Part shown: positions 1 to 64,000 of the stretch, one piece after another | Numbering within the stretch: position 1 is the stretch's first letter | Layout: the number at the start of each line of letters is the position of its first letter | From: Gemmiger sp. An120 | GTDB lineage: Bacteria > Bacillota > Clostridia > Oscillospirales > Ruminococcaceae | Direction of reading: 5' to 3' | Assembly: GCF_002160955.1 (NCBI RefSeq) | Contig: NZ_NFLN01000002.1 | Location: forward strand, 248,001 to 312,000 | DNA length: 64,000 nucleotides | Position numbers and translations under genes: made by a program | The notes under the pieces: model-generated | The model's input: only the letters and a program-made list of their open reading frames with translations | Databases searched by the model: none | What the model was told of the DNA's origin: nothing

Positions 1-2
1 GT

Positions 3-323
3 GTTGTGCGCGGAGAGTATCTCGCCTGGTATTGCAGCAATGTTACCTTTGAGCATTGCCGCATTGAGGGAACACAGCCTTTCTGCTATTGCCGCGGTTT
101 GAAGCTGATTGACTGTGAGATGGTAAACACGGATCTCTGCTTTGAGCGTTCAGACGTACAGGCAGAAATTACCACGCCGGTGTTAAGCATCAAGAATCCC
201 TGGAGCGGGAGAATTCTTGTGCCGGAAGTCAAAGAGGTAATTCGGGATGATCCCCGCGCTCACGGAGAAATCATAATCGGAACCGCCAGCCCATCCCATA
301 AACCTTTATCTCCTGCCGGCTGA
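3..323 (+). CDS. DUF3737-like protein, C-terminal part (5' end outside window)
   Basis: The reading frame is open to the left edge, so only about the last 106 residues are present. The visible part contains the phrases GEYLAWYC, IEGTQPFCYC and SIKNPWSGRI, which I recognise from the DUF3737 family of predicted right-handed beta-helix proteins. Short repeated Val/Cys-rich strands fit a beta-helix. Function of the family is unknown to me. It ends 44 bp before the flavodoxin-type gene and may share a transcript with it. The GTG at position 6 is not taken as the start because the frame continues upstream. Confidence 0.6.
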   Translation, partial: VVRGEYLAWYCSNVTFEHCRIEGTQPFCYCRGLKLIDCEMVNTDLCFERSDVQAEITTPVLSIKNPWSGRILVPEVKEVIRDDPRAHGEIIIGTASPSHKPLSPAG

Positions 324-367
324 CTTGGCCTGACAGGGTTTAGTGCATCAAAAAGGAGTGCTTCGTT

Positions 368-907
368 ATGAGTAAAACTGTTTGCATCATCTCGGCAAGT
401 CCCCGTACGAACAGCAATTCAGACCGTTTGGCGAAAGCGTTTGCGCAGGGTGCCCGGGAAGTCGGACACACGGTGCAGGAAGTTCGCCTGCGGGAACACA
501 CCTATGGATTCTGTCAGGGATGTCTGGCGTGCACCCGAACCGGAAAGTGCGTACTGCAGGATGATGCCGGGCAGATTGTGCAGATGATGCATGACGCCAA
601 CGTACTGGTTTTTGCCACACCGATCTATTACTATGAGATGTCCGGGCAGCTGAAAACCATGCTGGATCGTGCCAATCCCCTGTACGGGTCGGATTATAAG
701 TTTCAGGACGTATATATGCTCTCCACCGCAGCAGAGGAAGAGGCCGGCACAGATTTTCGCGCCGTCCAGGGCCTGGAAGGATGGATTGCCTGTTTTGAGC
801 GCGCCCGGCTGACGGGCACAGTCTTTGCGGGAGGGGTGAACGACCCCGGCCAGATCGAAGGCCACCCTGCCATAGAGCAGGCACTTGCGATGGGACGTAA
901 TGTGTAA
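368..907 (+). CDS. Flavodoxin-fold NAD(P)H-dependent FMN reductase family protein
   Basis: A 179-residue cytoplasmic oxidoreductase. The N-terminus has a beta strand followed by SASPRTNSNSD (residues 9-19), the FMN phosphate loop of the NADPH-dependent FMN reductase/flavodoxin_2 group. A cysteine cluster CQGCLACTRTGKC (about 49-61) is typical of the iron-sulfur flavoprotein-like members. PIYYYEMSGQLKTMLDR (about 86-102) is the conserved flavin-side helix of the family. The length is usual. The ATG follows a GGAGTG sequence at about 355. The substrate cannot be told from the sequence. A strong hairpin terminator follows at 951-984. Confidence 0.85.
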   Translation: MSKTVCIISASPRTNSNSDRLAKAFAQGAREVGHTVQEVRLREHTYGFCQGCLACTRTGKCVLQDDAGQIVQMMHDANVLVFATPIYYYEMSGQLKTMLDRANPLYGSDYKFQDVYMLSTAAEEEAGTDFRAVQGLEGWIACFERARLTGTVFAGGVNDPGQIEGHPAIEQALAMGRNV

Positions 908-950
908 CCTGGAACGGGGCTCATTCCGCAAAAGCATAAAGAAATACACA

Positions 951-984
951 AAGAAAAGCCCGGTCAAAAGACCGGGCTTTTCTT
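951..984. terminator. Bidirectional intrinsic terminator
   Basis: A perfect 15-bp stem (951-965 with 970-984) around an AAAA loop. The outer A/T bases give a U-rich tail in both directions. It lies between the flavodoxin-type gene on the plus strand and the 3' end of tRNA-Leu on the minus strand, so it can end both transcripts. Confidence 0.9.
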
Positions 985-988
985 GCCA

Positions 989-1075
989 TGGTGCCGCTGA
1001 CCGGGATCGAACCGGTATGATGTTTCCATCGAGGGATTTTAAGTCCCTTGCGTCTGCCAATTTCGCCACAGCGGC
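989..1075 (-). tRNA. tRNA-Leu (anticodon UAA)
   Basis: An 87-nt tRNA on the minus strand. The 7-bp acceptor stem GCCGCTG (1075-1069) pairs with CAGCGGC (999-993), followed by discriminator A and an encoded CCA (991-989). The T arm carries GGTTCGATCCC. The anticodon loop reads ACTTAAAATC, giving anticodon TAA. A long variable arm (CTCGATGGAAACATCAT) is as expected for a class II leucine tRNA. The D arm has AATTGGCAGACG. Confidence 0.97.
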
Positions 1076-1089
1076 AAACTGCAATTTTA

Positions 1090-1118
1090 ATCATACAGGA
1101 TTACAGTCAGCTTGTCAA
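1090..1118 (-). promoter_or_regulatory. Sigma-A promoter of tRNA-Leu
   Basis: On the minus strand TTGACA (1118-1113) and TATGAT (1095-1090) are separated by exactly 17 bp. The -10 box ends 14 bp before the mature tRNA 5' end. The -35 box directly abuts the -35 box of the divergent plus-strand promoter. Confidence 0.85.
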
Positions 1119-1147
1119 TTGCATTCCCGCATCAAAGATGCTAAAAT
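1119..1147 (+). promoter_or_regulatory. Sigma-A promoter of the DUF6311-like gene
   Basis: TTGCAT (1119-1124), a 17-bp spacer, then TAAAAT (1142-1147) with an extended -10 TG two bases upstream. It is back to back with the tRNA-Leu promoter and 66 bp before the next start codon. Confidence 0.65.
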
Positions 1148-1213
1148 CAGAAAGAATAATCCGCGGATTCGATTCACCGAAATCGGTATCACACCACAAC
1201 CGGGAGGTTCCTT

Positions 1214-3196
1214 ATGCGGTTTTCTTCATCGACGCTGGGGGCAGATCGCCGCCATGCCCGTTCTCTGCTTTTTGCAGAGGGCTGTCTGCTGGGGATTCTG
1301 GCGTTTTTATTGATTTTTGGAACACGCACACTGGGCGTCACCTGGGATGCGTGGCTGCGGGGCGGCTTTATTGAAAAAGACTGCATCCAGCATTACACGG
1401 GGTGGCTGTTCTACCGGGAGGCCCCTCTCTCCTTTCCTTTGTGCGTATCGCCGGATGTAAACTGGCCGGACGGTTTAAGTGTAGCCTTTACCGATTCCAT
1501 TCCCCTGTTTGCCGCATTCTTCCGCTTGCTGGAGCCGCTTTTGCCTTCTGTGTTCCAGTATTTCGGGTGGTATGTACTGCTCTGCTTTTGTTTGCAGGGC
1601 GGCTTTTCTGCGCTGCTGCTTGACCGGCTGCTGAAAAGCCGTTGGGCTCTTTTGACAGGAAGCTGTCTGTTTGTTGTGAGCCCTATCATGGTAGAGCGCG
1701 CTTTCCGGCACACCTCACTCACGGCGCATTTCCTGCTTATATGGGCCCTCTACTATTATGTGTGTTCTGTTCAGGAAGACCGTTATTTTTTCAAAGGTGC
1801 GTTTGTTCTTAACGCATTGGCCATCAGCCTGCATCCTTACTTTGTGCCAATGGTCTATGCAGTACTGTTTGCCATGCTGGTGCAGTACGCGCTGCGGCAT
1901 CGGAGCTGGCTGCGTCCGGCCGCCTTTTTATTGCTGAACTTTGGGGCAACATTGCTTTCCGCCTGGGCGTTTGGCTTGTTTTCCGGCGTACTCAGCGAAA
2001 GCAGCGGCCAACTACTGTATGGATACTTCGGCATGAACCTGAATGCCTTGTGGAACCCCACCAGTATCGGCACATCAACCTGGAGCCGCCTGCTGCCAAT
2101 CCAGAATCAGGTGCGGGGCAACTATGATGGTTTCAACTATTTGGGCCTGGGCGTTTTGTTGATGGCTGTTTGTGCTGTCGTGATCCGCATTGTGCAGACC
2201 GTTCTCCGTCGCTGGTCTCCCTGGAAAGCCCTGCGTCGGCATGGGATGCTTCTTCTGGTATGCGCTTGCCTGACAGTATTTGCCGTAAGCAATGTTGTCT
2301 CAGCAAACGGCGCCACCCTGTTGGAAATTCCACTTCCGTTGTGGTTGCTTCGGCTTGCCTCCTCGTTCCGTTCCAGCGGGCGGATGTTCTGGCCAGTTTA
2401 CTACCTGATCATTGCGTACAGTCTGAAAACTTTGCAGGATGTCCTGTCTGCTAAACGGTTGGCCGTTCTTCTTTGTGCCGTGGCAGTACTGCAGGTCTGG
2501 GACATCTCGCCTGCGCTGCTGGAGCGTCGCCAAATGCTGGCGGACTACGAACAGCCTGCGGAATTCGCCAGCGGATTGCAGAGCAATTTCTGGCGGCAGG
2601 CTGCCGGGAAATACGACCATCTGGTAACGCTGAGCGATACAGCAGAGGACACTCTGTATCTGGCATTGTGGGCAGCAGACGCCGGAATGACCACAGACGA
2701 TCCGTTTGCCGCTCGCTCCGATCAGCAAACGCTGAATGCCCGTCGCGAGGCTACGATTCAGCAGCTGGAACAAGGCGAAATACAGCAAGACTGTCTGTAT
2801 CTCACTGACAATGAAGGAATATTCCTCCGCCTGGCCGATCAGTTGCAGGGGCAGGCATTCTGTGCGCGGGTGGATAGCCATTATATTATTGCTCCCGGCA
2901 TGACGTATACCGGATCGGATGCGCTGCTGTACAGCGAAGACTATCCCATTTATGTACTGGACTATACCGATGCCAACTGGGACCACGGCGTACTGACCTG
3001 GGATAACTGCACCGTTATGTTCGATGATACCCCGTTGCTTCGCCGCCGTCTGGAGGGGGCGTCGGCTGTTGTGGCAAACGGTATCCGCTACGAGATTCTG
3101 ACGGTAGATGACAGCGACCCTGGGTATATCATGCTTACGTTGGATACAGAAGACGCCGCCGTGCTGCGCGGTGTGGAATTGGAGTTTGTATCATGA
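1214..3196 (+). CDS. DUF6311-like polytopic membrane protein (glycosyltransferase-like)
   Basis: A 660-residue integral membrane protein. An N-terminal hydrophobic segment starts near residue 18, followed by about ten or more predicted membrane segments up to about residue 410, then a soluble extracytoplasmic C-terminal domain of about 230 residues. The order resembles GT-C fold membrane glycosyltransferases and in particular the DUF6311 family; phrases such as VTWDAW, KDCIQHYTGW and NWPDGLSVAFTDSIPL sit in the first external loop. The ATG at 1214 has GGGAGG 7 bp upstream. Its stop codon overlaps the rluA-type start by 4 bp (ATGA), so the two are translationally coupled. The sugar donor and acceptor are unknown. 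Confidence 0.7.
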   Translation: MRFSSSTLGADRRHARSLLFAEGCLLGILAFLLIFGTRTLGVTWDAWLRGGFIEKDCIQHYTGWLFYREAPLSFPLCVSPDVNWPDGLSVAFTDSIPLFAAFFRLLEPLLPSVFQYFGWYVLLCFCLQGGFSALLLDRLLKSRWALLTGSCLFVVSPIMVERAFRHTSLTAHFLLIWALYYYVCSVQEDRYFFKGAFVLNALAISLHPYFVPMVYAVLFAMLVQYALRHRSWLRPAAFLLLNFGATLLSAWAFGLFSGVLSESSGQLLYGYFGMNLNALWNPTSIGTSTWSRLLPIQNQVRGNYDGFNYLGLGVLLMAVCAVVIRIVQTVLRRWSPWKALRRHGMLLLVCACLTVFAVSNVVSANGATLLEIPLPLWLLRLASSFRSSGRMFWPVYYLIIAYSLKTLQDVLSAKRLAVLLCAVAVLQVWDISPALLERRQMLADYEQPAEFASGLQSNFWRQAAGKYDHLVTLSDTAEDTLYLALWAADAGMTTDDPFAARSDQQTLNARREATIQQLEQGEIQQDCLYLTDNEGIFLRLADQLQGQAFCARVDSHYIIAPGMTYTGSDALLYSEDYPIYVLDYTDANWDHGVLTWDNCTVMFDDTPLLRRRLEGASAVVANGIRYEILTVDDSDPGYIMLTLDTEDAAVLRGVELEFVS

Positions 3197-4086
3197 AAAG
3201 AATCTGCGTAGACAGTTCTTCACCGGTTCGTCTGGATAAGTACCTGATGAATCAACTTCCTCAGCTGGGTTTAGGCCGTCTGAACAAGGCGCTGCGGGAA
3301 AATAAGATCAAGCTGAACGGAAAAAAGCAGCCGCTGTCCACTAGGGTACAGACCGGAGACGAAATTTGCCTGTATATTCCGGATTCCTGGCTGGAAGAGC
3401 CGGATTCTCTTCGGTTTGTATACCGGGACGAACAGGTATGGCTGGTAAACAAGCCGGCTGGCCTTCCCGTGGATGCACCGGAAGGAGACAGCCTGCTGGC
3501 ACGAGCCCGCAAAGCAGCGGAGGGTACTTCCGCACAGCCAAGGCTCTGCCACCGGCTGGATACCGGCACCAGCGGTCTTGTGCTGCTGGCGTGCACAGAT
3601 CGGGCGGAAACGCTTCTCACCGATCTGATCCGCCGCCGGGAACTGCAGAAAGAATACCTCTGCGTAACCTTTGGGCGGCCAGATCCAGCCGCGGGTGTAC
3701 TGGGAGGATATCTGTCCAAGGACGCTCAAAGAGGCGTTGTCCGGATTGTCCCGCGGCCGGGCCCAACGGCAAAGCCGGTAGAAACGCGCTATAAAACCCT
3801 TGCCGTCAGCGGGCGGCTCGCTCTGCTGCAAGTGCAGCTGATTACCGGGCGGACCCACCAGATTCGGGCCCATATGGCCTCCATTGGATGCCCTATTTTG
3901 GGTGACAGCAAGTATGGCAACAACGCCGCAAACCGGGAACTTCACTTCCGCTATCAGGCCCTGTGCGCCTGGCGGTTGTATTTTCCAAAACTGTCTCAGC
4001 CGGAACTTGCCGGTGTAAGTGGGCAGACTTTTGAATTGCCTATGCCCTGGTATTGCGGTCAGGTACAGCGTGGGGAATTGCAATAA
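3193..4086 (+). CDS. RluA-family pseudouridine synthase
   Basis: A 297-residue enzyme that isomerises uridine to pseudouridine in rRNA or tRNA. An S4-like RNA-binding segment occupies about residues 10-60, then the catalytic domain with HRLDTGTSGL (120-129), where Asp123 is the catalytic aspartate. The later motif TGRTHQIRAHM (about 217-227) is also diagnostic of RluA/RluC/RluD. The length is normal. The start overlaps the preceding stop by 4 bp. Which RNA position is modified cannot be assigned. A hairpin terminator follows. Confidence 0.93.
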   Translation: MKRICVDSSSPVRLDKYLMNQLPQLGLGRLNKALRENKIKLNGKKQPLSTRVQTGDEICLYIPDSWLEEPDSLRFVYRDEQVWLVNKPAGLPVDAPEGDSLLARARKAAEGTSAQPRLCHRLDTGTSGLVLLACTDRAETLLTDLIRRRELQKEYLCVTFGRPDPAAGVLGGYLSKDAQRGVVRIVPRPGPTAKPVETRYKTLAVSGRLALLQVQLITGRTHQIRAHMASIGCPILGDSKYGNNAANRELHFRYQALCAWRLYFPKLSQPELAGVSGQTFELPMPWYCGQVQRGELQ

Positions 4087-4091
4087 ACGAT

Positions 4092-4136
4092 AAACCGGTG
4101 GCTGCCTTTCACTTTCGTGAAGACAGCCACCGGTTT
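4092..4136. terminator. Bidirectional terminator between convergent genes
   Basis: A 13-bp perfect stem (4092-4104 with 4124-4136; AAACCGGTGGCTG and its complement) whose loop itself folds as TTCAC/GTGAA. The A/T ends give a T tract in either direction. It separates the plus-strand pseudouridine synthase from the minus-strand rnmV. Confidence 0.88.
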
Positions 4137-4137
4137 C

Positions 4138-4743
4138 TTATTGATTTGTCAGCGCCGTTTCCTGCGCGATTCGTTCTACTTCTTCATAGCTGTAAAGAGA
4201 GTTCAATACCCGGCAAAGTGCCGTTTTGGAAAGCCGCACCGGTAAGCCCAGGCGTTTCAGAAACAAAAACCGCTGCTGCTGGCAGTCAGGGCGTCCGGAC
4301 AGGCCCCAGGCAAATAAATCCGCGTGGGTAATCGTCCGGCCTTTACGGGGCTCACATTGCTGCGCCCCGGCGTTCAGAATGGCAGCCCGCAATACGGCAG
4401 CATCCATTCCTTCCACCCCCAGCAGCCCTTCTTTACCGGGAACGGCTTTGCGTCTCTCTTTGCCGGGCAGACTGGGCACATACGCCTGAAGGGTCCTCTC
4501 CTTCCCCACCACATTTTCCACAAAGCGTCGGATACGAAAGCCGGCAGCATCGGAATCTGTCAGAATCAGCACGCCTCTCGCACGCCCCAGTTCCCGCAGC
4601 AGCTGCTGCTTTTCTTTATCCTTAAAAATCCCGAATCCGTCGGTGGTAAGAATCAACCCGTCCACCAGCGGCTCCAAAGCGGCTGCATCGTACCGGCCTT
4701 CCACCACAATGACCTGGCGAACACGAAGTCGTTCCTGACTCAT
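4138..4743 (-). CDS. rnmV: Ribonuclease M5 (5S rRNA maturation)
   Basis: A 201-residue Toprim nuclease that trims both ends of precursor 5S rRNA in Firmicutes. The Toprim domain spans about residues 9-100: the glutamate motif VVEGRYD (13-19) and the DSDAAG motif (about 63-68). The rest is the DUF4093-type C-terminal domain of RNase M5. It overlaps the 3' end of holA by 4 bp and is the last gene of the alaS-HIT-PRT-comEC-holA-rnmV run. In many Firmicutes rnmV is instead beside ksgA. Confidence 0.9.
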   Translation of the reverse strand: MSQERLRVRQVIVVEGRYDAAALEPLVDGLILTTDGFGIFKDKEKQQLLRELGRARGVLILTDSDAAGFRIRRFVENVVGKERTLQAYVPSLPGKERRKAVPGKEGLLGVEGMDAAVLRAAILNAGAQQCEPRKGRTITHADLFAWGLSGRPDCQQQRFLFLKRLGLPVRLSKTALCRVLNSLYSYEEVERIAQETALTNQ

Positions 4744-5762
4744 CGGCTCACCCCCACAGCCGCCAAGCGGCAGAACGCCGTTTGCAGGATGACCTCTGCA
4801 TCCACAGGCGTCTGTTTGATAGCCAGATCTGCTTCCATCAGGATTTCAATGCACTGGTCCAGCTGCTCGGTGGAGTAACGCCGGGCTGCATCCATAGAAG
4901 CCTTGATCCGGTAAGGGCTTCCGGAATAATGAAACTCTTTATACAATTCTTCGCTGCTGCGCTTGGCTGTACGGGCAGCACCTGCCCGGCACATATCGAT
5001 ATAACTGCCGGACAGAGCCCCCAGAATTGCCAGCGGCTCATTCTGCTGCTCCAGCAGGATCCTCAGTTTTTCCAGCGCTTTGCCTCCGTTTTTGGCGGTC
5101 ATGGAACGCACCATTTCCCAGACATCCGCCTCCAGGCTTCGGGTGCCCAGTTCCGCCACCAACGCCGGTGTGATTTGAGTATAGCCGCAGGAGGCAGCCA
5201 GCTTGTCCACCTCATTTCTCAGTGCAAACGGATCGCTGCCGCAGCGATCCAGGATGACCTGTGCTGTGGTCATATCCAGCTGCGTATCCTGCTCTTTAGC
5301 ACGGGCAATCAGCATGCGGCACAGGTCCTGGGGCCCTGGCTTTTTCAGTTCTGCGCAGTACCCACTCTTGCCACATTGCTCCAGCAATTTTTTGACCCGT
5401 TTTCCGCCTGCGTCTTTGGCGTTCTCCAGCAGCACCGTGATGATAAATACAGCGCTCTCCAGGCTGGACAACACATCACACAAATCCTTAATATCTTTGT
5501 CGCTGTAATCCGCCGGCCGCAGACGCTCCATAAGCACCACACGGCGGGTTCCGAAGAAAGAAATAGTTCCTGCCGCCATTACGATTTCTTCAATGGTCGG
5601 GGCAGGGCCCGGCAAAACGGTTACCTCATCCTGTTGTTCCGTCAATGCCTGCAAGGTCTGGCGGGCTGTTTTATGAAGCGAGTATTCTTCCTCGCCCCAG
5701 AAGCAGAATACAGGTGTATCAGCCTTCAAGGCGCTTTTCCATTCTTTTTCATTCATCAACAT
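4740..5762 (-). CDS. holA: DNA polymerase III subunit delta
   Basis: A 340-residue clamp-loader subunit that opens the sliding clamp ring. The N-terminus has FCFWGEEEYSLHKTARQTL and the middle FFGTRRVVLMERLRP, both typical of HolA. The C-terminal helical domain ends with DAEVILQTAFCRLA. The length matches the family (about 340). The ATG at 5762 has GAGGT 5 bp upstream and overlaps the end of comEC by 14 bp, a common pairing in Firmicutes. Confidence 0.93.
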   Translation of the reverse strand: MLMNEKEWKSALKADTPVFCFWGEEEYSLHKTARQTLQALTEQQDEVTVLPGPAPTIEEIVMAAGTISFFGTRRVVLMERLRPADYSDKDIKDLCDVLSSLESAVFIITVLLENAKDAGGKRVKKLLEQCGKSGYCAELKKPGPQDLCRMLIARAKEQDTQLDMTTAQVILDRCGSDPFALRNEVDKLAASCGYTQITPALVAELGTRSLEADVWEMVRSMTAKNGGKALEKLRILLEQQNEPLAILGALSGSYIDMCRAGAARTAKRSSEELYKEFHYSGSPYRIKASMDAARRYSTEQLDQCIEILMEADLAIKQTPVDAEVILQTAFCRLAAVGVSR

Positions 5763-7803
5763 GATAGACCTCGATCATACGGACGCTTTTTCCCGGCCGT
5801 ATCTCCAGAATATCGCCATCACCATACAAGACCTCCCCACCTGCCAGACGGCCGGGCGAAATCTGCAAATCCGCCTGGATATCACTGGACTCACCAGAGT
5901 TTCCCAGGATCCAAACACTGGCCGCCAGCGGGTTTGCCAAACGAACTGTGCCGCTGCAGAGAACCATTGAGTAACCACCCACACTAAGGCGGGCAAGGCA
6001 TCCATTTTTAGCGTGATAGCTCTCTACCAGTATATCAGAAACTTGGTGGTTTGTCTGCATCCCGGCGGGCAGCTGCTGCACCTGGATCGCAGGACAAGCA
6101 GCTTCCTCCCAGAAATTGTTATCCGCCTTTTGCCGTATATCCAGTATATAACGCAGGTCCAGGCAACGAACCTCCAGATACTCTCTTACTTCTTTAACCG
6201 CGCTGTACCCTCCCTGAAAAACAAGTATGGCGTCATCTCCCTGCCATGCAATCATACAAGGAGAAGAACTGCTTCCCACCAGCGCCACATGTACCAGGCC
6301 AAAAGAGGCAAATGTACTGATTCCAACAGCAAACGCTGTGCAGAATGGCAGGATTATAAGCATCCGTTTCCAATGATGCGGGCTGAACCAGAAAAGCAGG
6401 GCAAGCCCCATCAAGATCATCCAGGCGCAAAGGTAGTAATCCTTTTCCAGAACAATACGGGAAAAAGGCAGCGAAGCTGTGGCGCGCAGAATGGCAACCA
6501 GCAGCCGAATCAGAATTTCTGCCAGGCGTGATAGCAGCTGCAAGGGAACTGCAAGCATCGGCGTCAGGGCACACACCGCACACAGCAGGCCCAGCACCAG
6601 AATTGGCTGAATCAGGTACAGGCAAAGCAGGTTGGAAAGCACAGAGACACCGCTTAGTTCCATATTCTGGGCAAGCTGAACCGGAAGTGAAAACCAGGCA
6701 GCAAAAACCGGCACAAGCAGTATGTTAACCAGCTGAAAGCGCCGGGGCACCGGATACTGATTTCGGGTCACTCTTGAGTAAAGCGCGCCGGCGCAGAGAA
6801 CACCCAAGGTTGCGGCAAAAGACAGCTGCAATCCCAAATCGCAGGACGCAAACGGGTTGGCAATTCCCAAAAGCAGAGCCGCCATGCCCAGAGACGTGAA
6901 GGAATCAACCGGAAGCGCAAACAGCGCACCTATACTTCCAATCACCAGTGCGGTTCCTGCCCTAAAAATAGAGGGCGAAAAGCCGGTCAGCACAGCATAT
7001 GCCGGAAATATCACCAGGTTTGCCACAGCACGAACCCGGCTGTTTTTCAATGAACCGGCTAAAATTCCGCAGACAAGGCTCAGGTGCAGACCGGAAACTA
7101 CCAGAAGATGAGAGACACCCGCCTGCCGGAAGAGAATCTCCCATTCCTCAGACAGGCCGGTGCGTTCTCCCAGCGTCATAGCGCAGAGCAGGGATCCTGC
7201 ATCAAATGAGATATACTGGCGTATCTTTCTGGAAAGCATAAGCCGCCATTGCTGAACAGCCAGCCAGAAAGTCTGCTGTTCCCCTATCCAGTCCGCGTCT
7301 GAAAGATAGGTCAATTCCAGATAAATCCCATCCGCAAGTCTCGACAGTTTGTACTCATCGTCTGCAAGAGTGGAAACGTCAAAGAGACCGCGTACAAGTT
7401 CTCCAGGTTCAGAATTCGGAAAAACAGAACAGTAAGCGGTATAGTGACAGCTTTTGCCATCGCTCTCCAAAACTGTTACCTGTGCGCTGACACGGTCATC
7501 TTCATAGCATTCTCCTGTTTTCTCAACACGGACCAGCAAGGGCAAATTGGCTCCCTGATGCTGTGCAGCCGTCGGATACAAAATTAAGTGTACATACAAC
7601 TGCTGAAAGCCAACCAGCGCAACAGCGCTCAGCAGCAGAAACAGCAGCGTATATTGTTTGGCAAAGAAGCGGCAAAACACAAAAATGGCCGCAGCACATA
7701 CAGCCGTCAGGGCGAACCATGTGCCCGGCGGCATCTGTGCTGCGGCTAGTTGGCAAAGCAGAAAGAACAAGCCCAGCAATGCAAGTTTTCTGCGAATGAC
7801 CAT
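5749..7803 (-). CDS. comEC: ComEC/Rec2-family membrane protein with degenerate lactamase-like domain
   Basis: A 684-residue homologue of the channel that carries single-stranded DNA across the membrane during natural transformation. It has N-terminal membrane segments, then a DUF4131-like extracytoplasmic domain to about residue 200, and the Competence domain with HLLVVSGLHLSLVCGIL and FSPSIFRAGT at about 230-300, then several further membrane helices to about 500. The C-terminal 180 residues sit where the metallo-beta-lactamase domain belongs, but the metal-binding HxHxDH motif is absent. Ribosome binding before the ATG is weak; it starts 6 bp after the phosphoribosyltransferase and is probably coupled to it. 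Confidence 0.85.
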   Translation of the reverse strand: MVIRRKLALLGLFFLLCQLAAAQMPPGTWFALTAVCAAAIFVFCRFFAKQYTLLFLLLSAVALVGFQQLYVHLILYPTAAQHQGANLPLLVRVEKTGECYEDDRVSAQVTVLESDGKSCHYTAYCSVFPNSEPGELVRGLFDVSTLADDEYKLSRLADGIYLELTYLSDADWIGEQQTFWLAVQQWRLMLSRKIRQYISFDAGSLLCAMTLGERTGLSEEWEILFRQAGVSHLLVVSGLHLSLVCGILAGSLKNSRVRAVANLVIFPAYAVLTGFSPSIFRAGTALVIGSIGALFALPVDSFTSLGMAALLLGIANPFASCDLGLQLSFAATLGVLCAGALYSRVTRNQYPVPRRFQLVNILLVPVFAAWFSLPVQLAQNMELSGVSVLSNLLCLYLIQPILVLGLLCAVCALTPMLAVPLQLLSRLAEILIRLLVAILRATASLPFSRIVLEKDYYLCAWMILMGLALLFWFSPHHWKRMLIILPFCTAFAVGISTFASFGLVHVALVGSSSSPCMIAWQGDDAILVFQGGYSAVKEVREYLEVRCLDLRYILDIRQKADNNFWEEAACPAIQVQQLPAGMQTNHQVSDILVESYHAKNGCLARLSVGGYSMVLCSGTVRLANPLAASVWILGNSGESSDIQADLQISPGRLAGGEVLYGDGDILEIRPGKSVRMIEVYHVDE

Positions 7804-7809
7804 TCTGAA

Positions 7810-8349
7810 TCAGTGCTCAAACAGAGGGAGCTTTTCCAGGAAAACAATATCGTCCCGCTCGGCAGCGTCACCCTCGGCCAGGACAGCGGCGCGGGCAACA
7901 ACCTTACCGGTGCTGCGGCTCACCAGCGCTTCCAGCGCATGCAGAGAGCCGCCGCTGCTGATCACATCATCCACAATCAGAATACGTTTGCCGTTCATGG
8001 CATCCAGATCCTTCTTGTCGATAACCAGCGTTTGCTTGGCAGCGGTCGTAATGGACTGATCCTCCACAACGACAGGCTCGCTCATGTAAAGCTTTGTGCC
8101 TTTACGGGCAGGAATATAAAGCTTCCCGCTCTGCCGACTCATCTCATAGGCCAAAGGAATGCCTTTGGCTTCAGCAGTAACAATCACGTCAAACTCAGGG
8201 CACTTTTCCAAAAGTGCCTGCGCGCAGGCAACTGTAAGCTCCACATCGCTGAACATGATAAACGCTGCGATAGACAGGTGTTCATTAATCTTGCAGATAG
8301 GTAGTTCGCGGGTAACCCCAGCGACCTGCAGAGTATAGGTATCCGGCAT
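7810..8349 (-). CDS. Phosphoribosyltransferase, adenine-PRTase-like
   Basis: A 179-residue type I phosphoribosyltransferase. The PRPP-binding loop is RILIVDDVISSGGSL (about 125-139). The pyrophosphate loop region has VTAEAKGIPLA (about 60-70), as in Apt and Xpt. Such enzymes join a purine base to PRPP for salvage. Adenine is the most likely base, but xanthine or a regulatory role is possible, so no symbol is given. AAGGAG lies 12 bp before the ATG. It follows the HIT protein by 29 bp. Confidence 0.85.
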   Translation of the reverse strand: MPDTYTLQVAGVTRELPICKINEHLSIAAFIMFSDVELTVACAQALLEKCPEFDVIVTAEAKGIPLAYEMSRQSGKLYIPARKGTKLYMSEPVVVEDQSITTAAKQTLVIDKKDLDAMNGKRILIVDDVISSGGSLHALEALVSRSTGKVVARAAVLAEGDAAERDDIVFLEKLPLFEH

Positions 8350-8378
8350 GATAAACGATCTCCTTTCCTGCTTTCAAA

Positions 8379-8720
8379 TCAGCCCGGAGGCCAGGCCAGA
8401 CTGCGCTTGGCAAGCACATGAAAGTGCAAATGCTTTACACTCTGTCCGCCATCTTCGCCCACATTGGTAACAACCCGGTAGCCATCTTCACAGCCCAGCT
8501 CTTTGCACAGGCGGGCAATCACAGCGAAGATGTGTCCGACCAGCGCGCTGTCGGTCTCTTCCAGGCAGGCAGCCGAGTCCACATGCTGTTTCGGAATCAC
8601 CAAAAAGTGCACCGGAGCCTGCGGATCAATGTCATGGAAAGCGAGAATCTGGTCATCCTCATACAACTTGTTGGAAGGGATTTCCCCTGCCGCAATTTTG
8701 CAGAACAGGCAATTCTCCAT
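8379..8720 (-). CDS. HIT-family (histidine triad) nucleotide-binding protein
   Basis: A 113-residue HINT-type hydrolase of nucleoside phosphoramidates. It starts with the metal-binding CLFCKIAAGEIPSN, has AFHDIDPQAPVHFLVIPK in the middle, and the histidine triad HLHFHVLA (about 98-105). Length and ending (W-P-P-G) are those of HinT. AAGGAG is upstream of the ATG. It lies between alaS and the phosphoribosyltransferase. Confidence 0.93.
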   Translation of the reverse strand: MENCLFCKIAAGEIPSNKLYEDDQILAFHDIDPQAPVHFLVIPKQHVDSAACLEETDSALVGHIFAVIARLCKELGCEDGYRVVTNVGEDGGQSVKHLHFHVLAKRSLAWPPG

Positions 8721-8773
8721 AACGCTGGGTTCACTCCTTTCGATACGAAACTATTCCGTGCTGTGCACGGCTT

Positions 8774-8811
8774 CCACCCGTCCTGGCTTATACACAAGCC
8801 AGGACGGGTGG
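8774..8811 (-). terminator. 16-bp hairpin after alaS (terminator-like, no clear T tract)
   Basis: A perfect 16-bp stem (8774-8789 with 8796-8811) with a 6-nt loop begins 22 bp after the alaS stop on the minus strand. There is no obvious run of T after it, so it may instead be a processing or stability hairpin, leaving the HIT gene in the same transcript. Confidence 0.55.
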
Positions 8812-8833
8812 TTAACGTCCAGATGCTTTTCTA

Positions 8834-11500
8834 TCAGCCGTTCAGCGCACTGCGCACAATACCGGCCACAGCCGCCAGGGCCTCGTCAACCTTGGTAGCG
8901 TCCTTGATACCAGCCATGGCAAAGTCCGGTTTGCCGCCGCCGTTGCCGCCGGCTACAGCCGCGATCGCCTTGACGAGGGCACCAGCTTTCAGGCCGCGCT
9001 CCTGTGCATTCTTACCGCAGGATACCGCCAGGGTGATCTTGCCGTCACTGGCACCAACCAGCGCAGCAACCGTGTTGGGGGCCTTGTCACGAATCTTGTC
9101 GCACATGCTGCGCAGGGTATCCGAACCGGTACCGGAGAAATACGCGGCCATGATCTTGATGCCTTCTACATCCTGCGCATTCTCGAACAAGCCGTCAATC
9201 TTGTTGGCAGCCAGAGCAGCCTTGGCTGCCTCCAGTTCGCGCTGCGTGCTCTTCAGTTCACCGGCAATGGTAACGGCGCGCAGAGGCAGATCGTGCACGC
9301 TATTGACCTTGAGCGCATCAGCCACCTGGTGGAGCATTTCGGTGCGCTCGTCCAGCAGGCGCAGAACGCCCATACCGGTGGTGCCCTCGATGCGGCGAAC
9401 ACCCGCCGCCACGCTGGACTCACTCAAAATCTTGAAGCAGCCCAACTGCGCGGTGTTCTTTACGTGGGTACCGCCGCAGAATTCGGTGGAGTATCCTTCG
9501 ATGTCCACAACCCGTACGATCTCGCCGTACTTCTCGCCAAACAGGGCCATAGCGCCCATCTTCTTGGCCTCAGCCAGCGGCAGGTTGCGCACAGTTACAT
9601 CCATCGCGGCAAAGATCTTCTGGTTTACGATGTGCTCTACCAGCGCAATCTCCTCAGGGGTCATTGCGCTGAAGTGGGTAAAGTCAAAACGCACCCGTTC
9701 GTCATCCTCGTAGGAACCAGCCTGATGCACATGGTTGCCCAGTACATCGCGCAGCGCCTGCTGCAGCAGATGAGCACTGGTATGGTTGCGGGCGATGGCA
9801 CGGCGGCGGCCCTTGTTCACCGCAGCGGTCACAGTCTGGCCCACCTGGATCATGCCGCTTTCCAGCACACAGGTATGAACAAAATACCCTTTCGGAGTCT
9901 TCTTCACATCCAGAACTTTCAGGCTGGTGTCGCCGCTGGTCAGGGTGCCCTGGTCGGCCACCTGGCCGCCCATTTCCGCATAGAACGGAGTGTGATCCAG
10001 CACCACCAGAATGCCTTCCTTAGCGCCATCGTCGGTAGAAACCGCGTCTTTCAGGCCCTCTTCATCAGACAGAGCCAGCACAGTGGCCTCTTCAGTCAGG
10101 GTATCATAACCGGTGAAAGTGGTGGGAGCCGCATCCAGTTCCCCGAAGATATCCGCAGCCCAGCCAGAAATATCACGGCTCAGACGATCCTTGCGGGCCT
10201 TCTCCTTCTGCTTCTTCATTTCGATGCGGAAGTTCTCTTCATCCACCAGGACACCCGCTTCGGCCGCGATTTCCTTGGTCAGATCCAGCGGGAAACCGAA
10301 CGTATCGTTCAGCTTGAAAGCATCCAGACCGGACAGAATCTTTTTCTTACCTTCCAGCGCGGCCTTTTCGATGCTGTCAATCAGGCCGCTCAGGATTGCC
10401 ATGCCCTGATCAATGGTCTTGTAGAACCGCTCTTCCTCGGTGCTGATGACCTTCTTGATGTAATCGGCGTGCTCTTCCAGTTCGGGATAGCCGGCCTTGT
10501 TTTCATGGATAACGGTATCCACCAGTTCGGTCAGGAACGGGCGGTTGATGCCCAGCATCCGGCCATGACGGGCAGCGCGGCGCAGCAGACGGCGCAGCAC
10601 ATAGCCGCGGCCCTCATTAGAGGGCAGAATGCCGTCGCTGACCATAAAGGTGGTGGAACGAATGTGGTCGGTGATCACGCGGATGGAGATATCGGTCTTT
10701 TCATCCTGACCGTAGGTCTTGCCGCTGATGCGTTCCACGTGATGCAGGATCGCTTGCACGGTGTCCACTTCAAACAGGTTGCCCACGCCCTGCATCACGC
10801 AAGCCAGGCGCTCCAGACCCATACCGGTATCGATGTTGGGCTTTTCCAGGCGGGTATAGTTGCCCTTGCCGTCGGAATCGAACTGGCTGAAGACCAGGTT
10901 CCAGACTTCCATGTAACGGTCGCAGTCACAGCCGACCTTGCAGTCGGGCTTACCACAGCCATGTTCCGGTCCACGGTCAAAGTAGATTTCGCTGCAGGGA
11001 CCGCAGGGGCCGGAACCATGCTCCCAGAAGTTGTCTTCCTTGCCAAAACGGACCATGTGGCTGGGATCAATGCCCACTTCATTGACCCAGATATCCCAAG
11101 CCTCATCGTCCTCTTCATACACCGAGATGTACAGCAGGTCAGCAGGGATCTCCAGCACCTTGGTCAGGAACTCCCAGGCCCAGGCAGTGGCTTCCCGTTT
11201 GAAATAGTCCTGGAAGCTGAAATTGCCCAGCATTTCAAAATAGGTACCGTGACGGGCAGTAATGCCAACCCGCTCGATATCCGGCGTACGGATGCACTTC
11301 TGGCAGGTGGTCACCCGGTGACGGGGCGGCTCCTCCTGGCCGAGGAACCACTTCTTCATGGGGGCCATACCGCTGTTGATCAGCAGCAGGCTGTTGTCGT
11401 CCTTCGGAACCAGCGGAAAGCTGCCCAGGCGCAGATGGCCCTTGCTCTCAAAAAAGCTCAGGTACTTTTCACGCAGTTCGTTCAATCCAGTCCATTGCAT
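8834..11500 (-). CDS. alaS: Alanyl-tRNA synthetase
   Basis: An 888-residue class II synthetase that charges tRNA-Ala. It begins MQWTGLNELREKYLSFFESKGH and contains the catalytic core with RVTTCQKCIR and GRGYVLRRLLRRAARHG. The editing domain has the zinc site NHTSAHLL (HxxxH) and CGGTHV. The C-terminal DHHA1 domain ends with GGGKPDFAMAG. Length is normal for the family (about 875-890). The ATG at 11500 has AAGGAG 8 bp upstream; an in-frame extension to 11950 is untranslated leader containing the T-box and is rejected. Expression should rise when tRNA-Ala is uncharged. Confidence 0.97.
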   Translation of the reverse strand: MQWTGLNELREKYLSFFESKGHLRLGSFPLVPKDDNSLLLINSGMAPMKKWFLGQEEPPRHRVTTCQKCIRTPDIERVGITARHGTYFEMLGNFSFQDYFKREATAWAWEFLTKVLEIPADLLYISVYEEDDEAWDIWVNEVGIDPSHMVRFGKEDNFWEHGSGPCGPCSEIYFDRGPEHGCGKPDCKVGCDCDRYMEVWNLVFSQFDSDGKGNYTRLEKPNIDTGMGLERLACVMQGVGNLFEVDTVQAILHHVERISGKTYGQDEKTDISIRVITDHIRSTTFMVSDGILPSNEGRGYVLRRLLRRAARHGRMLGINRPFLTELVDTVIHENKAGYPELEEHADYIKKVISTEEERFYKTIDQGMAILSGLIDSIEKAALEGKKKILSGLDAFKLNDTFGFPLDLTKEIAAEAGVLVDEENFRIEMKKQKEKARKDRLSRDISGWAADIFGELDAAPTTFTGYDTLTEEATVLALSDEEGLKDAVSTDDGAKEGILVVLDHTPFYAEMGGQVADQGTLTSGDTSLKVLDVKKTPKGYFVHTCVLESGMIQVGQTVTAAVNKGRRRAIARNHTSAHLLQQALRDVLGNHVHQAGSYEDDERVRFDFTHFSAMTPEEIALVEHIVNQKIFAAMDVTVRNLPLAEAKKMGAMALFGEKYGEIVRVVDIEGYSTEFCGGTHVKNTAQLGCFKILSESSVAAGVRRIEGTTGMGVLRLLDERTEMLHQVADALKVNSVHDLPLRAVTIAGELKSTQRELEAAKAALAANKIDGLFENAQDVEGIKIMAAYFSGTGSDTLRSMCDKIRDKAPNTVAALVGASDGKITLAVSCGKNAQERGLKAGALVKAIAAVAGGNGGGKPDFAMAGIKDATKVDEALAAVAGIVRSALNG

Positions 11501-11538
11501 TGTGTGATTTCTCCTTTTCTTATTACGAACAGAGCCAC

Positions 11539-11780
11539 AAAAAACAGCCTCCGCCCCTGTTACTGGGACGAAGGCTGAACGCTTCCGTGGTACCACCCGG
11601 TTTGCGGCATATGGTGTATACCGCCACTCTGCCGCGTTAACGCCGCGCTTACGTCCGGTTTGATTCGCCGGAGGCTCCGGGGTGGCTTGAGCGGACTGCC
11701 TGCCGAGCCTTGCACCAACCGGCTCTTCTCTGGAGGCGACAGCCAATGTCTTGGCCCCTTCTCTGCCTTTTTCATACATA
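11539..11780 (-). promoter_or_regulatory. T-box leader of alaS
   Basis: The untranslated leader before alaS holds the invariant T-box GGGTGGTACCACG (11598-11586, minus strand). It is followed by a terminator hairpin (11577-11545, CAGCCT pairing with AGGCTG plus inner pairs) and a TTTTTT run (11544-11539). The T-box bases can pair with a preceding strand to make the antiterminator when uncharged tRNA-Ala binds. I did not fix the specifier codon; an alanine codon is expected in the stem I loop. The 5' limit is approximate, set from the promoter. Confidence 0.9.
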
Positions 11781-11783
11781 TTC

Positions 11784-11812
11784 ATTATATTCTTCCCGGC
11801 TGCGGTTGTCAA
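11784..11812 (-). promoter_or_regulatory. Consensus sigma-A promoter of T-box-alaS
   Basis: On the minus strand TTGACA (11812-11807), a 17-bp spacer and TATAAT (11789-11784): both hexamers are perfect. The -35 box overlaps the last codons and stop of the upstream penicillin-binding protein gene. Confidence 0.88.
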
Positions 11813-13413
11813 CTGTTTTCCAGCCAGTACAGTGCCTGGCATACCTGTGCGAAAATCTCGGTACAGCTGCTCAGGGTGTTTGTCGCAGTATCCTGCAAAA
11901 CCAGAATGGTGTAATTCGGTTTCTCGTCCGGATACCATCCAGCAAACCACAGGTCCATGATCTCGGTGCCGTCTTCTGCGTACCGGCCTGTCTGTGCCGT
12001 ACCGGTTTTTCCCGCTGCACCGCCGGGAACTTCGGAAGCCGCACGGCCGGTTCCCTCTTCTACTACCCGGCGCAGCATTCCCTGGAGTCTGCCGGCGACA
12101 GAATCGCTGATTGCCTTTCTTTGACCGGTTTGTTCCGCCGGATCAATCACCCGCGAACCATCAGCTGTGCAAGCCCCCAACAGCACGGACGGATCCAGGA
12201 AAACACCGTCATTGGCAATGGCATTCATCATGGACAGAACCTGCAAAGGTGTGGCCAGCAGTTCGCCCTGGCCAAAACTGATGCCCGCCAGCTGCCCCTT
12301 GTTTTGCAGGGTATTGGCATCGGGCAGATTTCCGGCCGAGGCACTTAGCCCTTCCGCCAGGGTCTGGGTTTCACCGAAGCCAAAGCGTGCCGCGATTTCC
12401 TGAATTGCTTTGCCCCCCAGAAGCTGACCCAGCTGAATAAAGTAGCAGTTGCAGCTTTCGGTCAGCGCGCTGTCCAGGTTGACCATGCCATGTGCGGTGT
12501 TGCCTGCACAGTGGTAAACATGTCCGTTGATTTCAGTGCTGCCGGTACATTCCCAAGTAAACCAGCCCATATCCTTTTCCAGTGCCAATGCTGCCATTAC
12601 AGGTTTAAACACTGAGCCGACATTGAATGCACAAAGCGGGCGATTCAGCAGCGATGTGTCGTTCGCCTCGATGCTGTCCGCCACATTATCCGGGTCAAAA
12701 ACCGGCATGCTGGAACTGGCCAGGATACGTCCTGTACGGCGCTCCATTACAAGAATGCACCCTTTTTGTATGGTTTGCTGCGCAATCGCCTCGCAGGCAC
12801 GCTGGATTCCCAGATCCAGTGTCAGCATAACACCATTTGCCTGCGTACCAGTTTCGGTAAGGCGGGGCGGCTGCTCCTCCATCAATTGGCCGCTGGCATT
12901 GGTGATGCACTGCACGTAGTCGGCACCGCCGCTGTCGGAAAGCTGTTCGTTGCAGGTAAGTTCCAGGCCGGATACGCCATTTCCATCCCCATCCAGATAA
13001 CCCAGCAGATGCACGGCTACCGGTATGGGCCAATATCGCCCCGTTCTGGCATAGGTATAGATTCCTTGATCCGTGAGATCCGTGCTTACCTGAACAAGAA
13101 ATGGAGTGGTCGCATTGCGCCGCTGATACAGCAGTGTCTGTTCCCGATATGAGACATAGTCAAACAGCCGCGTATAACTTCCCTCTGACGGAATGGACAG
13201 GGCATAATATTCCGTGCCATATCCCGTGAGATTGTTCCCGTTCCTGTCAAAAAAATCCCCGCGGCGGGGCGACAGTGTCAAGGTGGTGACGGTCTGCGCC
13301 ATGGCCGTCTGCCCGTACTCCCGGTTTGAGGCCGTAATGAACAGCCGCCCCAAAACAACAGAGTACAAAAGCAAGGCCGCAGCAAACAACGCAATCACCC
13401 GTTTGGCACGCAT
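11809..13413 (-). CDS. Penicillin-binding protein (transpeptidase, class B type)
   Basis: A 534-residue peptidoglycan D,D-transpeptidase anchored by one N-terminal membrane segment (about 6-28). The non-catalytic domain begins with SPRRGDFFDRNG (49-60). The transpeptidase domain has the active-site S267-VF-K270 (SxxK), SCN at 320-322 (SxN), and GKTGTAQTG (about 475) as the KTG motif. The family crosslinks glycan strands at the septum, the side wall or the spore; which cannot be told here. The ribosome-binding GGGGG lies inside the terminator hairpin that follows radA. It overlaps the alaS promoter at its 3' end. Confidence 0.92.
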   Translation of the reverse strand: MRAKRVIALFAAALLLYSVVLGRLFITASNREYGQTAMAQTVTTLTLSPRRGDFFDRNGNNLTGYGTEYYALSIPSEGSYTRLFDYVSYREQTLLYQRRNATTPFLVQVSTDLTDQGIYTYARTGRYWPIPVAVHLLGYLDGDGNGVSGLELTCNEQLSDSGGADYVQCITNASGQLMEEQPPRLTETGTQANGVMLTLDLGIQRACEAIAQQTIQKGCILVMERRTGRILASSSMPVFDPDNVADSIEANDTSLLNRPLCAFNVGSVFKPVMAALALEKDMGWFTWECTGSTEINGHVYHCAGNTAHGMVNLDSALTESCNCYFIQLGQLLGGKAIQEIAARFGFGETQTLAEGLSASAGNLPDANTLQNKGQLAGISFGQGELLATPLQVLSMMNAIANDGVFLDPSVLLGACTADGSRVIDPAEQTGQRKAISDSVAGRLQGMLRRVVEEGTGRAASEVPGGAAGKTGTAQTGRYAEDGTEIMDLWFAGWYPDEKPNYTILVLQDTATNTLSSCTEIFAQVCQALYWLENS

Positions 13414-13421
13414 AAAAACAC

Positions 13422-13452
13422 CCCCGGAAAAGAGTGTGGCCCTTTTCCGGGG
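13422..13452 (-). terminator. Terminator of radA, overlapping the PBP ribosome-binding site
   Basis: An 11-bp perfect stem (13422-13432 with 13442-13452, CCCCGGAAAAG and its complement) followed on the minus strand by GTGTTTTTATG. The T run runs straight into the ATG of the PBP gene at 13413, and the G-rich 3' arm is the only plausible Shine-Dalgarno for that gene. Confidence 0.8.
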
Positions 13453-13463
13453 ATGCTATTCTT

Positions 13464-14873
13464 TTATGCCGGGTTTTCCCCTTGCTTAAGCGCTGCGATT
13501 GCGTCCCGCAGATAGCGCACGCCGATCAGCCGCATCCCCTCCAGACCAGAGCGATCCACCTGCGACAGGCTGTGCTGCGGAACAATTGCCCGGGTAAAGC
13601 CGATACGGGCCGCTTCGCGCAGCCGGGATTCCAGGTGGGTCACACTGCGGATTTCACCGCCCAGCCCCACTTCGCCCAGCGCAATGGTGGTATCTCCCAC
13701 CGGCTGATCCAGCAGTGAAGAAACCATTGCCAGGCAGACGGCCAGATCACAGGCCGTTTCATCCAAGCGCAAACCGCCTACAATGTTGATATATACGTCC
13801 AGCGTGCCAAAGAAGAAGCCTGCCCGCTTTTCCAGCACTGCCAGCAGCAGGTTGGCCCGGTTATAGTCAAAGCCGCTGCTGGTTCGCCGGGGTGTGCCCA
13901 AACCGCTCTTGGTAACCAGCGCCTGAACCTCGCTCAGGATCGGGCGGGTGCCTTCCATGGTACAAGCCACGCAGTTGCCGCTGATGCCCAGCGGTCGCCC
14001 CTTTAGAAGCAGCTGGGACGGGTTGGAGATTTCCTCCAGGCCCTCACCGGTCATATCGAACATACCGATCTCATTGGTGGAACCATACCGGTTTTTCGCC
14101 GCACGCAGAACCCGGTACGGCAGGGTTTTGTCCCCTTCAAAATACAGTACCGTATCCACGATATGCTCCATGACCTTGGGGCCGGCAATGGCGCCGTCCT
14201 TATTCACGTGCCCCACAATAAAGGTGGGGATTTCCAGGCTTTTGGCTACCGCCAGCAGCCGGGAAGAGCACTCTTTTACCTGAGAAACACTGCCGGAAGA
14301 AGAAGCGATATCCCCGCAATGCATGGTCTGGATCGAGTCGATCACCACCAGCTGGGGCTTCATCTGTTCAATCAGGCCGCAAATTTCGTCGATTTCATTT
14401 TCGCTTACCAGTGAGATGTTATCCTGCGGAACCCCCAGACGATTGGCACGCAGCTTGATCTGCCGCACCGATTCCTCACCCGTCACGTAAAGCACATGAT
14501 ACTGCAGGGAAATTGCGCCGCACAGCTGCAGCAGCAGGGTAGATTTGCCTGCGCCGGGCTCACCGCCCAGCAGTACTACGCTGCCGATCACAATGCCGCC
14601 GCCCAACACCCGATCCAATTCGCTGATACCGGTAATAATGCGGCTTTTTTCTTCGGTAGTGCTGATTTCACTGAGGCGGCGCGGCACCAGGCTGGTTACT
14701 CCCGGCACTCTGGCAGCAGCCCCACGCCCGGATTTTGCCGGGGCAGGTGCGGGTTGTTCTACATCTTCGGTCATGGTGTTCCACATCCCGCAGGAGGGGC
14801 AGCGGCCCATCCAGCGGGGGCTTACCTCGCCACAATTGGAACACACATAAATGGTTTTCGTCTTGTTTGCCAT
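13464..14873 (-). CDS. radA: DNA repair protein RadA
   Basis: A 469-residue RecA-like branch-migration ATPase. A four-cysteine zinc finger CSNCGEVSPRWMGRCPSC is at residues 11-28. The ATPase core has Walker A GGEPGAGKST (about 98-107), Walker B LVVIDSIQT, and the RadA-specific KNRYGSTNEIG. The C-terminal Lon-like domain has TSSGFDYNRANLLLAVLEKR and ALGEVGLGGEIR. Family length is about 455. The ATG at 14873 begins MANKTKTIYVC with AAGGAAGGG upstream; longer in-frame starts are not supported. It stands alone between two terminators. Confidence 0.96.
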   Translation of the reverse strand: MANKTKTIYVCSNCGEVSPRWMGRCPSCGMWNTMTEDVEQPAPAPAKSGRGAAARVPGVTSLVPRRLSEISTTEEKSRIITGISELDRVLGGGIVIGSVVLLGGEPGAGKSTLLLQLCGAISLQYHVLYVTGEESVRQIKLRANRLGVPQDNISLVSENEIDEICGLIEQMKPQLVVIDSIQTMHCGDIASSSGSVSQVKECSSRLLAVAKSLEIPTFIVGHVNKDGAIAGPKVMEHIVDTVLYFEGDKTLPYRVLRAAKNRYGSTNEIGMFDMTGEGLEEISNPSQLLLKGRPLGISGNCVACTMEGTRPILSEVQALVTKSGLGTPRRTSSGFDYNRANLLLAVLEKRAGFFFGTLDVYINIVGGLRLDETACDLAVCLAMVSSLLDQPVGDTTIALGEVGLGGEIRSVTHLESRLREAARIGFTRAIVPQHSLSQVDRSGLEGMRLIGVRYLRDAIAALKQGENPA

Positions 14874-14961
14874 TGGTTTCGCTGCCCTTCCTTTGCATTC
14901 GGGATCATCAATATGCATTCTATTATACCCGAAACCATCCCGGTTGAACAGGGCCACTTTT

Positions 14962-15022
14962 CCAATAAACAGGCACACGCCCCGGCTGACTTCCGCAGCC
15001 GGGGCGTGTGCCTGTTTATTGG
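14962..15022 (-). terminator. Very long perfect hairpin terminator after the ABC importer
   Basis: A 27-bp perfect inverted repeat (14962-14988 with 14996-15022) with a 7-nt loop, beginning 12 bp after the stop of the ABC ATPase gene on the minus strand. The outer part is A/T rich (CTGTTTATT), giving the terminator tail within the stem. Confidence 0.85.
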
Positions 15023-15034
15023 GACAAAAAATGG

Positions 15035-15829
15035 TTAGGAAAGGACCATACGATCGTTGGCGATCCCGCCGCCGCTGACCTCTTCAAATTTGGCCAGCAG
15101 ATCCGGAACCGTAAGCTTTTTCTTTTCTTCGCCAGAAACATCAAAGATTACACGGCCCTCATGCATCATAATCAGCCGATTGCCATAGTAAATGGCGTCT
15201 TTCATGTTATGGGTGATCATCAGGGTAGTCAGGTGGCTTTCCTCCACAATTCTGGCGCTCAGTTCCAGAACCTTCTTCGCGGTTTTAGGGTCAAGGGCCG
15301 CCGTATGCTCGTCCAGCAGCAGCAGCTTCGGCTTTTTCAGGGTAGCCATCAACAGGGTCAGAGCCTGGCGCTGGCCGCCGCTCAGCAGGCCTACCTTGGC
15401 GGTCATGCGATCCTCCAGCCCCAGATCCAGGATTTTGAGCATTTCCCGGTATTCTTCCCGTTCCTTGCGGGTAATGCCAATACCAAGCCCGCGTTTTTGA
15501 CCGCGGCGGGCTGCCAGCGCCAGGTTTTCTTCAATTTCCATATCGGCGGCTGTGCCCGTCATGGGATCCTGGAACACACGCCCCAGAAAAGCAGCACGCT
15601 TATGCTCCGGCAAACGGGTTACGTCCTTCCCGTCGATGGTAATACGACCCCGATCCACCAGCCAGGTACCTGCCACCGCATTCAGGATGGTGCTTTTACC
15701 GGCGCCATTGCCGCCGATTACCGTGCAGAAATCCCCATCTTTCAGTTCCAGCGAAAGGTCATTCAGCGCTACCTTTTCGTTGACGGTGCCGGGGTTGAAA
15801 ACTTTTACCACATGTTCCAGCTTAAGCAC
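15035..15829 (-). CDS. ABC importer ATP-binding protein (TrpXYZ/DUF-type amino-acid or nucleobase importer)
   Basis: A 264-residue ABC ATPase. Walker A is GGNGAGKST (about 39-47), the signature LLSGGQRQALTL (about 148-159), Walker B KLLLLDEHTAALDP, and the switch histidine in MITHN. The start is GTG at 15829 with GGAGG 8 bp upstream, and it overlaps the permease gene by 8 bp. Its partners are the permease and lipoprotein upstream. This three-gene set matches the family annotated as TrpX/TrpY/TrpZ-type importers; the substrate is not proven by sequence. Confidence 0.88.
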   Translation of the reverse strand: MLKLEHVVKVFNPGTVNEKVALNDLSLELKDGDFCTVIGGNGAGKSTILNAVAGTWLVDRGRITIDGKDVTRLPEHKRAAFLGRVFQDPMTGTAADMEIEENLALAARRGQKRGLGIGITRKEREEYREMLKILDLGLEDRMTAKVGLLSGGQRQALTLLMATLKKPKLLLLDEHTAALDPKTAKKVLELSARIVEESHLTTLMITHNMKDAIYYGNRLIMMHEGRVIFDVSGEEKKKLTVPDLLAKFEEVSGGGIANDRMVLS

Positions 15830-16748
15830 GGTCAGCGCCTCCTTCCTTTACCTTGATGCGGGAGTATTTGCTCTTCCAATACGGAACCGCCAGGAACACG
15901 GCGACCACCATAGCGCTAAGCATCTTGAGCATATCCGGATCCAGTTTCAGCTGTACGGCAAACTGGTATACCAGGTAGTAAATAATAGCCCCCAGACAAA
16001 CGCTTAAAAGGCGCAGGGCAAAATTGCGGAAAATACGCCCGAAGATGGCATCGCCAATAATCACCGCAGCCAAACCGATCACGATGGCGCCACGGCCCAT
16101 ATTCAGGTCTGCAAATCCCTGATACTGGCTGAGCAGAGCGCCGGAGAGTGCTACCAGCCCGTTGGAAAGCATCAGGCCCAACACGACATTCCGGTTGGTA
16201 TTGATGCCCTGGGCGCGGCTCATGTTCGGATTGCATCCGGTGGCCCGGATCGAGCAGCCCAATTCTGTACCGAAGAACCAGTACAGCAGTGCAATAATCA
16301 CAACCGTGAAGAGCGATACCACCAGTACCGGGTTGCGCAGGGAAAACTCTTTAACCCAACGCAGTGAAATCAGAAGATCAAACTGATCCACGTTGATGGA
16401 CTGATTGGACTTGCCCATGATTTTCAGGTTGATGGAGTACAGAGAAAGCTGGGTAAGAATACCGGCCAGGATAGCCGGGATCCCCATGAAAGTATGAAGC
16501 AGCCCGGTAACAAGGCCGCACAGAAGCCCCGCCAGCAGCGCGCACAGCAGTGCCAGCCAAACACTGTGACCCGCCAGCATAACCATTACGGCGGTAGCGC
16601 CGCCGGTGCAGATAGAGCCATCGACTGTCAGGTCCGCCACATCCAGCACTTTATAGGTCAGATAGACACCCATAGCCATGATGCCCCAGATCAGCCCCTG
16701 CGCCACCGCGCCGGGCATCGCATTCAAGAAAGATTGAAAAAAGCTCAC
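15822..16748 (-). CDS. ABC importer permease (BPD_transp_2 family)
   Basis: A 308-residue integral membrane subunit with about eight to nine hydrophobic segments. The segment DLTVDGSICTGGA near residue 38 and RATGCNPNMSRAQGINT near 175 are typical of the BPD_transp_2 permeases that pair with TrpX-like binding proteins. The start is GTG at 16748 with a GGGGGAA site. It is separated from the binding-protein gene by a hairpin at 16788-16823 and overlaps the ATPase gene by 8 bp. Confidence 0.87.
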   Translation of the reverse strand: MSFFQSFLNAMPGAVAQGLIWGIMAMGVYLTYKVLDVADLTVDGSICTGGATAVMVMLAGHSVWLALLCALLAGLLCGLVTGLLHTFMGIPAILAGILTQLSLYSINLKIMGKSNQSINVDQFDLLISLRWVKEFSLRNPVLVVSLFTVVIIALLYWFFGTELGCSIRATGCNPNMSRAQGINTNRNVVLGLMLSNGLVALSGALLSQYQGFADLNMGRGAIVIGLAAVIIGDAIFGRIFRNFALRLLSVCLGAIIYYLVYQFAVQLKLDPDMLKMLSAMVVAVFLAVPYWKSKYSRIKVKEGGADRA

Positions 16749-16787
16749 GATCGTTCCCCCGTTGCATGTACATTCTGTATGCGGACA

Positions 16788-16823
16788 GAACAGCGGGAAA
16801 AGCTGAGCTCTCTCCCGCTGTTC
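16788..16823 (-). other. Intercistronic hairpin between binding protein and permease genes
   Basis: An 11-bp perfect stem (16788-16798 with 16813-16823) lies 22 bp after the lipoprotein stop and 39 bp before the permease start. It has only a weak T tail. Such hairpins commonly stabilise or partly terminate transcripts so that the binding protein is made in excess over the membrane parts. Confidence 0.6.
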
Positions 16824-16845
16824 CGTTCATGCATAGTTTTGTTGG

Positions 16846-17850
16846 TCAGCCAATGGCCTCGTAGCCTTCCGGAGCGGTAAGACCCAGCTCCTCGCAGATC
16901 GCAGCGTTATATTTCTTGGTAAACTGAGGTGCGTACTCAATCGGCATTGTGGCGATATCCGCCTCGCCCGTCAGAATCTGGGCTGCCATTTCGCCGGTCT
17001 TGTAGCCGATATCATAGTAACTGATGGACAGGGTCGCCACGCCGCAGCCAGCGCAGATGCCCTCTTCACCTGCGATCACCGGAACCTTGGCAGGCCGGCA
17101 GATGCCGTCCACAATACCCCTATTGGACGCCACGGTGTTGTCAGTGGGAACGTAGATTACGTCACTTTCCGCCGCCGCGCTGGTGGTGATGGTGGCCAGG
17201 TCGTTGGAATCCGAGAAAGGATACAGCGTGCAGGTGTAGCCCATCTCTTCCAGCTCAGCTTTGACAACATCCACCTGGTACTGGGAGTTGGGTTCGCCGG
17301 AGCAGTACAGCAAGCCCACCTTTTCGGCATCCGGGAACCATTCCTGCAGCATGGCAGCCTGCTGATCCAGAGGCGCCAGATCGGAAGTGCCGGAAATATT
17401 TCCGCCCACCGTGCCGTTAAAGTCAGACAGGCTCAGAGCCACGCCGTACTCCGTGATCGAGGTGCCCAGAATGGGAATCGTATCGGTAGCGGCCGCCGCT
17501 GCCTGCAAGGCGTTGGTGGCATTGGCCATAATCAGATCCACCCCGCTGGAAACAAAGCTGGTTGCGATCGTTGTGCAGGTATTGGAATCGTTCTGCGCAT
17601 TCTGGACGGTGATCTCCACCTGGTCGCCCAGCGCCTCCGTCAAAGCGTCCTGGAATCCCTGTGTGGCGGCATCCAGCGCTTCGTGCTCCATCTGCTGCAG
17701 CACGCCCACCTGAAACACCTTAGCACCATCGGAACCGGTGGCGACAGAACCGGACGAGCCCCCCGCGGCGGAAGAACCGGAACCGCCGCAACCCGTCAGG
17801 CTGAGGGCCAGCATACAGCCCCCGACCAGAATAGCCAAACCCTTTTTCAT
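16846..17850 (-). CDS. ABC importer substrate-binding lipoprotein (TrpX-like)
   Basis: A 334-residue lipoprotein. The signal peptide MKKGLAILVGGCMLALSLTG ends in a lipobox with the lipidated Cys21, followed by a Gly/Ser-rich linker to about residue 45. The rest is a type 1 periplasmic-binding fold with NAQNDSNTC, GTSITEYGVAL and VYVPTDNTVASNR-like sequence (IYVPTDNTVASNRG), shared with the TrpX family (pfam ABC_sub_bind). GGGGAGG is 11 bp before the ATG. It is the first gene of the three-gene importer operon. Confidence 0.9.
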   Translation of the reverse strand: MKKGLAILVGGCMLALSLTGCGGSGSSAAGGSSGSVATGSDGAKVFQVGVLQQMEHEALDAATQGFQDALTEALGDQVEITVQNAQNDSNTCTTIATSFVSSGVDLIMANATNALQAAAAATDTIPILGTSITEYGVALSLSDFNGTVGGNISGTSDLAPLDQQAAMLQEWFPDAEKVGLLYCSGEPNSQYQVDVVKAELEEMGYTCTLYPFSDSNDLATITTSAAAESDVIYVPTDNTVASNRGIVDGICRPAKVPVIAGEEGICAGCGVATLSISYYDIGYKTGEMAAQILTGEADIATMPIEYAPQFTKKYNAAICEELGLTAPEGYEAIG

Positions 17851-17869
17851 CTGCGTATTTCCTCCCCGT

Positions 17870-17895
17870 AACGACGCGCTCTTTAGCGCATCGTT
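17870..17895 (-). promoter_or_regulatory. Leader hairpin just before the lipoprotein ribosome-binding site
   Basis: A 10-bp stem (17870-17879 with 17886-17895, one G-U pair) with a 6-nt loop in the short leader, ending directly before GGGGAGG. It may protect the 5' end or modulate translation. No T-box or known riboswitch sequence was found in this short leader. Confidence 0.45.
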
Positions 17896-17910
17896 GATTT
17901 AATGTACCAA

Positions 17911-17939
17911 AGTATAGCACATTGTTTTGCAGAATGCAA
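17911..17939 (-). promoter_or_regulatory. Sigma-A promoter of the ABC importer operon
   Basis: On the minus strand TTGCAT (17939-17934), a 17-bp spacer and TATACT (17916-17911), about 60 bp before the lipoprotein start. Confidence 0.7.
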
Positions 17940-17958
17940 GGGTCAATTCCTGTTTCTA

Positions 17959-18777
17959 TCACAGCAGCCTGCGGTAAGCTGACGGAGAAATTCCATACCG
18001 GGCTTTGAATGCAGAGGACAGATGATACGGACTGCTGTATCCTAATTCTTCACTGATAGCCGCCAACGTTTTTTGCGGGTCCGCCAGCAGATCACAGGCT
18101 TTTGCCAGACGCAGCCGGCTGCGGTATTCCATAGGGGTTTCTCCGGTAAAGCGACGATACTGATGGAGTAGGTAGTATTTGGACATACCCGTTGCCCGTG
18201 CCAGAGAGTCCAGATCCAACGGATGCGCCAAATCCTCAAGCAATTGCTGCGCCTGCAGCACGGCAGGCGGAACCGCATGGTCAGGCAGGTGCCCGATCAG
18301 GGCAAGCAGGCGGGTAAGCATGGATTCGGCATACAGGACACGGGTAGTTTGCTGCCCGGCCCGTACTTCGTCCAGAATCTGCCGCATCAGTTCAAACGCC
18401 TGCGGCGGTGCCGGGAACGCACCGGATTGCGCCGCCCGCCCTGCCAGCGCAGGAACGCCTGCTCCCGTACAGTGAAGCCAGAGCAGCGACCAGGTTTCCC
18501 CTTCCCTGTTGCCGTAGCTGTGTGGCTGATCCGGGCTCAGCAGTACCATCTGGCCGCGTTCGACCGGAAAAGCCGCTTCCTCCCCCCGGGCTGCCCATCC
18601 GCGCCCATCGGTGCACAGCAGCAATATCCACTCATTCAGTTGCCGGTTGCGCACCAGATGCTGGTTCATCTGACGATAAAAGCCCGCTACCGCAAGCCGC
18701 ACCGGCCGGGAAGACAATTCAGCTTCCGGCAAGGGCGGTACAGCGGTGGATATGTGGGTCTGCTCAAACGAATCCAC
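17959..18777 (-). CDS. AraC-family transcriptional regulator
   Basis: A 272-residue regulator. Residues to about 150 form the cupin-like sensing domain (RGQMVLLSPDQPHSYGN). The C-terminal 100 residues have two helix-turn-helix units ending with the AraC signature AISEELGYSSPYHLSSAFKARYG. The start is taken as GTG at 18777 because AAGGAGG lies 8 bp upstream; a longer in-frame reading to 18981 lacks a ribosome site. It is divergent from the URO-D-like gene, so that gene is the likely target. The inducer is unknown. Confidence 0.88.
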   Translation of the reverse strand: MDSFEQTHISTAVPPLPEAELSSRPVRLAVAGFYRQMNQHLVRNRQLNEWILLLCTDGRGWAARGEEAAFPVERGQMVLLSPDQPHSYGNREGETWSLLWLHCTGAGVPALAGRAAQSGAFPAPPQAFELMRQILDEVRAGQQTTRVLYAESMLTRLLALIGHLPDHAVPPAVLQAQQLLEDLAHPLDLDSLARATGMSKYYLLHQYRRFTGETPMEYRSRLRLAKACDLLADPQKTLAAISEELGYSSPYHLSSAFKARYGISPSAYRRLL

Positions 18778-18811
18778 AACGGTTTCCTCCTTACAAGAAC
18801 GTGATACCTGA

Positions 18812-18840
18812 ATTGTATCATGCTGTACTGCCGTAAACAA
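18812..18840 (-). promoter_or_regulatory. Promoter of the AraC-family gene
   Basis: On the minus strand TTGTTT (18840-18835), 17-bp spacer, TACAAT (18817-18812), about 35 bp before the GTG start. The rest of the 245-bp divergent region to 19022 has no plus-strand promoter I could call with confidence, consistent with activation by the regulator. Confidence 0.6.
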
Positions 18841-19022
18841 TCCCACGCATGAGCAAAACCAAATCCGAAAGAAAACAGGGCTGTATGCCGCCAAACAAAG
18901 AGCAATTTTTTGTATGGAATCGGCAAGATTCTTCATTCTCCCCAGGCACTGTCCGTGATAGGATACAAGCCGGAAGCTCAAGGAACCTAATTTTGACGCT
19001 CACGATAACAAGGAGGCACACC

Positions 19023-20261
19023 ATGTTTTCTTCTCATGATCGCGACCGGCTTCGGAAACTGGCGCAACAGCAGCTGGAAATCCACAACAGCCCGGTCAAC
19101 CAGGCGCGTATTGCCCTGTGGAAACGGCACAACGCCTTTCGGGGTACCCGTCCCATGATCCATATCGAGCTGGATACCTTTGCGGATGAACTGATCCCCG
19201 CGCGGCTGGAGTGTGAATCGCCGGATGCCCGCCGGCTGGAGACCGAACTGCTGCAGAAAACCATCAACCTGACGGAATTCGACGATGACTGGGTGGTTCC
19301 GGATTATTTTGGTGTGGAATGGGAGCAGTGGTTCCGTCCGTTTGGCTGGGATGTTCGTACCGAAACGGCGGAAGACGCCAACGGGAACCGCCTGGGCCAT
19401 TGTTTTGTGCCGGTCATTGAGGAGCTGGAGCAGGATGAAGACAAGCTGCGCCCCTCGGATTTTGGCGTAGACAAGGAAGCGACCCGCCGCCATATGGAGC
19501 TGGCGCAGGAAGCATTTGGCGATATTCTGCCGGTCAAAATGATCATGAGCAGCCCGCCGGTTGTGCTTACGCAGCAGATTGTGCACCTGATGGGCATGGA
19601 AAATATGTACATTGCCATGATGGATGATCCGGAGCGCTTCGCTGCCATGATGGATCGTCTGGCGGAAGACTATCTGCGCTTCTTTGCCTATCTGGCTGAG
19701 AACGACTGCCTCTACCCCACTACAGGATTTGAGCTGCTCCGTCAGGGAAGCCTTTGCTTTACGGAGGAACTGCCCTCCACCCGTCCTGCAAGTGTAAAGG
19801 AAATATGGGGCTTTATGGATTCGCAGGAAACCGTCAGTGTTTCCCCGCAGATGTTCCACGAACTGATCTTCCCCAGCTACAAAAAGGTGGCTGACGCATT
19901 CGGTCTGCTGTCCTATGGCTGCTGTGAACCGGTCAGTGCTGTGTGGGATGATGTATCCACCCTGACCAATCTGCGCAAAGTGAGCATTTCGCCCTGGTGC
20001 GACGAGGTGTTTATGGGTGAACAGCTTCGCGGACGCAAGACCGTTTTCCACCGCAAACCCAGCCCCAATTTCCTGGGTCTGACCGGCACGCTGGACGAAG
20101 CGGCCATCCGTGAGCATTTTGATCACACCCTGCAGGCCGCCCGCGGCTGCACGCTGGAGTTTACCCAGCGCGACGTGTATACCGTACAGAAAGATCCGGC
20201 CCGTGTGCGGCGTTACGTGCAGCTGCTCCGGGAAGAGATTGAGACTCACTGGCAGGGCTAA
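19023..20261 (+). CDS. Uroporphyrinogen decarboxylase (URO-D)-like protein
   Basis: A 412-residue protein of the URO-D superfamily, which includes haem-pathway decarboxylases and corrinoid-dependent methyltransferases. It lacks the compact N-terminal active-site signature of true HemE and has a long N-terminal region (PMIHIELDTFADELIP, WVVPDYFGVEWEQWF) seen in the large methyltransferase-like group. C-terminal YGCCEPVSAVWDDVSTLTNLRKVSISPWCD resembles the metal/substrate region with nearby cysteines. ATG at 19023 has AAGGAGG 6 bp upstream; an earlier in-frame ATG at 18849 is unsupported. It is divergent from an AraC regulator, and no corrinoid protein gene is adjacent. The substrate is unknown. 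Confidence 0.8.
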   Translation: MFSSHDRDRLRKLAQQQLEIHNSPVNQARIALWKRHNAFRGTRPMIHIELDTFADELIPARLECESPDARRLETELLQKTINLTEFDDDWVVPDYFGVEWEQWFRPFGWDVRTETAEDANGNRLGHCFVPVIEELEQDEDKLRPSDFGVDKEATRRHMELAQEAFGDILPVKMIMSSPPVVLTQQIVHLMGMENMYIAMMDDPERFAAMMDRLAEDYLRFFAYLAENDCLYPTTGFELLRQGSLCFTEELPSTRPASVKEIWGFMDSQETVSVSPQMFHELIFPSYKKVADAFGLLSYGCCEPVSAVWDDVSTLTNLRKVSISPWCDEVFMGEQLRGRKTVFHRKPSPNFLGLTGTLDEAAIREHFDHTLQAARGCTLEFTQRDVYTVQKDPARVRRYVQLLREEIETHWQG

Positions 20262-20270
20262 TAAAAAGTT

Positions 20271-20310
20271 AAGCGCCGGGCCGCGTTTTACGCAACGCAG
20301 CCCGGCGCTT
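20271..20310. terminator. Bidirectional terminator
   Basis: An 11-bp perfect stem (20271-20281 with 20300-20310, AAGCGCCGGGC and its complement) with an inner GCGT/ACGC pairing and T-rich flanks. It lies between the convergent URO-D-like and ABC exporter permease genes. Confidence 0.85.
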
Positions 20311-20321
20311 TGTTTATATAA

Positions 20322-21893
20322 TTACAGTTCTTCCAGCATCGCAGCGCCCCGGGTAAGCAAAAAACGCCAGAGCAGGATGCCAACGGTCAGGTACAGCGCT
20401 GCGGCAGCAGCAAGCCAACCGCAGCCATTCCATACCTGCGGAATCAGCTTGAACAGCAGTGCGCCGGGCAGCATCAACGCAAATCCTGCCAGCAGCCCCA
20501 CAAGCGTAGCGGCAGATTGCTTGACCACTACAGTGGGATTCGGTGCATCCAGCTTGGGGAGATGCAGATTCACCACAAGGCCCATAGGGGCTACGCAGAA
20601 TGCCATTGCCACAGCGGCCACCAGCAAAGCCACTGCCTGCGCCGTTGTAACACCCAGCGCCCACCCCATAACAGGGACGCAGACTACAAGGAACGGAAGC
20701 ACAAGAATAAGCTGCATTCCAATTTTACTTCCAAACAGCTCCCAGGGACGCAGGGGTGCACTTTTCAGGATCCAGAGTTGCTCTCCCTCCAGACTGATCG
20801 AGCAACTGGTGGGCTGCGTCATCGCCAGAATAAAACCAACCGTCAATGCCAAAACGGCCGTCATAGGCATGGATTCGGAACCCAACTGGGCCATTAAGAG
20901 CTGAAGCTGGTCTTTTTGCAGTACGGCGGCAACTGCGCCTATTGCAAGCAGCAGCAAACCAATGCCGGTATTGAACAGATAGATGCTGATACCAAAGTAA
21001 CGCCGAAATTCCCGGCCGATCAGCGCCCGCATATGTCCACTGGAATGCTGGCGGGTCAGTCTGTAATCAAAACGGGCGCGGTGACTGGCCAACAAGGTTA
21101 AGATTGCCGCATACTGCCGGCTGATCAGCCAGGCAATCAGCAGGAACGGAAGGACGCATACCGCTGCCAGCGCCGCCAGAGAAGCATCCTGCAATTTCAA
21201 AGCTTCGGTAAACCAAAGGAAAGGCCGCATAGGCCAGGATGTAAAGAAGGCGCTTTGCATCTGGAACATCTGTCCCTGCAGGGAAAACGATCCGGCAAAA
21301 ATGCCCGCCAGCAACAACAGATACAGCAGATTGTTGATCAGCGCCTTGTGACTGAAGCGGGCGGAGATGAGGGCCAGCACAAAACCGGCAGCCATAGCCA
21401 AAACGCAAGGGAGAAACGCCAGCAGCAGGACACTGATCGGTAGGGCAATAAAGGCAGCCGGTGTGCAGCCGCCCTGCAGCATCCACGCCAGCCACACGGG
21501 CAGCATCCAGACCCCCAGAAGGAACAGGTTTTCCAGATATAGCGCCAACACGCGGGACAGAACCAGTTGCAGCGGCGAGACCGGCCAGGAGAGGGCCAGA
21601 TCCATATCCCGCGTACTGAACAGGATCCCCTGCGCCCCGAACAGGCTGAATGCCGCGCACAGAATAACCGCCAGCAGCGACATAAGCATCGGCAGCATAT
21701 CCACCATTCCCTGCTGTGCCAGCATAGTGGAGAAACTGAAGCTGTAGGTAGCGGAAAGCATCAGCATCAGACCACCCGCCAGCGCCAGAACACCAGCGCC
21801 GGAGATGCGGCGTTTTCGGTTTCCGCCCGCCAGATTCATGGCGTACAGCATCCCCCAGAAGCTGACCTTGAGGAGCGCGCCGAATTTACGCAT
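20322..21893 (-). CDS. ABC exporter permease (large ABC-2-like)
   Basis: A 523-residue integral membrane protein with about twelve hydrophobic segments and the cytoplasmic stretch SLEGEQLWILKSAPLRPWELFGSK (about 375-398), typical of large two-halved bacterial ABC exporter permeases. The ATG at 21893 (MRKFGALLK) has GGGAGG 8-9 bp upstream; the longer frame to 21929 lies inside the ATPase gene and is rejected. It overlaps the ATPase gene by 8 bp. The cargo is unknown. Confidence 0.85.
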   Translation of the reverse strand: MRKFGALLKVSFWGMLYAMNLAGGNRKRRISGAGVLALAGGLMLMLSATYSFSFSTMLAQQGMVDMLPMLMSLLAVILCAAFSLFGAQGILFSTRDMDLALSWPVSPLQLVLSRVLALYLENLFLLGVWMLPVWLAWMLQGGCTPAAFIALPISVLLLAFLPCVLAMAAGFVLALISARFSHKALINNLLYLLLLAGIFAGSFSLQGQMFQMQSAFFTSWPMRPFLWFTEALKLQDASLAALAAVCVLPFLLIAWLISRQYAAILTLLASHRARFDYRLTRQHSSGHMRALIGREFRRYFGISIYLFNTGIGLLLLAIGAVAAVLQKDQLQLLMAQLGSESMPMTAVLALTVGFILAMTQPTSCSISLEGEQLWILKSAPLRPWELFGSKIGMQLILVLPFLVVCVPVMGWALGVTTAQAVALLVAAVAMAFCVAPMGLVVNLHLPKLDAPNPTVVVKQSAATLVGLLAGFALMLPGALLFKLIPQVWNGCGWLAAAAALYLTVGILLWRFLLTRGAAMLEEL

Positions 21894-22611
21894 GGTCGGC
21901 ACCTCCCGCTGTCTGGCGCAGGAAAACATCCTCCAGGGATTCCCCGGCCACGACCTCTTCCATGGTACCGTACCGGATCAGTTTGCCCTCTTGGATGATA
22001 GCCACCTTGTGGCAAAGCTTCTGCGCTACCTCCAGCACGTGGGTGGAGAAAAACACCGCTCCGCCCTGGGCGCACAGCTGGGCCAGGTATCCCTTGAGAA
22101 GATGGGATGCCTGTGGATCCAGACCTACAAACGGCTCATCCAGAATCAGCAGTTTTGGCTTGCGAATCAAGGCGCTGATCAGGGCCAGTTTTTGTTTCAT
22201 GCCATGCGAATAACTTCCGATGGGGCTGCCCAGTGCCTCCGTAAGCTGAAAATCATCGCCATACCGGGCAATCCGCCGGGTGCGGTCGTCCCCTGGAATA
22301 TCGTACAGATCCGCGATAAAGTTCAGATAGTCGATTCCCTTCATATAGTCGTAGAGATCCGGATTATCCGGCAGAAAGGCCATAACCTTCTTGGCGCCCA
22401 CCGGATCGGTATGCAGGTCTTTCCCGTCCACCCGGATGGTTCCCTCTGTGTAGGACATCACACCGGCCACCGCACGCAGGGTCGTGGTTTTACCCGCACC
22501 GTTATGCCCGATAAAGCCGCAAATCTCCCCCGCATGAACGACCAGATTCAGATCGTCTACGGCACGTTTGCCGCCGGGATAGGTTTTGGAAAAGTGTTCA
22601 ATCGAAAGCAT
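21886..22611 (-). CDS. ABC exporter ATP-binding protein
   Basis: A 241-residue ATPase of the CcmA/ABC-2 type. Walker A GHNGAGKTTT (about 36-45), Walker B LLILDEPFVGLDP, signature-region SYSHGMKQKLALI and switch FFSTHVLEVA are present. In the signature the usual LSGG is SYSHGMKQ, which is common in this exporter class. It is cotranscribed with the permease downstream (8-bp overlap). A possible promoter is TTGACA (22699-22694) and TAAAAT (22674-22669) on the minus strand with a long 19-bp spacer. Confidence 0.9.
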   Translation of the reverse strand: MLSIEHFSKTYPGGKRAVDDLNLVVHAGEICGFIGHNGAGKTTTLRAVAGVMSYTEGTIRVDGKDLHTDPVGAKKVMAFLPDNPDLYDYMKGIDYLNFIADLYDIPGDDRTRRIARYGDDFQLTEALGSPIGSYSHGMKQKLALISALIRKPKLLILDEPFVGLDPQASHLLKGYLAQLCAQGGAVFFSTHVLEVAQKLCHKVAIIQEGKLIRYGTMEEVVAGESLEDVFLRQTAGGADHA

Positions 22612-22715
22612 CGCTTGTTTCCTCCTGACCGGCCGCCCTGTCCGGGAACGGGCTGACTTTCTTGCCCTATTTTACACCTTCCACCCGGGGGAATGTCAAT
22701 ACTTTTCTGCAAATT

Positions 22716-22752
22716 AAAACGGGCAGACCGTATTCCGCAGTCTGCCCGTTTT
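22716..22752 (-). terminator. Terminator of lysA
   Basis: A 13-bp perfect stem (22716-22728 with 22740-22752, AAAACGGGCAGAC and its complement) right after the lysA stop at 22755 on the minus strand, ending in TTTTAATTT. Confidence 0.88.
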
Positions 22753-22754
22753 GC

Positions 22755-24014
22755 TCATTTTTTAAAGAACGGCGTAAAGTCAAAGGTTGCAAAATAATCT
22801 TCCGGCGTTTCGGCGCGGCGGATCAGCTTGTGGGAACCATCCTCCCGCAGCAGCACTTCAGCGCTGCGCAGCTTGCCGTTATAGTTGTATCCCATAGAGA
22901 ATCCATGTGCCCCGGTATCGTGCAGCACCAGAATGTCACCGATCTGGATTTCTGGCAGCATGCGGTCAATGGCAAACTTATCATTGTTCTCGCACAGGCC
23001 GCCGGTTACATCATATCGATGGTCACAGGGCGCGTTTTCCTTGCCGAGGACCGTAATGTGATGATAGGAACCATACATGGCAGGACGCATCAGGTTAGCA
23101 GCACAGGCATCCAGACCAATGTAATCTTTGTAGGTGTGTTTTTCATGCAGCACAGTGCTTACCAGGTGCCCGTAAGGCGCCAGCATGAACCGGCCCAGCT
23201 CGGTGAAGATTGCTACATCACCCATACCAGCGGGAACCAGAATCTCTTCAAACTTCCGGCGCACACCCTCTCCGATAACCATGATATCGTTGGCGGGCTG
23301 TTCCGGACGATAGTCCACCCCTACACCACCGGACAGGTTGATAAAGCTGATGTGCGCCCCGGTGGCTTCTTTCAAACGAACTGCCAGTTCAAACAGGATG
23401 CCGGCCAAAGTCGGGTAATACTCATTGCTGACCGTATTGCTGGCCAGGAATGCATGGATACCGAAATGCCGGGCCCCCTTGGCCATCAGCTTTTTATAGG
23501 CATCCACCATCTGCTGCTCGGTCATGCCGTATTTGGCCTCGCCGGGGTTGTCCATAATATCGTTGCCCATGGAGAATACACCGCCCGGATTATACCGGCA
23601 GCAGATCGTTTCCGGAATACCGGCCACCCGCTCCAGAAACTCCACATGGGTGTAGTCGTCCAGATTGATATAGGCACCCAGGCGGGCGGCAAGCTGCATG
23701 TCCTCCACAGGGGTTACATTGGAGGAAAACATGGTGTCCTGCCCGGAAAAGCCGCAGGCTTCCGCCAGCATCAGCTCGGTGTAGGACGAGCAGTCAACCC
23801 CACAGCCTTCTTCCTGCAGAATTTTCAGAATATAGGGATTGGGAGTCGCCTTAACGGCAAAGTATTCCTTGTATCCCTTATTCCAGGCAAACGCTTTGTT
23901 CAGCAGGCGGGCATTTTCCCGGATGCCCTTTTCGTCATAAATATGAAACGGAGTCGGTACGTCAGCAATAATGCGCTGCGCCTGCTCCAGCGTGATAAAC
24001 GGTTTCTTTTCCAT
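22755..24014 (-). CDS. lysA: Diaminopimelate decarboxylase
   Basis: A 419-residue PLP enzyme that makes lysine from meso-diaminopimelate, or a close relative. It is a fold-type III decarboxylase: PLP lysine in YFAVKATPNP (Lys55), DCSSYTELMLA in the barrel, the glycine loop NLSGGVGVDY (about 272-281), and the substrate Cys/Glu region GGLCENNDKF plus LVLHDTGAHGFSMGYNYNG near the end. Length is normal. The closest paralogues are arginine and carboxynorspermidine decarboxylases; the C-terminal motif favours LysA. It stands alone with its own promoter and terminator. Confidence 0.87.
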   Translation of the reverse strand: MEKKPFITLEQAQRIIADVPTPFHIYDEKGIRENARLLNKAFAWNKGYKEYFAVKATPNPYILKILQEEGCGVDCSSYTELMLAEACGFSGQDTMFSSNVTPVEDMQLAARLGAYINLDDYTHVEFLERVAGIPETICCRYNPGGVFSMGNDIMDNPGEAKYGMTEQQMVDAYKKLMAKGARHFGIHAFLASNTVSNEYYPTLAGILFELAVRLKEATGAHISFINLSGGVGVDYRPEQPANDIMVIGEGVRRKFEEILVPAGMGDVAIFTELGRFMLAPYGHLVSTVLHEKHTYKDYIGLDACAANLMRPAMYGSYHHITVLGKENAPCDHRYDVTGGLCENNDKFAIDRMLPEIQIGDILVLHDTGAHGFSMGYNYNGKLRSAEVLLREDGSHKLIRRAETPEDYFATFDFTPFFKK

Positions 24015-24072
24015 ACGGATCTTCCCTTTCTTGCCCTCAATTCCGGGCGTTCAAACTTTCCCGATAGTTTGT

Positions 24073-24101
24073 ATTATAGGGCAAAAAACGGCGGGGGGCA
24101 A
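24073..24101 (-). promoter_or_regulatory. Promoter of lysA
   Basis: On the minus strand TTGCCC (24101-24096), 17-bp spacer and a perfect TATAAT (24078-24073), about 58 bp before the lysA ATG. Confidence 0.72.
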
Positions 24102-24434
24102 TGGAAAATGCAAAAAAATCTGTATCTTTTTTCATTTGCAAAACGGAAAGCCATTTGCTGCTCCCGTACTTTTAACCATAACGGAATGACAAAACAGCCC
24201 CGTAGAAAAAATCCGGCAAAAATATAGTACAAGTTGTACTTGTTGCACAAGAAATTGGGTTCAAAATGGGGTTTACAAAGATTTTCAGGTTAAAAGCGGG
24301 AAAAGCGTTTGTAAATCTTTTGAAAGTGCTGAAAACAAATCCTTTGCTTTGTCGTATATAAGACTGTACGAAAAAAGCCGGCAAGACACGTTCGCAGCCG
24401 GACCGCGCGAAACGTGCTGACAGGAGGCATAAGT
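24102..24434. other. Non-coding region before the glycosyltransferase, with inverted repeats
   Basis: This A/T-rich stretch between lysA and the plus-strand glycosyltransferase has no gene I can support. It holds a 7-bp inverted repeat AGTACAA-G-TTGTACT (24226-24240), and an 8-bp inverted repeat TTTACAAA (24272-24279) with TTTGTAAA (24308-24315). A TATATAAG at about 24355 could be a -10 box, but no good -35 box pairs with it. No known riboswitch or small RNA was recognised. Confidence 0.55.
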
Positions 24435-25451
24435 ATGAAATTACTGACCTTTGCGGTGCCCTGCTACAATTCACAGGACTACATGGCCCGCTGTGTGGAT
24501 ACATTGCTCACCGGCGGTGACCGGGTTGAGATCATTCTGGTGGACGATGGTTCCACGGATAATACCGGTGCCATTGCCGATCGGTATGCGGAAGAGCATC
24601 CGGATATTGTTAAGGTAATCCACCAACCCAACCAGGGACATGGGGCCGGTGTGAACGCCGGGCTGGACAATGCGACGGGATTATATTATAAGGTGGTCGA
24701 CTCGGACGACTGGCTGGATACCGGAAGCCTGGAGCGGCTTCTGGATCAGTTGGAAGCATGGCACCACGCCGAGACCCGCGTAGATATGGTGGTATGCAAC
24801 TATGTATACGATCATCTGCATGAGGGCAAGCAAAGCTCCATGGGCTACCGGAATATTTTCCCTGCCGGCAAGATCTGCGGCTGGGAAGATACGGGCCGGT
24901 TCGGGCCGTCCCAATACCTGATCATGCATGCACTGATTTTCCGTACCCAGCTACTGCGCGACAGCGGCGTGCGCCTGCCTGTCCATACCTTTTATGTGGA
25001 CAACCTCTTTGCGTACAAGCCGCTCCCTCTGGTGGAAACCATCTGCTATCTGGATATGGACCTGTATCACTATTTTCTGGGACGGGACGACCAGTCGGTA
25101 AATGAAAGTGTGCTGATGCGCCGGATTGACCAGCAGATCAAGGTGAACAAGCTGGTGGCCGAAAGTGTGGATCTGAAAACGGTACGCAGTCCCAAACTGG
25201 CGCGCTACATGACCCGCAATGTTTCCATCATGACCTCGATTTCCTCAATTCACCTGCTTCTGATCGGCACACCGGAGGCACTGGAAAAGCGCCGGGAACT
25301 GTGGGAATATATGGACCGGTTGGATCCAACCTTGTACAAAAAGCTGCGCTACCATTGTCTGAGCGGCTTTACCTATCTGCCGGGAAGCTTTGGCCGGTGG
25401 CTTACCCTGACTGGTTACCGTCTGGCGCGCCGCGTAGTGCAGTTCCAATGA
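24435..25451 (+). CDS. Family 2 glycosyltransferase
   Basis: A 338-residue GT-A glycosyltransferase. The N-terminal VPCYNSQDYMARCVDTLL and EIILVDDGSTDNTG (32-45) are the nucleotide-sugar binding start of GT2, and VVDSDDWLDTGSL (about 85-97) carries the metal-binding DxD. No membrane segment is obvious, so it is cytoplasmic or peripheral. The ATG at 24435 has AGGAGG 7 bp upstream. The next gene starts 13 bp after its stop, and a lipid-flippase-like protein follows, suggesting work on an envelope glycolipid or polymer. Donor and acceptor are unknown. Confidence 0.88.
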   Translation: MKLLTFAVPCYNSQDYMARCVDTLLTGGDRVEIILVDDGSTDNTGAIADRYAEEHPDIVKVIHQPNQGHGAGVNAGLDNATGLYYKVVDSDDWLDTGSLERLLDQLEAWHHAETRVDMVVCNYVYDHLHEGKQSSMGYRNIFPAGKICGWEDTGRFGPSQYLIMHALIFRTQLLRDSGVRLPVHTFYVDNLFAYKPLPLVETICYLDMDLYHYFLGRDDQSVNESVLMRRIDQQIKVNKLVAESVDLKTVRSPKLARYMTRNVSIMTSISSIHLLLIGTPEALEKRRELWEYMDRLDPTLYKKLRYHCLSGFTYLPGSFGRWLTLTGYRLARRVVQFQ

Positions 25452-25464
25452 GGAGGAACCCTGT

Positions 25465-26031
25465 ATGGAAAACCTGTATTTTGTGCTTGTGAGCACACCG
25501 GGCCTGTTCGCCAGCATCATACGGCAGGTAACCGGCATTGAATACTGCCACGTGGCGCTGGCTTTCGACCCGGATCTTCACGAAACCTACAGCGTGGGAC
25601 GGCGCGTCCCCTCGGTGCCGGTTATTGCCGGCTTTGTGCAGGAAGACGCACACCGCATTCTGCAGGTCTTTCCTACGGCCAGCTATCGGGTGGTCAGCTA
25701 TCCCTGTTCGGCTGAATTCAAGGATCGTTTGCGCCGGGAACTGCGCCGGTGCTGGCAGCGCCGTTTTCATTTTCACTATTGTGTCCTGGGGCTTCCGTTT
25801 ATTCTGATGGGGCGGCCCTTTTACCAAAAAAACCATTTTACCTGCAGTTCGTTTTTGGCCCGTGTACTGAGCAAAAACGGCATGCATTTATTCAGCAAGC
25901 ATTTTTCCCTGGTAACCCCCCGCGATTTCTACGAGCTGCCCGGAACACGACTGGTATATGAAGGCTCATTGGCGGGATATATTGGCCGCCAGCCGCTGCT
26001 ATATGAAAAGAGGCGTGTCTATGAAGCGTAA
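25465..26031 (+). CDS. Permuted papain-like (YiiX/NlpC-P60-like) protein
   Basis: A 188-residue protein. The order of the apparent catalytic residues, a His in YCHVALAF (about 29-36) before a Cys in FTCSSFLARVL (about 133-143), is that of the circularly permuted papain-like YiiX/YaeF amidases. A hydrophobic stretch with CVLGLPFILMG is at about 108-118. No signal peptide was seen. GAGGAGG-type binding site lies just upstream. It sits between a glycosyltransferase and a flippase-like membrane protein and overlaps the latter by 11 bp. The amidase or thioesterase assignment is inference from motif order. Confidence 0.6.
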   Translation: MENLYFVLVSTPGLFASIIRQVTGIEYCHVALAFDPDLHETYSVGRRVPSVPVIAGFVQEDAHRILQVFPTASYRVVSYPCSAEFKDRLRRELRRCWQRRFHFHYCVLGLPFILMGRPFYQKNHFTCSSFLARVLSKNGMHLFSKHFSLVTPRDFYELPGTRLVYEGSLAGYIGRQPLLYEKRRVYEA

Positions 26032-27082
26032 ATATTGGGGCAGCGTTCTGTTTCTGATAGTTTTGATCGCCGCCACCACCTTTGTGTTGCTCAAATCCAA
26101 CGATATGCGGGCGGTGCTGGCGGCTATTGCCGCGGTGAAGCTGACATGGCTGGCACCTGGTATTCTGGCCGCGCTGCTGTTTGTCGCGGGCGAGGGCATG
26201 ATTATCTGGTATCTGCTGCGCGCACTGAATATCCCGGTACACCCGCCCCAGTGCATCCGTTGGTCATTTGTCGGGTTCTTCTTTTCGGCCATCACCCCTT
26301 CTGCTACCGGCGGCCAGCCGGCGCAGATATACTATATGAAGCGGGAAGGCGTCCGCATTGCCGACAGCACACCGGTTCTTATGGTAGTGGCCGTACTCTA
26401 CAAATTTGTGCTGGTTGTGCTGGGCCTTGCCCTGATTGCCGCCGCCGGAAATATCCTGCGCGGCGCATTCGGCGGCCTGCTCTGGCTATATTACCTGGGG
26501 CTCGGACTGAACATATTGCTGGTGGGCTTTCTGGTGTTTGTTATGGTAAGCCCCGGCTGCTCGCGCCGGATTGTGAGCGGACTGGAACATCTTCTGGAAA
26601 AGCTACACCTGCTCAAGCCCTCTCCCGCCCGTCATGAAAAGCTGATGGGCACCGTGGCGGAATACCAAAATGTAGTGCGGTATTTTCGCGGCCATCCCGG
26701 CTGTATTTTGACCGCCGTGGGGATGACATTTCTGCAGCGCGGCACCTTGTTTATTCTGACCTGGTTCATTTATTGCGGCCTCGGTCTGCGTGGGTCAGAC
26801 CTGCTGACCGTACTGGTTCTGCAGGCTTCGGTCTACATCGCGGTGGACATGCTGCCGCTTCCCGGTTCGGTGGGAGCGAATGAGCTTGTGTATTCCACTG
26901 TATTTGCCGCTGTCTTTCCCGGGCAATATCTGGCTGCCTCGCTGTGTATCAACCGGGGTGTCAGCTTTTATTTGGTTTTGCTCGTCAGCGCCGTGGCGCT
27001 GGGCATCAGCCAGCTCATGCTGCGCCGGGCTGCCCCGCTGGCTGCGAAACTGTCCGAAAAAAAGCATCAAAAGCATGCATGA
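26021..27082 (+). CDS. Lysylphosphatidylglycerol synthase TM-region/UPF0104 membrane protein
   Basis: A 353-residue membrane protein of the AglD/MprF N-terminal type, with about seven to eight hydrophobic segments. The segment FVGFFFSAITPSATGGQPAQIYYMKREG (a family hallmark, about 84-111) and the later LPLPGSVGANE (about 282-292) are conserved in lipid flippases of this group. It lacks the soluble aminoacyl-transferase domain of MprF. ATG at 26021 with AGAGG 7-8 bp upstream is preferred over ATG 26003. It ends the three-gene operon and is followed by a strong terminator. Confidence 0.85.
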   Translation: MKRKYWGSVLFLIVLIAATTFVLLKSNDMRAVLAAIAAVKLTWLAPGILAALLFVAGEGMIIWYLLRALNIPVHPPQCIRWSFVGFFFSAITPSATGGQPAQIYYMKREGVRIADSTPVLMVVAVLYKFVLVVLGLALIAAAGNILRGAFGGLLWLYYLGLGLNILLVGFLVFVMVSPGCSRRIVSGLEHLLEKLHLLKPSPARHEKLMGTVAEYQNVVRYFRGHPGCILTAVGMTFLQRGTLFILTWFIYCGLGLRGSDLLTVLVLQASVYIAVDMLPLPGSVGANELVYSTVFAAVFPGQYLAASLCINRGVSFYLVLLVSAVALGISQLMLRRAAPLAAKLSEKKHQKHA

Positions 27083-27097
27083 CAAAATTTGTAAAAA

Positions 27098-27132
27098 GCA
27101 AAGAGCCTGCCGTTTCCCGGCAGGCTCTTTGC
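27098..27132. terminator. Bidirectional terminator
   Basis: A 15-bp perfect stem (27098-27112 with 27118-27132, GCAAAGAGCCTGCCG and its complement) with a 5-nt loop, between the convergent membrane protein gene and deoC. Confidence 0.9.
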
Positions 27133-27152
27133 TTTACAGGCAGTTTTGAAAA

Positions 27153-27818
27153 TCAATACGCTTCGCCGCCCTGTGCGCCTTCCATGATCTGCACACCGTT
27201 GCTGGTACCCAGGCGGGCGCAGCCCATATCCACGTACATCTGGGCATCCTTGGTAGTGCGGATACCACCGGAGGCTTTCATCTTGGCGGGCTTCTTCAGA
27301 TACTTCTTGAACAGCTCAATGTCATGGGGCTCAGCGCCGCGGGAGCCATAACCGGTGCTGGTCTTGATAAAGTCCGCACCGGTATCCTCTACAATACGGC
27401 ACATGGCAGCAATCTGTTCTTCATTCAGATAGCAGGTCTCAATAATCACCTTGAGCAGCGCGCCGCGGCTGTGGCAGGCCTCCACAAGAGCCGCTACTTC
27501 CGCCTGTACATAGGCTTCGTCGCCGTCCAGAAGGCGTCCCACATTGATGACCATGTCGATCTCATCCGCGCCGTCGGCAAGTGCGCCTTCCGCTTCGGCC
27601 ACCTTGATGGCGGTGGTGTGGGTACCGAACGGGAACCCGATCACACTACAGGTCTTGACGCCGCTGCCGGCCAGCGCTTCATGGACAAGCGCCACGTTGC
27701 AGGGGTTTACGCAGACAGAAGCGAACTGATACTGCCGGGCCTCACTGCATACACGCAGGATGTCTTCTTTCTTGGCAAAGGGTTTCAAGTAGGTGTGGTC
27801 GATATACTGATTCAGCAT
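27153..27818 (-). CDS. deoC: Deoxyribose-phosphate aldolase
   Basis: A 221-residue class I aldolase that cleaves 2-deoxyribose-5-phosphate to glyceraldehyde-3-phosphate and acetaldehyde. The Schiff-base Lys152 is in FIKTSTGYG, the proton-relay Lys181 in KMKASGGIRT, and the Asp of EIDMVINVG is at 86-88. The length is normal for the short bacterial form. The ATG at 27818 (MLNQYIDHTYLKP) has AAGGAG 8 bp upstream. It is monocistronic and 10 kb away from the other nucleoside catabolism genes of this window. A weak promoter (TTGACC 27886-27881, TACGCT 27863-27858) precedes it. Confidence 0.96.
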   Translation of the reverse strand: MLNQYIDHTYLKPFAKKEDILRVCSEARQYQFASVCVNPCNVALVHEALAGSGVKTCSVIGFPFGTHTTAIKVAEAEGALADGADEIDMVINVGRLLDGDEAYVQAEVAALVEACHSRGALLKVIIETCYLNEEQIAAMCRIVEDTGADFIKTSTGYGSRGAEPHDIELFKKYLKKPAKMKASGGIRTTKDAQMYVDMGCARLGTSNGVQIMEGAQGGEAY

Positions 27819-27904
27819 AACAGATTCTCCTTGTTTACAGTTCATGGTCGTATATATAGCGTACCGCCCCGGCGGCATTCGGTCAAGCGTTTTTGCGGAT
27901 TTTG

Positions 27905-27933
27905 TTGGCGAATTGTCGGATTTCTGCTACAAT
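27905..27933 (+). promoter_or_regulatory. Promoter of the 128-residue hypothetical gene
   Basis: TTGGCG (27905-27910), a 17-bp spacer and TACAAT (27928-27933) with an extended -10 TG. The start codon follows 38 bp later. Confidence 0.65.
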
Positions 27934-27970
27934 ATACCCAAATGAACTGTACAAAACAGGGGGGCGAAGT

Positions 27971-28357
27971 ATGAGCAGCTTGAGCCGGTTTATTCCGGAA
28001 GGATTTTGTGCACGGCGCTATGAAAAGGAATACGTAAGCAAATATCGGGATCTTCTTACCATTTATACCGATGGCGCAGCGGTATTTTCCCGTTACTGTT
28101 ACGGGGAGGCTGCCTGTCTTGTAATGGAAGTTCGGGGCCGTGATGCCGGTGAAGAAGGTCTGATCTGGGAAGCAGTTCCAAGCTGGGCCGCCAAGGATCC
28201 GCCCCTTCCCTGCCATCTTACCAAAGAGGAAAACGGAGTTCTTTGGTTTGATGGGAGCCGCCTGAAATGGGAGTTTCTGGAGGATCTGAAAACCGACAAG
28301 GAGCACGGCTATTCCCGCACACGGCTGTTATTGAAAAAGCTGTTTGCGAAACGCTAG
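27971..28357 (+). CDS. Hypothetical protein, 128 residues
   Basis: I do not recognise the family. It is a soluble, basic-ended protein with no signal peptide or membrane segment. Visible features are an N-terminal FIPEGFCARRYEKEYVSKYRD, a central beta-rich stretch (TIYTDGAAVFSRYCYGEAACLVMEVRG) and a Lys/Arg-rich C-terminus (RTRLLLKKLFAKR). ATG at 27971 follows GGGGGCG. It has its own promoter and a clear terminator, and codon use is like its neighbours, so it is very probably a real gene. Confidence 0.75.
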   Translation: MSSLSRFIPEGFCARRYEKEYVSKYRDLLTIYTDGAAVFSRYCYGEAACLVMEVRGRDAGEEGLIWEAVPSWAAKDPPLPCHLTKEENGVLWFDGSRLKWEFLEDLKTDKEHGYSRTRLLLKKLFAKR

Positions 28358-28360
28358 GCA

Positions 28361-28388
28361 AAAAGGCAGCCTCTGCAGGCTGCCTTTT
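28361..28388. terminator. Bidirectional terminator
   Basis: A 12-bp perfect stem (28361-28372 with 28377-28388, AAAAGGCAGCCT and its complement) around CTGC, between the hypothetical gene and the convergent carboxypeptidase gene. Confidence 0.9.
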
Positions 28389-28391
28389 GAT

Positions 28392-29759
28392 TTATCCGCG
28401 ATAGAGATAGCGGCCAGCCGCGGCTGCTTTTCTGCGGCGGCGCCGTCGAATACTGCGCCGCAGACGCAAAATGGCAACGGCAGCAACAAGTGCAACGGCC
28501 AGCAGTACAGCGACAGCCAGCAAAACAATCTGCCCGGTACTATGGGTACCCGTGAAGTGCAGCCACCAATTGCGGGAAAGCGTATCGCGCACCTCCAGTG
28601 GTACGGTGCCAACCAGATCGCCGTTTATGTATAAGGCCGCTTCGCCCACTGTCTGGCCGGCTTCCAGCGGAGTTTCCAGCTGTTCCGGCAGGGTAAGTTT
28701 CCATTCTGTCGGCTGCTCCTTATCCAACAAGGCGGTGACGGTTTGGGCGGGCCAAACCGCAACCATATCCGCCTCACTGTTCCAAAGTACCGGAACCTCA
28801 GCCAGAGGCCCGGTCTCTTCCGGTGCCTGGCCGGTCGCAAAACGTTCCAGCGCCCAATCCAGAATTGCCACCGTGTCCCGGGTTGCGCAGGTGACGCCAT
28901 CGTCCAGCTCCCGGCGCGCACCCATTACCACAAGAATCCAGCTGTCCTCCCCTTGGCGGGAAAGGCTGGCAAAACAGCGGCCTGCCTGGTTGGTAAAGCC
29001 GCTTTTCCCCGCCACAATATAGCTGCGGTACACGGTGCTGTCCTCTACCAGCATGCTGTTGGTATTCCGTACCCGGTATGCCATACCGGCCGGCGTTTCT
29101 TCATCGGTGTAGGTCTTGGGCTCGGTGTGCATATTGGAAAGGGGCATCCACCATTCAGCTGTTCCCATCACATCCAAAAGCGTCTGGTTCCGGGATACCG
29201 CCTGTAGGATCAGCGCCATGTCCCGGGCGGTGGACCAGTTTCCGTCCTCTATATCCGCCAGCCCATGTGCACAGGAAAATTGGGTATCTTCACATCCCAA
29301 CGCTGCCGCATATTCGGTCATCTGTACAGCAAATGCATCCAAATCGCCGCCGCTGAGGTAATCGCCGATCACCGAAGCCGCGTCATTGCCGCTGGGCAGC
29401 ATCATACCGTACAGCAAATTGCGCAGGGTAATCTGTTCCCCGATCTTCAGGTCGGCATCAGAGCCGTTTTCCGATTGAATAAAATCAAATTCTGCCTGCA
29501 GATGCTCCGGAATGGTTACCACCGTATCCAGGTCTTCGCCGCTCTCCAGCAGCAGAAGCGCGGTGACCATCTTTGTCAGACTGGCAGGACTGCGCCGCTG
29601 TGACCCATTTACATCCAGCACAACGGTGCCCGTGTTTACATGGAAAAGGTACACCGCCTGGGAGTCCACCGAAAACGGAAGTTCCCAGACAGCATATCCC
29701 GCCGGTACCAAACACAGCGCCAGAACAATTGCAGCCAAACAAGCCAAAACTCGCTTCAT
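28392..29759 (-). CDS. D-alanyl-D-alanine carboxypeptidase (DacA type)
   Basis: A 455-residue low-molecular-weight penicillin-binding protein that removes the terminal D-Ala from peptidoglycan stem peptides. A signal peptide covers residues 1-22. Motifs of the peptidase S11 family: S60-LTK (SxxK), SGN at 123-125 and KSG at 252-254. After the C-terminal beta domain comes a transmembrane helix (about 418-440) and an Arg-rich tail RRSIRRRRRRK, so it is held in the membrane by its C-terminus. ATG at 29759 has GGGAGAG upstream; upstream in-frame ATGs lack ribosome sites. It is monocistronic. Confidence 0.93.
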   Translation of the reverse strand: MKRVLACLAAIVLALCLVPAGYAVWELPFSVDSQAVYLFHVNTGTVVLDVNGSQRRSPASLTKMVTALLLLESGEDLDTVVTIPEHLQAEFDFIQSENGSDADLKIGEQITLRNLLYGMMLPSGNDAASVIGDYLSGGDLDAFAVQMTEYAAALGCEDTQFSCAHGLADIEDGNWSTARDMALILQAVSRNQTLLDVMGTAEWWMPLSNMHTEPKTYTDEETPAGMAYRVRNTNSMLVEDSTVYRSYIVAGKSGFTNQAGRCFASLSRQGEDSWILVVMGARRELDDGVTCATRDTVAILDWALERFATGQAPEETGPLAEVPVLWNSEADMVAVWPAQTVTALLDKEQPTEWKLTLPEQLETPLEAGQTVGEAALYINGDLVGTVPLEVRDTLSRNWWLHFTGTHSTGQIVLLAVAVLLAVALVAAVAILRLRRSIRRRRRRKAAAAGRYLYRG

Positions 29760-29896
29760 GATACTCTCCCTGCCAGATAGTTGCCAGCCATGCAGGCCGG
29801 CCGTGTTTTCAGTATACCAGATGAAAGCGTGCAAAACCAGCGGATATTTGCCCCCTGCCGCCGGATTCTTTTTCCAGAGCAGGCCTTCGACAGGCT

Positions 29897-29925
29897 TTGA
29901 CATTGCCCCCATTTGGTGATACAAT
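29897..29925 (+). promoter_or_regulatory. Strong sigma-A promoter of the SCP2-alcohol dehydrogenase-aldehyde dehydrogenase operon
   Basis: TTGACA (29897-29902), exactly 17 bp, then TACAAT (29920-29925). Transcription should start near 29932, immediately before a palindrome at 29939-29955. Confidence 0.88.
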
Positions 29926-29938
29926 AGTGTGCATTCTA

Positions 29939-29955
29939 TTTAATTTGAAATTAAA
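29939..29955. promoter_or_regulatory. Candidate operator palindrome
   Basis: A perfect 8-bp inverted repeat TTTAATTT-G-AAATTAAA placed just after the predicted transcription start and 24 bp before the first start codon of the operon. Position is right for a repressor site. The protein is not known; no regulator is adjacent except the GntR gene 3 kb downstream. Confidence 0.5.
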
Positions 29956-29978
29956 ACCATTTTCAGAGGAGGTGCGTC

Positions 29979-30485
29979 ATGCCGATGAAGAAAGAGCGTT
30001 TGTACCGTGCAAAACTGCGTTTTCAGCGCGCGGTTTGTTCGCTGGTGCTGACCTGCCTGTCCCGGGCTTTGCGGGGGCTGGAACGGTGTGACAGCCGTGT
30101 GCGCGGTGAGATGGCACAATGGCCGGAAGGGTTTTGTATCAGTATGGAGTTGCCGGGAGGCCCTGCCCTGCGGCTTCGCCACACCAAAAGCAAAGGGCTT
30201 GTTCCGGCTGGCGGCCCGGTACATCCGGACGTGGCAATTCGCTTTAAGAGTGTACAGGATGCGTTTTACCTGTGCACCGGACGCTTGGGTGTTGCGGGGG
30301 CTTACGCACAGCATCGCTTTGTTTTACGCGGGAATGTAAGCAGTGTTATGGGATTTGTGCGTTGTGTGGATATTGCGGAGGGCTATCTGTTTCCTCGCTT
30401 CTGGGCGCGCCGTATTTTAAAAGAGGTTCCCTTCCATGAAGTCCCGGCTGTCCGGGTATATCTGGCCGTTCTGCTGGGCAAATAA
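29979..30485 (+). CDS. SCP2 sterol-carrier-like domain protein
   Basis: A 168-residue protein. Residues about 50-140 resemble the SCP2-like fold: MELPGGPALRLRH, HPDVAIRFKSVQDAFYLCTGRLG and AYAQHRFVLRGNVSSVMGFVRCV. In Clostridia such proteins occur next to iron alcohol dehydrogenases, as here. They are thought to bind hydrophobic ligands, but no function is proven. ATG has GAGGAGG about 7 bp upstream. The dehydrogenase gene starts 19 bp after its stop. Confidence 0.7.
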   Translation: MPMKKERLYRAKLRFQRAVCSLVLTCLSRALRGLERCDSRVRGEMAQWPEGFCISMELPGGPALRLRHTKSKGLVPAGGPVHPDVAIRFKSVQDAFYLCTGRLGVAGAYAQHRFVLRGNVSSVMGFVRCVDIAEGYLFPRFWARRILKEVPFHEVPAVRVYLAVLLGK

Positions 30486-30504
30486 AGAAAGGAGCGGAAG
30501 GAAA

Positions 30505-31689
30505 ATGCCGGAATATTTTGAATTCAAGCTGCCCGCCAAAATTCTGAGCGGTGCTGGCGCTTTGGAGCACATTGCACATGAACTGGAAGGCTTGGGCGCC
30601 CATGCGCCTATGCTGATGAGCGATGCAGGCCTTGTGCGCTTCGGCGTTGCCGGGCAGGTCAAGGCAGCTATGGAGGGCAGCGGCTGCCACCCCGCTGCCG
30701 AATTCTACGATGTGCCCGCTGACTCCTCTATTCAGGTAGTGAACCAGGCAGCAGATCTGTTCCGCCGCAGCGGATGCGACAGTCTGGTGGCCGTGGGTGG
30801 AGGAAGCGTGCTGGATACGGCCAAAGGGGTAGGCATGGTCCTGGCTCAGGGAACCGAGGATCTGCGGCAGAACATGGGCTGCGAAGCGCTGCCCCGCGGG
30901 CAGCATATCCCCTATGTGGCAATACCGACCACTGCCGGCACCGGCAGTGAAGCCACGTTGGTAGCTGTAATTGCCGACCCGGACCGGCAGGTAAAGATGG
31001 AGTTCATCAGCTACCATCTGTTGCCGGATGTAGCGGTGCTTGACCCGCGGATGACCCGAACTCTGCCTCCGCGGGTAACGGCCGCAACCGGGATGGATAC
31101 TCTCTGTCATGCGGTAGAGGCGGCCAGCTGCCTGCAGCGCAATCCCATCAGCGATGCCTTTGCTGAAAAGGCCATTGGGCTGGTTATGGCGCACCTGACC
31201 GACGCCGTGGACGATGGAGACAATCTGGCAGCCCGTCAGGGCATGGCCAATGCCAGCCTGCTGGCGGGGGCGGCGTTCTCTAACAGCATGGTAGGTCTTG
31301 TTCATGCCATTGGGCACGCGCTGGGCGGTGTATGCCGGGTACCGCACGGAGAAGCGATGAATATTCTGCTTCCGGCGGTTATGCGGTACAATCTTCCCAA
31401 ATGCGCCGAGCGATATGGTGAGCTGCTGCTGCCGCTGGCCGGTCCTGAAATCTATGCGGCAACCCCCGCGCCGGAGCGGCCTATGGCCGCTATTCAGGCC
31501 ATTGAAGGTTTGCGCGGCCGTCTGGCTCAGACCTGCAAGCTTCCGGCCCGGCTGCGGGATACCGGCAAAGTACAGGAAAGCGATTTTGATGCCGTGATTG
31601 CCCGCGCCCTGAACGATGGCGCTATCATCGTAAATCCCCGTGAAGCCGGCGCCAATGATATCCGCGCGCTGCTGCAGGAGGTATGGTAA
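30505..31689 (+). CDS. Iron-containing alcohol dehydrogenase
   Basis: A 394-residue group III dehydrogenase that interconverts an alcohol and an aldehyde with NAD(P). The dinucleotide motif is GGGSVLDTAKGVGM (about 97-110). Metal ligands are in DTLCHAVEAA (about 198-207) and in GLVHAIGHALGGVCRVPHGEA (about 268-288), with the expected Asp and three His. Length is typical. ATG at 30505 has GGAAGG upstream. Its TAA shares one base with the next ATG, so it is coupled to the aldehyde dehydrogenase. The natural alcohol is unknown. Confidence 0.93.
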   Translation: MPEYFEFKLPAKILSGAGALEHIAHELEGLGAHAPMLMSDAGLVRFGVAGQVKAAMEGSGCHPAAEFYDVPADSSIQVVNQAADLFRRSGCDSLVAVGGGSVLDTAKGVGMVLAQGTEDLRQNMGCEALPRGQHIPYVAIPTTAGTGSEATLVAVIADPDRQVKMEFISYHLLPDVAVLDPRMTRTLPPRVTAATGMDTLCHAVEAASCLQRNPISDAFAEKAIGLVMAHLTDAVDDGDNLAARQGMANASLLAGAAFSNSMVGLVHAIGHALGGVCRVPHGEAMNILLPAVMRYNLPKCAERYGELLLPLAGPEIYAATPAPERPMAAIQAIEGLRGRLAQTCKLPARLRDTGKVQESDFDAVIARALNDGAIIVNPREAGANDIRALLQEVW

Positions 31690-33071
31690 TGAGTATTGAG
31701 ACTATTGTGCAGGCACAAAGAGAATATTTTGCCACCGGCGCCACATTGCCGGTCACCCTTCGCAAGGAGGCGCTGATTCGCCTGCAGGCAGAAATCCGCC
31801 GCCGCGAGGATATTCTATGCGAAGCTATGCGCCAGGATCTGAACAAAAGCCATTACGAAAGCTATATGTGCGAGATCGGTCTGGTATTGGATGAACTGGG
31901 CCACACGATCCGTAAAATGGAAAAGTGGGCACGTCCCAAACGGGCGGCCACTCCCCTGGCGCAGTTCTCTGCCCGCAGCTATATGATGAAAGAACCCTAC
32001 GGCCTTACTCTGGTCATGGCGCCCTGGAATTACCCCTTCCTGCTGAGCATGGATCCGGTCATTGGCGCAATAGCAGCGGGCAACTGCGTAGTTCTGAAGC
32101 CCAGCGCTTACGCCCCGGCCACCAGCCGCGCCATGGCGGAACTAATTGCCGCTGTCTTTGATCCCCGTTGGGTGGCGGTCGTAGAGGGCGGCCGGAAAGA
32201 GAACTCCGCGCTGTTGGATCAGAAATTTGACTATATCTTCTTTACCGGTGGCGTTACGGTTGGCAAACTGGTAATGGAAAAGGCCAGCCAGCACCTGACC
32301 CCGGTCACGCTGGAGTTGGGCGGCAAAAGCCCGGTCATTGTGGACGAGACAGCGGATATTCCCCTTACCGCCCGGCGGCTGGCTTTCGGCAAGGTGCTGA
32401 ACGCAGGTCAGACCTGTGTGGCACCGGATTATCTGTTGGTGCAGCGCAGTGTAAAAGACAAGCTGGTAGAAGAACTGAAAAAGCAGTTTGTAAAGATGCT
32501 GGGGGAAGACCCTCTGCATAACCCGGATTTCGTCCGCATCATCAACCGCAAGCATTTTGAGCGTCTGCAAGGCCTGCTGGCAGATGAAACACTGCTGTAC
32601 GGCGGACAGACCCGGGCGGACGAAGTATCCGGCTGGGTTGCCCCTACGCTGGTGGACGCTTGTGATCCGGAACACTGCAAACCCATGCAGGAAGAGATCT
32701 TTGGGCCGATTCTGCCGGTAATCCCCTACGATACGCTGGAGGAAGCCATTGCGTTTGTCAATGCCCGGCCTAAACCCCTGGCCCTCTATCTGTTTACCAA
32801 AAGCAAGCATTCCCGTGAACAGGTGCTGCGTCGCTGCAGTTATGGCGGCGGCTGCGTGAACGATACCATCATTCATCTGGCCACCCACGAAATGCCTTTT
32901 GGCGGTGTGGGCAACAGCGGTATGGGCGGCTACCATGGCAAATTCAGCTTTGACACCTTCAGCCACACCAAGAGCATTGTGGACAAGGCCTGCTGGATCG
33001 ACCTGCCCCTGCGGTATTTCCCTTATACCAGCAAGTTGTATGACAAAATGGTCCACCTTTTCCTGCGGTAA
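31689..33071 (+). CDS. Aldehyde dehydrogenase (class 3 type)
   Basis: A 460-residue NAD(P)-dependent aldehyde dehydrogenase of the fatty-aldehyde/YwdH group. It has the substrate-channel motif MAPWNYPFLLSMDP (about 107-120), the glutamate motif LELGGKSPVIV (about 211-221) and the catalytic Cys in NAGQTCVAPDY (about 240-250). No signal peptide, and the C-terminus is short. ATG 31689 is chosen over ATG 31683 because AGGAGG (31676-31681) is 7 bp before it. With the dehydrogenase before it, it would convert alcohol to acid through an aldehyde, or the reverse half. Confidence 0.92.
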   Translation: MSIETIVQAQREYFATGATLPVTLRKEALIRLQAEIRRREDILCEAMRQDLNKSHYESYMCEIGLVLDELGHTIRKMEKWARPKRAATPLAQFSARSYMMKEPYGLTLVMAPWNYPFLLSMDPVIGAIAAGNCVVLKPSAYAPATSRAMAELIAAVFDPRWVAVVEGGRKENSALLDQKFDYIFFTGGVTVGKLVMEKASQHLTPVTLELGGKSPVIVDETADIPLTARRLAFGKVLNAGQTCVAPDYLLVQRSVKDKLVEELKKQFVKMLGEDPLHNPDFVRIINRKHFERLQGLLADETLLYGGQTRADEVSGWVAPTLVDACDPEHCKPMQEEIFGPILPVIPYDTLEEAIAFVNARPKPLALYLFTKSKHSREQVLRRCSYGGGCVNDTIIHLATHEMPFGGVGNSGMGGYHGKFSFDTFSHTKSIVDKACWIDLPLRYFPYTSKLYDKMVHLFLR

Positions 33072-33094
33072 ACGACAATTTGTCTGCTAGGCTG

Positions 33095-33141
33095 AGCCCG
33101 ACGGTACATTTCGCTTATGAAATGGCCGTCGGGCTTTTCTT
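33095..33141 (+). terminator. Terminator of the dehydrogenase operon
   Basis: A 10-bp stem (33095-33104 with 33126-33135, AGCCCGACGG and its complement), extended by an inner CATTTC/GAAATG pairing, followed by TTTTCTTTTT. Confidence 0.88.
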
Positions 33142-33155
33142 TTTCCGCAAACCTA

Positions 33156-33184
33156 TTGACAACTGTGTATACCGTGTATATACT
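33156..33184 (+). promoter_or_regulatory. Sigma-A promoter of the GntR-ABC operon
   Basis: TTGACA (33156-33161), 17-bp spacer and TATACT (33179-33184). The start codon of the regulator is 52 bp downstream. Confidence 0.88.
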
Positions 33185-33189
33185 GTATA
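33166..33189. promoter_or_regulatory. Candidate GntR/YtrA operator repeats
   Basis: Three copies of TGTATA start at 33166, 33175 and 33184, exactly 9 bp apart, covering the spacer and -10 region; the middle part also reads GTATATAC, a palindrome. The placement over the promoter of a GntR gene suggests autorepression. Confidence 0.6.
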
Positions 33190-33235
33190 TAGCAGATATG
33201 TACAGTCTGCAATTTATAGGAAAAGAGGGCGCCTG

Positions 33236-33610
33236 ATGGAGATCTACATCAGCAACACCGGCAGCCTGCCGATTTATGCCCAGATCACCGGCCAAATCAA
33301 GGAGAAAATTTTGAACGGAGAGCTGGCATCCGGCCAGGCGTTGCCCAGTATCCGGCTTCTGGCCAAAGAATTGCGCATCAGCGTAATTACCACCAAGCGG
33401 GCATACGAAGAACTGGAAGCGGAAGGATTTGTGTATACCGTGCCGGGAAAAGGCGTATTTGTGAATGCGCCCAACCCGGAACTGCACCGGGAGGAAACCC
33501 TTCGTCGGGTTGAGGAATTGCTTCAGCAAGCGCTGGATACCGCGCGGACGGGCGGCGTTTCTGTGGACGAGGTGCGGGCTACATTGGCTTTGTTGACAGA
33601 AGGAGAATGA
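33236..33610 (+). CDS. GntR-family transcriptional regulator (YtrA type)
   Basis: A 124-residue regulator with a GntR winged helix in residues about 8-75 (PIYAQITGQIKEKILNGEL, LPSIRLLAKELRISVITTKRAYEELEAEG) and only a short helical dimerisation tail, as in the YtrA subfamily. This subfamily usually controls the ABC exporter genes that follow it, as here (next gene 6 bp downstream), and often answers cell-wall-active compounds. The ATG at 33236 has AGAGGG upstream; the longer in-frame reading starts inside the promoter and is rejected. Confidence 0.92.
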   Translation: MEIYISNTGSLPIYAQITGQIKEKILNGELASGQALPSIRLLAKELRISVITTKRAYEELEAEGFVYTVPGKGVFVNAPNPELHREETLRRVEELLQQALDTARTGGVSVDEVRATLALLTEGE

Positions 33611-33616
33611 CGTAGT

Positions 33617-34477
33617 ATGGAAAACGCCATTGAGGTGCGTGGTCTCTGCAAGACCTTTGCCAAGAAGGATTTCTCTTTGCAGAATCTGGATCTAACGGTA
33701 CCAAAAGGCAGCATCGTGGGATTGATTGGCGAAAATGGCGCCGGTAAAACCACCACTTTGAAATGCATTTTGGGAATTCTGCGTCGGGATGCGGGGGAAA
33801 TTCAGTTGCTGGGCGGCGAGCCCGGGCCGGCAACCGTATCGCAGGTAGGCGTTGTATTTGAGGACGCCTACTTCCCTGCCACGCTTACCACCCGGCAGAT
33901 CGAGCGGATTTTGCGCGGAATGTACAAGCAGGACTGGGATTCTTCACGATTTGAAGGCCTGTGCCGTCGTTTTCAGCTGACAGAAGGAAAAATGGTCAAG
34001 GATTTCAGCCGTGGAATGCGGATGAAGCTGAGTCTGGCTACCGCGCTGGCGCACCATCCCCGGCTGCTGATTCTGGACGAAGCTACCAGCGGTCTGGATC
34101 CGGTAGTGCGCGGTGAGATTCTGGATATGTTTTTGGATTTCATTCAGGACGAGGACCACAGCATCCTGCTGAGCAGCCATATCACCAGTGACCTGGAAAA
34201 GGTTGCCGACAGTGTGGCCTATATCCACGAAGGCCAACTTCTGTTCCAAAAGGATAAAGACGAGCTGATGGAAAGCTACGCACTTATTCAGTGCAGTGCG
34301 CAGGACCTGGCCCGGCTTCCTGCGGAATGGATTGTGCACAGCCGCGAGCACGCATTTGGCCGGGAAACGCTGGTGCGCAATCCGGAACAGGTACGTCAGC
34401 AGCTGCCGAACGCCGTGTTCGGCAAGGCAGATATTGATACCATCATGCAGTTTTTTACCGGGAGGGACGCAAAATGA
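33617..34477 (+). CDS. ABC exporter ATP-binding protein
   Basis: A 286-residue ATPase of the YtrB/CcmA type. Walker A GENGAGKTTTLK (about 38-49), a signature region with FSRGMRMKLSLA (in place of LSGGQ, usual in this group), Walker B LLILDEATSGLDP and switch LLSSHITSDLEK. The C-terminal 70 residues form the usual accessory domain. It follows the regulator closely and overlaps the permease gene by 4 bp. The cargo is unknown; a role in resistance or membrane stress is inference from the YtrA-type context. Confidence 0.92.
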   Translation: MENAIEVRGLCKTFAKKDFSLQNLDLTVPKGSIVGLIGENGAGKTTTLKCILGILRRDAGEIQLLGGEPGPATVSQVGVVFEDAYFPATLTTRQIERILRGMYKQDWDSSRFEGLCRRFQLTEGKMVKDFSRGMRMKLSLATALAHHPRLLILDEATSGLDPVVRGEILDMFLDFIQDEDHSILLSSHITSDLEKVADSVAYIHEGQLLFQKDKDELMESYALIQCSAQDLARLPAEWIVHSREHAFGRETLVRNPEQVRQQLPNAVFGKADIDTIMQFFTGRDAK

Positions 34478-35127
34478 AAGGTCTGTTTCTGAAAGACTGG
34501 TATGGTCTGCTGGGAATGTACAAAAAGAATCTGCTGTTGGTACTGGTGCTGTATGCAGCGCTGAGCATGATTCTCAACATGCCATTTTTCCTGTTTATGA
34601 CCCCGTGGCTGCTGGGCTTCTATACGTTGAGCAGCTTCTCCCTGGACGAAAGCTGCCGCTGGAACCTTTATGCCCGTACCTTACCGGTGTCATCCCGGCA
34701 GATTGTGGGCGGCAAATTTTTGCTGGCTATTTCCTGGATTCTGCCCGGCACCATCTATGCCGGCGTTGTGGGGGCGGCGGTCTGCCTGCTTCATCCCGGT
34801 GAGACTCTGGCGTCAGATATGGCGGTTTCCTCTGTGGTCGTTGGAGTGATCGCCATTGACATGATTTCCATCTTGCTGGCCATGACCTTTCGTGCCGGTG
34901 TGGAAAAGGCTAGAAGCCTGTTCTTCCTGATCTTCATCGGATTCTTCCTTATCATCTTCCTGGGCGGGCAAATTGGTATGCTGGATGATGCCGGATTTGT
35001 GGCTGTGCTTGCCTCCATTGCCGCCTTTCCCCTGCTCTGGGCACTGGGCGCACTGGCAGTTGCCATCCTGATCCCTGTAATCTGCTTTTCCCTGAGCTGC
35101 CGCATCTACGCAAATAAAGAATTCTGA
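34474..35127 (+). CDS. ABC-2-type exporter permease
   Basis: A 217-residue membrane protein with about six hydrophobic segments. It begins MKGLFLKDWYGLLGMYKKNLL, the usual cytoplasmic start of ABC-2 permeases, and has SFSLDESCRWNLYARTLPVSSRQIVGGKF between the second and third segments, a conserved cytoplasmic loop. It starts within the stop of the ATPase gene (ATGA). It is the last gene of the GntR operon. No terminator was clear in the short gap before the htpG promoter. Confidence 0.9.
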   Translation: MKGLFLKDWYGLLGMYKKNLLLVLVLYAALSMILNMPFFLFMTPWLLGFYTLSSFSLDESCRWNLYARTLPVSSRQIVGGKFLLAISWILPGTIYAGVVGAAVCLLHPGETLASDMAVSSVVVGVIAIDMISILLAMTFRAGVEKARSLFFLIFIGFFLIIFLGGQIGMLDDAGFVAVLASIAAFPLLWALGALAVAILIPVICFSLSCRIYANKEF

Positions 35128-35214
35128 CTGTCTCAGCCGGCGAGCGCCAATCGGATGGACAAGCCTTCTCCACAGCCCTTACAAATGGAAATTCTGAACT
35201 TTTTGTAAAGTCCC

Positions 35215-35243
35215 TTGCCATTTCTCTAAAAATGTTGTATAGT
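35215..35243 (+). promoter_or_regulatory. Sigma-A promoter of htpG
   Basis: TTGCCA (35215-35220), 17-bp spacer, TATAGT (35238-35243), with the CIRCE operator starting at the last base of the -10 box. Confidence 0.82.
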
Positions 35244-35246
35244 AGA

Positions 35247-35273
35247 TTAGCACTCAAATATATCGAGTGCTAA
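35247..35273. promoter_or_regulatory. CIRCE operator (HrcA binding site)
   Basis: TTAGCACTC, 9 bp, GAGTGCTAA: a perfect match to the CIRCE consensus TTAGCACTC-N9-GAGTGCTAA. The inverted repeat extends to 13 bp per arm (35243-35255 with 35265-35277). It covers the transcription start of htpG, so HrcA should repress the gene until heat or protein damage. Confidence 0.97.
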
Positions 35274-35319
35274 TCTATTTTTGTTCCAAAGAATTTCAAA
35301 TAAAAGGGGCGTATTTCAG

Positions 35320-37221
35320 ATGGCTATGAAGCAATTCAAGGCGGAAAGCAAAAAGCTGCTGGACCTGATGATCAACAGCATCTACACCAACAAGGATATC
35401 TTCCTGCGGGAGCTGATCAGCAACGCCAGCGATGCAATCGACAAGCTGTATTTCCGCAGCCTGACCGACAACAGCGTTAAACTGACGAAAGACGATTTTC
35501 AGATCCTGTTGACGGTAAACAAGGCGGATCGCACCCTGACCATCACCGATAACGGCATCGGTATGACCAAGGAAGAACTGGAAAAGAATCTGGGCACTAT
35601 CGCCCGCAGCGGCAGCCTGGATTTCAAGGCGGAAAACCATGCCGAGGACATTGATATCATCGGTCAGTTTGGCGTGGGCTTCTACTCGGCCTTTATGGTT
35701 GCCAGCCGTGTAACCGTAATCAGCAAAGCGTTTGGCAGTGACGAGGCCTGGATGTGGGAGAGCAAGGGCGCTGAGGGCTATACCCTGACCCAGACGGAAA
35801 AGGCGGAAGCCGGTACCCAGATTATCCTGGTCATCAAAGAGAATACCGAACAGGATCAATACGACCAGTACCTGGATGAGTATACCCTGGTGGACATCGT
35901 CAAGAAATACAGCGATTATGTGCGTTACCCGATCCGGATGTACCGGGAAAAGACCCGCGCCAAGGAGAAGCCCGCTGATGCCGGTGACGACTACAAGCCT
36001 GAGTACGAGACCTACACCGAGCTGGAAACCCTGAACAGTATGGTTCCTCTGTGGCGGCGCAACAAGAGCGAAGTAACCGAGGAAGAGTACAACCGCTTCT
36101 ATAAAGAAAAGTTCTTCGACTACACCGACCCGGCCCGCGTAATCACCAGCCGTACCGAGGGTACCGCCACCTACAATGCCCTGCTGTTTATCCCGGGGCG
36201 CGCTCCCTTTGACTACTACACCCGCGAATACGAAAAGGGCCTGCAGCTGTACGCCTCCGGTGTGCTGATCATGGATAAGTGCCCGGATCTGCTGCCTGAT
36301 CATTTCAGCTTTGTAAAGGGCATTGTGGACAGCCAGGATCTGAGCCTGAATATCAGCCGTGAGATGCTGCAGAAGGACAGCCAGCTGAAGCTGATCCGCA
36401 ACAGCCTGGAGAAGAAGATCAAGAACGAGCTGAATGCGTTCAAGAACAACGACCGCGAAAAATACGAGGAATTCTTCAAGAACTTTGGCCGTCAGCTGAA
36501 GTTCGGCTGCTACGCAGATTACGGAATGCACAGTGAACTGCTGAAGGATCTGCTGCTCTTCTTCAGTGCCAAGCAGCAGAAGATGGTAACGCTGGACGAG
36601 TATGTGGAAGCGATGCCGGAAGACCAGAAGTGCATTTATTTCGCTGCCGGTGAAAGCGCGGATCGTCTGGCCAAGCTGCCTGCTGCCGAGCTGGTACTGG
36701 AAAAGGGCTATGATCTGCTGCTGCTGACCGAGGATGTGGATGAATTCTGCCTGCAGGTACTGCGCAACTACAAGGAGAAGGAATTCAAGAACGTAAACAG
36801 CGGTGACCTGGGTCTGGAGAGCGAAGAAGAAAAGAAGGCCGCCGAGGAAGCCAGCGCCGAGAGCAAAGAGTTGTTTGAGGCCATGCAGAAGGCTCTGGGC
36901 GACAAGGTAAAGGCCGTTAAGGTAAGCACCCGTCTGAAGAACCATCCTGTCTGCCTGTCCAGCGAAGGCCCGCTGTCTATCGAAATGGAAAAGGTACTGC
37001 GTCAGCAGCCGGGCGCGGAAGGTGTCAAGAGTGACAAAGTGCTGGAACTCAACGCACAGCATCCTGTATTCGCCGTATTGAAAGCGGCACAGGAATCCGG
37101 CGATACGGAAAAACTGGAGAAGTACACCAAGCTTCTGTTTGATCAGGCTTTGCTGATTGAGGGCCTGCCCATTGAAGATCCTGTGGCATATGCACAGGCT
37201 GTGTGCGAGCTGATGAAGTAA
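35320..37221 (+). CDS. htpG: Chaperone HtpG (Hsp90)
   Basis: A 633-residue cytosolic ATP-dependent chaperone. The N-terminal GHKL ATPase has [13 protein letters not shown] (about 27-39), [11 protein letters not shown] (about 80-90) and [13 protein letters not shown] (about 117-129). The middle domain has [14 protein letters not shown]. The C-terminal dimerisation domain ends at residue 633 with no MEEVD tail, as in bacteria. AAGGGG is upstream of the ATG at 35320. Unlike Bacillus, where htpG is not in the HrcA regulon, here it lies directly behind CIRCE. Confidence 0.97.
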
Positions 37222-37259
37222 TTTACTCCGCCAATCCCAGCTTGGACTGCAACAATTAT

Positions 37260-37299
37260 AAAGGGAAGCCCTGTGGCATATGCCACAGGGCTTCCCTTT
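37260..37299. terminator. Bidirectional terminator (40-bp perfect palindrome)
   Basis: A gapless palindrome with 20-bp arms (37260-37279 with 37280-37299) and flanking T/A runs, between convergent htpG and deoA. The first loop bases must open to form the hairpin. Confidence 0.9.
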
Positions 37300-37309
37300 T
37301 TCAGTCATC

Positions 37310-38632
37310 TCAGAACCGTTCCACACCCTCTTCGGTTACACGTGCCATAACCAGTTCAGGAAGGACAGGCTTTTCATCCCGGAAGGTCAGTGCTCCCCGG
37401 TACATCTCCTCAGCCGAAGCAAACTTGCCCTCATCTTCTGCGTAGAAGGTAGCCAGCAGATCACCTTTCTCCACCCGGTCCCCTGCCTTTTTGTGCAGCA
37501 CAATACCGGCAGCGAAATCAATGGTATCTTCTTTCTTGATACGGCCCGCCCCCAGCAGTACACTGGCGTTGCCGATCATTTCGGTGTTGGTAGCATACAG
37601 CCAGCCGCTCTGGTCTGCGCGGATCTCGCGGCTATACTTAGCTTTGGCAAACTTGTCCGGATCGTCCAATACCGAAACATCACCGCCCTGGGCCGCAAAC
37701 ATCTGTTTCAGCTTCTCATAGGCGGCGCCGCTGGCAACTGCTTCTTCCACCATCTTGCGGCACTCCGCCAGAGTACCTTTTCCTGCCAGCAGCAGCATAT
37801 TGGCGGCCAGCTGATAGCACACTTCGGTCAGGTCGGCCGGACCACGTCCTTTCAGTACTTCCACCGACTCGATCACTTCCAGGCTGTTGCCAATATTATA
37901 GCCAAGCGGAGTATCCATGTCGGTAATCAGAGCCGCAACCTTGCGCCCGTTATGGGCACCAATCGCCACCATCGCTTGGGCCAGCTGAATCGAGCCATCC
38001 AATGTTTTCATAAAGGCACCGTTTCCGGTTTTTACATCCAGCAAAATGCAGTCGGAACCAGCCGCCAGCTTTTTGCTCATGATACTGCTGGCAATCAGCG
38101 GTACACAGCCAATAGTGGCCGTTACATCCCGCAGGGCATAGATTTTTTTATCAGCCGGTGCCAGGTTCCCGCTTTGTCCGATTACGCTGATGCCAATGCG
38201 GTTTACCTGATCGAAGAATTCCTGCCGGTCCAGGCTGGTACGGGTACCGGGCACCGATTCCATTTTATCGACGGTGCCGCCGGTATGCCCCAAGCCACGG
38301 CCGCTCATTTTAGCAATTTTGACGCCGCAGGCCGCTACAATAGGTGTAATAACCAGCGTGGTCTTGTCCCCCACACCGCCCGTAGAGTGTTTGTCCACCT
38401 TGATGCCGTGAATGGCGGACAGATCCACCATATCGCCGGAATGTGCCATGATATCAGTAAGCTGTGCGGTTTCCTGATCGGTCATACCACGCAGGTAGAT
38501 GGCCATCAGCAAAGCGCTCATTTGATAATCCGGGATCTGTCCGGACACATATCCGTCGATTACAAATTGAAGTTCTTCCTTGGAAAGGGTCTCTCCGTCG
38601 CGTTTCTTTGCGATAACATCGAACATTCTCAT
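37310..38632 (-). CDS. deoA: Pyrimidine-nucleoside/thymidine phosphorylase
   Basis: A 440-residue enzyme that splits thymidine, deoxyuridine or uridine with phosphate, giving the base and (deoxy)ribose-1-phosphate. It has GRGLGHTGGTVDKMESVPG (about 110-128) with the family signature, the phosphate site KHSTGGVGDKTT (about 80-91), and KLAAGSDCILLDVKTGNGAFMK near 185-205. Length fits Pdp/DeoA (about 435). The ATG at 38632 has GGAGG upstream. It follows the nupQ terminator and is the last gene of the nucleoside region on this strand. Confidence 0.94.
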   Translation of the reverse strand: MRMFDVIAKKRDGETLSKEELQFVIDGYVSGQIPDYQMSALLMAIYLRGMTDQETAQLTDIMAHSGDMVDLSAIHGIKVDKHSTGGVGDKTTLVITPIVAACGVKIAKMSGRGLGHTGGTVDKMESVPGTRTSLDRQEFFDQVNRIGISVIGQSGNLAPADKKIYALRDVTATIGCVPLIASSIMSKKLAAGSDCILLDVKTGNGAFMKTLDGSIQLAQAMVAIGAHNGRKVAALITDMDTPLGYNIGNSLEVIESVEVLKGRGPADLTEVCYQLAANMLLLAGKGTLAECRKMVEEAVASGAAYEKLKQMFAAQGGDVSVLDDPDKFAKAKYSREIRADQSGWLYATNTEMIGNASVLLGAGRIKKEDTIDFAAGIVLHKKAGDRVEKGDLLATFYAEDEGKFASAEEMYRGALTFRDEKPVLPELVMARVTEEGVERF

Positions 38633-38662
38633 ACAGGCCAAGCCTCCTTCAAAAAAACATAA

Positions 38663-38687
38663 GGCCCCCGGAGGGAGTCCGGGGGCC
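38663..38687 (-). terminator. Terminator after nupQ
   Basis: A 10-bp GC-rich perfect stem (38663-38672 with 38678-38687, GGCCCCCGGA and its complement), followed on the minus strand by TTATGTTTTTTT. It lies between nupQ and deoA and should limit, but may not abolish, readthrough to deoA. Confidence 0.87.
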
Positions 38688-38706
38688 GGGATCCGACAAA
38701 ATGTGC

Positions 38707-39654
38707 TTATTTAGCCTGGATATACGGCTTACCGTTAGCGGCCGGAACGCGGGATTTACCCACGAACAGAATCAGCACAATAACAGTGACCACATACGGG
38801 ATCATGGAGATCAGCTGTGCCGACACAGCAGCGTTGCTGGTACCAACCACAACCTTCAAGCCGGAACACATGCCAAACAGCAGGCAGGCAATCATGGCGC
38901 CCTGCGGCCGGAACTTACCAAAGATAACCGCCGCAATGGCAATGAAGCCCTGACCCACGATAGAGGTGGGACGGAACTGGTTCATGGTCGCCATGGTTAC
39001 GCAGGCACCGCCCAGACCGGACAGAAAGCCGGAAATGCAGACCGCGGAAAAACGGGTGCGGGTCACGCTGATACCCAGTGTGGCACAGGTGGCAGGATGC
39101 TCACCGCAGGCCCGCAGCCGCAGACCATAACGGGTCTTATAGAAGATAAACCACACTACGACCAGGACGATAAACACCAGATAGGTGGATGCATACGTAT
39201 TGAAGATGTTTTTGAAGAAATTGCTCCATACCGTTCCGCTGGTGAACACATCGCTGAACAGGAGCGGAATCTTGGCGGTAGGATCCAGGGGCACCGTATC
39301 CGAAGAGTTGAACAAGGCTTTTGCCATCAGAATGGCGACGCCCGGCGCCAGGAAGTTGATTGCCGTACCGGAAATGGTCTGGTCTGCGCCCAGGTTCACG
39401 GTTGCCAGTGCATGCAGTGCACCAAAGGCCAGGCCGGAAAGGCCACCCGCCAGGAAACCGATCCAGGGATTGCCGGTATAATAGGCAACCGTGGCAGAGG
39501 TAAACGCGCCAATGGTCATCATTCCTTCAATGCCGATGTTGACGATACCGCTCAACTCCGAGAAGCAGGAGCCCATGGCGGCAAACAGCAGCGGCGGCGT
39601 ATACAGCAGCGTGGCATACAGGATGATGCCCAGATCATTGATAAAAGCGTCCAT
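38707..39654 (-). CDS. nupQ: Nucleoside ABC transporter permease
   Basis: A 315-residue BPD_transp_2-type membrane subunit with about eight to nine helices. Phrases SGIVNIGIEGMM (about 35-46), GADQTISGTAINFLAPG and LRACGEHPATCATLGISV are characteristic of NupQ/YufQ-type permeases of the BMP-linked nucleoside transporters. It overlaps nupP by one base (TAATG), so is translated in tandem. It is the last gene of the yjjI-yjjW-nupOPQ transcript. Confidence 0.9.
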   Translation of the reverse strand: MDAFINDLGIILYATLLYTPPLLFAAMGSCFSELSGIVNIGIEGMMTIGAFTSATVAYYTGNPWIGFLAGGLSGLAFGALHALATVNLGADQTISGTAINFLAPGVAILMAKALFNSSDTVPLDPTAKIPLLFSDVFTSGTVWSNFFKNIFNTYASTYLVFIVLVVVWFIFYKTRYGLRLRACGEHPATCATLGISVTRTRFSAVCISGFLSGLGGACVTMATMNQFRPTSIVGQGFIAIAAVIFGKFRPQGAMIACLLFGMCSGLKVVVGTSNAAVSAQLISMIPYVVTVIVLILFVGKSRVPAANGKPYIQAK

Positions 39655-40727
39655 TACTGAGCCCCCTCCTTTTTCTTCTTGCTCTTGCGTATACGGGTGA
39701 AGCGGAACACGTGGGAAATGGCGATGAAGAATACCACGGTACCCATGATGATGTTGATTACTTCGGACGGGGCACCGATCAGGTTCAGCTTGCTGCCGCC
39801 GTATTTCAGAGCGCCGTAGAAGATACCGGCAAAGAATACGCCAATGGGATTGGAAGCGCCAATCAGTGCAACACTGATACCCTGGAAGCCGTAGCTTTCC
39901 TGGCTGGTGAAGATACTGATACGGGCACCCATGCCCAGCAGCTGCACGGCACCGCCGATACCGGCCAGAGCGCCGGAAATCGCCATTGCGGTATAGATGT
40001 TGCGGCTTACGTTGATACCGCCGTACTCTGCTGCGTGACGGTTAAAGCCCACAGCTTTGAGCTGATAGCCCAGCGTGGTTTTTTCCAGAATCACATAGAC
40101 CACAACCACAGCTGCCAGTGCAACAAAGATACCCCAGTTCGCGGACGGGCAAAGGGCGTCGCGCCAGGATTCCGGGAACAGAATGCGGGCTGCGTCCTGC
40201 ACGTTTTTGGTAGCTTCCGCGTTGCCGTCGCTGTGAATTATGGAAAAACCGGCAATATAGTTGGACAAATAGTAGGCAATCCAGTTGAACATGATCATGG
40301 AAAGCACTTCGTTAATGCCCCACTTAACCTTCAGGAATGCTACAATCAGTCCCCACAGGCAGCCTGCCACCGCCGCCGCAATGAAGCAGAGCGGGATCAG
40401 GATGATGGACGGTGCCGGAACCAGGATGCCTACAACGCAGGCAGCCATACTGCCAACAACAAACTGGCCCTCAGCACCGATGTTGAACACGCCGGTACGG
40501 AAAGAGAATGCTACCGCAAGGCCGGTGAAAATCAACGGGGTGCCGTACACAACACAGTACGCCATGTTTTTGGGTGTGCTGAAAATGCTGGAAAACAGCT
40601 TGGCATACGCCTCAATGGGGCTGATGCCCATGATTGCCAGGAAGAACGCACCCACCACAAAGGAGATCAGTATGGAGAAGACCGTGATGGCGAGTTTGCT
40701 TTCCAGGGCTTTTTTCACTTTACTCAT
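39654..40727 (-). CDS. nupP: Nucleoside ABC transporter permease
   Basis: A 357-residue membrane subunit. Near the start it has the helix IMGISPIEAYAKLFSSIFST, then TGVFNIGAEGQFVVGSMAA (about 78-96), the NupP counterpart of the NupQ motif, and LKAVGFNRHAAEYGGINVSRN (about 240-260). About nine helices. ATG has GGGAGG 9 bp upstream. It overlaps nupO by 8 bp and nupQ by 1 bp. Together the two permeases form the membrane channel. Confidence 0.92.
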   Translation of the reverse strand: MSKVKKALESKLAITVFSILISFVVGAFFLAIMGISPIEAYAKLFSSIFSTPKNMAYCVVYGTPLIFTGLAVAFSFRTGVFNIGAEGQFVVGSMAACVVGILVPAPSIILIPLCFIAAAVAGCLWGLIVAFLKVKWGINEVLSMIMFNWIAYYLSNYIAGFSIIHSDGNAEATKNVQDAARILFPESWRDALCPSANWGIFVALAAVVVVYVILEKTTLGYQLKAVGFNRHAAEYGGINVSRNIYTAMAISGALAGIGGAVQLLGMGARISIFTSQESYGFQGISVALIGASNPIGVFFAGIFYGALKYGGSKLNLIGAPSEVINIIMGTVVFFIAISHVFRFTRIRKSKKKKEGAQ

Positions 40728-42264
40728 GCTTCTTACCTCCCGCCATCAGCAGGCCCAGGACGTTCTCATCCGCGTCCTTGCCCGGCATACTGCCCGTGAT
40801 GCGTCCTTCGTAGATAACATCAATCCGGTCAGACAGACTGATAATCTCATCCAATTCAAAGGAGACCAGAAGCACGGCTTTGCCCTTATTGCGCTGCTCC
40901 ACAATATAGCGGTGCACATATTCAATTGCGCCTACATCCAGGCCGCGGGTGGGGTTTACTGCAATCAGCAGATCTTTGTCGTTGTTTACCTCGCGGGCGA
41001 TAATAACCTTCTGCTGGTTGCCGCCGGAAAGGGTTCCTGCCGGCTTGACGGCACAATCCCGGGGCCGGATGTCGAATTTTTCAATGCTCTCTTCCGTGAA
41101 TTTGCGGATAGCCGCCTGATCCAGGAATCCATGGTGGGAATACGGCTCGTCAGCAAAATTCTGCAGGATCATATTGTCGGCGACAGAAAACTCCAGCACC
41201 AGGCCATGCTTCTGCCGGTCAGCCGGAATACTGGACACGCCGTTTTCAAAGCCAAAACGTGGAGGCTTGTTGGCCACCTCTACCCCATTGACTGTGATGG
41301 AGCCGCCGGTTGCGCGCCGCAAGCCCGTAATGCATTCCACCAGTTCGGTCTGACCATTTCCGTCAATACCGGCAATGCCCAGGATCTCTCCTCTGCGGAC
41401 TTCCAGATTCAAGCCGCGCAGCGCTTCCAGCTTGCGGTAATCCAGGGCGTGCAGATCTTTAATCTGGAGTACCGGTTCGCCCGGCTCTTTTTCCGGCTTG
41501 TCCACGCTAAAAGTAACGTTTCGGCCCACCATCATGCTGGCCAAGTCGTTTTCCGTTACTTCATCCACGTCCACGGTATTAATGTATTTGCCCATGCGGA
41601 TGATCGTACAGTAATCCGCAGAAGACTTGATTTCTTTCAGTTTGTGCGTAATCAGGATGATGGATTTGCCGTTCGCCGTCAGGCTGTGCATGATATCGAT
41701 CAGTTCCTTGATTTCCTGCGGGGTCAGCGAGGAAGTGGGCTCGTCCAGGATCAGGATATCCACGCCGCGGTACAGCGCTTTCAGGATTTCCACGCGCTGC
41801 TGCATGCCTACCGAAATATCCTCGATGCGGGCATCCGGGTCAACTTCCAGACCGTATTTTTCCGAAATCGCCTTAACGTTTTTGCGCGCAGTTGCCATGT
41901 CCAGGCTGATGCCCTTGCGGGGCTCCATGCCCAGCACAATATTCTCGGTAACGGTAAAGGGCTGTACCAGCATGAAATGCTGATGGACCATGCCGATACC
42001 TGCTTCAATAGCCTTTTTGGGGTTGTCCAGCACAACCTTTTTGCCATTGACAAAAATCTCGCCGGACGTGGGCGGGTACATGCCGTAGAGCTGGTTCATC
42101 AGGGTACTCTTACCGGCACCGTTTTCGCCCAGAATGGCGTGGACCTCCCCTTTGTGCACCGTCAGGTTGATCCCGTCGTTTGCCACGAAATCGCCGAATT
42201 TTTTGGTGATATTCCGCATTTCGATGACCGTGGTGCCAAGGTCAACGTGTCGTTCCTTCGCCAA
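40720..42264 (-). CDS. nupO: Nucleoside ABC transporter ATP-binding protein (two domains)
   Basis: A 514-residue ATPase with two nucleotide-binding domains. The first has Walker A GENGAGKSTLM (about 39-49), signature SVGMQQRVEILKAL and Walker B ILILDEPTSSLTP. The second has GIDGNGQTELVE in place of Walker A and LSGGNQQKVIIAREV as signature, the usual asymmetry of this family. The start is TTG at 42264 with AAGGAGG 8 bp upstream. It pairs with NupP, NupQ and, probably, the BMP lipoprotein encoded 2.7 kb upstream. Confidence 0.93.
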   Translation of the reverse strand: MAKERHVDLGTTVIEMRNITKKFGDFVANDGINLTVHKGEVHAILGENGAGKSTLMNQLYGMYPPTSGEIFVNGKKVVLDNPKKAIEAGIGMVHQHFMLVQPFTVTENIVLGMEPRKGISLDMATARKNVKAISEKYGLEVDPDARIEDISVGMQQRVEILKALYRGVDILILDEPTSSLTPQEIKELIDIMHSLTANGKSIILITHKLKEIKSSADYCTIIRMGKYINTVDVDEVTENDLASMMVGRNVTFSVDKPEKEPGEPVLQIKDLHALDYRKLEALRGLNLEVRRGEILGIAGIDGNGQTELVECITGLRRATGGSITVNGVEVANKPPRFGFENGVSSIPADRQKHGLVLEFSVADNMILQNFADEPYSHHGFLDQAAIRKFTEESIEKFDIRPRDCAVKPAGTLSGGNQQKVIIAREVNNDKDLLIAVNPTRGLDVGAIEYVHRYIVEQRNKGKAVLLVSFELDEIISLSDRIDVIYEGRITGSMPGKDADENVLGLLMAGGKKHE

Positions 42265-42358
42265 AAGTATGCCTCCTTTGCAGCCTGTCTTTTAACTTGT
42301 TCCGCACGTGCCGGCCAAAACAGCGGTCCATGCGAAAATTTCGGTCCACAGCGGACTT

Positions 42359-43198
42359 TTACACTACGACTGCGTTGGGCACCCCGCAGCTTTGAGCCAG
42401 CTGACAAAGATGCGCAAGCAGTTCCCCGGAGGGAGGGGTAAGCCCGCGATATTCCTGCCGGACCCCGAAAGGCCGGTAGCAGATGATTTTATAGCGGGTG
42501 TTGCGCTTTGCAATATGCGGCGCAACTACCCGGCACACTTCCCGCACCGTCTGTTCCGCGTCGAAAAGTTCCGGCACCACCACGGTACGTACTTCTTCCA
42601 GTCTACCCGCCTGCGCCAGCCAGGAAAGGTTCGCCAGCACCTGGCGGTTGTCCTGACCGGTAACCCGCTGATGCTCTGCCGGATCCCAGGCTTTTACATC
42701 CAGCATTACCCCACCGGTAACAGACATCAGTTCCGGATCTGCTGAAAAGTCATAGCTTCCATTGCTGTCCAGCAAGGTATCCAGCCCGGCTTGTCCGGCC
42801 AGCGTAAGGAACTCCACCAGAAAGTCCCGTTGGCGGGTACATTCCCCACCGGATACCGTAATGCCGCGGATAAACGGCTGGTTACGGGAGACTTCTTCCA
42901 TGACCTGCCGGGGTGTCATGCTGCGTACCCGGGGCGAAGCGCTGTGCGGACAGCTTTTAAAGCAGGTATCGCAGTAGACACACAAAGCAGAATCATACCG
43001 AACCTGGCCGTTTTCCAGACAAAGCGCGCCGGTTGGGCATTTATCCACGCAAATGCCGCAGGCACGGCAAAGCTGAATGGTTTCCGGATTGTGGCAGTAT
43101 AAACAGGAAAAATTGCATCCCTGCAGAAAAATGGCGGTGCGGTTTCCGGGGCCGTCCACCGAACTGAACGGGATGATTTTGTTAACCAGCGCCTCCAA
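42359..43198 (-). CDS. yjjW: YjjW-type glycyl radical enzyme activase (radical SAM)
   Basis: A 279-residue radical SAM enzyme that would place the glycyl radical on YjjI. The SAM cluster is C28-x3-C32-x2-C35 in CNFSCLYC. A ferredoxin-like insert carries two more four-cysteine sets (C44, C47, C50, C54 and C73, C76, C79, C83). VSGGECTRQ (about 117-125) is the SAM-binding GGE motif. The start is TTG at 43198, only one base after the yjjI stop; ribosome binding is unclear, so translation is likely coupled. Confidence 0.9.
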   Translation of the reverse strand: MEALVNKIIPFSSVDGPGNRTAIFLQGCNFSCLYCHNPETIQLCRACGICVDKCPTGALCLENGQVRYDSALCVYCDTCFKSCPHSASPRVRSMTPRQVMEEVSRNQPFIRGITVSGGECTRQRDFLVEFLTLAGQAGLDTLLDSNGSYDFSADPELMSVTGGVMLDVKAWDPAEHQRVTGQDNRQVLANLSWLAQAGRLEEVRTVVVPELFDAEQTVREVCRVVAPHIAKRNTRYKIICYRPFGVRQEYRGLTPPSGELLAHLCQLAQSCGVPNAVVV

Positions 43199-43199
43199 A

Positions 43200-44741
43200 T
43201 CAGCGTACCCGTCGATTCAGCGCTTTGCAGTTTGTGGAAGCGCCCAGACCCAGGCCGGTAGTGTTCTGGCGCACATTCTGCCCGGCAGCAAGCTTTTCCA
43301 TCTCGGAACGCTTGACCAGATAACCGGTCACCCGAACCACGTCGCTGTCGCTGTTGTAGAAAGACAGATAGCGGATATCCAGCTGGAATGCCCCACGAAT
43401 CACGTCAAAGACAAACTGGGGATTCTTGTGCACTGTCATGTCCACCGGGAAGATATCGCCGGTTCCGGAGGGGAAATACTTGTGGAACAGGTTGATGTTC
43501 TTCAGGTGATCCACCAGCTCTGCCGGCTCTTCTCCAACCGGAATACGGGTTCCGGGGCTGCTGCCCTTGTCGCTGTCAATACCCACCTGTGCATGCAGCA
43601 GGAAGTGTCCGCCGGTAGCTTCACAATAAGGGGCCTGATGCGCCTGATTGAAAGCGGCAATCTGCTCCATAATCTCTACGCCCAGCGCATCCGCTTCGGC
43701 ACTGTGCCCGAACCGGCCTTCGCGGCCGTCTTTTTCCAGCAGGGTATTCACGCATTCCGCCAGACCAACAAGGCCGAACATCGCGGTAAAGTTTTCACGC
43801 TGGATCAGTCCTTCCCGAACCAGGAAATTGCTTTCAAAGAAGCCGCTTTCCTCCACCAGGAACCGGATGCGGGCATCCATGTACCGGGCCATTACATCCA
43901 TTACATAGGGCAACTGATTCTTTTTGAAATCCTCGATGCCGGAGGAGCGCTTGGCAATGCCATGCAGCAGCAGGCGGCAAAGCGTATACGAGCCGCCCGC
44001 CTTGTACAGGCCATTGTAGCAGCTGGCAATGCAGTAATTATCCCCCAGTTCGCCCCGGAACATTCTGTCATTGGCAAAGCTGGGTTTGGCCGAGCGCAAC
44101 GCGCACTTCACACCGGCAAGCAGGAATTCATCCGGCGTATCCTGGCTGACCCGCATGGTCAGGTTCGGCACAGCATCCTCCAGTTCTGCTTCCACCTCCA
44201 TGATCAGGCGGCCGGCACGGGTATCCGCCGGGCCAATGTCCGCATGGCAGAAGGAATCCAGAATGGTGCGGTCAATCTGGATAAAGAACAGACGCAGCGC
44301 TTTTTTGGCGGTTTCATCATCCACCTGGCTCACATAAGGCTCCAGCAAGGTGTCCAGATCGCCAATATACACCGGATAATTGGTAATGCTGGGTACATTG
44401 TGGTACAGAATCAGCAGGTTGTTAAGCGCCTCCCACAGGTCCTTCGGCACGTCCAGCTGCAAAAACTCACTGCCCTGTTTCAGGAACTTGGGATAGTCCG
44501 GGCAGATATAGCGGGGCCGGTAAGGTGCATCCCCTTCAAACAGATTACAGATACAGCGTTCCGGCTGCGGGCAGCGCATCAGCGCATCGAGCTCTTCCGG
44601 CTCATCAATCACGGTCAAAAAATTCTCGGCATGGCGTGCCAGATAGGTGACCTTTTGTTCGTGAGAAGCGGTTTTGTCCTGGATTGTAGCCAGAATTTCA
44701 CGGCGCTTCTCTTCAACGGTTTCCATGGAAATGGGTCTCAT
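43200..44741 (-). CDS. yjjI: YjjI-family glycyl radical enzyme
   Basis: A 513-residue member of the YjjI (DUF3029) family, whose reaction is not established to my knowledge. The glycyl radical motif is RVTGY with Gly473 near the C-terminus, as in pyruvate formate-lyase-type enzymes (RVxGY). A candidate thiyl cysteine is in NYCIASCYNG (about 242-251). It is far shorter than pyruvate formate-lyase or glycerol dehydratase (about 760-800). ATG at 44741 has GGGAGG 11 bp upstream. It heads a transcript with its activase and the nucleoside transporter. Confidence 0.9.
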   Translation of the reverse strand: MRPISMETVEEKRREILATIQDKTASHEQKVTYLARHAENFLTVIDEPEELDALMRCPQPERCICNLFEGDAPYRPRYICPDYPKFLKQGSEFLQLDVPKDLWEALNNLLILYHNVPSITNYPVYIGDLDTLLEPYVSQVDDETAKKALRLFFIQIDRTILDSFCHADIGPADTRAGRLIMEVEAELEDAVPNLTMRVSQDTPDEFLLAGVKCALRSAKPSFANDRMFRGELGDNYCIASCYNGLYKAGGSYTLCRLLLHGIAKRSSGIEDFKKNQLPYVMDVMARYMDARIRFLVEESGFFESNFLVREGLIQRENFTAMFGLVGLAECVNTLLEKDGREGRFGHSAEADALGVEIMEQIAAFNQAHQAPYCEATGGHFLLHAQVGIDSDKGSSPGTRIPVGEEPAELVDHLKNINLFHKYFPSGTGDIFPVDMTVHKNPQFVFDVIRGAFQLDIRYLSFYNSDSDVVRVTGYLVKRSEMEKLAAGQNVRQNTTGLGLGASTNCKALNRRVR

Positions 44742-44789
44742 CTGCAAGTGTCCTCCCGAATCAACACAAAACAATCTTATGACTTTTCT

Positions 44790-44818
44790 ATTGTACTAAA
44801 AAACAGGAAAAATTTCAA
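44790..44818 (-). promoter_or_regulatory. Sigma-A promoter of yjjI-yjjW-nupOPQ
   Basis: On the minus strand TTGAAA (44818-44813), 17 bp and TACAAT (44795-44790), about 48 bp before the yjjI ATG. Confidence 0.82.
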
Positions 44819-44828
44819 CTTAAATTGT

Positions 44829-44846
44829 GAATTGCGCTGTCAATTC
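44829..44846. promoter_or_regulatory. Candidate regulator site upstream of the yjjI promoter
   Basis: An inverted repeat GAATTG-N6-CAATTC placed 10 bp upstream of the -35 box. An upstream position suits an activator. The protein is unknown. Confidence 0.45.
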
Positions 44847-44896
44847 CAGCATATTTCACGATATTTATTTGCAAAATGAGCAAAAAAATCACAGAA

Positions 44897-44932
44897 AAAA
44901 GTGCCCGGCACAAAAATGTGCCGGGCACTTTT
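44897..44932 (-). terminator. Terminator after the BMP lipoprotein gene
   Basis: A 16-bp perfect stem (44897-44912 with 44917-44932) followed on the minus strand by TTCTGTGATTTTTTT. It cuts the BMP transcript from yjjI, which then has its own promoter. Confidence 0.92.
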
Positions 44933-44961
44933 CAGATGCTGATTTTTAAAGAGAAAACTCT

Positions 44962-46050
44962 TTACGCAGCTTCCTCAGCCAGGGTGAACAGGCCGCCGCC
45001 CAGTTCTTCCGGAGTGGAAGGAACGGTGATTTCGCCAGCGATGATCTTGGTCTTGGCATCCTCAACCGCCGCGATCACCTCTTCAGGCAGCAGATCGCGG
45101 GTGGGAGCCAGGTCAACGCCGCCGTTCTCCAGGCTGTACAGGTGCACGCCCGGGGTGAAGGTGCCGTTCAGGACAGCCAGAGAGATGTCCTGCGCAGCGG
45201 TATCCACGCGCTTCATAGCGGAGGTGATAACGGTGTTGGGGGCCAGAGAAGACTGGTCGGTGTCAACGCCGATGGCGTAGATGCCTTCGGTGCTGCAGGT
45301 TTCGATAACGCCGTTGCCGGTGCCGCCCGCAGCGTGGAAGATAACGTCAGCGCCCTTGGTGATCATGTCCTTGGCAGCGGTGCCACCGGCAGCGGGATCG
45401 CCGAAGCTGTTGGCATTGTACTGCAGGACAGTAGCGTTCTCGTTGGCAGCCTTGACGCCAGCGATGAAGCCGCAGCCGAACTGGTTCATGGAATCGGAAA
45501 CCATGCCCTGGACATAGCCCACGGTATCGGTCTCGGTCATCATGCCGGCCACGATACCTACCAGGTAGGAAGCCTCAGCCTGAGAGAACATCAGGCAAGC
45601 CACGTTGGGCAGGTCGATGGTAGCGTCGTCGATGATGGCGAACTTCTGATCGGGGTTGGCCTCGGCCGCCTCACGGGTGGCATCCGCCAGCATGTAGCCC
45701 ACGCAGATGATCAGGTCATAGCCCTCGTCCATGAAGGTCTCGATGTTGGACTGATAGTCCGCATCGGTCTTGGACTCCAGGTAGTTGACCTCAATGTTGG
45801 GATACTCAGCGGCCAGAGCCTGCAGGCCTTCCCAGGAGGTCTGGTTGAAGGACTTATCGTTTACGCCGCCCACGTCGGTAACCATGCCGACCTTGATGGA
45901 CTCCAGGGCCTCGCCGCCCTCGGAACCAGCTTCGCTGCCGGCGTTGCTCTGGGAGTTGCCCGCAACGCTGCTGGAACTACCAGTGCTGCCGCAAGCCACC
46001 AGAGACAGAGCCATGACAAGAGCCAGAATCAGAGCAATAATCTTTTTCAT
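44962..46050 (-). CDS. BMP-family nucleoside-binding lipoprotein (PnrA/TmpC-like)
   Basis: A 362-residue lipoprotein. The signal peptide ends at the lipobox LVAC with Cys20, followed by a Ser/Gly-rich linker to about 48. The BMP domain has VGMVTDVGGVNDKSFNQTSWEGL (about 54-76), the family hallmark, plus GVDTDQSSLAPN near 275 and HLYSLENGGVDLAP near 318. BMP proteins of this type bind nucleosides and feed NupOPQ-type transporters. It is separated from nupOPQ by yjjI-yjjW and a terminator but carries a strong own promoter, suiting its need for higher levels. Confidence 0.93.
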   Translation of the reverse strand: MKKIIALILALVMALSLVACGSTGSSSSVAGNSQSNAGSEAGSEGGEALESIKVGMVTDVGGVNDKSFNQTSWEGLQALAAEYPNIEVNYLESKTDADYQSNIETFMDEGYDLIICVGYMLADATREAAEANPDQKFAIIDDATIDLPNVACLMFSQAEASYLVGIVAGMMTETDTVGYVQGMVSDSMNQFGCGFIAGVKAANENATVLQYNANSFGDPAAGGTAAKDMITKGADVIFHAAGGTGNGVIETCSTEGIYAIGVDTDQSSLAPNTVITSAMKRVDTAAQDISLAVLNGTFTPGVHLYSLENGGVDLAPTRDLLPEEVIAAVEDAKTKIIAGEITVPSTPEELGGGLFTLAEEAA

Positions 46051-46157
46051 GCTTGTACTCTCCTATTCCTGTTCGATTTTTCCTGCGCGGACGCAACAGC
46101 GCGCCCGGCCGGAGCGGATACGCGGTATGGTAAATTCTGTACCGCGGTAACAGTAAA

Positions 46158-46186
46158 AGTATAGTCTTTTAGTCTGCCAATTTCAA
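46158..46186 (-). promoter_or_regulatory. Sigma-A promoter of the BMP lipoprotein gene
   Basis: On the minus strand TTGAAA (46186-46181), 17 bp and TATACT (46163-46158), about 108 bp before the start codon. Confidence 0.82.
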
Positions 46187-46203
46187 CAGTTTGTCACAAA
46201 CTG
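46187..46203. promoter_or_regulatory. Candidate operator next to the BMP promoter
   Basis: CAGTTTG-TCA-CAAACTG, a perfect 7-bp inverted repeat directly abutting the -35 box on its upstream side. It could bind a nucleoside-responsive regulator; none is encoded nearby. Confidence 0.5.
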
Positions 46204-46258
46204 CGACAGTTACAAAATATTAACAAGCCGTGAAATTGGCGGTATAGAGCCATCCGGG

Positions 46259-46669
46259 TCAGAGAAGATTGTCGGGGCCAAAACCGACCGGAAGCAGCTC
46301 TCCCAGTGTCATAACCAGGGTATCCTCTTCACTTTTGGCCATAATCACCGGCATATCCGGCCCGCAGAACTCAAACAGCATCTGCCGGCATACGCCGCAG
46401 GGCGCTGCAAAGGAGGTGCATTTCTCCCCTTCTTTCCAGCCCACAACAGCAATCGCCGAAAATTCCCGTGCGCCTTCGCTTACAGCCTTGAACAAAGCGG
46501 TACGCTCGGCGCAGTTGGTGGGACTGTAGCTGGCACACTCAATGTTGCAGCCGGTGAATACGCGCCCGTCTTTGGCAAGAAGCGCTGCGCCCACCTTGAA
46601 ATGCGAATACGGCGTATAGGCATTTTCGCGTGCCGCAATGGCCATGCGAACCAGTTCCCTGTTCTCCAT
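46259..46669 (-). CDS. cdd: Cytidine deaminase
   Basis: A 136-residue tetrameric-type zinc deaminase converting cytidine and deoxycytidine to uridine forms. The zinc ligands are C53 with catalytic E55 in TNCAERT and the pair C91/C94 in PCGVCRQ. FKVGAALLAKDG (about 24-35) is the substrate-side motif. Length is normal for the short form. Its ATG overlaps the deoD stop by one base (TAATG). It supplies the phosphorylase with uridine forms. Confidence 0.96.
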   Translation of the reverse strand: MENRELVRMAIAARENAYTPYSHFKVGAALLAKDGRVFTGCNIECASYSPTNCAERTALFKAVSEGAREFSAIAVVGWKEGEKCTSFAAPCGVCRQMLFEFCGPDMPVIMAKSEEDTLVMTLGELLPVGFGPDNLL

Positions 46670-47388
46670 TACTCCACAGCCCCCAGTGCGATCTTCATCA
46701 TGTTGGTAAAGCTGGTCTGCCGCTCTTCCGCGGTGGTGACACGGCTGTCCACAAAGCTGTCCGAAATGGTGATCAGGCAGGCGGCATTTTTGCCCAGAAC
46801 GTGGGCATTGTGGAACAGGGCAAAGCTTTCCATTTCCACCGCCACGCAGCCCTTCTCATCCCGCAGGGCCTCCCAGTAGGTGGGATTGGTGCGGTCGTCA
46901 TGGCGATAGAAAACATCACTGGAGTGGATAATCCCCTCGATGAGAGGGATATTCAATGCCCGGGCACTGGCCCGCAGACGGTCATTCAGGGTTTCGCTGG
47001 GCAGGATGATGTCGTCGGTGCAGCCGCTCTGGGTACGGGCAAAGCTGCTTTCCGAATAGGCACCGGTGGCCAGGACCACGTCAAAAAGCGCAGCCTTGGG
47101 GGTATACGAGCCCGCCGAACCAATGCGGATGATGTTTTGCACATCATACTGGGTATAGAGTTCGTAGGAGTAAATTCCGATGCTGGGCATGCCCATACCG
47201 CTGCCCATTACACTGACCGGCTTGCCCTGATACGTGCCGGTATACCCGAGCATGCCCCGCACATCATTGAACAGTACGGGATCGGTCAGGAAGGTCTCGG
47301 CGATAAACTTGGCGCGCAGAGGGTCGCCCGGCATCAGAACAGTTGCCGCGATCTGGCCTTTTTCGGCCCGGTTGTGGGGTGTACTCAT
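46669..47388 (-). CDS. deoD: Purine-nucleoside phosphorylase (DeoD type)
   Basis: A 239-residue hexameric-type phosphorylase that splits purine (deoxy)nucleosides with phosphate. It has MPGDPLRAKFIAE (about 19-31, phosphate site), RIGSAGSYTPK (about 88-98) and the catalytic VAVEMESFALFHNA plus ISDSFV (with Asp) near 177-210. The ATG at 47388 (MSTPHNRAEKGQIA) has AAAGGAG upstream; the longer frame to 47541 lies in the phosphatase gene. It is followed at once by cdd. Confidence 0.96.
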   Translation of the reverse strand: MSTPHNRAEKGQIAATVLMPGDPLRAKFIAETFLTDPVLFNDVRGMLGYTGTYQGKPVSVMGSGMGMPSIGIYSYELYTQYDVQNIIRIGSAGSYTPKAALFDVVLATGAYSESSFARTQSGCTDDIILPSETLNDRLRASARALNIPLIEGIIHSSDVFYRHDDRTNPTYWEALRDEKGCVAVEMESFALFHNAHVLGKNAACLITISDSFVDSRVTTAEERQTSFTNMMKIALGAVE

Positions 47389-47443
47389 GGGTAATCTCTC
47401 CTTTGTTGTATAATTGACTGCTGGAGCCCCGGCAAAAGCCGAA

Positions 47444-48223
47444 TCACTCCAGATACATTGTGCGAAGGGTTTGGAGCGCGGCCGCGTCCAGCCCCAGTTC
47501 CGCCTGCAGATAGGCTTCCGGGTTTGGATAGGCACGGTCAATAGCGTCCAGCGCTGTATCCAAATCCTCCATCCGCACCCCCATCAACAGGGCCAGATCA
47601 TCGGCCCGTTCCGGCTGTGCGGCCTGGGCAGCCCGGATCGTGTCTGCCCGCCAGCGGTTGGTGAGAAGATAATCCTGCCGGATCGTCTCCCTGTCTGCAC
47701 CCAGCGCCAGCAGGATGAGCGCGGCCGCCATTCCGGTGCGGTCTTTTCCGGCTGTACAGTGAAACAGAACCGGCACCTCCCCCGCCAGCAGACAGGCAAA
47801 CAGTTTACGGTATGCCGGATTGGCAAAAGGCAATTTCCGATAGATCCGGGGAATACCCTGTTCCAGATAGCGGCGCGCCGCATCATGGCCCTGGGCAGCC
47901 AGTTCCCGGGGATCGAAGTTCACCTCATTGCCGTTTTCATCCAGAATCGCTGAAATCTCATACAAGGTCACCCCGGGAAAAGCAGGATCCGGCAGATAGT
48001 TCCGTTCCGCCGCGGAGCGAAAGTCGAAGATTGTGCGGATGCCCAGGCTCTCAAACAACTGTCTGTCGTGTTCGGACATAAGTTTGGCCGGCGCACCGGA
48101 ACGCCAGAAAATTCCATGCCGCACCCGGCGGCCGTCCCTCACGGGATAACCGCCCAGTTCCCGGAAGTTGTCTGCCCCTTCAAAGGGCAGCGGCGTTCCC
48201 GGTTCGCATTCTTTCTGCTGCAC
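47444..48223 (-). CDS. Tyrosine-type protein phosphatase
   Basis: A 259-residue phosphatase with the active-site loop HCTAGKDRTG (Cx5R), preceded by VLF, and an N-terminal NFRELGGYPVRDGRRVRHGIFWRSG, as in the MptpB/Y_phosphatase3 family of dual-specificity and phosphoinositide phosphatases. No signal peptide is seen, so it acts in the cytoplasm unless exported by other means. Start GTG at 48223 has GGAGG 8 bp upstream; the earlier GTG at 48247 has none. It lies between fbp and deoD. Confidence 0.87.
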   Translation of the reverse strand: MQQKECEPGTPLPFEGADNFRELGGYPVRDGRRVRHGIFWRSGAPAKLMSEHDRQLFESLGIRTIFDFRSAAERNYLPDPAFPGVTLYEISAILDENGNEVNFDPRELAAQGHDAARRYLEQGIPRIYRKLPFANPAYRKLFACLLAGEVPVLFHCTAGKDRTGMAAALILLALGADRETIRQDYLLTNRWRADTIRAAQAAQPERADDLALLMGVRMEDLDTALDAIDRAYPNPEAYLQAELGLDAAALQTLRTMYLE

Positions 48224-48250
48224 AGGTATCACCTCCCGGCTTTGCACCGT

Positions 48251-50239
48251 TTACTGTTTTTCCTTTACCAGACCGGATTTATAGGCGGCCACCAGCAGTT
48301 TAAGGTCACGTACATTAGCAGCCAGTTTTCTGCCCTCATCGGTGTCGCCTACCAGAATCCGCCGCTCCGTGGTTTCAAACATATCCACACTGGACAGGAT
48401 GTCCTTATTCTCGCGGATGGCTTTTTCGGTACTTTCAAAAGGCTCATGCACACGCAGGCTCAGCCCATGGCTGTTGTAAACCAGCGTATATCCGGCAATG
48501 CCGGTTTTTTCGTGATATGCACGGCAGAAGCCTCCGTCAATCACGATCAGTTTGCCGCCGCCTTTGATGGGAGTCTCCCCCTCCACGGCGCGCACCGGCA
48601 CATGACCGTTGACAATGTGGCAATGACCCTGGTTCAGGCCGAATTCCGCCAAAATAGCCCGGGCCATACGAGTATCGTTAATAAAGCGGTAGTACGGGTT
48701 TTTACGCTCGTTGTGGGTGGCCTCGTCCGCTACAAACAGCCGCTCAAAGGTGGTCATTTTGTCCCGGCCGTACAGGGGCGAGAGCTTTCCGCACCAGAGA
48801 TACCACAAAAAGTCCTCACCGCTCTGACGGGCAGCGCTGCCCTCCGGGGCAAAGAATCCGCGGCGCGCCCGCTCATCGCAATAGTCCATCAGCGAACGTC
48901 CTGCATAGCTGCGGTTCTCGAAGGTCTCGATGGCAAAGCCGCCGCTTTCCGCCAGCGGCACTGCACCATGGAACATCAGATTGTCGTTTTCAAGATGATA
49001 GACGCCGCCCTTGGCATACAGGAAACGAACATGCCGCTGCAGCCGCTCGCTCTGGGTAAAGCTTCGGCACAATGTATTCATCACCTGCTGTTCACTGGCG
49101 GTAAGCCGAGCCGGATCCGATGGGTCCACTGTGGGGAAATCCATATCCAGCATGGGGTAGCGTTTTCCCTCAATCAGGACCGTGCGGGTATTGTAGTCAA
49201 TGCGGCGCAGGAAATCCCGCTCTCCCAGTTCAAAATCCGGGTTCCGGTCAATCACCTGGCATTCCAGCTTGAACATAAGCAGGGAAATCGCCTTGTGCAT
49301 CCGGGCAACCCGGGCCAGTTCAGAGGGATGATAGGGACCGCGGGCCTCGTCCACATGGGGATAGAACCGGTGAATGTCACAGTTCTGGTATTCCGCCTCA
49401 GCAAACAGGGCCAGCGGACGCAGGTTGATGCCGTACCCGTCTTCCAGGGCTTCCAGATTGTTGTAAGCAAGGGTGGTGCGCAGCACGGTGGCAATGCAGA
49501 GCGGGCTGCCCGCCGCTGCCCCCATCCATACCACATCGTGGTTGCCCCACTGGATGTCCACCGAATGGTGGGCCATCAGATGATCAATAATGATATCCGG
49601 ACGCGGACCCCGGTCAAAGATGTCTCCCACAATGTGCAGCTTAAAAACAGCCAGTGTTTTGATCAGCTGGCAAAGGGCCTCAATGAACTCATCGGCCTGA
49701 TCCACGTCGATAATGGAGGCCAGAATCTGCTCATAGTAGAATTCCTTGTCGTGGTCCTCAAAATGTGCGTGGAGAAGCTCGTCCAGAATGTAGGAAAAGG
49801 CAGGCGGAAGACGCTTGCGCACAAAGCTGCGGGTATGCTTGGAGGACACCATGCGGCAGACGTCAATCAGCCGGTACAGCGTCTTTCGGTACCAGGCATC
49901 CAGGTCGTCGCAGCCGGCTTTCAGCTCATCCAGTTTCTGCGTCGGATAATAGATCAGGGTGGCAAATTCTGCGCGTTCTTCATCCGGCACCGACGGGCCC
50001 AGAACCCGATCCACCTTTTCCTTGATAACGCCGGAAGCGTTGTTCAGGATATGGGTAAACGCCTCATATTCCCCGTGCAGATCGCTCATGAAATGCTCGG
50101 TGCCCTTGGGCAGGCGCAGGATTGCCTGCAGGTTGATGATCTCGCTGCAGGCCGCTGCAATGGTGGGATATTCCCGCGCAAGCAGAGAAAGGTATTTGAG
50201 GTTTTTCCGAACCTGATCGGTAACGGTCTGCGGCTCCAT
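48251..50239 (-). CDS. fbp: Fructose-1,6-bisphosphatase class III
   Basis: A 662-residue metallophosphoesterase of the Firmicutes-specific class III gluconeogenic enzyme. Metal motifs are SDLHGEYEAF (about 49-58), GDIFDRGPRPD (about 182-192) and WGNHDVVWMGA (about 207-217). The C-terminal part has NGHVPVRAVEGE and VIDGGFCRAYHEKTGIAGYTL. Length fits the class (about 640-670). AAGGAGG precedes the ATG. It follows recN by 36 bp on the same strand. Confidence 0.96.
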   Translation of the reverse strand: MEPQTVTDQVRKNLKYLSLLAREYPTIAAACSEIINLQAILRLPKGTEHFMSDLHGEYEAFTHILNNASGVIKEKVDRVLGPSVPDEERAEFATLIYYPTQKLDELKAGCDDLDAWYRKTLYRLIDVCRMVSSKHTRSFVRKRLPPAFSYILDELLHAHFEDHDKEFYYEQILASIIDVDQADEFIEALCQLIKTLAVFKLHIVGDIFDRGPRPDIIIDHLMAHHSVDIQWGNHDVVWMGAAAGSPLCIATVLRTTLAYNNLEALEDGYGINLRPLALFAEAEYQNCDIHRFYPHVDEARGPYHPSELARVARMHKAISLLMFKLECQVIDRNPDFELGERDFLRRIDYNTRTVLIEGKRYPMLDMDFPTVDPSDPARLTASEQQVMNTLCRSFTQSERLQRHVRFLYAKGGVYHLENDNLMFHGAVPLAESGGFAIETFENRSYAGRSLMDYCDERARRGFFAPEGSAARQSGEDFLWYLWCGKLSPLYGRDKMTTFERLFVADEATHNERKNPYYRFINDTRMARAILAEFGLNQGHCHIVNGHVPVRAVEGETPIKGGGKLIVIDGGFCRAYHEKTGIAGYTLVYNSHGLSLRVHEPFESTEKAIRENKDILSSVDMFETTERRILVGDTDEGRKLAANVRDLKLLVAAYKSGLVKEKQ

Positions 50240-50275
50240 ATACGCCTCCTTGTATTTTCCGGGGAAGTGCCCCGG

Positions 50276-51940
50276 TCAGGATCTTCTCTGCTGCAGCATT
50301 TCCCGGGCGTTGGCCAGGCTCAGCTCGGTTACATGGTCGCCGGAGATAATCCGGGCCAGAACTTCCACACGCCCCTGTTCATCCAGCGGGTGAATCTGGG
50401 TATAGGTGCGGGATCCCTCCACCTGTTTGGCAATCAGCAGATGGGTATCTGCCAGCGCGGCAATCTGCGCGGTATGGGTAATGCACAAGACCTGCCGGCC
50501 ACGGGAGGTCTGGCGCAGCTTTTCCCCGATACGCCCGGCCGCAAGGCCGGAAACGCCGGTGTCGATCTCATCATAGATCACCGTGGGAATATCGTCCTTA
50601 TCCGCCAGCGCGCTTTTCAAGGCCAGCATAATACGGGACAGCTCACCGCCGGACGCGATGCGGGCCAGCGGTTTGGGGTCTTCGCCGGCATTGGCCGAGA
50701 TATAGAACTCCACCGAATCCTGCCCGGCCAGAGCCAGCGGGCCACGGCTGTGCTGCAGCACAAACCGGATTCCCGGCATGTTCAGGAAAGTAAGCGCCTC
50801 CACCAGCTGTCCCTGCAGGGCATCAAATGCCGCCAGGCGTGCCTTGGTAAGCATCTCAGCGGCCTGTTTGGCCTGTTGGTAAAGCTGCTGTTTCTGGACG
50901 GCCAGTTCCTCCAGCTGCTGTTGGCTGGTCTGGATAGTCTCCAACTCGGTGCGGGCTTTGTCCGCAAAGGCAAGCACACCCTCCAGGTCTGTACCATATT
51001 TCTGGCGCAGACGGTAGATCAAGTCCAGGCGCTCTTCAATGCGGTCCAGTTCACCCGGTTCGGCATCGGTGCTTTCCAGGCGCTGGGCCAGTTCTTCCGC
51101 CAGATCCCGCACACCATAATAGTATTCGTTCAGCTTCTCGGCGAGAGACTGCAGATCCGGGTCCAGCGCGGCTGCCTGCTCCATTGCGCCGCAGGCAGCC
51201 CCCAGGCCGTCCGCCGCACCGGCCGCATCATCATCTCCCGACAGGGCCGCGTGGGCAGCGCTCAGCTGCTGGGCAATGGTCTGCGCATGAGACAGCACCC
51301 GCCGGCGCGCCTGCAGCTGTTCTTCTTCGCCGGGCTGCAGGCGTGCTTCTTCAATCTCCTGCAGCTGAAACTGCAGCACCTCAATGCGGCGCTGCTTTTC
51401 CGTCTCGTCCATCTCCAGCGCATCCATCTGGCGCTTGACGCGAATCAGCCGGCGATACAGTGTCTGGTATTCCTCCAACTGGGCCTGATCCTGCGCAAAG
51501 GTATCCAGCAGCGCCAGATGGCGTGCCGGATTGGTCAGGCTCTGGCTGTCGTGCTGGCCATGAATGTTGATCAGGCTTCCGCCAATTTCGCGAAGCACCG
51601 CTGCCGTAGCAGGCATACCATTGATGCGGCAGCCGCCTTTTCCCTCCGCGCTGATTTCCCGGTAAAGAAGCAGTTCGTCCTCTGCTTCATAGCCGGCCTC
51701 TTCCAGTAAGGCACGGGTACGGGGAGAAAGGTCGGTAAAGGTAGCCCAGATACAGGCTTTAGCCGCGCCGGTACGCACCAGATCGCGGGAGGTACGGTTA
51801 CCCAGGATCGCATTGATGGAATCAATCAGAATGGACTTGCCGGCACCCGTTTCGCCGGTGAGCACGTTCAGCCCGGCGGTGAATTGTGCCTGTGCCTTTT
51901 CAATGACCGCCACATTTTCAATTTTCAGGCTGGAAAGCAT
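50276..51940 (-). CDS. recN: DNA repair protein RecN
   Basis: A 554-residue SMC-like ATPase that acts early in double-strand break repair. Walker A is GETGAGKSILIDSI (about 29-42), with NIHGQHDSQSL at about 128-138. Two long coiled-coil arms (about 150-350) are rich in Gln/Glu/Leu. The C-terminal half has IASGGELSRIMLALK (signature) and Walker B VIYDEIDTGVSG. Length is usual. Its ribosome site GAGGTG lies within the end of argR, 9 bp before it, the standard argR-recN pairing. Confidence 0.96.
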   Translation of the reverse strand: MLSSLKIENVAVIEKAQAQFTAGLNVLTGETGAGKSILIDSINAILGNRTSRDLVRTGAAKACIWATFTDLSPRTRALLEEAGYEAEDELLLYREISAEGKGGCRINGMPATAAVLREIGGSLINIHGQHDSQSLTNPARHLALLDTFAQDQAQLEEYQTLYRRLIRVKRQMDALEMDETEKQRRIEVLQFQLQEIEEARLQPGEEEQLQARRRVLSHAQTIAQQLSAAHAALSGDDDAAGAADGLGAACGAMEQAAALDPDLQSLAEKLNEYYYGVRDLAEELAQRLESTDAEPGELDRIEERLDLIYRLRQKYGTDLEGVLAFADKARTELETIQTSQQQLEELAVQKQQLYQQAKQAAEMLTKARLAAFDALQGQLVEALTFLNMPGIRFVLQHSRGPLALAGQDSVEFYISANAGEDPKPLARIASGGELSRIMLALKSALADKDDIPTVIYDEIDTGVSGLAAGRIGEKLRQTSRGRQVLCITHTAQIAALADTHLLIAKQVEGSRTYTQIHPLDEQGRVEVLARIISGDHVTELSLANAREMLQQRRS

Positions 51941-51949
51941 TTGGGCTGT

Positions 51950-52432
51950 TCACCTCGCTGCGCCCGGCATATGGGGCGAAATATACTGATTAAGCTGCTG
52001 GGTGATGGTCTTGGCGTCCTCTTCCGTGCGCATCAGGATCAGGAAGGTATCATCGCCGGAAAGCGTACCCACCACATTTTGCCAGGGCATGGCGTCAAAC
52101 ATGCCGCAAGCCGCATTGGCCATACCGGAATAGCACTTGACCAGCACCACATGGCCGGCATTGTCCACCCGCAGCACCGATTCCCGGAAAATCGTCTCAA
52201 AGCGGCTGGCAGAATGCGGTGTAAAGGCATTCTGGTTTGCAGGCGTAACGTAGCGGTATCCCCCGCCGCTGGCCGCAGTTTTGATCAGGCCCAGCTCCCG
52301 GATATCCCGGGAAACCGTGGCCTGGGTCACCTCAAAGCCGGCTGCCTTGAGCCGCTGCAGCAGCTCTTCCTGCCGGTCGATGGGATGCTCTTCGATCAGT
52401 TGCAGGATCACCTGCTGACGTTTGCTTTTCAC
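51950..52432 (-). CDS. argR: Arginine repressor
   Basis: A 160-residue regulator. The N-terminal winged helix has RQEELLQRLKAAGFEVTQATVSRDIRELGLIK (split over about 17-52); the C-terminal oligomerisation and arginine-binding domain has GTLSGDDTFLILMRTEEDAKTI (about 124-145) with the conserved GD-T core. Start is GTG at 52432, close behind the nadK stop, with a weak AAAGGT site, so it is probably coupled. It senses arginine and controls arginine metabolism. Confidence 0.94.
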   Translation of the reverse strand: MKSKRQQVILQLIEEHPIDRQEELLQRLKAAGFEVTQATVSRDIRELGLIKTAASGGGYRYVTPANQNAFTPHSASRFETIFRESVLRVDNAGHVVLVKCYSGMANAACGMFDAMPWQNVVGTLSGDDTFLILMRTEEDAKTITQQLNQYISPHMPGAAR

Positions 52433-52439
52433 GGTTGGT

Positions 52440-53252
52440 TCACCGACCTTTCAGTTTTTTGTCTATGGCCATAAACTGATCAGCCGGGTTAAAGCTGATC
52501 AGATCCAGGTGACTGTCCGCCAGGCTGATCTCAACCTGAGCGCCGGGAGAAAGGCTATGGTCGCCGGCCCCGTCGGCCGACACGCAAACCGGATCGCTGC
52601 CGGTGTATTCCCCCACCCGGATGGTCAGACGGCGCTGGGCGCTGAATACCATGGGCGGGCTTTGCAGGCTGTGGGCGCAGATGGGGGTAACCACCATCCC
52701 GCCAATACGCGCATCCAGAATCGGGCCGCCTGCACTCAAAGAATAGGCTGTAGAGCCGGTGGGGGTGGCCACGATCACGCCATCCCCCCGATACCGGTTC
52801 ACCAGCGTACCGTCACACCAGACAGCAAACTCAATGGTCTGCATCCGCCAGCCTTTGTACAGAACCACATCGTTCAGCGCGGTCTGCTCCCAGGCATCGC
52901 AGCGGGCCCGCAGCAGCATCCGTCTGTCCAGCTGATAGTCACCGGCTGCCAGCCGGGCCAGTTTGGAGGGCATCTCCTCAATCTCGCAGGTAGCCAGAAA
53001 GCCGACCCGCCCCAGATTGATTCCCAGAATAGGAATGCCATACGGCTGGGTGCGCCGGGCCGTATGCAGAATGGTACCGTCGCCGCCAATGGTGAGTACG
53101 GCATCGGCAGAAGCCAGTGCCGCTTCGTCCCGGGCCGGGTCGGCATCCGGCCAGACCGTACAGGCTCCCTGCTGCTGCAGAATGGCAGCGGCCTGTTCGG
53201 CGACCTGCAACGCCTCCGGTTTTTGCTGGTTGAGTACCATGTATACGGTCAT
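52440..53252 (-). CDS. nadK: NAD kinase
   Basis: A 270-residue kinase that makes NADP from NAD. The catalytic GGDGTIL motif is at 56-62 and GINLGRVGFLAT at about 80-91. The NE/D motif appears as LNDVVLYKG (about 125-133), using Asp. TGSTAYSLSAGGPI (about 160-173) is conserved. ATG at 53252 has GGAGG 9 bp upstream; the longer frame to 53282 runs into tlyA. Gene order tlyA-nadK-argR-recN is standard in Firmicutes. Confidence 0.94.
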   Translation of the reverse strand: MTVYMVLNQQKPEALQVAEQAAAILQQQGACTVWPDADPARDEAALASADAVLTIGGDGTILHTARRTQPYGIPILGINLGRVGFLATCEIEEMPSKLARLAAGDYQLDRRMLLRARCDAWEQTALNDVVLYKGWRMQTIEFAVWCDGTLVNRYRGDGVIVATPTGSTAYSLSAGGPILDARIGGMVVTPICAHSLQSPPMVFSAQRRLTIRVGEYTGSDPVCVSADGAGDHSLSPGAQVEISLADSHLDLISFNPADQFMAIDKKLKGR

Positions 53253-53274
53253 AGTTCGACGCCTCCCGCGAAGA

Positions 53275-54075
53275 TCAGTCAAGGGTTTCGTGGGCGCGCC
53301 GCACCAGATCCCGGGCTATACTCTCGTCCAGCGCCGTCGGGGATTCCGAGCGCTGCACATGCATCAAAAACTCAATATTGCCTTCCGGGCCTTTGATTGG
53401 CGAATGATCCAGCCCCAGCACCGAAAAGCCGTTGGTGGTGGCGTGCTCCATCGCCTGCAGCAGCACCTCCAGATGGGTTTCGGGTTCCCGCACAACGCCC
53501 TTTTTACCGACCTTTTCCCGGCCGGCTTCGAACTGCGGCTTGACCAGGCAGACGCCATCGGCCTGGGGCACACAGATACGGGCTGCCACAGGAAAAATGT
53601 GTTTGAGAGAGATAAACGATACGTCCACGCTGAAGAACTCCACCGGTTCCGCCAGCATATCCGGCGTAACATTGCGGATGTTGGTGCGTTCCATATTGAC
53701 GACCCGGGCATCGGTGCGCAGCGACCAGGCAAGCTGCCCATACCCCACGTCCACAGCATACACCTTGGTAGCACCATTCTGCAGCATGCAATCGGTAAAA
53801 CCGCCGGTGGAAGCACCGATGTCCATGCAGACTTTGCCCGCCGGATGTACCGGGAACACCTGCATGGCCTTTTCCAGCTTCAGCCCGCCGCGGCTTACAT
53901 ATCCGATATCATGGCCGCGTACCTCTACCTTGGCATCTTCCGGGATCATGTCGCCTGCCTTGTCGCATTTCTGCTCGTTGACAAACACCACACCCGCCAT
54001 AATCAGGGCTTTGGCCCGTTCCCGGCTCTGCGCCAGGCCATTCTGGCACAGATATTGATCCAGCCGTATCTTCAA
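53275..54075 (-). CDS. tlyA: TlyA-family rRNA 2'-O-methyltransferase
   Basis: A 266-residue protein with an N-terminal S4 RNA-binding domain (RLDQYLCQNGLAQSRERAKALIM, about 4-26, split motif) and an FtsJ-like SAM methyltransferase domain (CMDIGASTGGFTDCMLQNGA from about 83, then VKPQFEAGREKVGKKG near 170). The family methylates ribosomal RNA at cytidine 2'-O and was once called hemolysin. Start is TTG at 54075, 2 bp after the dxs stop, with GGAGG about 10 bp upstream. Confidence 0.92.
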   Translation of the reverse strand: MKIRLDQYLCQNGLAQSRERAKALIMAGVVFVNEQKCDKAGDMIPEDAKVEVRGHDIGYVSRGGLKLEKAMQVFPVHPAGKVCMDIGASTGGFTDCMLQNGATKVYAVDVGYGQLAWSLRTDARVVNMERTNIRNVTPDMLAEPVEFFSVDVSFISLKHIFPVAARICVPQADGVCLVKPQFEAGREKVGKKGVVREPETHLEVLLQAMEHATTNGFSVLGLDHSPIKGPEGNIEFLMHVQRSESPTALDESIARDLVRRAHETLD

Positions 54076-54077
54076 AG

Positions 54078-55934
54078 TTATAAATCCTCCCAGCTTTTTC
54101 GCAGAGCCGCCGCATCCAGCCCCAGCTGGGCTTTCAGGCGGGAAACATCCGCATGGTCAATCTTGTTGGTGGTAACGGCCCGATGAATAAACCGGCCGTG
54201 CCAGCCCGCTGTAAGCAGCGCGGCCTGCAGCTGCTGGCCAATACCGCCGGTGGCAACGCACTCCTCCGCAAACAGCAGGGTATCATAGCGGCCAAGTTCA
54301 CGCACAAGCCCATCCGGCAGCGGATAGATCTGCACCAGCTTATATACATCCACGGCCTGACCGGCGGCAGCCAGCTGCTGCCCGGCCTCCAGCACATCCG
54401 CCGTTTCACTGCCGTAACTGATCAAGACACCAGCGGCGTTGTCCGTTCTGACCAGCTGGTCATAGGGTTTGCCGGAGCATCCCAGCGCAGCCAATGCCGG
54501 GGTTTCGCCGCCCCGGGGGTACCGGATCGCGCGAGGCCCATTCGGTTCTTTCATAAGTTCCGCCAGCCAGTGATCCAGCTCCGCATAGTTGCAGGGAGAC
54601 CAAACCGGCACGCCCGCCTGGCTCAGATACGCAGGGTCATAGATGCCCTGATGGGTCTCGCCATCCCCCGGCACCAGACCGGCCCGGTCCACGGCGAACA
54701 GCACGTTCAGCCCCATCAGCCGCACATCATGGATCACCTGATCAAAGGATCGCTGCAGGAAGGTGGAGTAGATTCCTACCACCGGCAGCAGGCCCTGGCT
54801 GGCCAGACCGGCCGCAAAGGTAACCGCATGCTGCTCCGCCATGCCCACGTCGAAGAAACGCTCCGGAAAACGGCGGTACATATACTGCAAACCAGTACCA
54901 TATTTCATTGCAGCCGTAATGGCACAGATACGGCCGTCCTGCTCCGCCAGGCGCACCAGCTGCATGCCAAATTGCGTGGAGAACGAGGCGGCGGGCGCCA
55001 CATCCGGATCCGGCAGGTGGTCGGTATCAAACGACGACACACCGTGGAACTCACCCGGATTTTCCTCAGCTGGTTTAAAGCCCTTTCCCTTTACAGTCAC
55101 CACATGCAGAAAAACCGGGGCCACCTGGTTCTGCAGGTTTTGCAGCAACTCAACAAGGCGTGCCGTATCGTGGCCATCCACCGGGCCAATGTACTGGAAC
55201 CCCATCTCCTCAAACATGGTGGAGTGGTAAATGGTACGGCGCAGCGCCCGTTTACAGGCCTGCAGCGCGCGCACCAGTACTTCCCCCAGAACCGGGATAT
55301 GATCCAGGAACGTTTCCATCCGGGCTTTGGCCTGGTTATACTGCGGATTGGTACGCAGCACCGTAAGATAACGGGCCACAGAACCCACGTTTTTGGAAAT
55401 CGACATCTTATTGTCGTTCAGGATGACAATAAGATTATTGAGGGTATCCACATTGTTCATACCCTCGTACACCATGCCGCCGGTGAAAGCGCCATCCCCT
55501 ACCAGGGCTACCACTTTGCCCGGCTCACCTTTGAGCTTTTTCGCCTGGGCCATGCCGATGGCGGCGGAAATCGCCGTGTTCCCGTGCCCGGCCACAAAGG
55601 CATCGTGCTCACTTTCGGACGGCGAAGGGAACCCGGACAAACCGCCCTCCTGGCGGAGTTTTTCAAAACCGCTGCGGCGGCCGGTAAGCAATTTATGGGT
55701 ATAGCACTGGTGCCCCACATCGAAAACGAATTTGTCCTGCGGGGTGTTGAGAACATAATGAAGCGCAACCGTCAGTTCCACCGTGCCCAGATTGGAAGCC
55801 AGGTGGCCGCCGGTGCGGGATACGCTGTGAATCAGAAAATCCCGGATCTCCTGACAGAGCAGGGGCAGCTGTTCCGGAAACAGCTTTTTCAGCTCCTGCG
55901 GACTGTTGATCCGGTCCAGAAGCGGATAGGGCAT
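54078..55934 (-). CDS. dxs: 1-deoxy-D-xylulose-5-phosphate synthase
   Basis: A 618-residue thiamine diphosphate enzyme that joins pyruvate and glyceraldehyde-3-phosphate in the first step of the MEP isoprenoid pathway. The thiamine-binding GDGAFTGGMVYEGMNN (about 145-160) ends in the ND-type metal motif, and the transketolase pyrimidine domain has FDVGMAEQHAVTFAAGLA (about 362-379). ATG 55934 is preferred to ATG 55940 because GGAGG lies 8 bp before it. It lies 23 bp downstream of the YuiD-like gene and near ispA. Confidence 0.96.
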   Translation of the reverse strand: MPYPLLDRINSPQELKKLFPEQLPLLCQEIRDFLIHSVSRTGGHLASNLGTVELTVALHYVLNTPQDKFVFDVGHQCYTHKLLTGRRSGFEKLRQEGGLSGFPSPSESEHDAFVAGHGNTAISAAIGMAQAKKLKGEPGKVVALVGDGAFTGGMVYEGMNNVDTLNNLIVILNDNKMSISKNVGSVARYLTVLRTNPQYNQAKARMETFLDHIPVLGEVLVRALQACKRALRRTIYHSTMFEEMGFQYIGPVDGHDTARLVELLQNLQNQVAPVFLHVVTVKGKGFKPAEENPGEFHGVSSFDTDHLPDPDVAPAASFSTQFGMQLVRLAEQDGRICAITAAMKYGTGLQYMYRRFPERFFDVGMAEQHAVTFAAGLASQGLLPVVGIYSTFLQRSFDQVIHDVRLMGLNVLFAVDRAGLVPGDGETHQGIYDPAYLSQAGVPVWSPCNYAELDHWLAELMKEPNGPRAIRYPRGGETPALAALGCSGKPYDQLVRTDNAAGVLISYGSETADVLEAGQQLAAAGQAVDVYKLVQIYPLPDGLVRELGRYDTLLFAEECVATGGIGQQLQAALLTAGWHGRFIHRAVTTNKIDHADVSRLKAQLGLDAAALRKSWEDL

Positions 55935-55957
55935 ATGCATGACCTCCGAGTACAGGA

Positions 55958-56428
55958 TTACAGGTTGACCGGCAGAATAAACCCGATCAGAATGCCCAGC
56001 ACAGCACCGCTGAGCACCTCAAAGGGTGTATGGCCAACCATTTCCTTCAGTTTCTTGTCCGCAAAGATCGGCGCATTGCGGGCATTGTCGTCCATCCACT
56101 GGTTCAGAATCCGGTTCAGGACCTTGGCCTGCTCACCGGTTTCACGCCGGACGCCCATAGCGTCATACATAACGATTACCGCCAGCACAAAGGCCATGGC
56201 AAACATAGGCGAGTGCACCCCCACATACCGCCCGGTAGCGATCAGCATGGAACAGACCGTGCTGGAATGGGCGCTGGGCATACCGCCTGCTCCCCACATA
56301 CGTTCCAGGTCAAACTCGCCGATCACCCAAAAGTTGATGAGCGTTTTGAGCACCTGGGCCACAAGCCATCCGATCAGCGAGATGCTGAGTATGATGTTCC
56401 AGCTGTAGACGAGTTTGATCCACTCCAT
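55958..56428 (-). CDS. YuiD/DUF212 divergent PAP2-family membrane protein
   Basis: A 156-residue membrane protein with about four helices. The motif GGMPSAHSSTVCSM (about 48-61) and MYDAMGVRRETGEQAKVLN (about 87-105) define the DUF212/YuiD family, which resembles PAP2 phosphatases. No enzyme activity is proven. Between ispA and dxs, a link to polyprenyl phosphates is plausible but inferred. ATG 56428 is chosen from family alignment memory; a GTG at 56443 overlaps the AAGGAG and is less likely. Confidence 0.85.
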   Translation of the reverse strand: MEWIKLVYSWNIILSISLIGWLVAQVLKTLINFWVIGEFDLERMWGAGGMPSAHSSTVCSMLIATGRYVGVHSPMFAMAFVLAVIVMYDAMGVRRETGEQAKVLNRILNQWMDDNARNAPIFADKKLKEMVGHTPFEVLSGAVLGILIGFILPVNL

Positions 56429-56446
56429 ACCTGTTTTGCTCACTCC

Positions 56447-57322
56447 TTACTTTTTACGTTCCAGCAGCGCTCCGGCCATCCGGCGCAGGAATTCCGCCCG
56501 GGGGCCAAAGCCGTTCAGGGCGGTGCAGGCCTCTTCATTGACCTGCTGTGCCAGGCGCTGTGCACCTTCGGGACCATACAGGGTTGCGAAGGTGGTCTTT
56601 CCGTTTTCCGCATCGCTGCCGATGGGTTTGCCAAGCTGCTCTGCCGTTGAAGTAACATCCAGCACGTCATCTACGATCTGGAACACAAGTCCCAGCCCAT
56701 AGGCGAACGTCTCCAGCGCCTGCCGCTGTTCGGCGGTTCCATCTGCAGCAGCCGCGCCCATCTGCACCGCCGCGTTGATCAGCGCCCCGGTCTTGTTCCG
56801 GTGAATACGGCGCAGCACTTCGTCGGTGGCCGGCTTGCCCTCCCAGGCGATATCCAGTTCCTGACCAAGCACCATGCCCCTTGCACCGGCGCCATGGGCC
56901 AGCGCCTGCACGGCAGCGGTGCGGGCCTGCTCGGAAAGCGGCGCATCCCCGATCACCTCAAAAGCAGTGGTCAGCAACGCATCGCCGGCCAGAAGGGCGG
57001 TGGCTTCCCCAAACTGCTTGTGGCAGGAGGGGCGGCCGCGCCGGAAATCGTCATCATCCATGCAGGGAAGATCGTCATGGATCAGGGAGTAGGCATGCAG
57101 CATTTCCACAGCGCCTGCCAGCCAGGATGCAGCCTCAATGTCGCCGCCCAGCATATCGCACACGGCCAGCACCAGAACAGCGCGCACCCGCTTGCCGCCG
57201 CCCATCAGGCTGTACCGGGCAGCCCGGCAAACCTGTGAATCCTCCGGCAGATAGGTTTCGCACAATGTCTGCAGGCGGTCTTCCGCCAGTTTTTGGTACC
57301 GTGCGTACTCCGGCATATCCAT
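56447..57322 (-). CDS. ispA: Polyprenyl (farnesyl/geranyl) diphosphate synthase
   Basis: A 291-residue trans-prenyltransferase that builds farnesyl diphosphate from C5 units. The first aspartate-rich motif is DDLPCMDDDDFRRGRPSCH (about 79-97) and the second FQIVDDVLDV (about 218-227). The residues before the first motif (MLHAYSLIHDD) suit a short-chain product. ATG 57322 has GGAGG 8 bp upstream and lies 3 bp after the xseB stop. With dxs it supplies undecaprenyl and other isoprenoid precursors. Confidence 0.95.
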   Translation of the reverse strand: MDMPEYARYQKLAEDRLQTLCETYLPEDSQVCRAARYSLMGGGKRVRAVLVLAVCDMLGGDIEAASWLAGAVEMLHAYSLIHDDLPCMDDDDFRRGRPSCHKQFGEATALLAGDALLTTAFEVIGDAPLSEQARTAAVQALAHGAGARGMVLGQELDIAWEGKPATDEVLRRIHRNKTGALINAAVQMGAAAADGTAEQRQALETFAYGLGLVFQIVDDVLDVTSTAEQLGKPIGSDAENGKTTFATLYGPEGAQRLAQQVNEEACTALNGFGPRAEFLRRMAGALLERKK

Positions 57323-57325
57323 GGG

Positions 57326-57550
57326 TCAGTCCTCCTCTGTTTGTTTGGGCGACGCAGCCAACAGCGTCTGGTCAATCTGCTCAATCTGCAGCTTGGCCTG
57401 GGCAAGGGATTCTTCGCAGAACTGCACCAGCTGCGCCGCCTGACTGTACAGGGCGATGGACTGGTCCAGGGTGGTATCCGGGTCGGCCAGTTTATCCAGC
57501 AGCTGTTCCAGCTGGCTCATCCCCTGTTCAAAGTTTTTCGGTGTCTTCAT
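57326..57550 (-). CDS. xseB: Exodeoxyribonuclease VII small subunit
   Basis: A 74-residue protein with NFEQGMSQLEQLLDKLADPDTTLDQSIALYSQ, a split of the XseB helical hairpin (about 5-36), followed by a second helix and an acidic tail. It binds XseA to form the single-strand nuclease. ATG 57550 is preferred to 57565 because GAGGT is 8 bp upstream. It overlaps xseA by 23 bp. Confidence 0.93.
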   Translation of the reverse strand: MKTPKNFEQGMSQLEQLLDKLADPDTTLDQSIALYSQAAQLVQFCEESLAQAKLQIEQIDQTLLAASPKQTEED

Positions 57551-58754
57551 TCTGTTTGACCTCAATGCTTTCTATGCGGCAACGGGCGCGGCAACCATCG
57601 CCGCGCAGCCAGAGCTGCTGGCCCGGCTGCTGCTGAGCCAGACACAGGCTTTTGCCGGTCCGGGTTTCCGGGATGCAGTAGCCGCGGGCCAGAACCCGGT
57701 ACGGGCTCAGCGAATCCAATACCTGCAGGCTGTGGGCAAAACGGGTCTGGGCAGCCCGGCAGCAGGTTTCCATCCGGCTGCTCAGCTGCCGGCAACTGTT
57801 ATCCAGCCAGGCTCTGCGCTGCTCAATGCCGTGCAGAGGAGAAAGGTCCGCCAAATTCTGACGGGCCGTAACAGTATCATTATAGCATAAATGCAGTCTG
57901 TCTTGCATATTTTTATGCATTTTATCATAAATCTCTGCAAGTGCGCGGCGAATCTGTGCCTGGTCGGGCACTGCCAGTTCCGCAGCCGCAGAGGGGGTGG
58001 GGGCCCGCATATCCGCCACAAAATCCAGGATCGTATAGTCAATCTCATGCCCTACCGCCGAAATCAACGGCGTGCGGCAGGCAAAAGCGGCGCGGGCAAT
58101 CCCCTCGTCGTTGAACACCCACAGGTCCTCCCGGGAACCGCCGCCCCGGGCCACAATGATGACCTGGGCCCGGCCATCTGCATCCAGGGCACGGATTCCG
58201 CCGGCGATCTGGGCGGCGGCTTCCCTGCCCTGCACGTTGACCGGAGCGACAAGCAGCCGGGTCAACGGCCAGCGGCGGCCGATCACCTGCAGAATATCCT
58301 GCAGTGCCGCCCCCGTACCGGAAGTGACCACCCCCACACAGGAGGGCATGGGCGGCAGCGGCTGCTTTGCCTCCGGGCGGAACAGTCCTTCTGCCGCCAG
58401 ACGGGCTTTCAGTTCTTCAAAGGCCATCTGCGCAGCGCCGATGCCGTCCGGCATCAGATCGCGCACATACACCTGAAAGGCACCGTCCCGCTCGTACAGG
58501 CTGACCCGGCAGCGAACCACGACCTGCATGCCATCCTGCGGGCGGAATGCCAGACGGGCAGCGTCCCGGCTGAACATAACTGCCTTGACGCTGCTTTGCG
58601 CATCCCGCAAAGAAAAGTAGCAGTGGCCGCTTTTGGCATGGCGCACAAAGTTTGCGATCTCGCCCCGCAGCGCCAGATCCGCCAGGACGGCATCCCCTTC
58701 CAGCACCGATTTGACATACCGGTTCAGAGCTGTTATGCCGATTACCTGGGGCAT
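57528..58754 (-). CDS. xseA: Exodeoxyribonuclease VII large subunit
   Basis: A 408-residue nuclease subunit that degrades single-stranded DNA. The N-terminal OB domain has VIGITALNRYVKSVLEGD and GEIANFVRHAKSGHCYFSL (about 30-48). The catalytic domain has GVVTSGTGAALQDILQV (about 140-156), RGGGSREDLWVFND (about 206-219) and ISAVGHEIDYTI (about 236-247). The coiled-coil C-terminus is a little short (family about 400-450). It overlaps the TsaD-like gene by 13 bp. Confidence 0.95.
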   Translation of the reverse strand: MPQVIGITALNRYVKSVLEGDAVLADLALRGEIANFVRHAKSGHCYFSLRDAQSSVKAVMFSRDAARLAFRPQDGMQVVVRCRVSLYERDGAFQVYVRDLMPDGIGAAQMAFEELKARLAAEGLFRPEAKQPLPPMPSCVGVVTSGTGAALQDILQVIGRRWPLTRLLVAPVNVQGREAAAQIAGGIRALDADGRAQVIIVARGGGSREDLWVFNDEGIARAAFACRTPLISAVGHEIDYTILDFVADMRAPTPSAAAELAVPDQAQIRRALAEIYDKMHKNMQDRLHLCYNDTVTARQNLADLSPLHGIEQRRAWLDNSCRQLSSRMETCCRAAQTRFAHSLQVLDSLSPYRVLARGYCIPETRTGKSLCLAQQQPGQQLWLRGDGCRARCRIESIEVKQNEDTEKL

Positions 58755-59680
58755 ACGGTCTCCTCTCTGGCGGCCAGCACCGCCACGCCAATGGCATTAT
58801 CGGACGAAAAACGTCCGGGCACAAAGCATACATCCGGCAGACGGCGCTGCACATAGTCCCGGATTACCGGGCTGCTCATAACACCGCCGGCGCAGACCAC
58901 CGGCAGGCCGGGATGCAGCCGCAGGGCTTCCCGGGTCATCCGGATCACAGTTTCTCCTACGCAGAGCAGGCAATACCGGCAGACATACGCCGGGGATTTG
59001 CCCTGCTCCAGCAGACGGGCGCACTGGTTTTCCAGCCCGGACAGGCTGCATTCCAGCCCGCGCACCGTGGCGCGGGGACGAATTTCTTCGTCGCATTCGG
59101 CAGCAAGACGGGAGACCTGCTCCCCCGCCGGGAATGCAAAACCCAGCCGGACGCCGATGCGGTCCACAGCCTGGCCTGCATACAGGTCGGTGCTGGTACC
59201 CAGAGTTTCCACGCTGCCGTCCGGCCGGCGGAGAAGCAGATCCGTGGTGCCGCCGGAGATATGGAATACCAGCACCGGCTGCTCCCACAGCTGCGGGCGC
59301 TGCGCCGCAAAAATAGCGGCGGCAATATGCCCCTGCTGATGGGTGGTATAATGGACCGGGATGCCGCGCCCCGCAGCGAAAGCCCAGGCGGCGCTGATCC
59401 CCGCCGTAAAGCAGGGCATATAGGAGCCCTCCACCGGGCGGGGCTTTTCCGACACGCCCACCGCGCCGATCGCGGTCAGGTCAACCTGGGCCGCCAGTTC
59501 CCGCAGCATTTCGGGCAGTGCCTGGGTATGATGAAACAGCGCCTCGCTCTGGCGCAGCCCCAGCTGGCCCGGACGGACGGGCAAAAATTTCTTTTTATCA
59601 CAAACAACCTCCCCGGCGGCGGTGTCGAACACCGCCAGGGAGGTTGCGTAATTGCTTGTGTCGATGCCCAGGGTCAGCAT
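58742..59680 (-). CDS. TsaD/Kae1-like (peptidase M22) paralogue
   Basis: A 312-residue protein of the ASKHA superfamily related to TsaD, the tRNA threonylcarbamoyl-adenosine enzyme. It starts LGIDTSNYATSLAVFD, has the metal-ligand pair in THQQGHIAAA (about 110-119, HxxxH), GGTTDLLL near 142, and GGVMSSPVIRDYVQ and FSSDNAIGVAVLA near the end. It is shorter than TsaD (about 335-340) and its metal motif lacks the usual HxEGH, so it may be the lineage-specific second paralogue rather than TsaD itself. It lies between nusB and xseA. Confidence 0.8.
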   Translation of the reverse strand: MLTLGIDTSNYATSLAVFDTAAGEVVCDKKKFLPVRPGQLGLRQSEALFHHTQALPEMLRELAAQVDLTAIGAVGVSEKPRPVEGSYMPCFTAGISAAWAFAAGRGIPVHYTTHQQGHIAAAIFAAQRPQLWEQPVLVFHISGGTTDLLLRRPDGSVETLGTSTDLYAGQAVDRIGVRLGFAFPAGEQVSRLAAECDEEIRPRATVRGLECSLSGLENQCARLLEQGKSPAYVCRYCLLCVGETVIRMTREALRLHPGLPVVCAGGVMSSPVIRDYVQRRLPDVCFVPGRFSSDNAIGVAVLAAREETVCPR

Positions 59681-60108
59681 ACGGGCTGTGCCTCACTGTC
59701 CTGTGCCATGTCCCGGGCGATGGAGCCCAGCAGGCCGTTGACAAACTGGTAATCTTCTTCACCGCCGTATTTCTTGGCCAGCTCCACGGCTTCGTTGATC
59801 GCCACGCCGGGCAGCTTTTCTTCCCCATAAAGCATTTCGGCCACAGCCAGACGAACCAGGGTCAGGCTGACGCGGGGCAGGCGAGCCATGGTCCAGCCCT
59901 TGAGCCGGGGCTCGATCAGAGCGTCGATCTCGGCAGCATGGGCCGCGCAGGCACGCAGCAGCGATTCGCCGAAGTCATCCACCGGGTATTCCCCATCCTG
60001 ACGGCTGAATTCAATCACTTCCTCCAGCGTTCCCACATCAAACGAGGTGCTGAACGCGGCGATAAAAGCATTTTCCCGGGCAGCGCGCCGGGGCAGTTTC
60101 TGTTCCAT
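59674..60108 (-). CDS. nusB: Transcription antitermination protein NusB
   Basis: A 144-residue all-helical RNA-binding protein needed for rRNA antitermination. It begins RRAARENAFIAAFSTSF and has the C-terminal motifs RVSLTLVRLAVAEMLYGEEKLPGVAINEAVELAKKYG (split, about 80-116) and FVNGLLGSIARD. Length is normal. AAGGAG precedes the ATG. It overlaps the TsaD-like gene by 7 bp. Confidence 0.94.
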   Translation of the reverse strand: MEQKLPRRAARENAFIAAFSTSFDVGTLEEVIEFSRQDGEYPVDDFGESLLRACAAHAAEIDALIEPRLKGWTMARLPRVSLTLVRLAVAEMLYGEEKLPGVAINEAVELAKKYGGEEDYQFVNGLLGSIARDMAQDSEAQPVC

Positions 60109-60203
60109 ATTTTCTCCTTACACACAAAATACGCCCCCCGCCGGTGAGGTTCCCGCAGCAACCGGGCCCGGCCGACGGAGAGACGCGTCTTTTTCTGCTG
60201 GTT

Positions 60204-60572
60204 TTATTCTTCCCCGTCCGGCATTTCCACGCCCACACCGGTGATCACCACATTGACCCGGGAGACGGTAATGCTGGTCATGTTCTGCACAGACGCCTTG
60301 ACGTTCTGCTGGACCTTTTCGCTCAAAGCCGGGATGCGGGCACCATAGGCAATGGTCACATTCACCGTGATCTCGGCCACCTCATCCTGCAGGGTGACCT
60401 CTACAGGCTTGGGTGTCGCCAGCCGGCCCAAAAGGCTTTTCATGCTGTACGGGCAGGCTTTGACCTCCCGCACACCGTCTACCTCCAGCGCGGCCAGACG
60501 GGCGATCTTGGCAATCACATCGGTAGAGATCTGCAGACTTCCGCCCACGAGGTTCTGGTCTTTCACTTCCAT
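60204..60572 (-). CDS. Asp23/Gls24 family envelope stress protein
   Basis: A 122-residue protein. It has GSLQISTDVIAKIARLAALEVDGVREV (the Asp23 core, about 11-37) and VNVTIAYGARIPALSEKVQQNVKASVQNMT (about 70-99). In Firmicutes the gene commonly precedes nusB, as here. It probably acts at the membrane in envelope homeostasis. AGGAGG lies 8 bp before the ATG. A promoter in the 131-bp gap behind spoIIIAH makes it the first gene of the housekeeping run. Confidence 0.93.
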   Translation of the reverse strand: MEVKDQNLVGGSLQISTDVIAKIARLAALEVDGVREVKACPYSMKSLLGRLATPKPVEVTLQDEVAEITVNVTIAYGARIPALSEKVQQNVKASVQNMTSITVSRVNVVITGVGVEMPDGEE

Positions 60573-60657
60573 GGAAAAGCCCTCCTACAAAATCTTTGCG
60601 AAACGGATCACCGGCCCGCACGGAGCCGTTTGCCGTTCTTTTTCATTGTTGTTGCCT

Positions 60658-60686
60658 ATTATACCACTCTTATTCACATTTCGCAA
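60658..60686 (-). promoter_or_regulatory. Sigma-A promoter of the asp23-nusB-xseAB-ispA-dxs run
   Basis: On the minus strand TTGCGA (60686-60681), 17 bp and a perfect TATAAT (60663-60658), about 86 bp before the Asp23 start. It lies behind spoIIIAH, so vegetative genes need not depend on sporulation transcription. Confidence 0.78.
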
Positions 60687-60703
60687 CCGATTTTCCGGCG
60701 GGT

Positions 60704-61324
60704 TCAGCGCACCTCCACCACGGTAATGTCCTGCGCGGCAACTTCGCACCGCTCCAGAACGGCGTCCCGGATCTGCGCAACTTCACTCTGCCCCAGCTGG
60801 GCATTGGTGGTCATAACGGTTACGTCCACCTTGTCCTCGCCGATAAACACCACACAGTCCACAAAACCCTTGGCCTTGAGAAGCGTTTCGATCTCGTTTT
60901 CCGCGGCAATGCTGTCGATCTGGCTGGACAGCTGCGCGGTAAGATTTTCTTTCTCTTCGTCCGTCAGTTTGGCGCTTTTCAGGCTTTTCTGCAGGGTGTC
61001 CAGCGCTTCGTCCCGGGATTTGGTCCGGCTCAGGCGGGCCTGTTCAAAAAACTCCGTGCCGGTGCTCTCGGTCACGCTCACCAGCTGGGCTTCCCCATAG
61101 TTTTTATCCCCCGTAGCGGATTCCTCGCCGGCGGCGGTCTGCTCCGCTACCGGAAGCGCATCCACCACCACGGCGTCCTCCGCTGTTGCCGAGGTCTGGG
61201 CGGCGTCGGGTTCCACCGCAATATCGCCTGTGCGGGCATATTCCCAGTTCAGGTATACCGCCACCGCCAGCGCCACCGCCAGCGTGAGCACCGTGAGTTT
61301 CTGACTATGCTTTCCAGTTCTCAT
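60704..61324 (-). CDS. spoIIIAH: Stage III sporulation protein SpoIIIAH
   Basis: A 206-residue YscJ-like protein. One N-terminal membrane segment (about 11-25) is followed by a low-complexity linker and a C-terminal ring-building domain (DEALDTLQKSLKSAKLTDEEK..., then KGFVDCVVFIGEDKVDVTVMT). In sporulating relatives it sits in the mother-cell-side outer forespore membrane and pairs with SpoIIQ. ATG 61324 is preferred over ATG 61330 because GGAGG lies 8 bp before it. It ends the spoIIIA operon. Confidence 0.9.
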   Translation of the reverse strand: MRTGKHSQKLTVLTLAVALAVAVYLNWEYARTGDIAVEPDAAQTSATAEDAVVVDALPVAEQTAAGEESATGDKNYGEAQLVSVTESTGTEFFEQARLSRTKSRDEALDTLQKSLKSAKLTDEEKENLTAQLSSQIDSIAAENEIETLLKAKGFVDCVVFIGEDKVDVTVMTTNAQLGQSEVAQIRDAVLERCEVAAQDITVVEVR

Positions 61325-61338
61325 CTTCATTGCCTCCG

Positions 61339-61887
61339 TCAACTCATTTTTGCTATGCTGATCCTGTTGGTGGATACCCCCAACAGAACCGAGACCATCT
61401 CTGTGAGACGCGCCTGGACCGCCGCGTCATCTCCGCCCTGGCAAACCACCGCAACACCGCGCACCTCAGGCAGCCAGGTGGTTTCCACCAATGCCGAGTC
61501 CCCTGTGCCGTCATCCAGAATCACATGGCTCCACTCGTAGCTTTCCGCGTCGCCGCGCTTTTCGTCCAGTGCGTAGATGGTTTCCTCGCTGCTTTCCAGG
61601 GTGATCATGACCCGGGTCTCCCCCGCGCCCTCCACGCCGGAGAGCAGTTCTTCCATCCGGGAGGAGAGCCGGTCTGCGTACTCGGTCAGCTCCGCAGAAC
61701 CGGAGAAAGCCGCCGTTGCTTCACCTGTCTCGGTAGTTTTGCTGTCTCCCGGGTCAAACAGGTCAGCGAATAAAATCAGTGCCATTCCGGCCAGACCCAG
61801 GGCAAACAGCAGGCCCGGCTTCTTTACGGCGCCCGCTGCCAATCTGGCCAGCGCCTGCCGATCTATTGTGCTGTTTGTGTTTGGCAT
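61339..61887 (-). CDS. spoIIIAG: Stage III sporulation protein SpoIIIAG
   Basis: A 182-residue protein with one membrane helix (about 25-43, KPGLLFALGLAGMALILFADL) and an extracellular YscJ-like domain (YADRLSSRMEELLSGVEGAGETRVMITLESS, about 68-98, split motif, and EVRGVAVVCQGGDDAAVQARL). It forms a large ring in the feeding-tube channel. ATG 61887 (MPNTNST) lies within the 3' end of spoIIIAF (25-bp overlap). Confidence 0.92.
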   Translation of the reverse strand: MPNTNSTIDRQALARLAAGAVKKPGLLFALGLAGMALILFADLFDPGDSKTTETGEATAAFSGSAELTEYADRLSSRMEELLSGVEGAGETRVMITLESSEETIYALDEKRGDAESYEWSHVILDDGTGDSALVETTWLPEVRGVAVVCQGGDDAAVQARLTEMVSVLLGVSTNRISIAKMS

Positions 61888-62327
61888 TCCACCGTCCCCC
61901 TTTCTCCGACCCATTCCCGCAAAAGCAGCTCTGCCGCCCGGGCTTGCGCCTCGGTGGGGGCACAGGCCTGAACAGCAAGGGTCTGCGTTCCGTCAGGCAG
62001 GCCGGTCAGCCTTACCTCCACCTGTGCCTGTACGCCGCAGGATGCCAGTTCATCTGTAAAGGCATTTGCCAGTACATCTTCCGTTTTGCCATTTCCAAGC
62101 GCCTTTGTGTCATAGAGGATCTCCGGTTCGATGTCAAATTGATCTGTAATGCCAGACGGCTTTACAGACGTGTTTATCGGAGAAAGAATGGCCAATACAA
62201 TATACAGCACCGCTATATTTTTTATGACTGCGGTATGCCGGCTGGCCGGCAGCAAGACCTGGACAGCACCGGCCAGCATACACCCGGCACAGATTCCCCC
62301 CGCCCATTGGCGAAGCAGTTCATTCAT
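61863..62327 (-). CDS. spoIIIAF: Stage III sporulation protein SpoIIIAF
   Basis: A 154-residue protein with two N-terminal membrane helices (about 8-26 and 34-51; VIKNIAVLYIVLAILSP) and a soluble domain. The family length is about 200, so the domain here is short but with a complete-looking end. The ATG at 62327 (MNELLRQWAGG) overlaps the spoIIIAE stop by 4 bp; the longer frame upstream is inside spoIIIAE and rejected. Confidence 0.86.
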   Translation of the reverse strand: MNELLRQWAGGICAGCMLAGAVQVLLPASRHTAVIKNIAVLYIVLAILSPINTSVKPSGITDQFDIEPEILYDTKALGNGKTEDVLANAFTDELASCGVQAQVEVRLTGLPDGTQTLAVQACAPTEAQARAAELLLREWVGERGTVECQTQTAQ

Positions 62328-63454
62328 CCAAACAAGCCTCCTGTTCCGGTTGCAATCATCAGCGCGGTGGACAATACGACCAGCATAAAGAAAAACACCA
62401 GAAAGGACAGGCAGAGCCCCGCCCCCTCTGCCGCGCCCTCCAGCACAGCACCACTGCGGGGCAGCCCAAAGGCTTTGGCCAGCAGGCCGCCAGCCGCCAG
62501 CACCAAACGCATGACCAGGCACCTTGCGAACAGCGGCAGGAATGCCGCCGCCAGTACAGCGATGGCCGCAAACCCAAGCGAGCCTTTTACCACCCGCAAA
62601 CCGGCCAGCACGCTGGCCATGGCGTCCTGAGCCGCCGCACCCACCACCGGAATGCTGCTGCTCAGCACTGCGCCGCCCGCCCGCATGGCCAGATTATCGC
62701 TTTGGGCGGCAAGCGTGTTCTGCAGCCCCAGTACCGCGGCAAAGCCAACGGAAACACCCCGCAGCAGGCTGCGCACACAGCGGGTAAGCCCTTGGGTAGC
62801 CTCTTGCAGCGGCGGCACACCGCTGATACCGGCTGCGCTGTTCAGCGCCAGATAGGCCCGCACCAACGGCATGGCTACACTGCAGATCAGTTGGGCGGAC
62901 AGGGACGCCATGGAAAAGAACAGGCCCGTGCAGACCAGAGCCCCGGCACTTTGGCCGCAACTGACCATGACCCCGGCAAAGATGGGAAGGAAACTTGCCA
63001 GGTACAGCCGCCAGTCGGAAATCGCGGCGGATACCTGACCGACCAGTTCCAGCGTGCCGTCTGCCGACAGCAGAAAGCAGCCTGCCACCGCGATGAGTTC
63101 AATACACTGCCGCCAGCCGTCCGAAGGCGCAAAGGTAAGCGCGGCCGAAGCCAGCAAAAGCAGCGCGCCGATTTGTCCCAACAGGCGGAATGGGGCCAGG
63201 AATTCACCGGAAACGGTCTTCCACAGGGCAGCGATGAGTTCAGGCAGGGACATAGAGGAAAACTCCTCTGCGCTGATTTCCGGCTCGTCCAGATATTCCT
63301 GAATCTGGGGAGGCGTGTCCATTTCCTCAGCATATACGGCCGGGCAGAACACGATCCCCGCCGCCACAAGCAGCACCATGGCCAGCAGGCGGCAAAGCCG
63401 GAAACGCTTTCTTCTCAAAACGCCCCCTTTGTTTATTGAAGCAATCGACTCCAT
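62324..63454 (-). CDS. spoIIIAE: Stage III sporulation protein SpoIIIAE
   Basis: A 376-residue membrane protein. A signal peptide covers about 17-43 (LLAMVLLVAAGIVFCPAVYA), then an acidic segment and about seven to eight hydrophobic helices. GVSVGFAAVLGLQNTLAAQ (about 229-247) and SSIPVVGAAAQDAMASVLAG (about 263-282) are conserved in the family. It overlaps spoIIIAD by 22 bp and spoIIIAF by 4 bp. It would form the membrane base of the channel. Confidence 0.93.
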   Translation of the reverse strand: MESIASINKGGVLRRKRFRLCRLLAMVLLVAAGIVFCPAVYAEEMDTPPQIQEYLDEPEISAEEFSSMSLPELIAALWKTVSGEFLAPFRLLGQIGALLLLASAALTFAPSDGWRQCIELIAVAGCFLLSADGTLELVGQVSAAISDWRLYLASFLPIFAGVMVSCGQSAGALVCTGLFFSMASLSAQLICSVAMPLVRAYLALNSAAGISGVPPLQEATQGLTRCVRSLLRGVSVGFAAVLGLQNTLAAQSDNLAMRAGGAVLSSSIPVVGAAAQDAMASVLAGLRVVKGSLGFAAIAVLAAAFLPLFARCLVMRLVLAAGGLLAKAFGLPRSGAVLEGAAEGAGLCLSFLVFFFMLVVLSTALMIATGTGGLFG

Positions 63455-63822
63455 ACATCCACCACCCGCTGCAGCATGGGCAGGGCCGACAGCAGGATCA
63501 TGCAGCGTCCCGCCAGTTCCACCTTGGCCCCCATTGCCGTCATTCCTGCATCTTTGCAAAGGTCCTGCGCCGTTTGTGCCACCAGTGCAATGCCTGCCGC
63601 CCGGATCAGACAGATAAATTCCTCCCGCAGCAGATAAACCGAAAAGTTTTCCAGCCATTCCAACGCCTGCGCCGCATAGGGCAGCATCCAGGCCAGAAGA
63701 ACCACGGTGCCTGCCAGCGATGCCAGCAGTGCATACACCGGCGAATACGGCCGCAGCAGAACCGCCAGCACGACTGTGACGATGGCAACACCGGCTACGG
63801 CGCCTATCTGCGCGGCACTCAC
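63433..63822 (-). CDS. spoIIIAD: Stage III sporulation protein SpoIIIAD
   Basis: A 129-residue membrane protein with about four helices and the family motif FICLIRAAGIALVAQTAQDLCKDAG (split, about 69-93). Start is GTG at 63822, overlapping the spoIIIAC stop (GTGA). Length is that of the family. Confidence 0.93.
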   Translation of the reverse strand: MSAAQIGAVAGVAIVTVVLAVLLRPYSPVYALLASLAGTVVLLAWMLPYAAQALEWLENFSVYLLREEFICLIRAAGIALVAQTAQDLCKDAGMTAMGAKVELAGRCMILLSALPMLQRVVDVWSRLLQ

Positions 63823-64000
63823 AGGTTAAAGAGTGTTTTGATGGTGACAAACAGTTCGCTGATCTCCTTCACCATCATGGAAAGCACCACGATCAGCCCG
63901 GCCAGCGTGGTCATCATGGCCTGATCTTCCCGCCCGGAGCGTATCAGAAGCTGGTTCAGCACCGCCACGATAATCCCGATGGCTGCGATCTTGAATACAA
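63819..64000 (-). CDS. spoIIIAC: Stage III sporulation protein SpoIIIAC, 5' end outside window
   Basis: The last 59 codons plus the stop of a protein that is about 65 residues long in the family, so nearly complete. Reading ends ...MMVKEISELFVTIKTLFNL, with earlier FKIAAIGIIVAVLNQLLIRSGR, both typical of SpoIIIAC (two helices). The 5' end and spoIIIAA/AB are expected beyond position 64000. Confidence 0.92.
   Translation of the reverse strand, partial: VFKIAAIGIIVAVLNQLLIRSGREDQAMMTTLAGLIVVLSMMVKEISELFVTIKTLFNL

Follow-up and report, generated by a model that had tools for sequence, protein, structure and literature searches.

Our study locates an oxygen-sensitive radical enzyme and its activator within a nucleoside-import gene cluster of a gut Gemmiger. 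The two proteins, YjjI and YjjW, belong to an already catalogued family, whose predicted YjjI fold is closest to that of class III ribonucleotide reductase (though likeness of fold is no proof of function) and whose genes are linked to nucleoside genes in a recurrent, not universal, manner. We tentatively favour, at less than even confidence, a reading in which the pair is a glycyl radical enzyme and its activase for the anaerobic breakdown of imported nucleosides, using radical chemistry on the sugar like that of ribonucleotide reductase. The window, meaning the whole stretch of 64,000 nucleotides analysed here, contains the following genes, the first nine of them listed in their order along the minus strand.

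46669 to 47541, minus strand: DeoD-type purine-nucleoside phosphorylase (PRK05819, 271 bits, cut-off 230; the domain starts near residue 52)
46259 to 46669, minus strand: cdd, cytidine deaminase (TIGR01354, 152 bits, cut-off 114)
44962 to 46050, minus strand: BMP/PnrA-like substrate-binding lipoprotein (PF02608, E 5e-78)
43200 to 44774, minus strand: yjjI, YjjI-family glycyl radical enzyme (TIGR04040, 686 bits, cut-off 498; PF11230, 730 bits)
42359 to 43198, minus strand: yjjW, radical SAM activase (TIGR04041, 352 bits, cut-off 250)
40720 to 42264, minus strand: nupO-like ABC ATPase (PF00005, two matched stretches)
39654 to 40727, minus strand: nupP-like permease (PF02653)
38707 to 39654, minus strand: nupQ-like permease (PF02653)
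37310 to 38641, minus strand: pyrimidine-nucleoside phosphorylase, earlier called deoA (PRK06078, 587 bits, cut-off 559)
27153 to 27878, minus strand: deoC, deoxyribose-phosphate aldolase (TIGR00126, 251 bits, cut-off 117), about 9 kb past the end of the phosphorylase gene

Both family models score above their cut-offs, the TIGR04040 match covering the whole length of the model (positions 2-497), and the gene order confirms that the pair lies between a BMP nucleoside-type binding lipoprotein and NupOPQ, as the original prediction had claimed. Pair order and motifs are those of the family. The yjjI reading frame opens at a TTG (44774) and its likely start is the ATG at 44741, which gives a protein of 513 amino acids; 1 bp separates it from yjjW, and 94 bp separate yjjW from nupO. 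YjjW carries the CxxxCxxC cluster motif and two 4Fe-4S ferredoxin motifs. Among the surrounding genes named in the original prediction, cdd and the DeoD-type phosphorylase stand, whereas the supposed deoA is better described as a pyrimidine-nucleoside phosphorylase, its score against the thymidine phosphorylase model TIGR02643 being below that model's cut-off. The best PDB sequence matches of the BMP lipoprotein are Lbp (E 1e-125), a lipoprotein (6y9u) and TmpC (E 2e-51). Since NCBIfam 'putative B6 transporter' models give the ATPase and both permeases their top scores, though these stay under the cut-offs, the nucleoside specificity of the transporter rests on the binding protein and the neighbouring genes. 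An Rfam scan of the window found one tRNA and no other RNA family. Three further elements concern the proposal that one promoter serves all five genes from yjjI to nupQ.

44896 to 44933, minus strand: terminator-like hairpin of 17 pairs in the gap between the BMP gene and yjjI
44790 to 44818, minus strand: candidate sigma-70 promoter of yjjI-yjjW-nupOPQ (TTGAAA, 17 nt, TACAAT; consensus match only)
38663 to 38687, minus strand: terminator-like hairpin after nupQ and before the phosphorylase gene, from the hairpin scan

Reading the minus strand from the BMP gene towards yjjI, the hairpin (44933-44896) comes first and the -35/-10 pair (44818-44790) follows. The scan counts 11 promoter-like sites in the region where shuffled sequence gives 6.9 on average (sd 2.8), and 14 terminator-like sites where it gives 11.9 (sd 3.9). 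The single promoter is therefore only plausible: the hairpins and the -35/-10 pair before yjjI agree with it, but shuffled sequence also yields promoter-like sites, and the 94-bp gap could contain a second promoter.

From 111 loci we obtained 104 usable distinct YjjI reading frames, of which 86 plus that of the window entered alignment A2; the 18 excluded were mostly near-duplicates, with one truncated (L139) and one with a ragged start (L147). YjjI was found in five phyla, and a 93-sequence alignment covers Bacillota, Spirochaetota, Pseudomonadota, Fusobacteriota and Chloroflexota. Gly473, Cys241 and Cys65 are invariant in all 93 sequences, so that neither the glycine nor the cysteine whose loss the original prediction had named as evidence against it is missing. 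Gly473 lies in the glycyl loop RVTGY, and the C-terminal RVxGY pattern is present in 93/93. Cys241 occupies the position of the finger-loop thiyl cysteine and aligns with NrdD Cys384 and pyruvate formate-lyase (PFL) Cys419 in a realigned profile comparison, having been three columns off E. coli NrdD Cys384 in the first profile alignment; the profile alignments set Gly473 against the NrdD zinc segment, not the NrdD glycyl loop. The finger loop reads Cys-Tyr-Asn in every sequence, with Ser-Cys at the place of Cys418-Cys419 of PFL. Only two columns, those of Cys65 and Cys241, reach 90% cysteine, and YjjI accordingly lacks a zinc site. By ungapped hand alignment, Tyr78 falls at the position of the first-strand cysteine of PcNrdD (Cys171), with Cys65 13 residues earlier, and it also matches the position of PFL Arg176.

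AlphaFold models were obtained for the window YjjI (pLDDT 92.4) and a Treponema YjjI (pLDDT 91.4), two different sequences with overlapping alignments. For both, the Z scores against solved glycyl radical enzymes (24-31) indicate the alpha/beta barrel fold, and the top match is the NrdD of P. copri, with Z of 31.3 for the window and 31.5 for Treponema. The best match outside the ribonucleotide reductases is PflD (8id0) in both runs (Z 25.6 and 26.1); the scores of T. maritima NrdD, 26.1-29.3 and 25.3-28.9, equal those of the best PFL-type folds or overlap with them. In Foldseek, NrdD fills ranks 1-22. A PDB sequence search with the window YjjI alone returned no match at E 0.01; a search with the YjjI profile returned NrdD (E 0.0026) and then PFL (E 0.021). 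The NrdD-like fold is a point that does not appear in the original prediction. The sugar-phosphate glycyl radical enzymes PflD and YbiW and the diol dehydratases have the fold in common with YjjI, which is shorter than they are and lacks Cys-X-Glu, the finger-loop motif of glycyl radical diol dehydratases. The reactions of YbiW and PflD were reportedly solved in 2024, and 8id7 and 8id0, which are substrate-bound structures, are present among the PDB fold matches. To our knowledge, YjjI is now the one glycyl radical enzyme of E. coli whose reaction has yet to be assigned; searches of open-licence papers, aimed at YjjI and at nucleoside-linked glycyl radical enzymes, turned up no characterisation of this reaction, in agreement with the original statement that its reaction is not established.

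From repeated gene linkage, the original prediction had argued that YjjI acts on a nucleoside, a pentose phosphate or an aldehyde derived from these. The partners of yjjI-yjjW vary and include BMP-NupOPQ, psuK-psuG, mtnA with a class II aldolase (locus L140), xpt and deoCABD. As the original prediction held, the E. coli pair adjoins the deo genes, lying divergent from deoCABD, whereas the Gemmiger pair is inside the bmp-nupOPQ cluster; one paper describes linkage of yjjI with NupC in Haemophilus. Judged by tree position, nucleoside linkage is found again, with differing gene orders, in several lineages that branch apart from one another, and it is therefore not confined to Enterobacteria and the lineage of the window, the confinement that had been named as an argument against the idea. 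At least 539 relatives were confirmed, and in 41 of the best 80 the gene immediately after yjjW is of the NupO type; by that selection, the set of 80 is biased to the kin of the window. The original interpretation is partly supported, and the link is not universal: 15 of the 23 yjjI loci in a random Bacillota sample, with flanks that reach about 9 kb on each side at most, have no nucleoside gene of the reference set, against 0/20 control regions with such genes. It is important to consider that the sample counts include a fragment below the family cut-off (L148) and a 5-kb contig (L139), and that the 20 control stretches were drawn from all but three of the 23 sample genomes (G141, G280 and G296). 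Genes of the nup type occur near yjjI in 5/23 loci against 0/20 controls (p 0.051); with xpt, which was added post hoc, the counts are 8/23 and 0/20 (p 0.004). No nucleoside neighbours were found at the loci of Haliovirga and Chloroflexota (annotation and similarity) or of Vibrio, Aeromonas and Proteus (similarity). Within the L135 group, YjjI is present in 6/15 genomes, all six already in our set, and within the L140 group in 1/3, which added nothing. All 24 yjjI genomes have deoC, against 173/199 in a phylum sample that includes several of those 24; the difference is suggestive but not significant (Fisher p 0.086). PFL is present in 12/24, so these genomes have no common requirement for formate made by PFL.

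It is somewhat unlikely, in our judgement, that YjjI has a general anaerobic role and that its nucleoside linkage arose opportunistically or stems from nothing more than a common anaerobic, carbon-source regulon. The unlinked pairs, which form the larger part of the random sample and occur in Fusobacteriota, Chloroflexota, Vibrio, Aeromonas and Proteus, speak for it, as do FNR activation of yjjI in E. coli (PMC2634741) and the grouping of yjjI with nitrate-respiration genes, with a proposed role in nitrogen metabolism (PMC3228777). However, the association is repeated with different partners and orders while being absent from all 20 controls, and the position of NupO-type genes right after yjjW among the best relatives also weighs against this general role.

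Chemistry like that of the diol dehydratases, acting on a small downstream product such as a free pentose or polyol, glycolaldehyde or another aldehyde, in place of reductase-like chemistry at the ribosyl ring, is unlikely. The mtnA-aldolase context of L140 and the deo genes recurring nearby fit it, both routes yielding aldehydes, and so does Tyr78 at the position of PFL Arg176; nevertheless, NrdD is nearer in fold than the dehydratases, and a Cys-X-Glu dehydratase was rejected on the uniform Cys-Tyr-Asn loop. That YjjI cleaves carbon-carbon bonds as PFL does, with a 2-oxo acid or aldehyde as substrate, is very unlikely. The hhalign probability for PFL (98.0) nearly equals that for NrdD (98.3), the glycyl radical barrel is common to both proteins, and their PNLT and finger-loop segments align, but the fold Z is lower than for NrdD, YjjI has about 250 fewer residues, and the attacking Cys418 is a serine throughout, so that PFL-type chemistry was rejected for want of the Cys-Cys pair. 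Most improbable of all is a true ribonucleotide reductase making DNA precursors from the imported nucleosides. NrdD is the closest fold, and the two share a GY glycyl loop and the pairing of Cys241 with the thiyl cysteine. Unlike NrdD, however, YjjI is shorter, has a tyrosine at the hand-aligned first-strand position and the extra Cys65, and adjoins catabolic genes instead of DNA-synthesis genes. Because it has neither an ATP cone nor the zinc cysteines, and because a separate NrdD exists in the Gemmiger genome (as in E. coli), this identity was rejected.

For the anaerobic nucleoside breakdown that we favour, the following course can be proposed from family and fold. YjjW, with its CxxxCxxC motif, would use SAM to place a radical on Gly473, from which it would pass to Cys241. 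The resulting thiyl radical may abstract a hydrogen from a nucleoside sugar, or from the pentose or pentose phosphate released from the nucleoside. The likeliest model is the class III ribonucleotide reductase, where a 3'-type hydrogen is removed and the adjacent substituent is then eliminated, and Cys65 is a candidate hydrogen donor. FNR activation in E. coli (PMC2634741) and the finding that yjjI of Yersinia intermedia is 4.3-fold up without oxygen (PMC3792023) speak for this reading as well. Against it stand the loci with no nucleoside neighbours, Tyr78 at the first-strand cysteine position, the glycyl loops that the profile alignments do not pair, the T. maritima NrdD scores and the non-significant deoC difference. 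Our data show the family membership, the invariant residues, the fold ranking and the recurrent linkage; from these we infer the substrate class, nucleoside or pentose, and the exact bond broken is our guess. Of the substrates originally suggested, this class is favoured, and the aldehyde is backed only indirectly, through deoC. A more specific version, which we regard as doubtful and decidedly unlikely, casts YjjI as a relative of ribonucleotide reductase turned to catabolism: by radical chemistry it would remove oxygen from ribonucleosides or ribose phosphates and so convert the sugar of the imported nucleosides to a deoxy sugar, which DeoC would split. If so, DeoC would yield glyceraldehyde 3-phosphate and acetaldehyde, and anaerobes would gain an electron sink from RNA-derived nucleosides. 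The placement of the pair within nucleoside importers, along with the reductase-like fold, narrows the question of YjjI to a few testable substrates, and if YjjI is a radical enzyme for nucleoside sugars, it would represent a new anaerobic route by which DNA and RNA are used in the gut.

Two open reading frames of the window, which derives from a Bacillota gut anaerobe, encode YjjI and YjjW at the positions originally predicted, and both exceed the cut-offs of their family models. These genes and the deoC gene of the same window are:

43200-44774, minus strand: yjjI, glycyl radical enzyme (TIGR04040, 686 bits; cut-off 498)
42359-43198, minus strand: yjjW, radical SAM activase (TIGR04041, 352 bits; cut-off 250)
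27153-27878: deoC

With its ATG start at 44741, YjjI has 513 residues, the key ones being Gly473 (in RVTGY), Cys241 (in ASCYNG), and Cys65. The minus-strand cluster runs from a deoD-type phosphorylase through cdd, a BMP lipoprotein gene, yjjI, yjjW, an ABC ATPase, and two permeases to a pyrimidine-nucleoside phosphorylase. Our sequence scan placed a hairpin after the BMP gene, a promoter-like site ahead of yjjI, and a second hairpin after the last permease, so that expression of five genes from one predicted promoter, as first proposed, is plausible. The best PDB sequence matches of the BMP lipoprotein are Lbp, a lipoprotein (6y9u), and TmpC, all of which we take to be nucleoside receptors. 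Because the ATPase and permeases match "putative B6 transporter" models with scores below cut-off, it is the BMP protein and the neighboring genes that suggest a nucleoside specificity for this importer. About 2.6 kb from deoC, a reading frame resembling iron-containing alcohol dehydrogenases (30436-31689; NCBIfam matches all below cut-off) could encode an enzyme that reduces acetaldehyde.

Fourteen residues are invariant in 93 sequences from five phyla: Cys65, Arg77, Tyr78, Asp130, Asp162, His166, Ser240, Cys241, Tyr242, Asn243, Arg256, Arg399, Arg457, and Gly473. The glycine and cysteine on which the original prediction depended are thus kept throughout, and positions 65 and 241 are the only columns with Cys in at least 90% of the 93 sequences. 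The Cys418-Cys419 pair of pyruvate formate-lyase (PFL) corresponds to Ser240-Cys241 in YjjI, the Cys-X-Glu carried by glycyl radical dehydratases is replaced by Cys-Tyr-Asn, and the zinc cysteines of the class III ribonucleotide reductase NrdD have no YjjI counterpart. In an ungapped hand alignment from the shared L-x-x-G, Tyr78 would stand opposite Cys175 of E. coli NrdD and Arg176 of PFL; in the Thermotoga maritima NrdD, a tyrosine adjoining that cysteine is described as positioned close to the ribose O2' and O3' of the substrate (PMC4493059).

The structure prediction yielded an AlphaFold model of the window YjjI with mean pLDDT 92.4 and pTM 0.92, for which rows 1-22 of the Foldseek search against the PDB were all class III ribonucleotide reductases. 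With VIA-align, this model gave Z 31.3 with P. copri NrdD (rmsd 2.6, 470 residues) and 30.9 with 1h7b, presumably T4 NrdD (2.3, 426), against 25.6 for PflD, the best non-NrdD fold (3.0, 457), and 24.4 for PFL (2.9, 454). A second model, of a Treponema YjjI (pLDDT 91.4), whose alignment has most rows in common with that of the window model, gave 31.5 with P. copri NrdD, 30.4 with 1h7b, and 26.1 with PflD. Some NrdDs, but not all, are clearly ahead: the scores of T. maritima NrdD (26.1-29.3 with the window model, 25.3-28.9 with the Treponema model) tie or overlap with those of the best PFL-type folds. The hhalign probabilities slightly favored NrdD (98.3 vs 98.0 for PFL); Cys241 was paired with NrdD Cys384 after realignment, having been three columns off before, and the two glycyl loops were unpaired in both alignments. 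The structural alignment to P. copri NrdD begins at its residue 86-87, where the ATP cone (residues 1-91; PMC11226230) ends. The resemblance to NrdD is not new, since a 2011 resource paper reported a predicted NrdD-like domain for E. coli YjjI and proposed a role in nitrogen metabolism (PMC3228777).

When 84,980 species were scanned, each represented by a single genome, at least 539 relatives were confirmed; the best 80 of these were kept, a set biased towards the kin of the window and with Gemmiger as the nearest named relatives. Among these best 80 of at least 539, 55 have one or more nucleoside reference genes (or a NupO above 250 bits) in the fetched flank: NupO in 42, BMP in 40, NupP in 39, NupQ in 38, Cdd in 19, purine phosphorylase in 15, pyrimidine phosphorylase in 12, PsuK, PsuG, and adenosine deaminase in 8 each, and DeoC in 6. 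The order BMP-yjjI-yjjW-nupO-nupP is the most frequent of this set (30/80), and a NupO-type gene lies immediately 3' of yjjW in 41/80. Owing to that bias, we also sampled 398 Bacillota genomes evenly; YjjI is encoded by 24 of them, the window's own included. The remaining 23 loci comprise five with nup genes and three with xpt, but 15 without any reference-set gene in the flank; control stretches from 20 of the 23 genomes had none (Fisher p = 0.051 when only nup is counted, and 0.004 when xpt, a later addition, is counted as well). Of 149 genomes drawn from the phylum to which a Treponema genome belongs, four encode YjjI, with nupPQ at one of the four loci, and no nucleoside neighbor was found at the yjjI loci of Haliovirga (Fusobacteriota), a Chloroflexota bacterium, Vibrio, Aeromonas, and Proteus. 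Mapping the nup label onto a tree of 87 proteins requires at least ten changes, whether gains or losses, nine of them forced by starred branches. The predicted nucleoside linkage is genuine and recurs with several partner sets, but it is a minority pattern among the samples outside the Lachnospiraceae/Oscillospiraceae kin.

These partner sets differ between lineages. The deoCABD genes lie beside yjjI in E. coli, as anticipated, and also in Salmonella, and a 3.1-kb region of H. influenzae is reported to hold YjjI, a radical SAM protein, and a NupC/NupG transporter (PMC5609409). One group of loci (L135-L137) has BMP-nupOPQ followed by yjjI-yjjW, with additional intervening genes in L136 and L137. 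At another (L140:5438-10743), the order is yjjI-yjjW-mtnA-class II aldolase-DeoR/SorC-type regulator-BMP-nupOPQ, where mtnA is over cut-off and the aldolase and regulator are best matches below it; this set resembles a DHAP shunt for 5'-deoxy- or ribose-1-phosphate sugars, here combined with a nucleoside importer. In Treponema, one locus reads nupPQ-yjjI (L089), and two link yjjI-yjjW to pseudouridine breakdown: L100, with overlapping yjjI-yjjW-psuK-psuG, and L086, which likewise runs directly into psuK-psuG. The latter two genes also lie two to five genes from yjjI at six Clostridium loci. The PsuG assignment draws on PF04227 and on PDB matches to pseudouridine-5'-phosphate glycosidase (E 1e-103, 2e-120); that of PsuK draws only on its PfkB domain and on a pseudouridine kinase match below cut-off. 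Xanthine phosphoribosyltransferase is over cut-off at three loci (L141, L143, and L146).

Some loci depart from the usual gene structure. One yjjI (L030) has no recognized yjjW alongside; its next gene is a kinase with fructokinase as best match (below cut-off), and a xylulokinase (over cut-off) is close by on the opposite strand. The Aeromonas caviae gene (L203:7001-8530) appears broken in that record, with a stop inside the yjjI match, and another yjjI (L048) is divided between ORFs of 413 and 98 aa in its assembly. YjjW has only 238 aa in the group L135, L136, L137, and L139, with neither ferredoxin-type C..C..C...C motif; both motifs are missing in 10/106 YjjW ORFs.

We regard it as virtually certain that YjjI and YjjW are a genuine glycyl radical pair. 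By the established chemistry of glycyl radical enzymes, YjjW should put a radical on Gly473, which would pass to Cys241; the favored chemistry would be hydrogen abstraction beside a hydroxyl followed by loss of a neighboring group, with return of the hydrogen by Cys65 as a candidate last step. The reductase-like barrel and the repeated placement with genes of nucleoside import and breakdown point to a nucleoside sugar, or a pentose or pentose phosphate that the nucleoside releases, as the likeliest target. That the substrate is a nucleoside or pentose is rather probable; that the enzyme performs a ribonucleotide reductase-like elimination is a more tentative proposal, which we hold to be somewhat doubtful. 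The same organism encodes a separate NrdD, so making DNA precursors does not require YjjI. An oxygen-sensitive enzyme fits the activation of yjjI by FNR in E. coli (PMC2634741) and its 4.3-fold rise without oxygen in Yersinia intermedia (PMC3792023). The YjjI family is already catalogued; relative to the open-licence papers searched, our study adds a survey of the nucleoside gene neighborhoods and a ranked comparison of folds. The presence of deoC in 24/24 yjjI genomes, against 173/199 comparison genomes, agrees with YjjI being a deoxygenase that feeds DeoC and does not show it; if this were true, YjjI would represent a new catabolic radical pathway.
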